From Thermincola sp. (GTDB taxonomy: Bacteria > Bacillota > Thermincolia > Thermincolales > UBA2595), in NCBI GenBank assembly GCA_022735835.1, contig DYZU01000081.1, positions 1-42,125 on the forward strand: DNA of 42,125 nt, given 5' to 3'. Below the pieces are notes generated by a model, which had not been told where the DNA came from, ran no database searches, and worked only from the letters and a program-made list of their open reading frames with translations. Below are positions 1-42,125 of the stretch, piece by piece (position 1 is the first letter of the stretch; every line of letters begins with the position of its first letter). The translations under genes were made by a program, and so were the position numbers.

Positions 1-341
1 ACCGGACGCCCTTCCGGTCTCGGCCCCACCGGACGCCCTTCCGGTCTCGGCCCCACCGGACGCCCTTCCGGTCTCGGCCCCACCGGACGCCCTTCCGGTC
101 TCGGCCCCACCGGACGCCCTTCCGGTCTCGGCCCTACCGGACGGCCTTCCGGCCTCGGCCCCACCGGACGCCCTTCCGGTCTCGGCCCCACCGGACGCCC
201 TTCCGGTCTCGGCCCTACCGGACGGCCTTCCGGCCTCGGCCCCACCGGACGGCCTTCCGGCCTCGGCCCCACCGGACGCCCTTCCGGCCTCGGCCCCACC
301 GGACGCCCTTCCGGCCTCGGCCCCACCGGACGCCCTTCCGG
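1..341 (-). repeat. 27-bp tandem repeat array inside infB
   Basis: Twelve complete 27-bp units lie head to tail from 1 to 324, with a partial thirteenth at 325-341. Read on the minus strand, each encodes GPRPEGRPV. Units differ only at synonymous positions (CGT context GGGCGT or GGCCGT, AGA or AGG, GTG or GTA). Units 4-6 (82-162) and 7-9 (163-243) are identical as 81-bp blocks, showing a recent three-unit duplication. The array has no spacers and stays in frame, so it is a coding minisatellite. It extends left of the window, so total copy number is unknown. Confidence 0.97.
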
Positions 342-584
342 CTGGCCTTCAATTTTATCCGGTTTAGGACCATTGTCGGGCTTCAGCACAGGCTTCTCCT
401 TTGTTTTCCGTTTCGTCTTTTTCTGACTTTCCTTTTGACTATCTAGAATTGAGGCAACTTCTTCATCTTGCAGGGTACTCATATGGTTTTTTACATTTAT
501 CCCCAGATCAGCAAGTTTGGCAATCAGTTCCTTGCTTTCCATACCTAAATTTTTTGCCAATTCATAAACACGAACTTTCCCCAT
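1..584 (-). CDS. infB: Translation initiation factor IF-2, N-terminal part (runs off the window)
   Basis: The visible 194 residues are the N-terminus of IF-2, the GTPase that brings fMet-tRNA to the 30S subunit. The start ATG at 584 follows a GGGGGTGA ribosome site. Residues 1-50 form the small IF2_N helical domain ([14 protein letters not shown], then [10 protein letters not shown]). A Lys-rich linker follows (about 50-80). From about residue 81 the protein is a perfect tandem array of the nonapeptide GPRPEGRPV, which continues past base 1. The GTPase and C-terminal domains lie outside the window, so identity rests on the N-domain and on the nusA-ylxR-ylxQ-infB order. IF-2 linkers are often low complexity, but so regular a repeat is unusual. 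It starts 33 nt after the ylxQ stop, consistent with one operon. Confidence 0.93.
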
Positions 585-617
585 CTTTTCACCCCCGTTT
601 TTCTCTTTCTAACCGGG

Positions 618-935
618 TCAGAAAGCCAATCTTTCCCTTTTAATTAATTGCTGCAGTTTTCTGGCAAAATTCTCCTCAGTGATAACGGCCACCGATCTAG
701 GTGATTTCCCTATGGCGGCGCCCATAGGCATTTTCTCTCCGTACTCTAGCCAAGGTATTTTCTTAAATTTTGCCAGATTAATGAAATGCTCCTTGGTTTT
801 ATGTGACGCATCTGCGGCCACTAAAAGCAGTTTGGCTCTATCATTTTTAATCGCGGCTTCAGCGGCGGCATCCCCTGAACAAACCTGCCCCGCACGCTGG
901 GCAAGTCCCAAAAAATCATAAATTTTTTGGTCCAC
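618..935 (-). CDS. ylxQ: L7Ae/L30e-family RNA-binding protein YlxQ
   Basis: A 105-residue protein of the L7Ae/L30e/S12e/Gadd45 family, whose members bind kink-turn RNA. The family look is clear: an N-terminal helix with FLGLAQRAGQVCSG, a middle strand AKLLLVAADAS, then KEHFINLAKFKKIPW and GAAIGKSPRSVAVI near residues 73-86, which matches the RNA-contacting loop. The start is GTG at 935. The gene overlaps the end of ylxR by 20 nt, which suggests translational coupling. Its exact RNA target is not known from the sequence; the conserved position between nusA/ylxR and infB suggests a role in ribosome or RNP biology. Family assignment is firm, function less so. Confidence 0.9.
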   Translation of the reverse strand: MDQKIYDFLGLAQRAGQVCSGDAAAEAAIKNDRAKLLLVAADASHKTKEHFINLAKFKKIPWLEYGEKMPMGAAIGKSPRSVAVITEENFARKLQQLIKRERLAF

Positions 936-1200
936 TGTGGCTCACCAACCGGTCTCTCAGTTTTTCCAGGATTTCCGGGGGGATAGACTGCTGAAAAGCC
1001 TTTTCCAGTCTTTTTGCTTTTAGCGCTTTATGCAAGCATTCCTCTTGAGGACAGATATATGCCCCCCGGCCTGACCGTTTGCCTCCGGAATCTATCTCAA
1101 TCAAGTTTTCAGGGGTTCTGACTACCCTGATAAGCTCTTTTTTGGGTTTCATTTCCTGGCAGCCCAGGCACATCCGCATCGGGATTTTCTTTATCTTCAT
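916..1200 (-). CDS. ylxR: YlxR/RnpM-family RNA-binding protein
   Basis: A 94-residue YlxR (DUF448) protein. The hallmark motifs are present: PMRMCLGCQEMKPKKELIRVVR near the N-terminus, then SGRGAYICPQEECLHKALKAKRLEKAF. The CxxC and C-x4-C pairs resemble a small metal-binding or structural site. In Bacillus the homologue has been reported to bind and modulate RNase P RNA (RnpM). I chose ATG 1200 because AAGGAG sits 6-9 nt upstream; an upstream TTG at 1206 is too close to it. It lies 15 nt after nusA and overlaps ylxQ, so the three are co-transcribed. Confidence 0.93.
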   Translation of the reverse strand: MKIKKIPMRMCLGCQEMKPKKELIRVVRTPENLIEIDSGGKRSGRGAYICPQEECLHKALKAKRLEKAFQQSIPPEILEKLRDRLVSHSGPKNL

Positions 1201-1215
1201 CTTCAACTCTCCTTA

Positions 1216-2856
1216 TCAGGTTTCATCTTCGAGCTCTTCCAGGTATTCACCTACTTCTTCAACTGACAATTTCTTGCGTCTACCGCCCTTTTTCCCCGCT
1301 TTTTTCCGGGTATCGGCCAACTTTTCTTTCTTTTTGGACTTTTTGCCTTTCTTCGGCATATCATCTTCATCGTCATCGGAATAGAATTCAGGCTCCCGTT
1401 TTAAATCCCCGTAGGTTTCTTCATCACCTTGAAACTGTTCGTCGTCGTAATATTGCTCGTCATAATATTCTTCAGGATAATACTCGTCGTCATCATAATA
1501 CTGCTCATTATAATTCTCCTCGTACTCCGCTTCTTCCCCGGGCCGGCCTTCCCCGCTATATTCTTCGTCCTCCGGGACGTATTCTTCCTCATAGTCGTAG
1601 TCCTGGTATTCTTCTTCGTATTCTCCCCAATCTTCATAATCGCCCTGTTCGCTTTCATCATATTCGTCCTGGTAATACTCTTCTCCCGCGTACTCTTCTT
1701 CCACGTATTCGCCTTCGGCGTATTCTTCTTCCGGATACTCGTTTTCCATATACTCATCTTCCAGGTATTCGTCTTCCAGGTATTCACCCACCTGATCAAA
1801 ATATTCTTCATTTTCCATAATCTCTTCCATCTGGGATTCGCTCTTGATATCTATTTTCCAGCCGGTCAGTTTAGCGGCCAGCCGGGCATTTTGCCCCTCT
1901 TTTCCGATGGCCAGTGATAATTGATAGTCAGGTACAACAACCCTAGCCACCTTATCATCCTCAAAAATGGCGACATCCACTACCTTGGCAGGGCTTAAGG
2001 CGTTGGCCACAAACTTTGCCGGGTCCTGGTTCCATTTAACGATATCAATTTTTTCACCTTTCAGCTCATTGACAATGGTCTGAACTCTCATCCCTTTAGG
2101 CCCCACGCAGGCACCTACCGGGTCAACGTTTTCATCCCGTGAGTAAACGGCAATTTTCGAACGTGCTCCGGCCTCGCGGGCCACGGATTTCAGTTCTACG
2201 ATCCCGTCGTGAATTTCAGGCACTTCCAGCTCGAAAAGCCTCTTCAAAAGGCCGGGGTGGGTTCTGGAAACCAGGATCTGCGGACCTTTGGTGGTCTTTT
2301 TAACCTCAACTATGTATGTTTTCAGCCTGTCACCGTGTTTATATTCTTCACCGGGAATTTGTTCAGTCGGTCCGAGAATTGCCTCTGTCTTACCCAAGTC
2401 TATGTAAATATTTTTTTGGTCTTGCCGCTGGACAATTCCGGTAACAATATCACCTTCACGGTTGGAAAACTCTTCGTAAATTATACCTCTTTCAGCTTCC
2501 CTGATTCTCTGTACAACCACCTGTTTGGCTGTCTGGGCCGCAATGCGGCCGAAATCCCTTGGAGTAACTTCTATTTCTACTATGTCACCCAATTCATACC
2601 TGGGGTCTTTTTCCCGGGCTTCTTCCAGAGATATTTCGCTTCTTTCGTCTTCCACTTTTTCAACAACGGTTTTTCTGGCGTAAACCTTTATCTCCCCGGT
2701 CGACCTGTCAATGTTAACCCTTACATTCTGCAGCGAACCGAAGTTTCTCTTGTAGGCTGAAATCAAGGCAGCTTCAAGGGCTTCCAGGAGTATCTCCATG
2801 GAGATGCCTTTTTCCCGTTCGAGTTCCTCCAAGGCTTCGATGAACTCAGTATTCAT
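1216..2856 (-). CDS. nusA: Transcription elongation/termination factor NusA with long acidic-Tyr C-terminal tail
   Basis: A 546-residue protein; typical Firmicutes NusA ends near residue 350-370. Residues 1-345 are a normal NusA: N-terminal RNA polymerase-binding domain ([18 protein letters not shown]), S1 domain ([21 protein letters not shown]) and two KH domains ([12 protein letters not shown] and [19 protein letters not shown]). From about 350 to 499 the chain is almost all Glu, Asp and Tyr, with about 30 tyrosines, beginning as a five-residue periodic run. Residues 500-530 are Lys/Arg-rich, and the last 16 are acidic again. ATG 2856 is preceded by AGGAGG about 12 nt upstream; the TTG at 2877 lies at that site. 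The tail is in frame and uninterrupted, so it is not a frameshift artefact. Confidence 0.97.
1660..1788 (-). repeat. Degenerate 15-bp repeats encoding the YxExE run of NusA
   Basis: On the minus strand this stretch encodes successive five-residue units of the form Y-x-E-x-E ([35 protein letters not shown]). The DNA units are 15 bp and diverged at several positions, so the array is older than the infB array 1.3 kb away. Downstream to about 1360 the acidic-Tyr composition continues without strict periodicity. Confidence 0.85.
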
Positions 2857-2891
2857 TTTTTTTGCAAACCTCCTCAATTTTCAATTGTCTA

Positions 2892-3353
2892 TTAAAAATC
2901 AGCTTCCAGCCGGACTTTTGCCACCTTTTCCATCGGCAAAGCCAACTGTTTACCTTTAATGTTAATCAGTAATGTTCCGTCGTTTAAGCCTGCCAACTCG
3001 CCCACAAATTCTCTCTGTCCTTCAACCGGCGAGAAGGTCGAGGCCCGCACTTTTCGCCCGCTGAACCTGATAAAATCTTCCGGTTTTTTTAAGGGCCGTT
3101 CAATTCCCGGTGACGAAACTTCCAAAATATACGATTGGGGAATGGGATCTTTTTCATCAAGCAGCTTGCCCAGTCTTTCCGATACGGTCTGACAGTCGTT
3201 ATGAGTAACACCTGTCGGTTTATCTATGAAAACCCTTAGAAACCAGGATCCGCCTTCTTTTACATACTCCACATCTACCAATTCCAGCCCCAGGGCCCCG
3301 GTAATCTTTTCAGACATTTCCCTGACGGTGTCTTCAATTTTTGTTTTGCCCAC
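2892..3353 (-). CDS. rimP: Ribosome maturation factor RimP
   Basis: A 153-residue RimP, needed for 30S subunit maturation. The N-terminal domain shows GLELVDVEYVKEGGSWFLRVFIDKP, followed by NDCQTVSERLGKLLDEKDPIP and the signature YILEVSSPGIERPLKKPEDF; the C-terminal SH3-like domain has GTLLINIKGKQLALPMEKVAKVRL. I prefer GTG 3353 as start because GGAGGT lies 7 nt upstream; the ATG at 3383 would add 10 residues and has no ribosome site. It is the first gene of the rimP-nusA-ylxR-ylxQ-infB operon and lies 35 nt before the nusA start codon. Confidence 0.95.
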   Translation of the reverse strand: MGKTKIEDTVREMSEKITGALGLELVDVEYVKEGGSWFLRVFIDKPTGVTHNDCQTVSERLGKLLDEKDPIPQSYILEVSSPGIERPLKKPEDFIRFSGRKVRASTFSPVEGQREFVGELAGLNDGTLLINIKGKQLALPMEKVAKVRLEADF

Positions 3354-3449
3354 AGCCTTTACCTCCGGTTTATTTTTATTCATATTAACTATTGTACCAT
3401 CGATCCATAACCCTTATACCCCGGCCAAATCGGTTCCCTGTAATGCGAA

Positions 3450-3470
3450 AGAGTGGGTGTCCCCCACTCT
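3450..3470 (-). promoter_or_regulatory. Leader hairpin upstream of rimP-nusA (possible weak terminator/attenuator)
   Basis: A perfect 8-bp stem (AGAGTGGG / CCCACTCT) with a 5-nt loop. On the minus strand it is followed by TTCGCATT, an interrupted U-tract. It sits about 45-65 nt downstream of the predicted transcription start and about 100 nt before the rimP start. The stem is seen directly; its action as an attenuator is inference. Confidence 0.5.
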
Positions 3471-3519
3471 GACATCGAATAGGTTTGGGTTGTAGCTTAG
3501 ACAAAATCACATCATAAAT

Positions 3520-3548
3520 AGTGTAACACATCTTACGCCTGTTGACAA
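3520..3548 (-). promoter_or_regulatory. Sigma-A-type promoter for the rimP-nusA-infB operon
   Basis: On the minus strand, -35 TTGTCA (3548-3543, 5 of 6 to consensus) and -10 TACACT (3525-3520, 4 of 6) are separated by exactly 17 bp. Transcription would start near 3513, giving a leader of about 160 nt before the rimP GTG. It lies in the 215-bp gap between polC and rimP, and no clear terminator separates it from polC, so read-through is also possible. Confidence 0.65.
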
Positions 3549-3568
3549 GATAACAATAACAATGTTTT

Positions 3569-6500
3569 TTAAAACAGAACCATCTGGTCTGTTTCCGGGA
3601 GACCGTGAAGGCATCCGTGCCTGTGCATAATTTCTATTATCGGTTTGCTGACCTTGGCCCTGTTCCGCAAATCTTCAATAGATGTAAACATCCTTTGCCT
3701 GCGGGCCCTGGTGATGTTCCTGGCTGCCGTTTCGCCCAATCCCTGCAGAGCTACGAAAGGAGGCAGCAAGCCGTTTTCCGTAATGAGGAATTTGGTGGCA
3801 TGCGACTGTTCCAGGTTCACCGGGAGCATCTTAATTCCACGTTCGTACATTTCCAGCGCCACTTCCAGGATGGTAAGGAGGTTTTTCTCCTTGGCGGTAG
3901 CTTCATTACCCTTGCATTCTATTTCTTCTATTTTGCTCCTGATAAAACTGCTGCCCTGCACTACTATATCGGCATCGAATTCATCTGCCCGGACGGTAAA
4001 ATATGTCGCATAAAAAGCCTCCGGGTAGTGAACCTTGAAATAAGCGATCCGGTAAGCCATCATCACATAAGCGACCGCATGAGCTTTAGGAAACATGTAT
4101 TTAATTTTCTGGCACGACCGGATATACCATTCCGGGACATTGTGCTGAATCATACATTTCTCGTCTTCCGGCTTAACACCCTTGCCTTTCCGCACTCCCT
4201 CCATTATTTTGAAAGCCTGCTTAGGTTCAAGCCCCTTTTGAATGAGAAAAATCATTATATCATCCCGGGCGGAAATAGCTTCAGATAATTTGCAAACCCC
4301 CTCCCGGATCAGGTCCTGGGCATTGTTAAGCCATACGTCTGTCCCGTGAGAAAATCCGGATATTCTGACCAGTTCGGAAAAAGTAGTCGGTCTCGTATCC
4401 TCCAGCATCTGCCTGACAAACTTTGTGCCAAACTCCGGAATACCGTAGCTTCCTACTTTTGACCTGATCTGTTCAGGGGTAACTCCCAGGACTTCCACTC
4501 CTGAAAATATTTTCATTGTCTCTGGCTCATCAAGGGGAATTGTCCTGGCATCAACCCCAGTCAGGTCTTCCAGCATCTTAATGACTGTCGGGTCGTCATG
4601 CCCCAGGATGTCCAGCTTGACAATCCGGCCGGAGATGGAATGGTAGTCAAAGTGGGTTGTAACAACTCCCGATTTTTTGTCATCAGCAGGGTACTGGAGC
4701 GGGGTAAATTTATAAACATCCATATCACGGGGGATTACCATTACCCCCCCGGGGTGTTGTCCGGTAGTCCTTTTCACCCCGGTACACCCTTCCACCATGC
4801 GGTCCGTTTCCGGCTTGCGCTTGGCTATTCCACGCTCTTCCAGAAACTTCTGTACGAACCCGTAAGCCGTTTTATCCGCCACTGTGGCTATTGTACCGGC
4901 TCTGAAGACATGCCCCCGGCCAAAAAGCTCTTCAATGTATTTATGGGCCCGGGGTTGGTAATCTCCCGAAAAGTTAAGATCTATGTCCGGGACTTTGTCC
5001 CCTTCAAATCCCAAGAATACTTCAAACGGGATGTCAAAACCGTCTTTTTGATATAGGGCTCCGCATTTCGGACAGTTTTTGTCCGGCAGGTCAGCTCCAC
5101 ACCCGTATGATCCGTCCTGGATAAACTCGCTGCTTTTGCATTGCGGGCAAATATAGTGCGGCGGTAGTGGGTTAACTTCGGTTATTCCCGTCAAGGTGGC
5201 TACCAACGAAGACCCGACTGAGCCCCGGGATCCAACCAGGTACCCGTCTTCATTGGATTTTTTCACCAGCTTGTGGGCAATCAGATACAAAACCGCGAAA
5301 CCGTTGCTGATAATCGAATGAAGTTCTTTTTCAATCCTTTTTTGGACAATCTCGGGAAGCCGGTCACCATAGACGGATTTTGCTCTAGACCATGTCATAT
5401 CCGCAATCTGTGTCTCGGCGCCTTCAATCTTTGGCGGGAAGAATTCGTCCGGCATGGGCTTAACATCCTGGACCCGGTCTGCAATCAGGCGCGGGTTCCC
5501 GACCACCACTTCCCAGGCCTGCTCCTCCCCCAGATAAGAGAATTCTGTCAGCATCTCTTCTGTGGTTTTAAAATACAGCGGCGCCTGGTCATTAGCATCC
5601 TCGTAGCCCTGGCCGGCCATCAGCACCTGCCTGAACAGGCCGTCTGCCGGCTCCAGGAAATGTACGTCACCGGTAGCCACCACCGGCTTGTTAAGGTCCT
5701 TCCCCAGTTCGACGATGTCCCGGTTCATCTGCCGCAAGGATTCATTCTCCTGAACCCGCCCCTGGCGAACCAGAAATTCATTGTTTCCCGTGGGCTGAAT
5801 TTCCAGGTAATCATAAAACGCAGCAATTTCTTTGAGCTTTTCCCGGTCTGCCCCGTCCAGGTAAGCGCTGATAAGCTCACCGGCTTCACAGGCCGAACCG
5901 ATTAGCAAACCCTCCCGCCTTTTGACAAGTTCGCTTCTGGGAATTCTCGGATGACGGTAGTAGTAATTGAGATGGGATAAGGTAACCAATTCATAAAGGT
6001 TTCGCAGGCCCGCCTGGTTTTGTGCTAACAGAACTATATGATAGCTTTTCAGTTTATCCAGATTAATGTGTTTGACCAAGTCGTTGATTTGATCAAGGCT
6101 GTTAATTCCCCGGTCAACAAGCAGTTCCACCATTTTGACAAATATTTCAGCCGTGGCATGAGCGTCATCAACTGCCCGGTGATGTCTTTCCAGAGCAACG
6201 CCAAATTCTTCGGCCAGGTTCTTTAGTTTATGGTTTTTCAGTTTTGGCAGGAGAGCCCTGGCCAGGCTCAGGGTGTCTACCACCGGGTTTTCCAATTCCT
6301 TTCTGGCTGTCCGCGTTAGGTTAACCCGGATAAAACCTGTATCAAACTGGGCGTTATGGGCGACCAGAACGGCTGATCCCACAAATTCCATAAACTGAGG
6401 CAGTACCATTTCTATTCCGTCAGCGCCGTCAATCATTTCAGGCAGTATTCCTGTTAATCTTTGAACCTCAGCAGGTATTGCGTTTTGCGGCCTGACAATC

Positions 6501-7900
6501 CTGCTAAAACTGCCAATAATCCGCCCGTTTTTTATTTTAACCGCGCCAATTTCGATAATTTCGTTGACAGTAGGAGAAAGCCCGGTGGTTTCCAGGTCGA
6601 AAACCACAAATTCTTCTTCAGCCAGCAGTCCCGGACGGGGTTTAATGACTATTGGCACCCCGTCATCAATCAGGTAACCTTCCATCCCGTAGATTATTTT
6701 TATGCCGTATTTTTTCCCGGCTTCGTATGCGTCCGGAAAAGCCTGAACCACGCCGTGGTCAGTAACGGCAACGGCCGGGTGGCCCCATTTGGCGGCAGTA
6801 CTAACTGCGTCCATAACTCCCGTGACACCGTCCATGGCACTCATCTTGGTGTGCAGATGAAGCTCCACCCTCTTTTCCGCGGCGTTGTCCGACCTGGCCG
6901 GATATTCCGTAATATTGACGTCCGTGGCCATCACGGTAAGCTCCTGGGAAAATTTATCCTGCCGGACGGGGCCCCGGACTTTAACCCAGATCCCTTTTTG
7001 CAGGGCCATGGAAATTCTGTCCCCGTCTTTTGCATCTGCGAACAATTTTACAGTGATGCTGTCAGTAAAATCGGTTATGTCAAAGCTTATGAGATTGCGC
7101 CCGCTTTTTAACCGGCGGACTTCACGGTTTATAATCCGGCCCTGCACAACAACGCTCTTTTCTTCCTCAACCACCTGTTGAATCTCCACCGGAGCCTCTG
7201 TTATAACCCTGCCCGCCAGAGACCCGGGTCCCGGCTCATTGGCCCGTCTCTGGCAAGGTCGGCTTGGTGTATCTGGCCTAGATGTTTCCACCCGTTGAGC
7301 TGCCAGGGCCCTGAGGTATTCTTCTTCCTGGCGGGAAATCCACCGGGCAAATTCACATTCATCCTCTTCAAGAATATGAATGCTTACCCCAACTTCTATA
7401 CCGAACTCCCGCCTGACAAGGTCTGAGATTTGCCCCGCCACCTGCCGCTGTTTAAATATATCCCCGGCCACCTGACTTTTGACAAATAACTGGAGGTTGT
7501 TTCCATGCACCGTTTTGGAGGCGGAAACCAGCCATCCCAGGAGGACGGGGTGTTTTCTGACAACGGCATACACAATGTCTTCCCAGTAATTTTGTATAAT
7601 TTGATCCAGGGTTAATGCGGGTATATTATAACGGATGCAAAAATCCACCTCTTCCAGACCGGGAATTTGCCGGGCCAGTTCCTGCGAAAATTCATTAATG
7701 AGTCTCTTGCTGACCAGCCTGTCCAGCACTACATGAACATACCATTTCTTTTCAGAAGTGCTGATTTCCACTTTTTCCACGGTAGCCTTTCTCATGGCCT
7801 CTTTAAAATCATCAGGCAAAGCCGACTTTTCTATATAATTGCAAAAATGTAGAACGGCTGGGCGCCGTTCTATATTTGGCTCCGGTAATATCGATGCCAA
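3569..7900 (-). CDS. polC: DNA polymerase III alpha subunit, Gram-positive PolC type
   Basis: A PolC of about 1443 residues, the replicative polymerase of low-GC Gram-positives. In order: N-terminal domain and OB fold (to about 340), first half of the PHP domain (HLHTKMSAMDGVTG, about 346), an inserted DnaQ-like 3'-5' exonuclease (FVVFDLETTG, about 432), rest of PHP, a four-Cys zinc site (CPQC...CPKC, about 917-945), the catalytic palm with PDIDLNFSGDYQ (about 970), then fingers and a C-terminal duplex-binding region. Start: an ATG at 7966 would overlap the mgtC-like gene by 38 nt and lacks a ribosome site, whereas TTG 7900 has GGGGGG 6 nt upstream and leaves a 28-nt gap. The function is certain; the start is inference. 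Confidence 0.96.
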   Translation of the reverse strand: MASILPEPNIERRPAVLHFCNYIEKSALPDDFKEAMRKATVEKVEISTSEKKWYVHVVLDRLVSKRLINEFSQELARQIPGLEEVDFCIRYNIPALTLDQIIQNYWEDIVYAVVRKHPVLLGWLVSASKTVHGNNLQLFVKSQVAGDIFKQRQVAGQISDLVRREFGIEVGVSIHILEEDECEFARWISRQEEEYLRALAAQRVETSRPDTPSRPCQRRANEPGPGSLAGRVITEAPVEIQQVVEEEKSVVVQGRIINREVRRLKSGRNLISFDITDFTDSITVKLFADAKDGDRISMALQKGIWVKVRGPVRQDKFSQELTVMATDVNITEYPARSDNAAEKRVELHLHTKMSAMDGVTGVMDAVSTAAKWGHPAVAVTDHGVVQAFPDAYEAGKKYGIKIIYGMEGYLIDDGVPIVIKPRPGLLAEEEFVVFDLETTGLSPTVNEIIEIGAVKIKNGRIIGSFSRIVRPQNAIPAEVQRLTGILPEMIDGADGIEMVLPQFMEFVGSAVLVAHNAQFDTGFIRVNLTRTARKELENPVVDTLSLARALLPKLKNHKLKNLAEEFGVALERHHRAVDDAHATAEIFVKMVELLVDRGINSLDQINDLVKHINLDKLKSYHIVLLAQNQAGLRNLYELVTLSHLNYYYRHPRIPRSELVKRREGLLIGSACEAGELISAYLDGADREKLKEIAAFYDYLEIQPTGNNEFLVRQGRVQENESLRQMNRDIVELGKDLNKPVVATGDVHFLEPADGLFRQVLMAGQGYEDANDQAPLYFKTTEEMLTEFSYLGEEQAWEVVVGNPRLIADRVQDVKPMPDEFFPPKIEGAETQIADMTWSRAKSVYGDRLPEIVQKRIEKELHSIISNGFAVLYLIAHKLVKKSNEDGYLVGSRGSVGSSLVATLTGITEVNPLPPHYICPQCKSSEFIQDGSYGCGADLPDKNCPKCGALYQKDGFDIPFEVFLGFEGDKVPDIDLNFSGDYQPRAHKYIEELFGRGHVFRAGTIATVADKTAYGFVQKFLEERGIAKRKPETDRMVEGCTGVKRTTGQHPGGVMVIPRDMDVYKFTPLQYPADDKKSGVVTTHFDYHSISGRIVKLDILGHDDPTVIKMLEDLTGVDARTIPLDEPETMKIFSGVEVLGVTPEQIRSKVGSYGIPEFGTKFVRQMLEDTRPTTFSELVRISGFSHGTDVWLNNAQDLIREGVCKLSEAISARDDIMIFLIQKGLEPKQAFKIMEGVRKGKGVKPEDEKCMIQHNVPEWYIRSCQKIKYMFPKAHAVAYVMMAYRIAYFKVHYPEAFYATYFTVRADEFDADIVVQGSSFIRSKIEEIECKGNEATAKEKNLLTILEVALEMYERGIKMLPVNLEQSHATKFLITENGLLPPFVALQGLGETAARNITRARRQRMFTSIEDLRNRAKVSKPIIEIMHRHGCLHGLPETDQMVLF

Positions 7901-7928
7901 AAGTTTCCCCCCGAATCCAATTATTACG

Positions 7929-8603
7929 TTATTCTCCCCACTCGACCTGGTGAACCCCAGGCACATCTGACAGTTGGTACATTAACTGATTCATGTCAAT
8001 GCCCGGCGGTATCTTGATATCAATTTCAAACATTACTCTCCTGTCGTCACTCATCTGTTTCATCTGGATATTAAGGATGAGGATCCCGTATTCCCCCAGG
8101 AAGGAACCCACCCGGCCCAGCTGCCCCGGCCTGTTATCGGCCGTTACCAGCAGTGTCACAACATTGGTTAGGCCAGCCACCATCCGTTCGACTTTTCCCA
8201 GGTAAATCAGGGCGATAAAAACCACTCCCGTTGTTACCAGCGCCGCGAAATACAACCCGGCGCCGACAGCCAAACCTACACCGGCCACCACCCACAGGCT
8301 GGCCGCAGTGGTCAGCCCCTTTACCGTGGCTCCTTCCCTCATAATGGTACCTGCCCCGAGAAATCCTATCCCGCTTACAACCTGAGCGGCAATTCTCCCC
8401 GGGTCCAGGGCGGCTTTGTTATGATAAATATTGTAAATGTCCTGGGACACCAGCATTATCAATGCCGATCCCACACATACCAGAATGTGGGTCCGGAACC
8501 CGGCCGATTTGTTCAGACTTTCCCGTTCCAGGCCGATTAAACCGCCCAATATGCCTGACAGTATAATTCTTAAAATTATGTCAACCTCCCGGAAACCTGA
8601 CAC
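7929..8603 (-). CDS. MgtC/SapB-family membrane protein
   Basis: A 224-residue MgtC/SapB-family protein. The first 140 residues carry several membrane segments with the family signature GGLIGLERESLNKSAGFRTHILVCVGSALIM, then GIGFLGAGTIMREGATVKGLTTAASLWVVAGVGLAVGAG. The C-terminal part (about 145-224) resembles a soluble ACT-like regulatory domain. Homologues are tied to magnesium limitation and membrane ATPase control, but many members have no known role. GTG 8603 has AAGGAGG 7 nt upstream. It lies between a glycosyltransferase and polC, both co-directional, and is absent from the equivalent Bacillus locus. Confidence 0.9.
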   Translation of the reverse strand: MSGFREVDIILRIILSGILGGLIGLERESLNKSAGFRTHILVCVGSALIMLVSQDIYNIYHNKAALDPGRIAAQVVSGIGFLGAGTIMREGATVKGLTTAASLWVVAGVGLAVGAGLYFAALVTTGVVFIALIYLGKVERMVAGLTNVVTLLVTADNRPGQLGRVGSFLGEYGILILNIQMKQMSDDRRVMFEIDIKIPPGIDMNQLMYQLSDVPGVHQVEWGE

Positions 8604-8622
8604 CGGCTTCCCTCCTTACAAT

Positions 8623-9252
8623 TTACCCTTTCCCCATGCACTTGGCAATCTCCCAGTACATCTTCAGTCTCGCCAGGAAACCTCGCACAACCCCCAGTTT
8701 TTCTTCCTTCATTACATGGGTCATGTCTTTCAATTCGACTTCAACCACAGATATTCCTGCTGTTTTGGCAAATCTCGTCAAAGCCACCTCGACACCAAAC
8801 CTGGTCATTTCCAGGTGAGAAAGCTGCCTGAACAGGTCCCTCTTGACAGCCCTTTGTCCGGACAAAAACGGAGCGATAAATTGGGCCAGGTCGGTGGCCA
8901 GCCGGCCCTGTTCGAAAATTCCCACGGTCATCTCCGCCCGGCCTTCAATCACGGGCAGCAAGAGGTCCACAACGTGCAAGGGCTGCAGCCCGATCAGGTC
9001 CGCATCCAAAAAAAGGACCACATCGGCATCGGTACTGTTGACTCCGACCACCATGGCTCCACCCTTGCCCATGTTTTCCGGTAAAGATATTACTCTTGCT
9101 CCCCAACTTTCCGCCACTTTCGCGGTGTTGTCGGTTGAACCGTCATCAACAACAATAGTCTCATCAACAAACGGGACCTGACTGACTATCCTGATAATAT
9201 CTCCCACAGTCCGTTCCTCATTGTACGCCGGAATAATAACTGCTATCTTCAT
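8623..9252 (-). CDS. Family 2 glycosyltransferase
   Basis: A 209-residue GT-A fold transferase, cytosolic by sequence (no membrane segment). It opens with MKIAVIIPAYNEERTVGDII, has the nucleotide-binding VVDDGSTDNT (about 35-44), NMGKGGAM (about 60) and the metal-binding FLDADL (about 81-86). A later SGQRAV motif is seen in GT2 enzymes acting on phosphoglycerate or polyprenyl phosphate acceptors, so the substrate could be a sugar-nucleotide plus lipid or phospho-acceptor, but this cannot be fixed. ATG 9252 follows GGAGGG by 7 nt. It sits between proS and the mgtC-like gene. Confidence 0.9.
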   Translation of the reverse strand: MKIAVIIPAYNEERTVGDIIRIVSQVPFVDETIVVDDGSTDNTAKVAESWGARVISLPENMGKGGAMVVGVNSTDADVVLFLDADLIGLQPLHVVDLLLPVIEGRAEMTVGIFEQGRLATDLAQFIAPFLSGQRAVKRDLFRQLSHLEMTRFGVEVALTRFAKTAGISVVEVELKDMTHVMKEEKLGVVRGFLARLKMYWEIAKCMGKG

Positions 9253-9325
9253 TACCGCTCCCTCCTGTCACCGCATCGATAGTTTAGTGACCAGCCGTTG
9301 GTGACCAGTTGTCAAATGCCGGACT

Positions 9326-11050
9326 TCACGCCAGGCTCTCCGCAATCTCGTCCTCAACAATCTTTTTAATCAACGGAACAGCGCTTTCAATTTTTGCGGT
9401 CTGGACATTCCCGTTTCGACGGTGCCTTATTTCCACAACGCCTTCCTCAACAGCCTTAGAACCTATTACTATTCTTAATGGGAAGCCAATTAAATCGGCA
9501 TCTTTAAATTTTACGCCAGGGCGTTCATTCCTGTCGTCGATTACGGCTTCCACCCCCTGTGCCGTTAGAGAAATGTACAGGGATTCCGCTATTTTCATCT
9601 GGTCTTTGTCTTTGGCGCTTACGGGAATAATTACGGCATGGTAAGGAGCAATCGGCATCGGCCAGATAATACCGTCATCGTCGTGGTTTTGCTCAATGGC
9701 GGCAGCCACAGTTCTGCTTACCCCTATGCCGTAGCACCCCATCACCATCAGCTGCTCTTTTCCGTTTTCATCCAGGAATTTGGCCCCTAAGGCTTTGCTG
9801 TATTTGGTGCCCAGCTTAAAAACCTGTCCGACCTCGATGCCCCGGGCTTCACTAAGCTTGCCCCGGCATCTTGGACAAGGGTCGCCCGCTTTAACCAGTC
9901 TGATGTCTGCCACCTTATCCGGAATAAAATCCCGGCCGGGATTGACATTGATAATATGCGTGTCTGTTTTATTGGCCCCGGTAACAGCATTTCTCATCAG
10001 CATCACTTCCTGATCCGCAATAACCCGGACCCCTTTAATATTTACGGGTCCGGCAAACCCCGGCTCAGCCCCGGTCAGTTCGGCCACTGACCTTTCATCC
10101 GCCATGAACAGCCGCAGGGAATCCAGGACGTTCTGCAGCTTGACCTCGTTAATCTCCCGGTCTCCCCTCACCAGGGCGAGAACTATCCCGTCTTCGGTCT
10201 GGTACACCAGGGACTTGATAATCCTCTGCGGATCGACTTTTAAGAATGAAGACACCTCTTCAATGCTCCGCGCGCCGGGAGTGGAGACCTCCTCCCAGGC
10301 CAGCATTTCTTCTGCCGAAGTTTGCTCGTCCACCACGGCTTCCGCCTTCTCCACATTGGCCGCATATTCACAGCTTTCACAAAAAACGATGGCAGCTTCT
10401 CCCGAATCAGCCATAACCATAAACTCGTGCGTACTGCTGCCCCCGATTGCTCCCGGGTCGGCTTCCACCACCCTGAATTTGAGGCCGCAGCGGGAAAACA
10501 CCCTTGAGTAAGCCTCGTACATCTTACGGTAACTCAGTTCCAGGCCCGCCTCATCCCGGTCGAAGGAATACAGGTCCTGCATTATAAACTCCCGTCCGCG
10601 CATCAACCCAAAACGGGGCCTGCGTTCGTCCCTGTATTTGTTCTGAATCTGGTACAGCAAAAGGGGAAGCTGTTTATAGCTCCTGACTTCATTCCTCACC
10701 AGGTCGGTGATGATTTCCTCGTGGGTCGGCCCCAGGGCAAAGTCCCTGCCGTGACGGTCCCTCAGCCTGAAGAGTTCGTCCCCGTATACATTCCAACGCC
10801 CGGATTCCAGCCAGAGTTCGGCAGGCTGGATGATGGGCAGCATCAGTTCCTGGCCGCCCTTGTTGTCCATTTCTTCCCTGATTATTTCAATCACTTTTTT
10901 AATTACCCTGTACCCTAACGGCAGATATGTATAAACCCCGGAAGCAACCTTGCGGATCATTCCTGCCCTGAGCATCAGAATGTGGCTGATGACCTCCGCC
11001 TCGGCAGGCACTTCCCGTAAAGTCGGGGCCAAAAGTTCGGATAATCTCAT
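9326..11050 (-). CDS. proS: Prolyl-tRNA synthetase
   Basis: A 574-residue bacterial-type ProRS, which charges tRNA-Pro. The class II catalytic core is visible: [18 protein letters not shown] (motif 1 region), [48 protein letters not shown] (motif 2) and [17 protein letters not shown] (motif 3). Residues about 225-405 form the INS editing domain typical of long bacterial ProRS, and the end is the anticodon-binding domain. ATG 11050 has GAGGAGG upstream. No T-box leader fits in the 45-bp gap to ispG, so the gene appears to be read from an upstream promoter. Confidence 0.97.
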
Positions 11051-11095
11051 TATGCAACCTCCTCTTAAAAAATAGTGGCCAAAAGATTAATTACG

Positions 11096-12157
11096 CTATT
11101 TTTCGTTCACCATCATATCAATCTCTTTTAACAGTTCAGGGACTAAATCCTGTTCGGCAATCTTTCTTATAACCTGTCCTTTTTTAAACAACAGGCCAAC
11201 CCCTTTTCCGCCGGCAATTCCTATGTCGGCTTCCCGGGCCTCGCCGGGACCGTTGACCACACATCCCATAATGGCTACCTTTATCGGAGTCTGCAAATGC
11301 CGGATTTTCTTTTCAACTTCTTCGGCAATTTTAATCAGTTCAATTTCCGTTCTTCCGCAGGTTGGGCAGGAAACTATCGTAGGCCCCCGCTGACGCAGAT
11401 TCAGGGCCTTCAGGATCTCAAACCCGACCTGTACTTCCTGCACCGGATCTCCGGTGAGGGATACCCTCAAGGTGTCACCTATACCATTGCTTAAAAGGGC
11501 CCCGATACCCACCGCTGACCTGATTGTTCCCGCCCACGGGGTTCCGGCTTCAGTCACCCCAATGTGCAGGGGGTAATCCACTTTTGCCGATATCAGACGG
11601 TAAGCCTCCAGCATCAGCGGTATATCAAACGCCTTCAGGGATATTTTAATTTCACGAAAATCGAGTTCCTCCAGTATTTTAACGTGTCCCAGGGCGCTCT
11701 CCACAAGGCCCTCGGGAGTCACTCCCCCGTATTTCTCCAGGATGGTCTTTTCCAGCGAACCCGCATTGACTCCTATCCGGATGGGAACATTTCTTTCGCG
11801 GGCAGCCTTAACCACTTCCCTGACCCTGCCGGGATCACCGATGTTCCCGGGATTGAGCCGTAACCCGTGGACTCCGTTGGCAATGGCTTTTACAGCCAGC
11901 CGGTAGTCGAAATGAATATCGGCCACTACGGGGACGGGGCTCTGTCTGGTGATTTCTTTTAACGCATCGGCAGCAGCATTATCCGGCACTGCCACCCGAA
12001 CTATTTCGCACCCCGCCCCGGTCAGCTCTTTAATTTGAGCAACCGTAGCCCTGACGTCCCGCGTATCGGTATTGGTCATGGACTGGACCGAAATGGGAGC
12101 GCCGCCGCCGACAGGCACGTTTCCTATGCTGATCTGACGGGTCAAACGTCTGTGCAA
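11096..12157 (-). CDS. ispG: 4-hydroxy-3-methylbut-2-enyl diphosphate synthase (IspG/GcpE)
   Basis: A 353-residue IspG, an iron-sulfur enzyme of the MEP isoprenoid pathway. The N-terminal TIM barrel shows PISVQSMTNTDTRDV and VPVVADIHFDYRLA; the C-terminal cluster-binding part has SCPTCGRTEIEL and GCVVNGPGEAREADIGIAGG, which supply the 4Fe-4S ligands. The start is TTG 12157 with AGGAGG 7 nt upstream; no better ATG is near. It follows rseP by 11 nt. With dxr two genes upstream, two MEP-pathway enzymes flank rseP, upstream in metabolism of UppS in the same run. Confidence 0.97.
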   Translation of the reverse strand: MHRRLTRQISIGNVPVGGGAPISVQSMTNTDTRDVRATVAQIKELTGAGCEIVRVAVPDNAAADALKEITRQSPVPVVADIHFDYRLAVKAIANGVHGLRLNPGNIGDPGRVREVVKAARERNVPIRIGVNAGSLEKTILEKYGGVTPEGLVESALGHVKILEELDFREIKISLKAFDIPLMLEAYRLISAKVDYPLHIGVTEAGTPWAGTIRSAVGIGALLSNGIGDTLRVSLTGDPVQEVQVGFEILKALNLRQRGPTIVSCPTCGRTEIELIKIAEEVEKKIRHLQTPIKVAIMGCVVNGPGEAREADIGIAGGKGVGLLFKKGQVIRKIAEQDLVPELLKEIDMMVNEK

Positions 12158-12168
12158 AATCCTGCCTC

Positions 12169-13236
12169 CTAACTTAACATCTGGATAATATCCTGGTAAG
12201 TGATCACGACCATCAATAAAAGCAGGAGCGCCAGCCCTACCAGATGGATGAAATTTTCCTTGGCCGGTTCGATGGGGGTTCCCCTGATGCCCTCCAGCCC
12301 AAGAAACATCAACCTGCTGCCATCCAGGGCAGGTATGGGCAGGAGGTTAAACAAGCCAATCTGAATGCTAAGGAAACCGGCGATATTTATCAGGAAGACA
12401 ATGCCCAGTTCGGCTGCTTTACCCAGTTCATACGTAATTCTGACCGGCCCGCTCAGCTGAACAGGCATCTCCCGTACAATCATCTTGCCTATAAAATCCA
12501 CGGTAATTCTGAGCACCTCGTATGTTTTGATGATGCCCAGTTTCAGAGATGTCCATAAACCCAGCCTCTGAGTCACATAAGTTATCCCAATTTTACCCCA
12601 CTGGTCTTCCGGGTCCTTTTCCGGTACTACCTGAAACACCTTGGTTTCCTGCCCTCTTTTTACTTCAATCTCGATCTTTTTATTGGGGTTTTTATGAATA
12701 ATATCCGTTATGTCCAGCCAGGTTTTGGTAGGGGTGTTGTTAATCCTGGTAATTACATCCCCCGGCTTTATGCCGACTTGGGCCGCCGGCTTGCCCTTAA
12801 TAACCTTGCCCACAACATTTTTGTTGGTGGGCAGCCCAAAAATCAAGAAGCTTAAAGAGAACAACAGAACTGCCAGCACAAAGTTCATCAGCGGACCAGC
12901 CGCAATAATGGCCATCCTTTTCGGCACGCTCTTATGCATAAAGCTCTTTTCTGTTCCGGTATTGTTAATTTCCTGGGCTAGCCCGGCTTGCTCCCTGAGG
13001 TCTTCCTCAGGGTCCATGCCGGCCATCCTGACAAATCCGCCCAAGGGAACAGCTCTCAGGTTATATACAGTTTCCCCTCTCCGGAAACCGGCTAGACGCG
13101 GCCCAAACCCGATACTAAATTCGTACACCTGAACTCCCGTTATTTTGGCCAGGGCAAAATGACCCAGTTCGTGGAACAGGACCAGCAGCCCGAAAACTAT
13201 TACAGCATATGGGAGATATATGACCCAATCAGTCAT
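12169..13236 (-). CDS. rseP: Site-2 protease RseP/RasP (intramembrane zinc metalloprotease)
   Basis: A membrane-embedded M50 protease of 355 residues. The first membrane segment carries the zinc motif HELGH (H22, E23, H26). One PDZ domain lies at about 150-225 (KGKPAAQVGIKPGDVITRINN), and the C-terminal region has NLLPIPALDGSRL, holding the third zinc ligand Asp. Such proteases cut anti-sigma factors and signal-peptide remnants within the membrane. ATG 13236 is chosen because AAGGAAGGTG precedes it; an in-frame start at 13263 would add nine residues before this site. It is 35 nt after dxr in a co-directional run. Confidence 0.96.
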   Translation of the reverse strand: MTDWVIYLPYAVIVFGLLVLFHELGHFALAKITGVQVYEFSIGFGPRLAGFRRGETVYNLRAVPLGGFVRMAGMDPEEDLREQAGLAQEINNTGTEKSFMHKSVPKRMAIIAAGPLMNFVLAVLLFSLSFLIFGLPTNKNVVGKVIKGKPAAQVGIKPGDVITRINNTPTKTWLDITDIIHKNPNKKIEIEVKRGQETKVFQVVPEKDPEDQWGKIGITYVTQRLGLWTSLKLGIIKTYEVLRITVDFIGKMIVREMPVQLSGPVRITYELGKAAELGIVFLINIAGFLSIQIGLFNLLPIPALDGSRLMFLGLEGIRGTPIEPAKENFIHLVGLALLLLLMVVITYQDIIQMLS

Positions 13237-13271
13237 CTTTACACCTTCCTTAATTATGATCAACTATACAA

Positions 13272-14423
13272 TCAGCGGTTCGCCAGTCTCCTGGCCTCCT
13301 CCCGGGCCCAGCAGTCGCTCCGGATAATGTCCTCCAACCCGGGCTTATCAATGCAATCATGGCTGGACATGACCCGCTCGATTAAGTCCGCAATGTCCGG
13401 AAAACCAATCCGGCGCTCGAGAAACATTTCTACCGCCTGCTCATTAGCCGCATTCATCACCGCAGGCATTGTCCCCCCCGCGGCTCCGGCCTCAAAAGCC
13501 AGCTGCAAACAGGGAAACAAATCCGCCCGTGGTTCCTCAAAGCTCAGTTTTCCGACTGAGACCAAATCCAGCTTCGGAAAGTCATTTTCCCATCTCTCGG
13601 GGTAGGAAAGAGCATACTGGATAGGTATCCTCATATCGGGAATCCCCATCTGGGCAATCACAGACCCGTCAACAAACTCTACCATTGAATGAATGATGCT
13701 TTGGGGATGGATCATTACTTTAATATTGGCAAATTTAATGTTAAACAGCCACCTGGCCTCTATCACTTCCAGGCCTTTATTCATCATGGTGGCGGAATCG
13801 ATTGTAATTTTGCGCCCCATAGACCAGTTCGGGTGCTGTAAAGCTTCTTCGACCGTAACATCAGCCAGTTGTTCCCTGGATTTGTTTTTAAACGGCCCTC
13901 CGGAAGCGGTGAGGATAAGCCTGCGAACCTCAGATTTGTTCTCCCCGTTGAGGCACTGGAAAATAGCGGAGTGCTCGCTGTCCACCGGCAAAATCTTGAC
14001 GCCTTTCGCCTCGGCCAGGGACATCACCAGTTGACCCGCCGCCACCAGCGTTTCCTTATTGGCCAGAGCGATATCCTTCCCGGCCTTAATGGCTTCTATG
14101 GTAGGAATCAGTCCCACGGTTCCGGTAATGGAGGTGACAACGATGTCTACTTCATCTGCCGCAGCCAGTTCAGCCATTCCTTCAATACCGCAGGTCAGTT
14201 TTATCTCGCCAGGAAGAACGGCCCGGAACCTCGGTAAGTCCTCTTTTCTCGCGATGCTGACCATTCTTGGCCGGTGCTTTAAAACCTGGCGGGCCAGTCT
14301 ATCCAAATTGCTCCCGGCAGCCAGCCCCACAACTTCAAATTTCTCCGGGAATCTTTCTACCACTTCCAGGGTCTGACAACCGATAGAACCGGTACTGCCC
14401 AAAACGGCTATTCTTCTTCTCAT
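13272..14423 (-). CDS. dxr: 1-deoxy-D-xylulose 5-phosphate reductoisomerase
   Basis: A 383-residue Dxr, the NADPH-dependent second step of the MEP pathway. The NADPH-binding GSTGSIGCQTLEVV is at residues 9-22, LANKETLVAAG follows at about 118, the metal and substrate site PVDSEHSAIFQ at about 146-156, and SGGPF plus HPNWSMGRKITIDSATMMNKGLE further on. Length is normal for the family. ATG 14423 has TAGGAGAAGG upstream. It lies between the YtvI-like gene and rseP, the same neighbourhood as dxr-rasP in Bacillus. Confidence 0.97.
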   Translation of the reverse strand: MRRRIAVLGSTGSIGCQTLEVVERFPEKFEVVGLAAGSNLDRLARQVLKHRPRMVSIARKEDLPRFRAVLPGEIKLTCGIEGMAELAAADEVDIVVTSITGTVGLIPTIEAIKAGKDIALANKETLVAAGQLVMSLAEAKGVKILPVDSEHSAIFQCLNGENKSEVRRLILTASGGPFKNKSREQLADVTVEEALQHPNWSMGRKITIDSATMMNKGLEVIEARWLFNIKFANIKVMIHPQSIIHSMVEFVDGSVIAQMGIPDMRIPIQYALSYPERWENDFPKLDLVSVGKLSFEEPRADLFPCLQLAFEAGAAGGTMPAVMNAANEQAVEMFLERRIGFPDIADLIERVMSSHDCIDKPGLEDIIRSDCWAREEARRLANR

Positions 14424-14473
14424 TGTGCCTTCTCCTATATGATACTATACAATAGAATCTGCCCACCAAAAGC

Positions 14474-15553
14474 CTATTTGCTGTTTTTCCATCCTAACAG
14501 CCCTGCGGAAGAAAAGGCCTTTAAGGTGATGATAAACAGAGGCCCGGCCACCACACCCAGAGGTCCCAACAGGCGCAAACCCACATACATTCCGACCAGT
14601 GTGGCCAGCGGGTGCAGTCCTATCGTAGTGGAGATTATTTTCGTCTCCAGAACCTGTCTCACCACCAGGACGATGGCGTAAAGAACGGTCAGTTTTACTG
14701 CAAAAGCGGTGTCCCCGGTAAAGTACTCCCAGGCAATCCACGGCAGGTAAATAGAGCTGGGCCCCAAAACCGGGATTATATCCGCAATACCGATAGCCAA
14801 TCCTACCAGCAGCGCATAGGGGGCTCCGATGATATAAAGACCTGCCAGGCTCTGGATAAATGTAAGCGTGATTAAAACCAGCTGCGCCCTGGCATATCCT
14901 ATCACAGCGTGAAAAACATCTTTGGCAATTTGCAGGCTCTTACGATTCCATGGTTCAGGTATTGCTCTCAGCCAAAAGTCAATAATTACTTTTTTATCTT
15001 TTGACATAAAATATGTGGCAATGGCGCTGATAATTATTAAAATTATCCAGGCAGGCACGGACGAAACCAACTTCAGCATAAAATTCAGCATCTTGCCCAC
15101 AATGACCTGGATTTTATTAATCACGGAATCCAGACTGAATTGATTACCGGCAATTCTTTCATTAATAAAATTCAGGACATCTTTGGGCAGGGTCAGGTAA
15201 TATGCCTCGGCCATGTCCTGCACAGACATGATCCCCGATTTGATGTCATCAACATACTGAGGTAAAAATGCCGAAAGATGAGCCAGTTCTACGATTAACC
15301 TGGTAATTACAAGAGTAAGTGCCAGGCCAAAACCGCCAAACACAACAAACATGGCTATTCCCACCGCTACGGCCCGCGGGATACGGCCCCTTTTTTGTAA
15401 AAATGCTACCAGCGGTTCCATAAAAAATGCCAAAAATACGGCTAAAATAAAGGGCGCGAAGAGAGGGGCCACATATTTTAACAACAGGTAGGCGACAAGA
15501 GTCCCCAACCCTATATATATCAGGGTTCGTACCAGGTGCTTCAGCAGACTCAC
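14474..15553 (-). CDS. YtvI-like membrane protein of the AI-2E transporter family
   Basis: A 359-residue polytopic membrane protein of the AI-2E/PerM superfamily. Two N-terminal hydrophobic segments (about 10-45) are followed by a long helical region and a cluster of segments at about 155-180 and 215-335. It resembles the sporulation integral membrane protein YtvI in layout and in PLFAPFILAVFLAFFMEPLV near the N-terminus. Members move small solutes or ions, but the substrate is unknown. The start GTG 15553 is one base after the cdsA stop and has only a weak ribosome site (TTGAGG), so coupling with cdsA is likely. It is not present at this site in Bacillus. Confidence 0.8.
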   Translation of the reverse strand: MSLLKHLVRTLIYIGLGTLVAYLLLKYVAPLFAPFILAVFLAFFMEPLVAFLQKRGRIPRAVAVGIAMFVVFGGFGLALTLVITRLIVELAHLSAFLPQYVDDIKSGIMSVQDMAEAYYLTLPKDVLNFINERIAGNQFSLDSVINKIQVIVGKMLNFMLKLVSSVPAWIILIIISAIATYFMSKDKKVIIDFWLRAIPEPWNRKSLQIAKDVFHAVIGYARAQLVLITLTFIQSLAGLYIIGAPYALLVGLAIGIADIIPVLGPSSIYLPWIAWEYFTGDTAFAVKLTVLYAIVLVVRQVLETKIISTTIGLHPLATLVGMYVGLRLLGPLGVVAGPLFIITLKAFSSAGLLGWKNSK

Positions 15554-15554
15554 C

Positions 15555-16346
15555 TCAACTCATTATGATCAATCTTAAATAATAATATACTGCCGGAGCA
15601 GTTAAGTACAGGCTGTCAAACCTGTCCAGAACCCCTCCGTGACCGGGTATCAGCCGGCCAGAATCTTTAACGCCTGCCATACGTTTAAAGGCCGACTCGG
15701 CCAGGTCCCCGACCTGTCCGACAATTCCCACTAATATACCTATAATCACATAATGTATTAAGGGGACACGGGAACTCAAAATACCCACAATTACCGCCGC
15801 AATTATACTGCCGGCTATTCCTCCCAGCGAACCTTCCACCGATTTTTGAGGACTTATTACCGGAGCAAGCTTGCGTTTACCCATATTTATCCCCACGAAG
15901 TAAGCAAATGTATCTGTACTCCAAGTACAAACCAGGACCAGCAACACATAATGAAACCCGTCAGTCAGGTGCCTGATGCTGATCAAATGAGTCAAAAGCC
16001 ACCCGGCATACAATGAAGTGAAAATAGTGGCTGATAAATCGCTAACTGTAAAAGAAGGATAAGCAGCGATCAGGTAAATGGCAGCGGCAGTCACTGCCAG
16101 GAACAAAACAGCGGCCTGAAAATATCCGCTGCCCGTACCGGCAGCCGCCACATATAGGATCCCGGCTGTCACAGCCAGGGGTCTCCAGATATGAATATCC
16201 ATCCTGCTCCACAGGCGTGTCATCTCAACTATCCCTACAACCGCCAGAGCCAGTATAACCGCTGCCAAAGGCAGACCTCCGTACCAGAACGAATAGATGA
16301 TGATCGGTATACCAACCAGAGCGCTGAGGATTCGATATGAAAGCAT
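15555..16346 (-). CDS. cdsA: Phosphatidate cytidylyltransferase (CDP-diglyceride synthase)
   Basis: A 263-residue multi-pass membrane enzyme that makes CDP-diacylglycerol for phospholipid synthesis. The C-terminal family signature is complete: SAFKRMAGVKDSGRLIPGHGGVLDR at about 220-244, with Lys, Asp and the HGG-x-x-DR catalytic/metal residues. About seven or eight hydrophobic segments are seen before and around it, and SPQKSVEGSLGG lies at about 165. It starts 18 nt after uppS ends, and its stop is one base from the next start, so uppS-cdsA-ytvI-like are tightly linked. The ribosome site is weak (GGTGAT). Confidence 0.96.
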   Translation of the reverse strand: MLSYRILSALVGIPIIIYSFWYGGLPLAAVILALAVVGIVEMTRLWSRMDIHIWRPLAVTAGILYVAAAGTGSGYFQAAVLFLAVTAAAIYLIAAYPSFTVSDLSATIFTSLYAGWLLTHLISIRHLTDGFHYVLLVLVCTWSTDTFAYFVGINMGKRKLAPVISPQKSVEGSLGGIAGSIIAAVIVGILSSRVPLIHYVIIGILVGIVGQVGDLAESAFKRMAGVKDSGRLIPGHGGVLDRFDSLYLTAPAVYYYLRLIIMS

Positions 16347-16364
16347 ATTTTATCACCGGCCCCG

Positions 16365-17162
16365 CTATTTTGTTTTCAGGCCTCCAAATCTTCTTTGTCG
16401 GCGTTGATAATCAACAATTGCTTCCAATAAATGTACTTTTCGGAAATCCGGCCATAAAACCGGAGAATACCAAAATTCAGAATAGGCAGCCTGCCAGAGG
16501 AGGAAATTACTGATTCGCAGTTCTCCGGAAGGACGGATCAGCAAATCGGGGTCGGGAATACCCGCAGTGTATAGATAACCGGCGATCACCTCTTCAGTGA
16601 CCTCATCAGGATTGAGTTTATCACCGGCAATTTCCCTGCCGATTCGCTTTACAGCTTCCACTATCTCGTTTCTGCCTCCGTAGTTCAGGGCCAGGTTCAA
16701 AGTCAGGCCGCTGTTTTTCCTAGTGTATTCTTCGTCCCTGTACAGCGCTTCTCTTGCTTTTTTCGGCAATTCGTCGATCCTGCCGATAGCTTTTATTCTG
16801 ACATTGTTTTCATGCAGCTCATGGATCTCTTTTTCCAAATACTCCACCAGAAGGTCCATCAGAATATTAACCTCTTCTGCCGGGCGCTTCCAGTTCTCGG
16901 TGGAGAAAGCATAGACCGTCAGATACTTTATTCCCAGTGAAGAACAGGCTTTGACTATTTCCCTCAATGACTCAACCCCGGCCCTGTGCCCCATGGCCCG
17001 GGGCAGACCCCGGCGGGTAGCCCAACGGCCGTTCCCGTCCATGATAATCGCGATATGAATAGGGAGCCGGTCGTAATCAATGGCCTTGCCCAATTCCTCT
17101 GCTCTCTCCGATTCGTTTTTGTCCCTGCGTACTTTCCAAAAGCCAAGCCAGCTGCGAACCAT
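16365..17162 (-). CDS. uppS: Undecaprenyl diphosphate synthase
   Basis: A 265-residue cis-prenyltransferase that builds the C55 lipid carrier for wall polymers. The signature IAIIMDGNGRWATRRGLPRAMGHRAG carries catalytic Asp42; LTVYAFSTENWKRP follows at about 90, and the C-terminal DLLIRPSGELRISNFLLWQAAYSEF gives the diphosphate-binding region. There are about 25 extra N-terminal residues before the core. ATG 17162 has GAGGAGG upstream. A strong terminator lies just before it, so uppS probably opens a new transcript covering cdsA, dxr, rseP and beyond. Confidence 0.97.
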   Translation of the reverse strand: MVRSWLGFWKVRRDKNESERAEELGKAIDYDRLPIHIAIIMDGNGRWATRRGLPRAMGHRAGVESLREIVKACSSLGIKYLTVYAFSTENWKRPAEEVNILMDLLVEYLEKEIHELHENNVRIKAIGRIDELPKKAREALYRDEEYTRKNSGLTLNLALNYGGRNEIVEAVKRIGREIAGDKLNPDEVTEEVIAGYLYTAGIPDPDLLIRPSGELRISNFLLWQAAYSEFWYSPVLWPDFRKVHLLEAIVDYQRRQRRFGGLKTK

Positions 17163-17214
17163 TCAGTTGCCTCCTCAGCTATGCTACCCGGCGGATACCA
17201 CATTGTGTTTTACA

Positions 17215-17243
17215 TATATATCTATTTTACATCTTCAGACCAA
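17215..17243 (-). promoter_or_regulatory. Candidate promoter for the uppS run
   Basis: Between the terminator at 17260-17292 and uppS, the minus strand has TTGGTC (17243-17238) and TATATA (17220-17215) spaced by 17 bp. The match is modest (3/6 and 4/6), but a promoter is expected here because the upstream transcript is terminated. The AT-rich stretch allows other choices. Confidence 0.35.
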
Positions 17244-17259
17244 AAGTTTCTATACTTAA

Positions 17260-17292
17260 AATAAACCCCCTCCGTTAACGAGGGGGTTTATT
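17260..17292 (-). terminator. Intrinsic terminator after the ferredoxin gene
   Basis: A perfect 13-bp inverted repeat (AATAAACCCCCTC / GAGGGGGTTTATT) with a 7-nt loop, followed on the minus strand by TTAAG after its own TTTATT arm. It starts two bases past the ferredoxin stop codon. The GC-rich core with AT-rich flanks could also act in the opposite direction, but no plus-strand gene reads into it. Confidence 0.9.
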
Positions 17293-17294
17293 GA

Positions 17295-17462
17295 TTACTC
17301 TTCAACAATTGCTCCTGTGGGGCAAGCTTCTGCACAAGCGCCGCAATCAGCACACTCATCGGCCTTAATCCTGTAAATGTCGCCTTCCTCGATCGCTCCG
17401 TTGGGGCAAGCATCCAAGCAGCTGCCACAAGCCAAACATTCATCAGTAATTCTATATGCCAT
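17295..17462 (-). CDS. Small 2[4Fe-4S] ferredoxin
   Basis: A 55-residue clostridial-type ferredoxin, an electron carrier. Two complete cluster motifs are present: [12 protein letters not shown] and [12 protein letters not shown], each CxxCxxCxxxCP. The start is ATG 17462, with AGGAGGTG 6 nt upstream; in-frame codons further upstream to 17525 lie inside the preceding gene. It begins one base after the stop of the PASTA-like gene, so the two are probably translated together. It is not part of the Bacillus version of this locus and suggests anaerobic metabolism, but its redox partner is not encoded nearby. Confidence 0.95.
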
Positions 17463-17463
17463 A

Positions 17464-17679
17464 TTATTGTACACCTCCTTTCTCATAATCCTGATATGCA
17501 ACAACAACCCGGAGTTTTGCCTCATCTAAAAGAGAGAGGCGTACAACTCTGGCCACACCCAAAGGTTTTGCTGCTTTAACAGGTTTTGTCACTGTTACCT
17601 GGGCAACTTGCCAGCCTTTATTCCTGATTTCGGTTAAGGCCTCGTCAATGACAAAACCTAAAACATCAGGCAGTTCCAT
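17464..17679 (-). CDS. Small PASTA-like protein of unknown role
   Basis: A 71-residue protein with no signal peptide or membrane segment. The N-terminus ([23 protein letters not shown]) resembles the opening of a PASTA domain, which usually reads xPDVxGxxxxEAxxxLxxxG; a beta-rich part follows (VAQVTVTKP, then [20 protein letters not shown]). PASTA domains are normally extracellular muropeptide-binding repeats of serine/threonine kinases and penicillin-binding proteins, so a free cytosolic one is odd. It sits 28 nt after frr and one base before the ferredoxin start. I do not know its function; the PASTA link is a fold-level guess. Confidence 0.75.
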
Positions 17680-17707
17680 CCGTATCCCTCAAATCCGGCA
17701 GGATTAC

Positions 17708-19026
<1,319 letters not shown>

Positions 19027-19062
19027 CTACATGATATAAGAAAATCCTTTTTGGAAAATTAC

Positions 19063-19110
19063 TTTTTTTTAAAAAAAGAGAACACTCTGAGTGTTCTCTT
19101 TTTTTAAAAA
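19063..19110 (-). terminator. Intrinsic terminator between tsf and pyrH
   Basis: Perfect 9-bp stem GAGAACACT / AGTGTTCTC with a 3-nt loop, flanked by a run of seven A on one side and seven T on the other. The flanks make it symmetrical, so it could work on both strands. It begins 18 bases past the tsf stop and ends rpsB-tsf transcription. Confidence 0.93.
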
Positions 19111-19127
19111 TGTCAAAAAACTTCTGG

Positions 19128-20012
19128 CTAGCATTTTTGTAAAGCCGCAACTTCTGCGGCCAGGTCAGTTTCCCTTTTCTGCAGACCTTCTCCCATTTCA
19201 TAGCGGACAAAGCGCAAAACCTTAACCTGGTTCTGGTCAAGCATTTTCTGCACATTTATGTCCGGGTCTCTGATAAACGGCTGTTCAACCAGGCAGATTT
19301 CCTTAAAGAACTTTTCCAGTCTGCCGGCTACCATCTTTTCGGCAATATTCTCCGGTTTACCTTCATTTATAGCCTGTACTTTTAGAATTTCTCTCTCCTT
19401 TTCAACCGTTTCTGCAGGAACCTGGTCTCTTGTCACATATTCCGGCCTGGAGGCGGCTACCTGCATGGCAATATCTTTGGCCACTTCCAGGATATTGCCG
19501 GCATTGCCGCTGGCCTCAACCAGCACACCGATCCGTCCGGCTCCGTGAATGTAGGACTCAATAATGCCTTCTGTTGTTTCAAACAAGGCAAAGCGACGGA
19601 CGGAGATGTTCTCCCCGATTTTGGCAATTTTTTCAGTAACCAGTTCACCAACACTTTTTCCGTCCACCGTCACCTGCAGAAGGTCATCAACCGTGGCGGG
19701 CGAGTTTTGTAAAACCGCATCGGCAACCGTATTCACAAATGTACCAAATTCCTCTGTTTTGGCGACGAAATCAGTTTCACAGTTGACTTCCACCAGGGCC
19801 GCTCTCTTATTCCCCGGTTCCACCTTGGCCGCCACCAGTCCTTCAGCGGCAATCCGCCCGGCTTTCTTGGCAGCGGCCGCCAACCCTTTTTCTCTTAAAT
19901 ACTCGACAGCCTTTTCCAGGTCCCCACCGGTTTCTTCCAGAGCTTTTTTACAATCCATCATTCCGGCTCCGGTACGTTCCCGCAGTTCTTTAACCATCGC
20001 AGCAGTAACCAT
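19128..20012 (-). CDS. tsf: Elongation factor Ts
   Basis: A 294-residue EF-Ts, the nucleotide exchange factor for EF-Tu. The N-terminal UBA-like part has VKELRERTGAGMMDCKKALEE, followed by the core signature EVNCETDFVAKTEEF at about 75-90 and a second core subdomain with SYIHGAGRIGVLVE. The C-terminal part ends in FVRYEMGEGLQ. ATG 20012 has AAGGAGGAG just upstream; in-frame codons to 20054 read through the intergenic hairpin and are rejected. The length is that of the full two-subdomain form. Confidence 0.97.
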   Translation of the reverse strand: MVTAAMVKELRERTGAGMMDCKKALEETGGDLEKAVEYLREKGLAAAAKKAGRIAAEGLVAAKVEPGNKRAALVEVNCETDFVAKTEEFGTFVNTVADAVLQNSPATVDDLLQVTVDGKSVGELVTEKIAKIGENISVRRFALFETTEGIIESYIHGAGRIGVLVEASGNAGNILEVAKDIAMQVAASRPEYVTRDQVPAETVEKEREILKVQAINEGKPENIAEKMVAGRLEKFFKEICLVEQPFIRDPDINVQKMLDQNQVKVLRFVRYEMGEGLQKRETDLAAEVAALQKC

Positions 20013-20033
20013 TGTTCTCCTCCTTAGAAAAAC

Positions 20034-20068
20034 GAGGTGACTGTAGGGCTCCAAAACCCCCGGTCACC
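20034..20068 (-). terminator. Hairpin between rpsB and tsf (possible partial terminator)
   Basis: An imperfect stem with outer arms GGTGAC / GTCACC and an inner GGG / CCC pairing. On the minus strand it is followed by TCGTTTTTCT. It fills most of the 66-bp gap between rpsB and tsf and could lower tsf relative to rpsB or be an mRNA processing point. The structure is moderate and the function inferred. Confidence 0.4.
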
Positions 20069-20078
20069 CCACCTTGTT

Positions 20079-20786
20079 TTATTCCTCAGTTGCCTCGGTA
20101 TCCTGGCCCTGTTTTCCTTCCAGAACGGCATCAGCCATTTTGGCTGTCAACAATTTAACCGCCCTGATAGCGTCATCGTTACCGGGGATTACATAATCCA
20201 CTTCGTCAGGGTCACAGTTTGTATCGACAATTGCTACAATTGGAATTCCCAGTTTCCGGGCCTCGGCAACGGCTATCCTTTCTTTTCTGGGGTCAATAAT
20301 AAATAATGCCCCGGGAAGAGTTTTCATTTCCTTAATACCGCCGAGAAACTTTTCGAGTTTCTCTTTTTCATGAAGCAAAGCGGCCACTTCTTTTTTCGGG
20401 AGAACTTCAAAAGTCCCGTCAGCTTCCATTTTCTCCAATTCATGCAGGCGGTCAATGCGTTTTCTGATGGTCTGGAAGTTGGTCAGGGTACCACCGAGCC
20501 AGCGCTGGTTTACATAGAACATCCCACAGCGTTCCGCTTCTTCTCGCACAGCCTCCTGGGCCTGTTTTTTCGTTCCCACGAACAGAAGGGATTTCCCTTC
20601 GCCAACAATATCCCTTACAAAGTAGTAAGCTTCATCTACCTTTTTTACTGTTTTCTGCAGGTCAATGATGTAAATCCCGTTCCGGTCAGTAAAAATGTAT
20701 TCTGCCATTTTCGGGTTCCATCTGCGGGTCTGGTGACCAAAGTGAACTCCGGCTTCCAAAAGTTGCTTCATGGAAATAACAGCCAT
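20079..20786 (-). CDS. rpsB: 30S ribosomal protein S2
   Basis: A 235-residue S2. Signatures: [27 protein letters not shown] at the start, [37 protein letters not shown] at about 65-100, and [52 protein letters not shown] towards the end. ATG 20786 has AGGAGG 8 nt upstream; the GTG at 20795 would overlap that site. It has its own promoter and a roughly 110-nt leader and begins the rpsB-tsf transcript directly after the flagellar operon, the position it has in Bacillus. Confidence 0.98.
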
Positions 20787-20899
20787 CGGAGTCACCTCCT
20801 CTCTTCTTGGTTTTGTTCCTCCGTTCCTCTCATCTTTTTGCAGATCCGCCTTGCGGCGGCACCGCTACAAAAATCCGGAAACGTGTGTATTTAACACCA
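20787..20899 (-). promoter_or_regulatory. rpsB mRNA leader, possible autoregulatory structure
   Basis: About 110 nt separate the predicted transcription start from the rpsB ATG. The leader contains CCGCC-GCAA-GGCGG (20859-20846), a GC hairpin capped by a GNRA-type loop, then a purine-rich stretch before AGGAGG. S2 binding to its own leader is known in other bacteria; whether this leader is such a site is inference. Confidence 0.45.
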
Positions 20900-20905
20900 T
20901 TTGCT

Positions 20906-20934
20906 ATTTTAGCACAAAAAATGGGTGAACGCAA
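20906..20934 (-). promoter_or_regulatory. Extended -10 promoter of rpsB-tsf
   Basis: On the minus strand, TTGCGT (20934-20929) is followed after 17 bp by TAAAAT (20911-20906), which is preceded by TGC, forming an extended -10 (TGnTAAAAT). The weak -35 is offset by the extended -10. It lies between the flagellar operon terminator and rpsB. Confidence 0.65.
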
Positions 20935-20988
20935 CTATATTATTATTAATCCCCTGTTAAATTATACAGGACAGCCGTCACAAAAACA

Positions 20989-21035
20989 GGAAGGGTAAAT
21001 GGGTCCTGAGCGGGAATGGACTTATTTACCCTTCC
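20989..21035 (-). terminator. Intrinsic terminator of the fla/che operon
   Basis: Perfect 12-bp arms (GGAAGGGTAAAT / ATTTACCCTTCC) with an inner GTCC/GGAC pairing in the loop. On the minus strand the stem is followed by TGTTTTTG. The upstream arm contains the last codons and the TAA stop of the MltG-like gene (stop at 21022-21024), so the terminator is partly coding. Confidence 0.85.
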
Positions 21036-21528
21036 GGTTACCTGTAAGAATCTCCACGATTTCTCTCATGTCTCCGCCGGCCGGGACGGTGAAAGTGCCT
21101 GTGCGGAACCTGGTGTGGGCTTTCATTTCTGTGACCACTTTATAAAATTCGTGCTGGTCTTGGACAACACCCTTTTCTTCAAGCATCCTGGCGATCTGTT
21201 CCGATCCCGTGCCGGACCTGATCACTACTTGGACACTTACAGGGCTACTGCTGGCTTCTGTCTTAGCCGCCGGAACTGCCGGCTTTCCGGAGTTGTTCTC
21301 ATAAACCTCATTATAAACCTGCTCTGCAGTTGTTTTACCGCTTAAGACGTCAGCCGGATTCTCCTGCTTTCCTTTTTGTTCTTTCTGTACCATGCCAAGT
21401 TTGGCGGCCCGGGTCATGATTTCCTGATCACTCAAGTTTCCCGTACCGAACACCGAAACCATTATGGCGCTGATAATAAATCCAACGCCGACTCCCAGCA
21501 AAAACTCTTTTTGTAATAATCTAAACAT
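21022..21528 (-). CDS. Short membrane-anchored MltG/YceG-like protein lacking the catalytic domain
   Basis: A 168-residue protein with one N-terminal membrane segment (about 8-27, LLGVGVGFIISAIMVSVFG) and an outward-facing C-terminal domain. Residues about 98-165 (VQVVIRSGTGSEQIARMLEEKGVV...RTGTFTVPAGGDMREIVEIL) resemble the LysM-like N-terminal subdomain of the endolytic transglycosylase MltG. The much larger catalytic domain with its glutamate is absent, so cleavage activity is unlikely; it may bind peptidoglycan or a partner. ATG 21528 has GGTGAGG upstream and overlaps the stop of the SwrB-like gene by 8 nt. It is the last gene of the flagellar operon. Confidence 0.75.
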   Translation of the reverse strand: MFRLLQKEFLLGVGVGFIISAIMVSVFGTGNLSDQEIMTRAAKLGMVQKEQKGKQENPADVLSGKTTAEQVYNEVYENNSGKPAVPAAKTEASSSPVSVQVVIRSGTGSEQIARMLEEKGVVQDQHEFYKVVTEMKAHTRFRTGTFTVPAGGDMREIVEILTGNRKGK

Positions 21529-22165
21529 TCGCTTCCTCACCTTTGCGCTTTAACTGCAGCATCAGTCTGACTTCACCCTTACCTATTTTCATTTGTTGGG
21601 CAATCTCCTCTTCGGAATACCCTAACTTATCCATGGCATAGACCATCTGGTGTTTGGGCGGAATTTCTTTAAATGAATAGCTTTGGTCAGTTGCAGTATT
21701 GTGGTCCTTACCGTATTGCTCTTTCTGCCGGGTTACCTGCCGGGGAAAGATAATCGTCTTGTTAACTGGACCGGTCTGCTTTTGAGCGCTTTTTTTATAC
21801 CTCTGATGTTCCTCCAAATTATCATCTTCCGGACTTGTTACATTACCCTCCGGACCGGCGCCGGGGACATTACCGGCGCCGGTGGCATTATCGGCCCCGG
21901 AAACATTGTTCACAGTCTGCCGGCTAAGTTGGTTTTCCAACAGTTTAGCTTCTTTAATAGTGGCAGATATTTCGTCCACAACTTTCTGGGAAACAATTTC
22001 CAACTGCTCCAGCAGGGAACCGACTTCTTTCTTAGCCTCCAACAACTCTTTCCGCACATGCTTAAGTTCCTGCAGCTCTTTCTGCTGCCAGCGAGACTGA
22101 ATTCTGCCCAGCCATATAGCCATTCCCACAAAAATTAGCCCGGTAAACACTAATACCCTAACCAA
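21521..22165 (-). CDS. SwrB-like/DUF6115 protein
   Basis: A 214-residue protein: an N-terminal membrane anchor (about 3-20), a long coiled-coil (about 25-80, QKELQELKHVRKELLEAKKEV), a low-complexity Gly/Ala/Asn linker (about 85-115), then a conserved C-terminal helix-turn-helix-like segment (MVYAMDKLGYSEEEIAQQMKIGKGEVRLML, about 176-205). This layout and the position between sigD and rpsB match Bacillus SwrB, which promotes flagellar export gate assembly. I therefore call it SwrB-like on structure and synteny, not on close sequence identity. It overlaps the MltG-like gene by 8 nt. Confidence 0.7.
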   Translation of the reverse strand: MVRVLVFTGLIFVGMAIWLGRIQSRWQQKELQELKHVRKELLEAKKEVGSLLEQLEIVSQKVVDEISATIKEAKLLENQLSRQTVNNVSGADNATGAGNVPGAGPEGNVTSPEDDNLEEHQRYKKSAQKQTGPVNKTIIFPRQVTRQKEQYGKDHNTATDQSYSFKEIPPKHQMVYAMDKLGYSEEEIAQQMKIGKGEVRLMLQLKRKGEEANV

Positions 22166-22185
22166 TCTTCACACCCTCTAATACG

Positions 22186-22506
22186 TCATATTTTTATATC
22201 CAGCAGGTTTCCTCTACTGGGGTCTTTGACCTTGGTCTGCTGTTCTTCTTCCTTTTTCTTCTGGCGTGACTTGCCGCCTTCCTTTTCTGCACCCGTGCCT
22301 TTTTCTCTTGCCTGTTTTTCGATTTTGCTCCCTTCAGGCTGGTTTGAGTTTTGCACCTGCTGGCGCTGCAATTCAGTCTGTTTTTGCAGCTGAGCGGCAA
22401 ACTGCTGCTGTTGCGTCTGGTCCTGCTGGTTCTGGATAGGTTGGTTGCGGTTCACTTCCGAGACTTTTGGAAGGAGCACCTGCATATCAACAGAACGCAG
22501 AGACAT
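22186..22506 (-). CDS. Gln-rich hypothetical protein of the flagellar operon
   Basis: A 106-residue protein I do not recognise. After a short N-terminus (MSLRSVDMQVLLPKVSEVN) it is dominated by Gln (about 20-55), then Lys/Glu (about 60-95), and ends in GNLLDIKI. It is predicted disordered with no membrane segment or signal. ATG 22506 has AGGTGGTGAT just upstream. The defined ends with a low-complexity middle suggest a linker or small partner protein; the operon context suggests a flagellar or motility role, nothing more. Confidence 0.7.
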   Translation of the reverse strand: MSLRSVDMQVLLPKVSEVNRNQPIQNQQDQTQQQQFAAQLQKQTELQRQQVQNSNQPEGSKIEKQAREKGTGAEKEGGKSRQKKKEEEQQTKVKDPSRGNLLDIKI

Positions 22507-22524
22507 CTTTATCACCACCTGTCT

Positions 22525-24204
22525 TTAGCTGTATGGAGATATTTTGATGTCTTCTCCGGATTTCGTAAGACTGACAAAAGAGTATTCATCCTGTATATGC
22601 ATGTAAGCTGATCCTATCGTAACCTTTACCCCGGGATGCATAATCCCCTGCACCTTTATGCGGCCCCGTTCGGATTGCTGGATCTGGAACTCGATGTTTT
22701 CCAACCGTTCTTTCAATTGGGCCAGTTCTTCTGTCAGCTGGGTCTGTAATCTCGATACCCGCACCAGGATAGCCATTTTATCCGCCGGCAGCTCACCCTG
22801 AGTTTGCTGCAGGTGGTTTAACAGTTTTATTGCTTTCTCTGCCTTGTCATAATCAAGCTCCTTGGCCTGTTTCTCTTTTAAAATCCGTGCATGTTCGCGG
22901 CGCAGTTCCGGGCTGACCCCGGCTTCCAGCTCGGTCACGGTAGCCAAGGGGGAACCGACTATCCTGCAGCTGATTTCTTCACCGGCCCTGACCAATCCTC
23001 CGACTATAACGCCCTTTCCACCCACGGTAACGGTTTTCTTGGCGCTGACCTTGCTGTGCATGATGGCTTCCCCTACCACAACATCTCCGCCGGATTCAAC
23101 TTTTGAGTTTTCTATAAACCTTGTAAAAACACTCCCCCCCGCCTTTATGCTGGTTTTTTTGCCTACAATCCCGTTCCTTACCTTTAAATTGCCGGTACAC
23201 TGAACAATCCCGTCAGCAATCGTATTCATTACTTCCACATCCCCGTCGGCAACAACCTGGAAGCCTTCCCGGATACTGCCTTTGACGATCACACTGCCGT
23301 TGAATTCAATGTTGCCGGTGTTGAAATCGACGTCTCCGGCCACTTCATAAACAGTGGATACACTGATTTTCCCCCCGGTGACCACCACATGTCCTCTGGC
23401 AGTTGATAAGGCAGTTGTATTATTATCGATAAGTTCAACGTTTTTGCCGATTCCTATCTGGATATCCTTCCCCGGTTTGGCCGGTATTTCCTCACCGGTC
23501 ACCGTATAACCGGGAGTCCCGGGAGTGGCCGGAATTTTAACGGCCAGAATATCTCCCGGCTCAACATTCTGAATTAAATTAAGATTATAGAAGTCTACCC
23601 TGCCGTCCAACAGTTCCGTTGGTTTTCCGGCTATTTCATCCTTCTTAAATTTGAAGTCAATCCTGGCGTTCTCCCCGTCTACCGGTGGACAGCCCCTGGC
23701 AACTACAAGCGGTTCACTGATCTGCTGCAAGCTTACAGCTTTGTCAATAATTTCATCAATTACTCCATAGACAACATTTTTCTCTTTAAGAGCATTTTCA
23801 ACATCCTGCCTGGTGGCCGGTTTTCCTCCCCGGGCAGGATATACTGTAAGATAAGCCTCCATTTTGTTTTTACTGATTTCAACGTTTACCACCGCATCCT
23901 CTATTACTTCCTTTTGCGGGGGAGCGATATATACGGGTTCTCCTCTCATCTCCCGGACAGCCTGCCGGACCTTGATATACTCGACATCTTTAATTTTTCG
24001 GGCCTCTATATCTTTGACCACGTCTTCGGGGTTTAAGGCCCGGCCGCCGTTTTGGGGTGGCAGGACAGTCAAATAAACCCCGTCATCTTTATATTCGACA
24101 AGTCTTATCCCATCCTGAGGGCCTTTCGAAGCAATCTCGTCCGCTTTCTCCATAATACGTTCAATTTCCCTGTCAGTTAATTCCTTTTGAAAATCATCTG
24201 ACAT
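22525..24204 (-). CDS. DUF342/FapA-family protein
   Basis: A 559-residue FapA (flagellar assembly protein A, DUF342) family member. It has an N-terminal region of two repeated alpha/beta modules (VYLTVLPPQNGGRALNPEDVVKDI, later AYLTVYPARGGKPATRQDVENAL), a central beta-helix-like part rich in G-x-V turns (GDVDFNTGNIEFNGSVIVKGSIREGFQV...) and a C-terminal coiled-coil (about 425-510). The family is cytosolic or membrane-associated; in Vibrio a member affects polar flagella and glucose signalling. Here it follows sigD. ATG 24204 has GGGGGTGG upstream; an in-frame GTG at 24213 lies in that site. Confidence 0.88.
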   Translation of the reverse strand: MSDDFQKELTDREIERIMEKADEIASKGPQDGIRLVEYKDDGVYLTVLPPQNGGRALNPEDVVKDIEARKIKDVEYIKVRQAVREMRGEPVYIAPPQKEVIEDAVVNVEISKNKMEAYLTVYPARGGKPATRQDVENALKEKNVVYGVIDEIIDKAVSLQQISEPLVVARGCPPVDGENARIDFKFKKDEIAGKPTELLDGRVDFYNLNLIQNVEPGDILAVKIPATPGTPGYTVTGEEIPAKPGKDIQIGIGKNVELIDNNTTALSTARGHVVVTGGKISVSTVYEVAGDVDFNTGNIEFNGSVIVKGSIREGFQVVADGDVEVMNTIADGIVQCTGNLKVRNGIVGKKTSIKAGGSVFTRFIENSKVESGGDVVVGEAIMHSKVSAKKTVTVGGKGVIVGGLVRAGEEISCRIVGSPLATVTELEAGVSPELRREHARILKEKQAKELDYDKAEKAIKLLNHLQQTQGELPADKMAILVRVSRLQTQLTEELAQLKERLENIEFQIQQSERGRIKVQGIMHPGVKVTIGSAYMHIQDEYSFVSLTKSGEDIKISPYS

Positions 24205-24225
24205 ATTGTCCACCCCCAGAAGTGA

Positions 24226-25017
24226 TTACTCCAGAACCCTCTTTTTAATCCTGCTCAAGCGGCCTCTCAGCCTCATAATGGCCTTGGTATGCAGCTGGGA
24301 AACCCTCGATTCCGAGACACCCAGAACTTTCCCGATTTCTTTCAGCGTCAGGCCTTCGTAATAGTACAGCGCTATTACCAACTTCTCACGTTCCGGCAGC
24401 TTGTTAATAGCATCGGTCAATATCCGTTTCTGTTCTTCAAACATCACCATGGCAACCGGGTCAGGAACATTTTGGTCCTGAATGGTATCTATAAGACGTA
24501 CGGAGTTTCCTCCCTCTTTATCAATACTCCACAGGTCATCCAGGGACAGAAATGACGAATAGCTTGTCTCCATAAGCAGTTGGGCGAACTGTTGCCTGGT
24601 TAAATTGAGGGCCTGGCATATTTCCTCGTCGGTGGCTGCCCGTCCCAACTGGTGCTCTAATCTGGCATAGGTTTGTTCCAACTCTTTGGCTTTATGCCGC
24701 ACCGAATAAGGGACCCAGTCCATGGAGCGCAGCCCGTCCCAGATCGCCCCCCGGATTCTGGCGATGGCATAAGTTTCAAACTTAATATTTCTGTCCATAT
24801 CATATTTTTCAATGGCATCGATTAATCCAAATATTCCATAACTGATTAAATCGTCCTGTTGCACACTGGGAGGAAGGGAAATAGCCATTCTGCCGGCAAC
24901 AAATTTAACTAAACCGGCATATTCCAGGATCAACTTTTCCTTGGCTTTAGGGTCATTATGAAATTTATATCTTTCCCATAACGCCGAGCAATCGTTTTTC
25001 GCCAAAGAAGGAATCAT
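24226..25017 (-). CDS. sigD: RNA polymerase sigma factor SigD/FliA (sigma-28)
   Basis: A 263-residue FliA/WhiG-type sigma factor for late flagellar and chemotaxis genes. Region 2 shows LISYGIFGLIDAIEKYDMDRNIKFETYAIARIRGAIWDGLRSMDWVPYSVRHKAKELE, with the WDGLRSMDW motif typical of sigma-28. Region 3 follows, and region 4 ends in LTLKEIGKVLGVSESRVSQLHTKAIMRLRGRL, the -35 recognition helix. ATG 25017 has GAGGAGGT upstream. The operon location matches Bacillus sigD. No FlgM anti-sigma gene is in the window. Confidence 0.97.
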   Translation of the reverse strand: MIPSLAKNDCSALWERYKFHNDPKAKEKLILEYAGLVKFVAGRMAISLPPSVQQDDLISYGIFGLIDAIEKYDMDRNIKFETYAIARIRGAIWDGLRSMDWVPYSVRHKAKELEQTYARLEHQLGRAATDEEICQALNLTRQQFAQLLMETSYSSFLSLDDLWSIDKEGGNSVRLIDTIQDQNVPDPVAMVMFEEQKRILTDAINKLPEREKLVIALYYYEGLTLKEIGKVLGVSESRVSQLHTKAIMRLRGRLSRIKKRVLE

Positions 25018-25039
25018 ATGTACCTCCTCTTCTCAGGGG

Positions 25040-25414
25040 CTACTCGTCCAAACCCATCTTCCTTACAATCTCCGCCATTTTTTCCGGGTCACTGGCGATT
25101 ATCTTGCTTGCCTGCGGGTCTATCTGTCTGGCTCTCAAGGGAACAAACTCCTCTTCCAAGCTATTGTTAGCCGAATTGTTTTGAACGGGTTTATTTCTTG
25201 AATTCTTTTGTTTCTCCTGGCCCCGATTACCGGGAAGGGCATATTTGAACACCGTTTTTCCTGCTATCCAGCAAAGCCCCGTAAAAAATGCCGCCGCCAG
25301 AAATGCCCTGACCAAACCGATAACCGGCGAAACTTCCGATAAAACTCCGATTATCAGAATCAGAAGGAAAACCGCAAAGAATACCAGTGCATATATTTTG
25401 TTACCGATAATCAC
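25040..25414 (-). CDS. Small membrane protein of the che/fla operon
   Basis: A 124-residue protein of unknown function. It has two hydrophobic segments (about 8-25, YALVFFAVFLLILIIGVL; about 33-52, GLVRAFLAAAFFTGLCWIAG) and a charged cytoplasmic-type tail, ending in a short conserved-looking stretch (IIASDPEKMAEIVRKMGLDE). The tail could be a small interaction helix. GTG 25414 follows AAGGAGG by about 8 nt. It lies between cheD and sigD, where Bacillus has nothing, so it may be a lineage-specific flagellar gene. Confidence 0.75.
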   Translation of the reverse strand: MIIGNKIYALVFFAVFLLILIIGVLSEVSPVIGLVRAFLAAAFFTGLCWIAGKTVFKYALPGNRGQEKQKNSRNKPVQNNSANNSLEEEFVPLRARQIDPQASKIIASDPEKMAEIVRKMGLDE

Positions 25415-25426
25415 CCGGGGTCCTCC

Positions 25427-25909
25427 TTAAATGTACTTCTCGCCCAAATTGATCGTTCTGACATAAAGCTGGCCGTTTTCGGAATAAAACTCAATTGTTC
25501 TGCCGTAGTTTCCGCCGACATCTTCGGCAATCAACCTGATTTTGGTCTTTTCTAAGACCATTTTCACTGCCTCTACGTTTCTTTCACCGATCTTCATAAT
25601 GTCATTGGCGCTATAGAACGAAAACATTTGAGCGCCGCCGGCAATCTTGGCCACCAAACGGGATTTTTCCGCACCGAGTTTCAGCATTCCCTGAATAAGC
25701 AGAGGTACCGCCGTATCGGCGAATTTTGCCTCATTTCCGTTTTTGCCCTGTAAACTTGAAGGCAGCATAATATGCGCCATTCCGCTCACTTTGGTAACCG
25801 GGTCCCACAGACAAATTCCCACACACGAACCCAGCCCGCAGGTCTGTAAAACATCGGGAGGTGTTGCGACGTTTAGGTCTGCCATTCCTATTTTAATGAT
25901 TTTTGCCAC
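25427..25909 (-). CDS. cheD: Chemoreceptor glutamine deamidase CheD
   Basis: A 160-residue CheD, which deamidates receptor glutamines and is a partner of CheC. The active-site residues are present: Thr23, Cys29 (GLGSCVGICLWD) and His46 (GMAHIMLP). A later segment (AKIAGGAQMF, GERNVEAVKMVL) also fits the family. GTG 25909 overlaps the cheC TAG and has AGGGGTGA 7 nt upstream, indicating translational coupling of the two partner proteins. Confidence 0.96.
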   Translation of the reverse strand: MAKIIKIGMADLNVATPPDVLQTCGLGSCVGICLWDPVTKVSGMAHIMLPSSLQGKNGNEAKFADTAVPLLIQGMLKLGAEKSRLVAKIAGGAQMFSFYSANDIMKIGERNVEAVKMVLEKTKIRLIAEDVGGNYGRTIEFYSENGQLYVRTINLGEKYI

Positions 25910-26526
25910 TAGCCTTTCACCCCTATTGCCTCCAGGATTTTTTCCAGAGACCCCGCTTCAGGCAGGAGAAAAAAATGTCCGGTTACATTCTCTTCAAACT
26001 CGGTGAAAATCGTTTCCATCAGAAGGGCCTGGTCTCCGGCGATTCCGATCTGGGCCAAAACCGCGTTTAAGATGGCGCCGGCCATGTCAATAGCCAGGGC
26101 AGGAACAGATGGGATGAACTTGAGGTTTGTAAAGCTGGCCAAAGAATTGAGATAGGCTCCGGCTACGATATTAACAACTTCTGTCAGGGCAGATCTGCCA
26201 TAATAGTCGATTTCTTCGTCATCTTGGTAATTGCGCCCCAATAGATTGCCTGCCAAAATCTTTGCACTTTCTATCGGGAACATGAACAGCATGTTACAGG
26301 GAGCAGGTCCCTTTACTGTCGTAAAGATGCCGGCAACAAGCCTTTCCGGCCCGCCTACCACCTCGGGCACCTGTGCAAACGGTAATATTCTAATGGCCGG
26401 AACGGTCATGCCGATCTTTTTATTGATCATCTGCGATAGCGCAGTGGCGCCGTTCCCTGCCCCGATAGTACCTATTTCCCTAAAAGCATCCAGCTGAAAT
26501 TCCGAAATATTTTCATACAGAGGCAT
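25909..26526 (-). CDS. cheC: CheY-P phosphatase CheC
   Basis: A 205-residue CheC of the CheC/CheX/FliY family. Family members carry two ExxN phosphatase sites. The second site is intact (LTEVVNIVAGAYLNSL, E-V-V-N), but the first reads FREIGTIGAGN, so the usual Asn is Thr (E17, T20). In Bacillus the second site matters more, so activity is probably kept. CheD, its regulator, starts on the cheC stop codon. ATG 26526 has AAAGGAG upstream. Length matches Bacillus CheC. Confidence 0.95.
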   Translation of the reverse strand: MPLYENISEFQLDAFREIGTIGAGNGATALSQMINKKIGMTVPAIRILPFAQVPEVVGGPERLVAGIFTTVKGPAPCNMLFMFPIESAKILAGNLLGRNYQDDEEIDYYGRSALTEVVNIVAGAYLNSLASFTNLKFIPSVPALAIDMAGAILNAVLAQIGIAGDQALLMETIFTEFEENVTGHFFLLPEAGSLEKILEAIGVKG

Positions 26527-26565
26527 CCGGGCATCTCCTTTCTGTAAAACCTCAACCTGTCAACC

Positions 26566-27003
26566 TCAACTTTCCGGCCTAATTTCGAAAATATTATCCA
26601 AATTAAGTATTATCAGCAGACGGTTTCCCAGTTTCCCTATTCCGGTGAAAAAGTCAGTATTTACATTGGAAGAACACGAAGGCGGTTGTTCGATATTTTC
26701 CCGGGGAATCCTGATTACTTCGGATACACTGTCTACCAGCATTCCCACCAGGGCCCCGTTACAATTAATGATCACAATTCTGGCAGTTTCATCGGGTGTT
26801 TTTTCCGGCAGGCCAAACCTCTTCCTGACATCCATAACCGGAATTACCATCCCTCTCAGGTTAATTACCCCCGATATATACGGGGAAGAGTGAGGTACAC
26901 GGGTAATATCCAACAGCCTGATTATTTCCTGAACACTTCTGATGTCTATGGCGTATTCTTCGTTCTCCACGGTACAAGCTACCAATTGGATGTCGTTTTC
27001 CAT
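26566..27003 (-). CDS. cheW: Chemotaxis adaptor CheW
   Basis: A 145-residue single-domain CheW linking receptors to CheA. Features: VACTVENEEYAIDIRSVQEIIRLLDITRVPHSSPYISGVINLRGMVIPVMDVRKRFGL, with the conserved NLRG turn, followed by MLVDSVSEVIRI. No receiver domain is attached, so it is CheW and not CheV. ATG 27003 has AAAGGGGGCAGGG upstream. It is 14 nt after cheA. Confidence 0.97.
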   Translation of the reverse strand: MENDIQLVACTVENEEYAIDIRSVQEIIRLLDITRVPHSSPYISGVINLRGMVIPVMDVRKRFGLPEKTPDETARIVIINCNGALVGMLVDSVSEVIRIPRENIEQPPSCSSNVNTDFFTGIGKLGNRLLIILNLDNIFEIRPES

Positions 27004-27017
27004 TACCCTGCCCCCTT

Positions 27018-29114
27018 TTAAAACAGACTGGCAACATCAATAATCAAGGATACCTGTCCGTTTCCGAGAATTGTGGCGCCGGCTATAACCGGAATGTTGC
27101 CAAGTATTTTCCCCAGAGGTTTGATAACGATTTCCTGTTGGCCGATTAACGTATCAACAATTAACCCTACCCTTTTTTCTCCTTTTCTGACCACAACAAT
27201 ATTGATTTCTTCTTCTTTCGGAATATTTGCCCGGGGCACTTGCAGTACTTCATTAAGTCTGATCAAAGGCAAAACGTCACCGCGAATAAGGATGACTTCC
27301 TGTTCCTGGATTTTGTTGATCTGTGCAGGCAAAACACTGGTTGTTTCAGCAATGAAACTTAAAGGAATGGCATAAGTTTCCTTTTCTATCAGGACCAGCA
27401 GCGCCTGAATAATAGCCAGGGTAAGCGGCAGCTGAATCTTAAATTTTGTGCCCGTCCCAGGGGTGCTTTCCACGTGGAGACTGCCGCTTAAGGACTCAAT
27501 TTTATTTTTGACGGCATCCAGGCCAACCCCGCGCCCGGAAAGGTCGGTCACTTTTTCGGCGGTACTGAACCCGGGCAGCAGAATCAGTCGCAGGAGCGAT
27601 GACTGGTCAAGTTCGTCAGCTTCTTCGGAGAGGATCAGCCCTTTTTCAACAGCTTTGTGTTTGATTTTGTCCAAATCCAGCCCTCTTCCGTCGTCTTCCA
27701 CTTCAATTACCACATTATTTCCCTCATGACGGGCAGACAAGACGACTGTGCCGTGCTCTTTTTTACCGGCCGCCACCCTTACCGCCGGTTCTTCAATGCC
27801 GTGGTCAATGGAATTTCTTAAAAGGTGGACTAAAGGATCACCGATTTCGTCTATGACAGTCCGGTCAAGCTCGGTTTCCTTCCCTTCAATGATCAGGTCT
27901 ATTTCTTTGCCCAAGTCGCGGGCCAAATCTCTGACCATCCTGGGAAACCGGCTGAAAACATTATCGATGGGAACCATCCGGACTCTCATGACAACATTTT
28001 GTAAATCCGAGGTTATTCTGTCCATCTGTTCTAAGGTCTCACTGAGTTCAGGCAGTTGGAAGGAACGGCCGATCTGTTCAAGCCGGGTTTTATTTATGAC
28101 TAACTCCCCCACCAGGTTCATCAGGCTGTCCAGTCTTGCCGCATCTACCCGCACGGTTTGACTCTTTCTCGGTTTTGATACAACCGGGGAATGGATATTT
28201 TGGCGGTCATCGGGCCTTACATCTGTAACAGTCTTAACCGGTTCCCCGGTTGCCGCAACTTCCTCCCTGTTCCCCTCAGTTTCCAGGGCAGCAGTCTCCT
28301 GTAAAGCAGTTCCCTGTAAAGATTTAAACGCACCGGTAATCAGCTTGATCTCCGGCTCAGTCACTTCGGTAATGGAAACCAGCCCTTTTCTGAGCGTTTC
28401 CTCAGGTTCTCTCGATATTACAATAAGATCAAAACTGGTTTCAAACTTTTCTTCTTCTATGTCCTGAACAGATGGGATGCTCTTAACAATTTCACCGATT
28501 TCTTCCATATTTTTAAACACCATAAAAGCCCGAGCCGATTTCATAATACACCTTGGGTCTATATTGACAACCAGGTGATAACATTGAAATCCCTGGTCCA
28601 CCGCTTGCTTGATCAGGTTCTTCTCATACTCATTAAATTCAACTGTGGTAACTACGGCAGCTTGACTCCGGGCTGCCCCGCTTTCTTCTGCCAGGGTATC
28701 AGTAGCTGAGCCGGAACCCGGCGCTTCCGGGGAAGCGCTTAACCCTCCCGCTTTAAGTTCTGCCAGCAAGTCATTAATGGCCAGACCGCCGCTTCCCCCG
28801 TTAGCAATATCGGTAACCATGCTGTCCAAAGCGTCAACACATTTAAAAAGCAAGTCTACAATTCCGGGAGAGGTTTTTATTTCGTCATTCCTGAGTTTAT
28901 GTAAAATATTCTCCATGTCATGGGTCAGTTCGGCAATCCGGCTGAATCCCATGGTGGCAGACATACCTTTTAACGTATGCGCCGACCGGAAAATTTCATC
29001 CAGAATAGATTTATTATCCGGAGAACTTTCCAAATCCAGGAGCGCTTCATTGAGCTTCTGCAAATGCTCCCTGGATTCTTCCAAAAACATGCTCAAATAT
29101 TGAGTCATATCCAC
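27018..29114 (-). CDS. cheA: Chemotaxis histidine kinase CheA
   Basis: A 698-residue CheA with all five domains: P1 HPt (RSAHTLKGMSATMGF, phospho-His46), P2 CheY/CheB-docking (about 155-255), a linker, P3 dimerisation (VRVDAARLDSLMNLVGELVINKTRLEQI, about 320-385), P4 ATPase (HLLRNSIDHGIE, VEDDGRGLD, GRGVGLDAVK, GTGTKF) and P5 CheW-like (about 560-698). GTG 29114 is 7 nt after GGAGGT; the in-frame GTG at 29123 overlaps that ribosome site. It passes phosphate to CheY and CheB, both encoded in this operon. Confidence 0.97.
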   Translation of the reverse strand: MDMTQYLSMFLEESREHLQKLNEALLDLESSPDNKSILDEIFRSAHTLKGMSATMGFSRIAELTHDMENILHKLRNDEIKTSPGIVDLLFKCVDALDSMVTDIANGGSGGLAINDLLAELKAGGLSASPEAPGSGSATDTLAEESGAARSQAAVVTTVEFNEYEKNLIKQAVDQGFQCYHLVVNIDPRCIMKSARAFMVFKNMEEIGEIVKSIPSVQDIEEEKFETSFDLIVISREPEETLRKGLVSITEVTEPEIKLITGAFKSLQGTALQETAALETEGNREEVAATGEPVKTVTDVRPDDRQNIHSPVVSKPRKSQTVRVDAARLDSLMNLVGELVINKTRLEQIGRSFQLPELSETLEQMDRITSDLQNVVMRVRMVPIDNVFSRFPRMVRDLARDLGKEIDLIIEGKETELDRTVIDEIGDPLVHLLRNSIDHGIEEPAVRVAAGKKEHGTVVLSARHEGNNVVIEVEDDGRGLDLDKIKHKAVEKGLILSEEADELDQSSLLRLILLPGFSTAEKVTDLSGRGVGLDAVKNKIESLSGSLHVESTPGTGTKFKIQLPLTLAIIQALLVLIEKETYAIPLSFIAETTSVLPAQINKIQEQEVILIRGDVLPLIRLNEVLQVPRANIPKEEEINIVVVRKGEKRVGLIVDTLIGQQEIVIKPLGKILGNIPVIAGATILGNGQVSLIIDVASLF

Positions 29115-29145
29115 GGTCTTCACCTCCGGCGGGTATTTTTGCTGC

Positions 29146-30198
29146 TTATAAATTGGTTATGATTTCATGGGAAATCTGGTGTAAGGGTACAACCTTATCA
29201 ACACAGTTGTTTTCAAGGGCGGCTCTTGGCATCCCATATACTACACAGGTGGATTCGTCTTCCGCTATGGTGTACCCGTTGGCAGCCCGAATCTTTTTAA
29301 GCCCGGTCACACCGTCCTGCCCCATCCCGGTTAACAGCACTCCCGTTACAGGAATATCGCATTCTACCAGGGACTCCATCATTTTGTCGATGGACGGGCG
29401 CAGCCCCTGAACCGGCGGTTCATCGCTCAGCCTCACATAAAAGCGGTCACCGGCCCGTTTAACTATCATGTGTTTGTCCCCGGGGGATATCAATACCCGG
29501 CCGACAACCAGTTCATCACCGTCCTGGGCTTCTGATACGGTCAGCTGAGAAATATTGTTCAATCTATCCGCCAGGGACTTTGTAAAGCCCTGCGGCATAT
29601 GCTGGACAACGGCAAAAGCTGCCGGAACATCTCCCGGTATAGTGGACAATACGGTTTGTAAAGCCCTGGGCCCTCCTGTCGACGTTCCGATGGCTACAAT
29701 CCGGCGAAGAGGTACGCCATTATTCAAAGAAACCGGCAAGTTGGTTATATTGCCAACCCTTTTGTCCATCGCGGTCAGTCTGGTCAGTCTATGGTAACAT
29801 TGGGCTGCCATCTTCACCTTCACTATAATTTCATCCTGGATTTTGTCCAGGTCCAGCGAGATATTGCCGGAAGGCTTGGCTATAAAGTCAACGGCCCCCA
29901 GCTCCAAAGCCTTTACCGTAGCGTCAGCTCCTATCTTGGTCCGGTTGCTGAGCATAACTACAGGCGTCGGGCATGCCCGCATAATTGTTTTTAACGCCGT
30001 AAGCCCATCCATTTCCGGCATCTCTATATCCATAGTAACGACATCCGGTCTTAACGTCCTGACCTTTTCCACGGCATCTGCGCCGTTGACGGCCGTTGCT
30101 ATCACCTGCAGGTCCTTATCTGAATGAATAAGGTCGCTGATAAATTTTCTCATGAACGAGGAATCATCCACCACCAGAACCCGGTACTTCGTGTGCAC
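29146..30198 (-). CDS. cheB: Receptor methylesterase CheB
   Basis: A 350-residue response regulator esterase. The receiver domain has DD11-12, phospho-acceptor Asp57 (TMDIEMPEMDG) and Lys108. The C-terminal esterase has the catalytic triad Ser173 (GTSTGGP), His200 (VVQHMPQGFT) and Asp295 (TGMGQDGVTG). GTG 30198 has GAGGTGGT upstream. CheR, the opposing methyltransferase, is not in the window. It lies between the PilZ gene and cheA. Confidence 0.97.
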   Translation of the reverse strand: MHTKYRVLVVDDSSFMRKFISDLIHSDKDLQVIATAVNGADAVEKVRTLRPDVVTMDIEMPEMDGLTALKTIMRACPTPVVMLSNRTKIGADATVKALELGAVDFIAKPSGNISLDLDKIQDEIIVKVKMAAQCYHRLTRLTAMDKRVGNITNLPVSLNNGVPLRRIVAIGTSTGGPRALQTVLSTIPGDVPAAFAVVQHMPQGFTKSLADRLNNISQLTVSEAQDGDELVVGRVLISPGDKHMIVKRAGDRFYVRLSDEPPVQGLRPSIDKMMESLVECDIPVTGVLLTGMGQDGVTGLKKIRAANGYTIAEDESTCVVYGMPRAALENNCVDKVVPLHQISHEIITNL

Positions 30199-30227
30199 CC
30201 GCTACCACCTCTTGTATCTGCAGCTTC

Positions 30228-30884
30228 TTATAACAGACCCTTCCGGCGCAGCTCCCTTTGCCGGTTAAAAATGAACCGGATTATTTTATCTCTTTCCGTT
30301 TCTTCAATTATGATAAACTCAAATCCGACCGAATACCTGTTCCTGGATTTGGGTGGGTTTTCCATAATTCTGACAATACGGCCGATGGCTCTGACCGTTT
30401 CATGTTCGTTTAGACAAATAACTGCTTCCAGAACGTCTCCCATTTGCAGAAGAGTGTTCCCTTCGAACATCATCCCGCCACCGCTGATATCCACCGTAGT
30501 AGCAGAAAATGTTTCCCCACTGGGGATGAATTTATCATCAAGTCTGGTTAAATTTACAGTCAATCTTGTATCTAACCTGACAAAATTGCGTCTTTGAATC
30601 CTTTTTGAATCAATGGGTTTGTTAAGTAATAGAATAGACGGGTTACTTAAATTCTGGGAAAGAACTTCGGCAGAAAAAGTGTAAACAGCAACGTTGTCGG
30701 TATAAATCACCTTGACCACCGTTCCGGGCCGAACCGGGATTATTGCGCCGCCTTTCATCGGCGAAGCCACTACCAGCCTGTCATCTCCCACATGCTCAAC
30801 CCTGCTCCGGTAGATGCTCAATTCAGAGCCCGGCAGCTCGATCTCAACAGGTTGATTCTCTTTTAACGGTTCAAATGCCCCCAT
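30228..30884 (-). CDS. PilZ-domain flagellar brake protein (YcgR-like)
   Basis: A 218-residue two-domain protein: an N-terminal YcgR-type beta-barrel (about 1-90) and a C-terminal PilZ domain. The c-di-GMP-binding motifs are complete: RRNFVR (98-103) and DISGGG (132-137). This predicts c-di-GMP control of motility, probably by acting at the motor as YcgR/YpfA/DgrA do in other bacteria. ATG 30884 has AAGGAGG upstream. It lies between flhG and cheB, an insertion relative to Bacillus, where the ypfA homologue is elsewhere. Confidence 0.92.
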   Translation of the reverse strand: MGAFEPLKENQPVEIELPGSELSIYRSRVEHVGDDRLVVASPMKGGAIIPVRPGTVVKVIYTDNVAVYTFSAEVLSQNLSNPSILLLNKPIDSKRIQRRNFVRLDTRLTVNLTRLDDKFIPSGETFSATTVDISGGGMMFEGNTLLQMGDVLEAVICLNEHETVRAIGRIVRIMENPPKSRNRYSVGFEFIIIEETERDKIIRFIFNRQRELRRKGLL

Positions 30885-30911
30885 AGTTTCCCTCCTTGGG
30901 ATCTCATCCTG

Positions 30912-31796
30912 TTATCCAAACAGTTTGGCTATTCTGCCAAAAAACGCCCTGACACCGCTGGGCTCGTGACAGTGTTCCTGGTCTACCATCTGAGCCGCCA
31001 GTCGTTGAATGCATTCAGCAGCAGGAGATCTGGGATACTTCAACAAGAAAGGCTCCTGATGCTTGACAGCTTTTGTCACAACCGGATCGTCGAAAATAAA
31101 CCCCAGATGCCCGATGTTTAATTTAAGAAACTTCTCAGCCACAACCGACAGTTTACTGGCAGTAATATCAGCTTCCTGCTTGCTCTCAACCCTGTTCACC
31201 ACCAGGTGTATAACACCGTGTTTCCTTTTGGAAGTCATCGCCTTCACCAGACCGTACGCGTCCGTTATAGCGGTGGGTTCGGGAGTGGTGATGACAATCA
31301 CTTCATCAGCCGCCAAAACGAAGCTCAACACATTTCTGGAAAGCCCGGCGGCAGTATCGATAATCAGGATATCAGCCATGCCTTCAAGTTGTTCAAGTTT
31401 ACTGATAAACTGTTCCACCTGCCACCGTCTCAGGTTTGCCAGTTCCTGAATCCCGGAACCGCCGGCCACGATCAGTAGCCCCTGCGGTCCGGTAGTGATA
31501 ATCTCCTGGATAGTTTTTTCGCCTTTGAGCACATGGTAGAGATTATAAGGAGGATTGATCCCCAGCACTACATCGATGTTAGCCAGGCCCAAATCAGCAT
31601 CAAGAATCATGACTCTCTGGCCTAACGCGCTCAGTGCCAGGGCAAAGTTGATGGTGAAATTGGTCTTCCCTACCCCGCCTTTGCCGCTGGTAACCGCGAT
31701 AATGCGTGTTTTTTTCTGGGCATTCTTAATTTCACATTCTACCTGGTGCTTAAGAGTTCTTGCCAATACGCGTAGTCTTTCCGCCTGGTCACGCAC
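30912..31796 (-). CDS. flhG: Flagellar number regulator FlhG (MinD-like ATPase)
   Basis: A 294-residue MinD/ParA-type ATPase (YlxH/FleN). The deviant Walker A is TSGKGGVGKTN (37-47), followed by ILDADLGLANIDVVLGI and LIIDTAAGLS (Walker B). The N-terminus (QAERLRVLARTL) fits the DQAxxLR motif that activates FlhF's GTPase. It controls flagellar number or placement and helps C-ring assembly. GTG 31796 has AAGGGAGAG upstream and is only 2 nt after flhF. Confidence 0.96.
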   Translation of the reverse strand: MRDQAERLRVLARTLKHQVECEIKNAQKKTRIIAVTSGKGGVGKTNFTINFALALSALGQRVMILDADLGLANIDVVLGINPPYNLYHVLKGEKTIQEIITTGPQGLLIVAGGSGIQELANLRRWQVEQFISKLEQLEGMADILIIDTAAGLSRNVLSFVLAADEVIVITTPEPTAITDAYGLVKAMTSKRKHGVIHLVVNRVESKQEADITASKLSVVAEKFLKLNIGHLGFIFDDPVVTKAVKHQEPFLLKYPRSPAAECIQRLAAQMVDQEHCHEPSGVRAFFGRIAKLFG

Positions 31797-31798
31797 GG

Positions 31799-32947
31799 CT
31801 ATCTCTCCCTTGTAATCATCTTAACGATTTTTACCGGGTCCGCTATCTCGATGTCGTCAGGGACATTCTGCCCAACCGTCACATATGAGAGGCACTTTTG
31901 CGTCTTAGAGACCACGTTCAGAATCGGACCGAAAGTAGAGGTTTCATCCAGCTTGGTGAAAACAAGCCGGGTAATGGGTATGTCCGAATAACTGTCTATA
32001 ATCTCCAGCATATCTTTGTACTTGGTGGTAGCACTTAAAACCAGAAAAATATCGGAGGGTTCGGCGGCATCCAAAAAACTCTTCAACTCAGTCATTTGTT
32101 CGTTATTCTTATGACTGCGCCCGGCCGTATCTATTAAAACCAGGTCTTTGTCAGTGTATCTGGAAATTGCGTTGGCAAGCTCCCGCGGGGTATATACCAC
32201 TTCAACCGGAATCCCGATTATTTCCCCATAGGTTTTTAGTTGTTCCACGGCGGCTACCCGGTATGTATCAGCCGTGATCAAAGCAACCTTTTTCTTGTCA
32301 ACGATAGAGAAGGTGGCCGCCATTTTGGCAATAGTGGTTGTTTTCCCTACTCCCGTGGGGCCCACCAGGGCAATAGACTGCTGGTTAAGTCCTTTTCTTT
32401 TGAAGGAAATCGGTCTGGGTTTTTTTAGAAGTTTAAGGATGTGCTGCTCCAGTGAGTTTTTAACCACTTCACAGTCTGAAACATCCTCCTGCGGCAGTTG
32501 TCTTAAGACTTCCTTTATTATTTTTCTGGATAGCTTGTCATCCACCTCATTGTCTATCAGTATTTGATGAAGCCTTTGTAACGGTTTGGGAAGAATCTTC
32601 AGATCCTGGGCAGATTCCATCTGGCTCATCATTTCATTAATCATTGATTTCATTTCCTGAATCTCTTCATGAAGGCCAAGTTTATCTTCCGCTTCTTCGT
32701 CGTCTGACACTGCTGCAAGAGACCGGGGCGGATTCACAGACTCCCCACCGGAAATCGGAGCAGGTGCGGCGGGCGGCACATCTTCCACGGCAGCGGTAAC
32801 CTCAAACATCACCTTGCCGAAGAAGCCAAAAAACCCTCCTTCCTTAAACTTTCTGGTATGTAATATTACGGCATCCTTGCCCATATCCATCTTAACCTTT
32901 ATCATTGCGTCCTGCAGGGTTTCCGCTATATACCTTTTAACCCGCAC
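31799..32947 (-). CDS. flhF: Flagellar SRP-type GTPase FlhF
   Basis: A 382-residue SRP GTPase that marks the flagellar assembly site. The N-terminal B domain (MRVKRYIAETLQDAMIKVKMDMGKDAVILHTRK) is followed by an acidic linker, the N domain and the G domain: GPTGVGKTTT (196-205), DTYRVAAVEQLKTY, LVLIDTAGRS and FTKLDETS. GTG 32947 overlaps the last base of the flhA stop (TAGTG), so translation is probably coupled. Confidence 0.97.
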   Translation of the reverse strand: MRVKRYIAETLQDAMIKVKMDMGKDAVILHTRKFKEGGFFGFFGKVMFEVTAAVEDVPPAAPAPISGGESVNPPRSLAAVSDDEEAEDKLGLHEEIQEMKSMINEMMSQMESAQDLKILPKPLQRLHQILIDNEVDDKLSRKIIKEVLRQLPQEDVSDCEVVKNSLEQHILKLLKKPRPISFKRKGLNQQSIALVGPTGVGKTTTIAKMAATFSIVDKKKVALITADTYRVAAVEQLKTYGEIIGIPVEVVYTPRELANAISRYTDKDLVLIDTAGRSHKNNEQMTELKSFLDAAEPSDIFLVLSATTKYKDMLEIIDSYSDIPITRLVFTKLDETSTFGPILNVVSKTQKCLSYVTVGQNVPDDIEIADPVKIVKMITRER

Positions 32948-35013
32948 TAGATACTCACCACCCCTAACGATTGGACATTTACCTTTCCTGCAAGCTCGTT
33001 ATATGATAGGACCACCAAATTGGGAATCAGCCTTTCGGTCAGCTTCTTAAAATAAATTCTGACTACCGGCGCGCACAGGATGACCGGTTGGTATCCCTTG
33101 GCAGATACCTGTTCCACGTTTGCCGTGAGGCTCTTAAAGATCAGCTGGGTTTTTTCCGGGTCAACAGCCACATATGACCCATACTCGGTGTACTGGATGG
33201 AATCCCTGATGATCTGTTCTACATTGGGGTCGAGGGTAATTACATGCAGAGTATCAGTAGAATCAACATATTGTTTGACAATGTTTCTGGCCAAAGCCTG
33301 CCGCACATATTCTATAAGCATATCAATATCTTTGGTGGCCCGGGCGTGGTCCGCCAGGGATTCCAAAATGCTTACCAGGTCCCTTATAGACACCCGCTCC
33401 TTGAGCAGCCCGGCCAAAACCTTCTGCACCTCACCGACAGTAAGCAACCCGGGAACCAGTTCCTCGACAACAGCCGGGTGGGTCTTTTTAATATGGTCTA
33501 AGAGGTTCTGGACGTCTTGCTTGCCAAGTACCTCATGGGCATGGCTTTTGATAACTTCCGTGAGATGGGTGGCCACCACCGACGATGGGTCAACCACCGT
33601 ATATCCCGCCAGTTCCGCCTGTTCGCGCAAGCCGGCCGGAATCCATTTGGCCGGAAGTCCAAAAGCCGGCTCAACGGTATCTATACCCTGGATCCCGTCT
33701 TCAGTCAGTCCCGAACTCATCGCCAGGTAGTGGTCCAGCATCAGTTCCCCGCCGGCAACCTCTACCCCTTTAATCTTTATAACATAACTGTTGGGCTTTA
33801 ACTGCATATTGTCCCTCATTCTTATGGGTGGCAAAACAATACCAAATTCGAGGGCACACTGGCGGCGGATCATTACCACCCTGTCCAGAAGATCCCCTCC
33901 CTGGTTGACATCTACTAACGGGATCAGGGAATACCCCATTTCTAACTCCAGCACATCCACCTGGATCAGAGAAATAACATTCTCGGGTTTGCGGATTTCC
34001 TCCACCTCTTCGTCCTTCTCTTTTTCCAGCATGGCTGTTTTTTGCTGGTCCTGAACCCTTTTGACAGCATAAGCTGTAACTCCCAAGACGGCGGATAATG
34101 CCAAGAACGGCACGGGCGGCATCCCCAATACGGCCAGCAAAGCCAGGCCGCCTGCCGCAATACCCAGGGCTCGCGGGCGGTTCATCAACTGTGTGCTGAA
34201 TTCCTGGCCCAGATTAACATCAGAAGAAGCGGCCCTTGTTACGGTAATACCTGTAGCAGTTGAGATCAACAGCGCCGGAATCTGGGCCACCAAACCTTCC
34301 CCTACCGTAAGGATTGTATATGTGTTTAACGACTCCAGAACCGTCATTTTTCTCTGCAAGATTCCGATGACAAAGCCGCCTATGATATTGATCAGCACTA
34401 TTACTATGGCTGCGATGGCGTCACCTTTGATGAACTTGGAGGCGCCGTCCATAGCCCCGTAAAAATCTGCTTCACTTTGGATTCTCCGGCGTCTTTCCAT
34501 TGCTTCCTTTTCGGTAATCAGGCCAGCGTTTAAATCGGCATCTATACTCATCTGCTTTCCCGGCATGGCGTCCAGGGTGAACCTGGCAGCCACTTCGGAT
34601 ACCCGTTCGGCGCCTCTGGTAATGACTATGAACTGAATGACCACCAGGATTAAGAAAATAATAAAGCCGACAACAGGGTTTCCTCCCAGGACAAACAACC
34701 CAAATTTTTCAATGATTTGCCCGGCAAATCCGTTCAGCAAAATCAGTCTGGTGGAACTGACGTTTAAGGACAGCCTGAATAATGTCATCACCAGCAATAA
34801 CGAAGGAAATGAAGAAAACTGGAGAGGCTCATTGTTATACATACTGACCAGCAGGATTATTAAGGAAAAAGTGATATTTACCGTCAGGAGAAAGTCAAGC
34901 AACATGGTAGGAACGGGAATGACCATCATTACAACCATTCCGATAACCGCTGCAGCCACAACTATGTCACTGTGTTTATACCATCTCCAGGTAGCAACCT
35001 GTTCTGACACCAT
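32947..35013 (-). CDS. flhA: Flagellar export gate protein FlhA
   Basis: A 688-residue export-gate protein: eight hydrophobic segments in the first 320 residues, the cytoplasmic loop signature FTLDAMPGKQMSIDADLNAGLITEKEAMERRRRIQSEADFYGAMDGASKFIKGD, then a C-terminal cytoplasmic domain that docks chaperones and substrates. The length is normal. ATG 35013 has GAGGAGG upstream. It uses the proton-motive force with FlhB and FliPQR, all encoded just upstream. Confidence 0.98.
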   Translation of the reverse strand: MVSEQVATWRWYKHSDIVVAAAVIGMVVMMVIPVPTMLLDFLLTVNITFSLIILLVSMYNNEPLQFSSFPSLLLVMTLFRLSLNVSSTRLILLNGFAGQIIEKFGLFVLGGNPVVGFIIFLILVVIQFIVITRGAERVSEVAARFTLDAMPGKQMSIDADLNAGLITEKEAMERRRRIQSEADFYGAMDGASKFIKGDAIAAIVIVLINIIGGFVIGILQRKMTVLESLNTYTILTVGEGLVAQIPALLISTATGITVTRAASSDVNLGQEFSTQLMNRPRALGIAAGGLALLAVLGMPPVPFLALSAVLGVTAYAVKRVQDQQKTAMLEKEKDEEVEEIRKPENVISLIQVDVLELEMGYSLIPLVDVNQGGDLLDRVVMIRRQCALEFGIVLPPIRMRDNMQLKPNSYVIKIKGVEVAGGELMLDHYLAMSSGLTEDGIQGIDTVEPAFGLPAKWIPAGLREQAELAGYTVVDPSSVVATHLTEVIKSHAHEVLGKQDVQNLLDHIKKTHPAVVEELVPGLLTVGEVQKVLAGLLKERVSIRDLVSILESLADHARATKDIDMLIEYVRQALARNIVKQYVDSTDTLHVITLDPNVEQIIRDSIQYTEYGSYVAVDPEKTQLIFKSLTANVEQVSAKGYQPVILCAPVVRIYFKKLTERLIPNLVVLSYNELAGKVNVQSLGVVSI

Positions 35014-35025
35014 GTTTTTCCTCCT

Positions 35026-36126
35026 CTATATCTTACCCTTGAGCTTATACACGAAGGCCAGGACCTCTGCCACGGCCTGGTAGAGCTCCGGCGGTATTGT
35101 ATCCCCGATCTCGGCGCTGTGAAACAGTGACTGGGCCAGGGGAGGGTTTTCCACAACTACGATGTTATGCTCCTTGGCAACCTCTTTGATTTTCTGGGCT
35201 ATTCGGTCCTGGCCTTTGGCGATAACCACCGGAGCGGACATGCGGGAAGAATCATACTGCAGGGCTACGGCAAAATGAGTAGGGTTGGTAATTACAACAT
35301 CGGCTTTCGGCAAAACCTGCATCATTCTGGCCAAGGACATTTGTCTCTGCTTTTGCCTTATTTTCCCTTTAATTTGCGGGTCGCCCTCTGTCTCCTTGTA
35401 TTCTTCCTTGACTTCTTCCTTTGACATCATTATCTGTTTCTCATGACGCCGTCTCTGGAAAATATAATCCGCCACTGCCAGGGCAACCAGCCATACAATT
35501 ATCTTAAACACCACATTCAGGGTAACCTGTCCTATATAAGCGGATGATGCTGTCAGGCTCATATCGGACAGCCGGGGGAAATTGTTAAACTCTTTCATAT
35601 ATTCGGAGTAAGCAACATACCCGACAATGATAACTTTTAAGACGGCTTTAACCAGTTCAGCCAAAGAATAAACAGAGAAAATCCTCTTTAAACCGGCCAC
35701 CGGATTTATGTTGTTGAAGTCAAATTTGATGATGGAAACATTAAAATGAAAACCTGCCTGAATCAAAGTTGCTGCCACTCCGGCCAGCATGGCCCCTCCG
35801 ACAACAGGAGCCAGGATCTTGGCAGAGGACACGGTTACCATCAGAAAAATCGACTGGAGAGTATAGTAATTCAGGTTGAAATCACCTTTGCCAAACTCCT
35901 TGAAAAGATTATTGGTTAAGGCTGTCCACTCCTGAATCATATGCGGGGTAAAAGCCTTGATGGCTAAAAATGCGGCCAATAACACCACAACCGAATTTAT
36001 TTCCGGACTCCTGACTACCTGTCCTTGTTTGGCGGCTTTCTGTCTCCGTTTGGGAGTCGGCTTTTCTGTCTTTTCAGCAAACAGCTGGAGGTTAATATTG
36101 AGGTTTTTCAGGCAAAAATCCTCCAT
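35026..36126 (-). CDS. flhB: Flagellar export substrate-switch protein FlhB
   Basis: A 366-residue FlhB: start with EKTEKPTPKRRQKAAKQGQV, four membrane segments (about 45-215), then a cytoplasmic domain with the autocleavage motif NPTH (281-284; cut after Asn281). Self-cleavage lets the exporter switch from rod-hook to filament substrates. ATG 36126 has GAGGG upstream. It follows fliR by 12 nt. Confidence 0.98.
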   Translation of the reverse strand: MEDFCLKNLNINLQLFAEKTEKPTPKRRQKAAKQGQVVRSPEINSVVVLLAAFLAIKAFTPHMIQEWTALTNNLFKEFGKGDFNLNYYTLQSIFLMVTVSSAKILAPVVGGAMLAGVAATLIQAGFHFNVSIIKFDFNNINPVAGLKRIFSVYSLAELVKAVLKVIIVGYVAYSEYMKEFNNFPRLSDMSLTASSAYIGQVTLNVVFKIIVWLVALAVADYIFQRRRHEKQIMMSKEEVKEEYKETEGDPQIKGKIRQKQRQMSLARMMQVLPKADVVITNPTHFAVALQYDSSRMSAPVVIAKGQDRIAQKIKEVAKEHNIVVVENPPLAQSLFHSAEIGDTIPPELYQAVAEVLAFVYKLKGKI

Positions 36127-36138
36127 GTCAGTCCCTCG

Positions 36139-36918
36139 TTAACCCAGAATTCTAAGCAGCCTCAGCATGTCCTGGTAATTACCTTCAAACAAAAGCTGGA
36201 TTACAGTCAGGTAGACCGGGAGTATCATGATCAGCAGGACGAATCCTATCCAAATCTTCAGGGGCATCCCCACAAAAAACACCTGCATCTGAGGCATAGT
36301 CCTGGCAATCATGCCAAGGGCCACCTCGGCCACAAATATGGCGCCCACCACCGGTATGGCCAGTTTCAGCCCCGTCACCAGCATGTCCCCGAAAAGACCT
36401 ATCAACACCTGGGTTGCTTCTTTTCCTCCTGACAGCCCGAAAATCGGGATTTTATCATAACTTTGATAAAGAGCGGCAATCATATAATGGTGGCTGTTGG
36501 TGGCCAGGAAAAGTAAAAGCGCCAGCGCGTTCTGAAAAGAACCTAGTAAGGGAGCCTGGGTCCCGTAAACAGGGTCAACAACATTTACAATCCCGAAACC
36601 CATCTGCATGTCAATGGCCTGCCCGGCAAACTGTACAGCCGCAAAAACCAGTTGGGCAACAAATCCAATCACCAAGCCGATGACCATTTCACTGGCCAGG
36701 TATAGAGCGAACGGCCCCAGTTGGGCAGGAATAACAGGGGTCTTTACCTGAAGACCGGTAAATAAAATTACGCTTATAACCACAGTCATAAATACCTTGG
36801 CCTGACGGGGTATCACCCTGTTGCTGAACACGGGACCGATTAAAAAGATCCCCCCCACCCTTGCCATTATTAACAAAAAGACATCTATCTTGGAGGCAAT
36901 TTGCTCAAAAACATTCAC
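36139..36918 (-). CDS. fliR: Flagellar export gate protein FliR
   Basis: A 259-residue inner-membrane component with six hydrophobic segments. Family features include FLLIMARVGGIFLIGPVFSNRVIPRQAKVFMTVVISVILF at the start and GQAIDMQMGFGIVNVVDP at about 100. With FliP and FliQ it builds the helical export gate. The ribosome site (GTAGGG) is somewhat distant from ATG 36918. fliQ lies 21 nt upstream. Confidence 0.97.
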   Translation of the reverse strand: MNVFEQIASKIDVFLLIMARVGGIFLIGPVFSNRVIPRQAKVFMTVVISVILFTGLQVKTPVIPAQLGPFALYLASEMVIGLVIGFVAQLVFAAVQFAGQAIDMQMGFGIVNVVDPVYGTQAPLLGSFQNALALLLFLATNSHHYMIAALYQSYDKIPIFGLSGGKEATQVLIGLFGDMLVTGLKLAIPVVGAIFVAEVALGMIARTMPQMQVFFVGMPLKIWIGFVLLIMILPVYLTVIQLLFEGNYQDMLRLLRILG

Positions 36919-36939
36919 AAAAATGCCCTACTTTCAAAC

Positions 36940-37209
36940 TCATTTAATAAAGCTGTGCAAATTAACGAAAATGTTGGACATATAAGAAAGCATTACATTA
37001 ATCATCCAGGAACCAAATAACACGATGACCGCTAATACGCCGATAATTTTAGGAACAAAAGTCAGGGTTTGTTCCTGCAAGTGGGTGGTTGCCTGAAAAA
37101 AACTTATTATGATTCCGATCAGCAAGCTGCTTCCCAGAATCGGCGAGGCAACCAGTAAAACAGTAACTATGGCTTCCCTGCCTAAATATATTATCGTGTC
37201 ACTGCTCAT
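36940..37209 (-). CDS. fliQ: Flagellar export gate protein FliQ
   Basis: An 89-residue protein with two membrane helices (about 12-38 and 52-75), joined by the conserved loop FFQATTHLQEQTLTFVPKI. This is diagnostic for FliQ. ATG 37209 has AAAGGAG upstream. It sits between fliP and fliR in the standard order. Confidence 0.97.
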   Translation of the reverse strand: MSSDTIIYLGREAIVTVLLVASPILGSSLLIGIIISFFQATTHLQEQTLTFVPKIIGVLAVIVLFGSWMINVMLSYMSNIFVNLHSFIK

Positions 37210-37222
37210 TGTGGCTCTCCTT

Positions 37223-38002
37223 TCACTGGTAGCTGAGGATCAGTGAGCGGATCAGTAAATGCCACCCGTCAACCATCACAAACATGAGTATTTTAAACGG
37301 GAGAGAAATCATCATCGGGGGAAGCATGAGCATTCCCATCGACATCAGTGAACTGGCAACTATCATGTCTATAACCACAAAAGGTATGAACAGGATAAAA
37401 CCTATCTGAAAAGCAGTTTTTAACTCACTTGTCACAAAAGCCGGGATAAGCACATAGGTGGGAACATCATCAAATGTTTTTGGTCGCTGAATGTTGGCTA
37501 ATTTGATAAATAAGGCCAGATCTTTTTCTCTCGTCTGTTTAAACATAAAATCCCTTAAAGGATTGAGCGCATTGTTAAATGCCTGTTCCTGGGTTATTTG
37601 GGCTTCCATGTAAGGCTTCAGGGCATTTTGGTTGATTTGTGACCACGTGGGAGCCATGATGAAAAATGTGAGGAAAAGCGCCATCCCGATAATCACCTGA
37701 TTCGGCGGAGTCTGCTGGGTTGCCAGGGCACTGCGCATAAAGGAGAGGACAACCACCACCCGTGTAAATGAAGTCATCATAACCAGTATCGAAGGAGCCA
37801 GTGACAGGATCGTCAAAAGGAACAGAATTTGTAAACTTGTCGCCATTTCTTGGGGATTTCCGGCCTCTCCAACACCTATGGTGATACTCGGCACAGGTAG
37901 GGCAGGAGCGGCTGCCACCCTCTGGGGATATAAAAACGATGAAACCGCAGCCAGTACTCCAATCATAATGAAGATATAAATATTACTCTTGCTTTTCCTC
38001 AT
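37223..38002 (-). CDS. fliP: Flagellar export gate protein FliP
   Basis: A 259-residue FliP with a cleavable-looking N-terminal signal (about 1-33, [23 protein letters not shown]) and membrane segments with [64 protein letters not shown] 38002 lies 9 nt after AGAGG inside the end of fliO; ATG 38011 abuts that site, and ATG 38083 is deep in fliO. The 20-nt overlap with fliO suggests coupled translation. Confidence 0.96.
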
Positions 38003-38597
38003 TCCTGTCATCCTCTCGAGAATTGCCCCTGGTATTTTCGACCATTGACTGAAGCTTTCTGATTTGTTTTTGGATATGCTCATGAAATGATTTTTGTCCG
38101 GAAGCAGTCTGAAACAAGTTTGGAAACAGGCGTTCCAAAATTCTGGGCGGGATAATAGGTTCCTCCGCTTTCTCCCGGGCGCGGTTTACTATTTCGGCAA
38201 TAACATCCGGGTCGGTAATCTCGGTAAGCAAATTTATGTTATGTTCGGTAACCCCCAATACATATACCCTGCCGGCAATTTCGGTGATAAATATCCCTTT
38301 GTTCAGGCTGAAGGAATACTGATCCAGGACATTGATGTTTGCTCCCCTGGACAGAACCTTTATGTTTCGGCGTAAAATTTTCATTGTCAGGTAGGCTAGG
38401 CCGGCAATAATTATTAAACTGACAATCAGCCTTAACAACAGGGCAAACATACTGGGCATCGGGGCAACCTGGGGGTCCGCTGCCGTATCCAGGTTCAGCT
38501 TCCCGGAAGCCGCCAGGACTTTTTGGACAGGAACAATCATATACCAGCATGTTCCGGCTAGAACAACCGAAATAAGCCTGGTCAAGATGTTAATCAT
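37983..38597 (-). CDS. fliO: FliO/FliZ flagellar export accessory protein
   Basis: A 204-residue FliO-type protein: an N-terminal hydrophobic stretch (about 8-30, likely a signal or anchor), a second membrane segment (about 54-72, [22 protein letters not shown]), a beta-strand domain ([29 protein letters not shown]) and a charged tail. FliO helps assemble the FliP ring. ATG 38597 has AAAGGAG 8 nt upstream. In Bacillus the gene at this site is fliZ, the same family. Confidence 0.9.
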
Positions 38598-38621
38598 CAA
38601 TTAAACTCCTTTCGTCCAGGC

Positions 38622-38984
38622 TTAAGACAATGCTTTACGAACAGCCTCCAAAACACGGTCCGGCTGGAAAGGTTTAACAATAAAATCCTTGGCTCCGGCT
38701 TGAATGGCATCAATGACCATGGCTTGCTGGCCCATAGCGCTGCACATGATAATATTGGCCTTTGGGTCAATTTTTCTGATTTCCTTTACGGCAGTAATGC
38801 CGTCCATTTCCGGCATGGTTATATCCATTGTGGTTAAGTGAGGCTGAAGTTCTTTGTATTTCTCTATGGCCACCCTTCCGTTCTCAGCTTCTCCAACTAT
38901 TTCATAACCGTTTTTGGTTAAAATGTCCTTGATCATCATGCGCATAAAAGCTGCATCGTCCACAATGAGGATACGCGCTCCCAT
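38622..38984 (-). CDS. cheY: Chemotaxis response regulator CheY
   Basis: A 120-residue single receiver domain. Conserved residues are all present: Asp9-Asp10, phospho-Asp54 (TMDITMPEMDG), Ser82 and Lys104 (VKPF). CheA phosphorylates it and CheY-P binds the switch proteins FliM and FliY. Its place after fliY matches the Bacillus operon. ATG 38984 has AAGGAGG upstream. Confidence 0.97.
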   Translation of the reverse strand: MGARILIVDDAAFMRMMIKDILTKNGYEIVGEAENGRVAIEKYKELQPHLTTMDITMPEMDGITAVKEIRKIDPKANIIMCSAMGQQAMVIDAIQAGAKDFIVKPFQPDRVLEAVRKALS

Positions 38985-39005
38985 AAATGTCCTCCTTATA
39001 AGTGA

Positions 39006-40193
39006 TTATTGTAAATTGGTTACTCTTTCAATTGGAGAAATTATGTCCGTAACCCTGATCCCGAAATTCTCATCAATAACTACGACTTCCCCTTTGGCCA
39101 ATAATTTCCCGTTGACAAGAAGGTCAACAGGTTCACCCGCCAATTTGTCCAACTCCACCACCGAACCGGGGGTCAGCGCCAAAATTTCACGTATGGTTTT
39201 CCTTGACCTGCCTAGTTCAACGGTAATTTGTAAGGGAACATCCATAATAAGGTCGATATTGGCTATTTCCTTGGTTTGATAATTGGATTTGAGTGGAGCA
39301 AACGTGGCCGGTTTCACAGGTATTCCTGAACTTTCAGCCACAGGTTTGACCGGACCGGGTTGAGCGGGCTGGGTTTTTTCAGCCCCGTAGGTCTCCGGCC
39401 GGTGTATACCGGCGGGTTCAGCTGCTGCAGCCACTGGCGGCGTCTGGTGGGTAGGTTTTTGTTCTCCGGTCATTTCATCCATCAGGTTTTTCACCATGGT
39501 CTTGGCAAAATCAACGGGGATTAACTGCATGATTTCACTGTCTACAAGCCCCTCAATAGTCATCCGGAACGAGACTTTGGCAAGTATTTGCCCTTTTTGG
39601 CCAATCGTACCCTTCAGTTCATCGGTGGCGAAGTTAACAATCTCAACGGTGGGAGGCGATATCTCAACCCGTTCTTTAATGATTGTTGACAAAGCGGTGG
39701 AGGCGGAGCCCATCATCTGGTTCATGGCTTCACTTATGGCGCTCAGGTGGATCTCACCCAGTTCGTCCGGCGGAGACTGGCCGTTGCCGCCCATCATCAG
39801 GTCCACCATTACGCAGGCATCCCTGTCTCTGATGATTAGCACATTGGCGCCGCTGATCCCCGTGACATACTCTACATTAACCAAAAGATACGGTAAGGGA
39901 TATTCCTCTCTGAACCTGTCCGGATCGGTTAATTGGACCACAGGAGTTGTAATCTCCACTTTTCGGCCCAGCAAAGTGGATAAAGCCGTGGCCGCGGAAC
40001 CCATGACGATATTGGCAACTTCACCCACGGCATCTTTTTCTATCTCGCTGAGCGCGTCTTGGTCAATACCTGCCTCGGCGGACCGTTGTTCCACCGGAAG
40101 CTGTTCCGGACCGCTGTCTTCCAGCTCTTTAGCCAAAGCGTCGGACCTTAACAGGGCATCTATTTCTTCCTGGGAAAGAACGCCTTCACTCAT
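39006..40193 (-). CDS. fliY: Flagellar switch protein and CheY-P phosphatase FliY
   Basis: A 395-residue FliY: an N-terminal CheY-binding peptide (LSQEEIDALL), a CheC-like phosphatase domain with two ExxN sites, both intact (GEVANIVMGSAATALS and SEAMNQMMGSASTALS), a Pro/Ala-rich linker (about 245-290) and a FliN/SpoA domain (LGRSRKTIREILALTPGSVVELDKLAGEPVDLLVNG). It is both C-ring part and phosphatase. ATG 40193 lies 9 nt after AAGGAG and overlaps the fliM stop by 8 nt. Confidence 0.97.
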   Translation of the reverse strand: MSEGVLSQEEIDALLRSDALAKELEDSGPEQLPVEQRSAEAGIDQDALSEIEKDAVGEVANIVMGSAATALSTLLGRKVEITTPVVQLTDPDRFREEYPLPYLLVNVEYVTGISGANVLIIRDRDACVMVDLMMGGNGQSPPDELGEIHLSAISEAMNQMMGSASTALSTIIKERVEISPPTVEIVNFATDELKGTIGQKGQILAKVSFRMTIEGLVDSEIMQLIPVDFAKTMVKNLMDEMTGEQKPTHQTPPVAAAAEPAGIHRPETYGAEKTQPAQPGPVKPVAESSGIPVKPATFAPLKSNYQTKEIANIDLIMDVPLQITVELGRSRKTIREILALTPGSVVELDKLAGEPVDLLVNGKLLAKGEVVVIDENFGIRVTDIISPIERVTNLQ

Positions 40194-41184
40194 TGTTATC
40201 ATCTCCTTCCTTTATCACAGAAGTAATCTGAACCGCCAGTTTACTTCCAACGATACCCGGCCTGCCCAAAAACTTCTTCTTGGAACCAACCAGAACTTCC
40301 ACCGGGTCCGTTACTTTGTTATCAAGCATAATTACATCACCTGCCTGAAGCTCCAGCAGTTCTCCCACCCTGATGGTTGCTTTTCCCAACACCGCAGATA
40401 TATGCAAGTTCGCTTTTTGGATCTGTTTGGTGATCCGGTATATATTTTCCTGGGTTGTTTCCTTTGCCGTACCGGCAAACCAGTAGTGAGCGGATAATTT
40501 GCTCATTATTGGTTCAACAACAATATACGGGATACACAGGTTGATCAACCCTTCGTTTTCCCCGAACTGCGTCCTGAACGAAATCAAAACCACCATTTCC
40601 GACGGAGAAACTATCTGGGTAAAGAGAGGATTTGTTTCGATCATGTCCAGTTTCGGTCTTAACTGGATAATGCTCTCCCAAGCCTCTCTAAGGATTTCCA
40701 GGACACGGGCAACCACTTTTTCCACCACTACCCGTTCTATGTCCGTAAGATCGCGGATGTTTTCAGGGGCCTGACCCGGTCCTCCGAAAAGCCTGTCAAT
40801 GATTATAAAGACAATGGACGGGTTAATTTCCAAAATAGCATTTCCTTCTAATGGATCCATCTGGAAAATGTTAATGATTGTTGGGTTGGACAGTGAGCGG
40901 ATAAATTCATCGTATGTTAACTGTTCTACTGAGTGAACTGTTATTTGCACCACTGTACGCAGGTGAGCGGAAAAATAAGTGGCCAGCAGGCGGGCATAGT
41001 TTTCATGTATGGCCTGGATAGTATGAATCTGTTCCTTGGAAAATTTGCTCGGTCTTCTGAAGTCGTAAACCCTTACTTTTTTGGGCGGCTCATCTGCCTT
41101 TTTCGCCTGTTCCGCCTTGATTGGCCCGGCGGTTAAAGCCGATAACAGGGCATCTATTTCATCCTGGGAAAGGATTTCACTCAC
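40186..41184 (-). CDS. fliM: Flagellar motor switch protein FliM
   Basis: A 332-residue C-ring protein: the N-terminal CheY-P-binding peptide SEILSQDEIDALL, a middle domain with YDFRRPSKFSKEQI, TYDEFIRSL and NIFQMDPLEGNAILEINPSIVF, and a C-terminal SpoA domain (GKATIRVGELLELQAGDVIMLDN). GTG 41184 has GGAGGTGA 8 nt upstream and gives the standard MSEILSQ start; an in-frame TTG at 41202 lies before that site. Confidence 0.98.
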   Translation of the reverse strand: MSEILSQDEIDALLSALTAGPIKAEQAKKADEPPKKVRVYDFRRPSKFSKEQIHTIQAIHENYARLLATYFSAHLRTVVQITVHSVEQLTYDEFIRSLSNPTIINIFQMDPLEGNAILEINPSIVFIIIDRLFGGPGQAPENIRDLTDIERVVVEKVVARVLEILREAWESIIQLRPKLDMIETNPLFTQIVSPSEMVVLISFRTQFGENEGLINLCIPYIVVEPIMSKLSAHYWFAGTAKETTQENIYRITKQIQKANLHISAVLGKATIRVGELLELQAGDVIMLDNKVTDPVEVLVGSKKKFLGRPGIVGSKLAVQITSVIKEGDDNNE

Positions 41185-41209
41185 TCCTGAATTCACCTCC
41201 AATTGCCGG

Positions 41210-41716
41210 CTATTGGACCTGGAAGGTTGTAAAGTACACGCTGTTTACATTACCCTTGATCAGGTGTGTGTTGATGTTTTTCCGCAACAAATCAGCCAGT
41301 TTCTCCATGGCTTTAGGTTCCGCCAAAGATTCGGGAGTTTGCTGGCGCAGGGTGCTGTTAATGGTATGCTGGATCTGGGGCAGTTTGTTCAATATCTCGT
41401 CCTGAACTTTGGGCTCCTGGAAGGCGAGGACTATCTTCACCTTGATAAACCTGTTGCCCCCTTCGGTGGAAAGGTTGGTGATAAATTCCCCGACATCATA
41501 TGTAGTGCCCAAAGACTCGCTCTTTACTTTGCCGTACCCGTCACTCTTGGCCGTTTCACCGGCCGAGAAAGATTTGGCAGCAAACATGGCCACTGCAAAG
41601 GATATCCCTGCCGCCAAAATGATGACCACTATCCCCGCAATTATTAACTTAATTGTACCGGTTTTGGACGCCGATGACACACTGGCCCCTTGAACGTCTG
41701 CGTTTTCGCCCGCCAT
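41210..41716 (-). CDS. fliL: Flagellar basal body protein FliL
   Basis: A 168-residue single-pass membrane protein. A short disordered N-terminus precedes the membrane helix (about 22-46), followed by an extracytoplasmic domain with YDVGEFITNLSTEGGNRFIKVKIVLAF and a C-terminal LIKGNVNSVYFTTFQVQ. FliL surrounds the stator units and affects torque. It lies between flbD and fliM as in other Firmicutes. Confidence 0.95.
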   Translation of the reverse strand: MAGENADVQGASVSSASKTGTIKLIIAGIVVIILAAGISFAVAMFAAKSFSAGETAKSDGYGKVKSESLGTTYDVGEFITNLSTEGGNRFIKVKIVLAFQEPKVQDEILNKLPQIQHTINSTLRQQTPESLAEPKAMEKLADLLRKNINTHLIKGNVNSVYFTTFQVQ

Positions 41717-41729
41717 AAGTATCTACCCC

Positions 41730-41969
41730 CTATTCGCCGTGACTTTCCGGGTTAACTTTCATTTCCGGTGTAACATGATAAATAAATTTTGTTCCGATAG
41801 TTTTGCGGTATTCAATGATCTTGTCCACCACTTCCTGAACGGAGTCCTTCAAAACAAATTTCCTCCCGGTAGTCAGGGTAAGAACAGTGTCAGGTGTTGC
41901 TTCGATATACTCTATGAGTTCCGCGTTTACATACAGCTCCATCCCATTCATGCGCATAACACTAATCAT
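41730..41969 (-). CDS. flbD: FlbD/SwrD family small flagellar protein
   Basis: A 79-residue FlbD-family protein (swrD/ylzI in Bacillus): MISVMRMNGMELYVNAELIEYIEATPDTVLTLTTGRKFVLKDSVQEVVDKI, with the typical LNG-x-x-x-x-VN and TTGRKF motifs. In Bacillus the homologue raises flagellar power through the stators. ATG 41969 has GAAGGG 6 nt upstream; an in-frame start at 41987 lies beyond it. It lies between flgE and fliL, the same place as swrD. Confidence 0.93.
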   Translation of the reverse strand: MISVMRMNGMELYVNAELIEYIEATPDTVLTLTTGRKFVLKDSVQEVVDKIIEYRKTIGTKFIYHVTPEMKVNPESHGE

Positions 41970-41996
41970 TTTTATCCCTTCTTTCAAACCGGGAGG

Positions 41997-42019
41997 GGGA
42001 TGGGGCTCTACCCCATCCC
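41997..42019 (-). repeat. Perfect hairpin between flgE and flbD
   Basis: A 9-bp perfect inverted repeat GGGATGGGG / CCCCATCCC with a 5-nt loop, lying in the 78-bp gap. On the minus strand it is followed by CCTCCCGG and no U-run, so it is not a classical terminator. It may mark an mRNA processing or stability point between hook gene and the rest of the operon. Confidence 0.6.
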
Positions 42020-42047
42020 TGCTCCCTTATGCTAATGGCAAAAAGGA

Positions 42048-42125
42048 TTAACGCTTGAGGTTAACCAGTTCCTGGAGCATTTCATCAGATACCGTGATAA
42101 TCCGGGAATTGGCCTGGAAGCCCCT
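42048..42125 (-). CDS. flgE: Flagellar hook protein, C-terminal end (partial)
   Basis: Only the last 25 residues are in the window, ending at the stop 42050-42048. They read RGFQANSRIITVSDEMLQ then ELVNLKR, the standard C-terminal helix of FlgE/FlgG-type axial proteins (FQAN-x-R-x-I-x-x-x-x-E-M-L). Given flbD and fliL next, this is most likely the hook protein FlgE (named flgG in older Bacillus maps), though FlgG rod protein cannot be excluded from so short a piece. Confidence 0.8.
   Translation of the reverse strand, partial: RGFQANSRIITVSDEMLQELVNLKR

Follow-up and report, generated by a model that had tools for sequence, protein, structure and literature searches.

Why should infB, the gene for initiation factor IF2, carry a long and nearly perfect peptide repeat, and what keeps this repeat uniform? 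We addressed these questions in a Thermincola genome, starting from contig DYZU01000081.1, which is 42,125 nucleotides long and is referred to as the window throughout; the genome (G000) is 75% complete and comprises 218 contigs, the window being C51. The N-terminal part of IF2 is encoded at positions 1 to 584 of the window, on the minus strand (194 codons up to the contig end), as judged from its open reading frame and from the Pfam domain IF2_N at residues 1-48. Positions 1 to 341 of the same strand are occupied by a tandem array, for which Tandem Repeats Finder reported a period of 27 bp, 12.6 copies and 96% matches. The peptide read from it, inside infB, is GPRPEGRPV, and a degenerate pattern of this peptide gave 12 matches on the minus strand against none in 100 shuffles. 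Since the edge copy at 1-26 lacks one base, the last of its Val codon, at the contig end, the array comprises 11 complete units, not 12, together with this unit short by one base and a degenerate first unit, EGQPEGRPV. With in-frame tandem units whose length is a multiple of 3 bp, it has the unit structure of a coding minisatellite. A sequence-only reading of the window had described an IF-2 linker of 12 full units plus a partial, which is correct to within one base, and had given the composition of the unit (two Arg, three Pro, net charge +1) accurately. Its picture of a basic, extended and disordered linker agrees with a single-sequence AlphaFold2 model, in which the array is predicted to lack secondary structure.

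The remainder of infB was found on contig C161 of the same genome. C161 opens with the same array, continued by five further units that are all in frame and free of stops, the last of them reading GPRPEGRPG, and proceeds through a short GERKP repeat, a second IF2_N domain and the GTPase to the remainder of IF2. Taken over both contig parts, Pfam detects the IF2_N, translational GTPase and IF-2 C-terminal domains of a bacterial IF2, and TIGR00487 is matched on C161 with an E-value of 5e-271, which bears out the identity of the linker. The ends of C51 and C161 share an exact overlap of at most 35 bp, and the match of the C161 start to the window array runs for just 53 bp, so the two stretches represent different parts of one array. 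Joined on the strength of this shared array, they give at least about 16 units, a lower bound as the assembly is broken at the array. The second small array, right after the main one (L003, 144-194), has a 15-bp period, GERKP-like units and 3.5 copies. The gene infB is followed on C161 by genes which we take, by eye, to be rbfA, nrnA, truB, ribF and pnp.

Close relatives possess such a linker as well. All ten genomes of the window's class carry an Arg/Pro-rich linker ahead of the IF2 core, and nine of them contain clear arrays. The consensus unit, GPRPEGRPV in the window genome, reads GPRPEGRPM and -Q in G001 and G003, a mixed GPRPDGRPG in G002 and GARPEGRPQ in G004-G006; G008 has a 14-mer, G009 has QRPAG, and only a degenerate end is seen in G007. 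Within the class, matches to the unit pattern all lie on contigs bearing infB or one of its halves. The gene is broken at the repeat in eight of the ten class assemblies. The halves of IF2 end in the array on separate contigs in seven class genomes, the C-half of G007 starts at a contig edge (its N-half was not found), G002 has an N-gap, and G008 is the only class genome with a whole infB. As infB is often broken at the repeat in draft assemblies, its length is underestimated in databases. Units beyond the window with frameshifts or stops, or close relatives lacking the linker, would have refuted the sequence-only reading; neither turned up. The reading of the array as an IF2 linker stood, but it had missed the continuation on C161, the class-wide occurrence and a NusA tail of opposite charge.

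This tail belongs to nusA (1216..2856, minus strand; Pfam NusA_N, S1 and KH_5; TIGR01953), which lies in the same operon as infB, about 1 kb from the array. Between them are genes for a YlxR protein (919..1206, minus strand; Pfam YlxR) and an L7Ae-family ribosomal protein (618..935, minus strand; Pfam Ribosomal_L7Ae). We placed the nusA start by eye at ATG 2856, after AGGAGG; the open reading frame list gives TTG at 2877. Past its last KH domain, NusA ends in an acidic, tyrosine-rich C-terminal tail of 209 residues (1219..1845, minus strand), with 31 Tyr, 87 Asp/Glu and 21 Lys/Arg, that is, net 66 acidic. Three overlapping short arrays at 1448-1785, within the tail, were flagged independently by the tandem-repeat scan. 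An acidic Tyr-rich tail is present in all nine class members examined (G007 was outside the sample), and that of G008 shows about two dozen AEGDY-like units. After the acidic tail come a basic patch and a conserved, helix-like NusA end (window 1219-1360), observed in eight of the nine class members examined, G009 being without it. Domains of the AR1/AR2 type are expected to be detectable by a Pfam model; no Pfam domain was found past residue 359 of the 553 in the window NusA, which bears a low-complexity Tyr/Asp/Glu tail in place of folded acidic repeat domains. A single-sequence AlphaFold2 model of NusA was too poor for use (mean pLDDT 39.7).

In E. coli, Domain I of IF2 binds the C-terminal region of NusA (Metelev and Johansson 2025, PMC12297416). 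Its authors describe neither end as conserved in sequence, leave the generality of the link open and raise condensates of both proteins as a possibility. Our case involves the same two proteins from the same operon, and the window IF2 has the N1 domain (Pfam IF2_N) of the E. coli-type complex. E. coli NusA, as presented there, has the acidic repeat domains AR1 and AR2, whereas the window NusA has a low-complexity tail, and its contact with IF2 is one that we infer. A second likeness concerns composition. At 5 uM, an Arg-rich FUS fragment demixes together with an anionic peptide rich in Tyr (Xu et al. 2026, PMC13339138); Tyr-to-Ala substitution abolishes demixing, Tyr-to-Phe strongly weakens it and charge alone is insufficient. 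The IF2 linker and the NusA tail share this make-up, with 46 Arg in the linker halves and an anionic partner of 31 Tyr and 66 net acidic residues. That pair is designed, human-derived and studied in vitro, whereas ours is a putative pair of two bacterial proteins of one operon.

Our tentative reading, to which we give somewhat less than an even chance, is that the IF2 linker and the NusA tail form a multivalent contact that holds IF2 near RNA polymerase. It draws on co-occurrence: over evolution the two chains are often found in the same genomes, a pattern suggesting that they may bind one another and help to couple transcription to translation. In this view, the array is the disordered linker of IF2, a string of Arg/Pro/Gly nonapeptides, about 16 or more, that joins N1 to the N2/GTPase portion. 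Unequal copying, always by entire 27-bp units, would keep it long and uniform, and selection would maintain its Arg/Pro/Gly make-up. Its likeliest role would be that of a cationic multivalent Arg chain in contact with the acidic Tyr-rich C-terminal tail of NusA, encoded in the same operon, and this contact would hold IF2 near the NusA-carrying RNA polymerase. The linker may also bind RNA. The sequences themselves show the architecture, its presence throughout the class, the constraint on the peptide and the joint occurrence of the two tails; transcription-translation coupling and any condensate, like the physical contact, are what we infer from them.

We compared IF2 linkers and NusA tails beyond the class. 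The region upstream of the IF2 GTPase was taken from 114 further genomes of the phylum and from 80 named loci. Of 203 loci, 183 were usable, NusA being absent from the available DNA at the other 20, and 180 remained after removal of duplicates (L035, from the same genome as G008, and rows with identical GTPase domains); G236, whose contig ends inside the operon, had been excluded beforehand. Raw rank correlations were weak and unspecific (Arg~Tyr 0.29 and Arg~Phe 0.30 in the phylum draw; Arg~Tyr 0.19, p = 0.14, in the named set). In independent contrasts on a NusA + IF2 tree, controlling both lengths and GC, linker Arg and tail Tyr correlated at 0.33, and again at 0.33 when the class was dropped; the phylum draw gave 0.37 and the named set 0.31. 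For the whole set, the values were -0.04 for Lys~Tyr and -0.02 for Arg~Phe. Removal of the five largest contrasts left an r of 0.11-0.19 for Arg~Tyr, and sign concordance outside the class (63/110) was not significant.

A prediction was then fixed before the loci of 25 fresh genomes with long NusA and 15 controls, chosen among the entries listed, were retrieved; 39 of these 40 loci were used, L316 ending before the GTPase. As coded, the fresh test failed (Arg~Tyr rho 0.22, p = 0.30, n = 24). Three Tyr-rich fresh genomes appeared almost without linker by the original parser, one due to an N-gap in the array (L325) and two due to a difference in frame (L313, L326). In the latter two, both single-contig genomes, the frame of the IF2 array differs from that of the GTPase, whether by an assembly error or by a genuine frame change. 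When every locus was parsed again with tolerance for such frame differences, the fresh set gave Arg~Tyr rho 0.64 (p = 0.0007), tandem score~Tyr 0.70, Arg~Phe 0.25, and Lys~Tyr 0.50 that turned into -0.12 after control for tree and length; as this parser was adopted after the result had been seen, the pass counts for less than a clean confirmation.

In the combined set of 218 genomes, obtained after one more duplicate was removed, IF2-linker Arg and NusA-tail Tyr are associated with a partial r of 0.31 (p = 0.0002), 0.30 without the class and 0.47 in the fresh set. The corresponding values are -0.01 for Arg~Phe, 0.05 for Arg~Asp/Glu and -0.07 for Lys~Tyr. When the five largest contrasts are left out, r for Arg~Tyr falls to 0.18-0.20; the signal leans on few lineages. 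Arg going with Tyr, and neither Arg with Phe or acid nor Lys with Tyr, is the same preference as that of the demixing pair of PMC13339138. Other candidate measures were rejected. As a measure of IF2 in the combined set, tandem score performed less well than Arg (partial 0.17, or 0.14 with the class left out). Acidic charge or tail length by itself found no support once length and tree were controlled. A register in which Tyr and Arg would be equally spaced was tested on the 26 genomes having 8 or more Tyr in the tail, and the spacings did not match (rho -0.08).

The two tails also co-occur as such. Outside the class, 17 genomes have NusA tails with at least 8 Tyr, and 15 of them possess an IF2 array (score of at least 20), versus 21 of the 192 others. 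With the class included, the 26 genomes that reach this Tyr count fall into eight tree groups, of which six have arrays of score at least 20 (the class, an 11-genome clade, L206, L319, L067 and L064) and two, L110 and L209, do not. Six of eight groups against the 21/192 background corresponds to a binomial p of 3.9e-5, bearing in mind that we chose the thresholds and matched groups to scores ourselves and that L064, L067 and L110 may be one family; a two-state simulation on the tree gave p = 0.0005 in both directions. In our literature search, with thin coverage of subscription journals, no title or abstract opening among those listed reported repeat arrays in IF2 or an IF2-matched NusA tail. 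Older work is said to have dealt with an unusually long, repetitive IF2 in a myxobacterium.

Might the Arg-rich linker instead act alone, as an RNA- or ribosome-binding, condensate-forming disordered region like that of E. coli and Caulobacter IF2, the NusA tail being unrelated? IF2 undergoes phase separation with RNA by way of its N-terminal disordered region (Ghosh et al. 2025, PMC11838494); that study describes the region as varied in sequence, with a median of 320 residues over 39,197 IF2 proteins, and a disordered, sequence-varied N-terminal region is what our linker has in common with it. Moreover, 19 genomes outside the class combine an array of score at least 20 with fewer than 5 tail Tyr. 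The independent arrays RPQGARSDN of a Syntrophomonadaceae MAG (L063) and RPFNREGQN of a Clostridiales MAG (L057), elsewhere in Bacillota, differ from that of the window genome in that no Tyr-rich tail accompanies them on NusA (0 and 1 Tyr). The tree neighbours L286 and L217 have IF2 arrays scoring 92 and 64, yet their NusA tails are 12 residues long and devoid of Tyr; they are a counter-example to any strict pairing of the two tails. We nevertheless consider a linker acting alone unlikely, as neither the Arg~Tyr association nor its absence for Lys, Phe and acid counts would be expected from it. The work on phase separation concerns RNA and cold, and a word search of its text returned neither NusA nor arginine, tyrosine or repeats.

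The array could also be a neutral coding minisatellite, slippage acting in a linker that tolerates anything in frame and recent copying accounting for the perfect peptide. The 12 units in the window differ from one another at three columns (AGA/AGG, GGG/GGC, GTG/GTA), all synonymously; 24 of the 81 possible single changes per unit are synonymous, the chance of three independent changes all being so is 0.026, and by themselves these changes are weak evidence for selection on the peptide. The earlier statement that only synonymous changes survive applies to the window units and breaks down at the deviating last unit on C161. Within G000, units have a mean pairwise identity of 0.955; the distinct changes among them are 3 synonymous ones and a single non-synonymous one. 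Such near-uniform units indicate that copying is recent, the 27-bp unit keeps the frame, and non-synonymous variants are plentiful in the arrays of other genomes (G005: 24 synonymous, 18 not), all in line with neutrality. Consensus units of different species tell against it. Their synonymous and non-synonymous differences number 7 and 1 for G000-G001, 3 and 0 for G001-G003, 5 and 0 for G004-G005 and, more weakly, 6 and 4 for G002-G004, though only about 7-8 of the 27 sites per unit are synonymous and 19-20 are not. This predominance of synonymous differences in most pairs implies constraint on the peptide, and the presence of Arg/Pro-rich linkers in all ten class members likewise speaks against neutrality, which is already disfavoured and which we hold to be improbable. 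Recent copying within each genome and constraint on the peptide both appear to apply, so that of the proposal "selection or very recent homogenisation" both halves survive and the either/or does not; the comparison of synonymous with non-synonymous changes that accompanied it came out as 3 to 1 in G000 and as mostly synonymous between species, G002-G004 being the weak case.

Certain lineages might simply permit low-complexity growth in disordered tails, those of IF2 and NusA expanding together without touching. Before length control, tandem score does follow tail length (contrasts r 0.30), and origins are few. In the order of G057, which took the place of a planned within-family test, 19 of its 21 genomes were used, and linker Arg and tail Tyr correlate at rho 0.81 (0.77 once G057 is dropped). 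In this set, however, a single genus supplies about half of the members, linker length tracks Tyr just as well as Arg does (both rho 0.81) and the linker of G332 was set to zero by an in-frame stop. In that genome (G332:C117, L388), one TGA interrupts the IF2 open frame. Shared tolerance is nonetheless very improbable in our opinion, since after length control only Arg with Tyr remains and strong arrays in the 42-kb window are confined to infB and the NusA tail, apart from two short arrays. We find it hardly credible that an internal start in each unit yields a series of truncated IF2 forms, for although the unit has an SD-like GGAAGGG upstream of GTG, with ATG at the same place in G001 and G003, and IF2 isoforms are known in several bacteria (PMC12297416), that place is occupied by Gln in G004-G006 and by GTA in two window units.

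We retain the multivalent contact between IF2 linker and NusA tail as the preferred reading. At both of these ends sequence is lost and chemistry is matched, in residues known to attract each other. The paired change at two unconserved ends makes the generality of the E. coli IF2-NusA link, as set out in PMC12297416, testable. A bolder version seems to us rather doubtful. In it, several Bacillota lineages would have separately evolved a dedicated, co-condensing two-chain tether, composed of an Arg/Pro/Gly repeat in IF2 and an acidic Tyr repeat in NusA, which would bring translation initiation to RNA polymerase and whose strength would depend on the number of repeats, adjusted by in-frame slippage.

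Elsewhere in the window, an 18-bp repeat is present in three copies at 21854-21907, inside a DUF6115 gene whose neighbours are the flagellar and chemotaxis genes FapA, FlhA-type FHIPEP, CheA, CheW and CheD.
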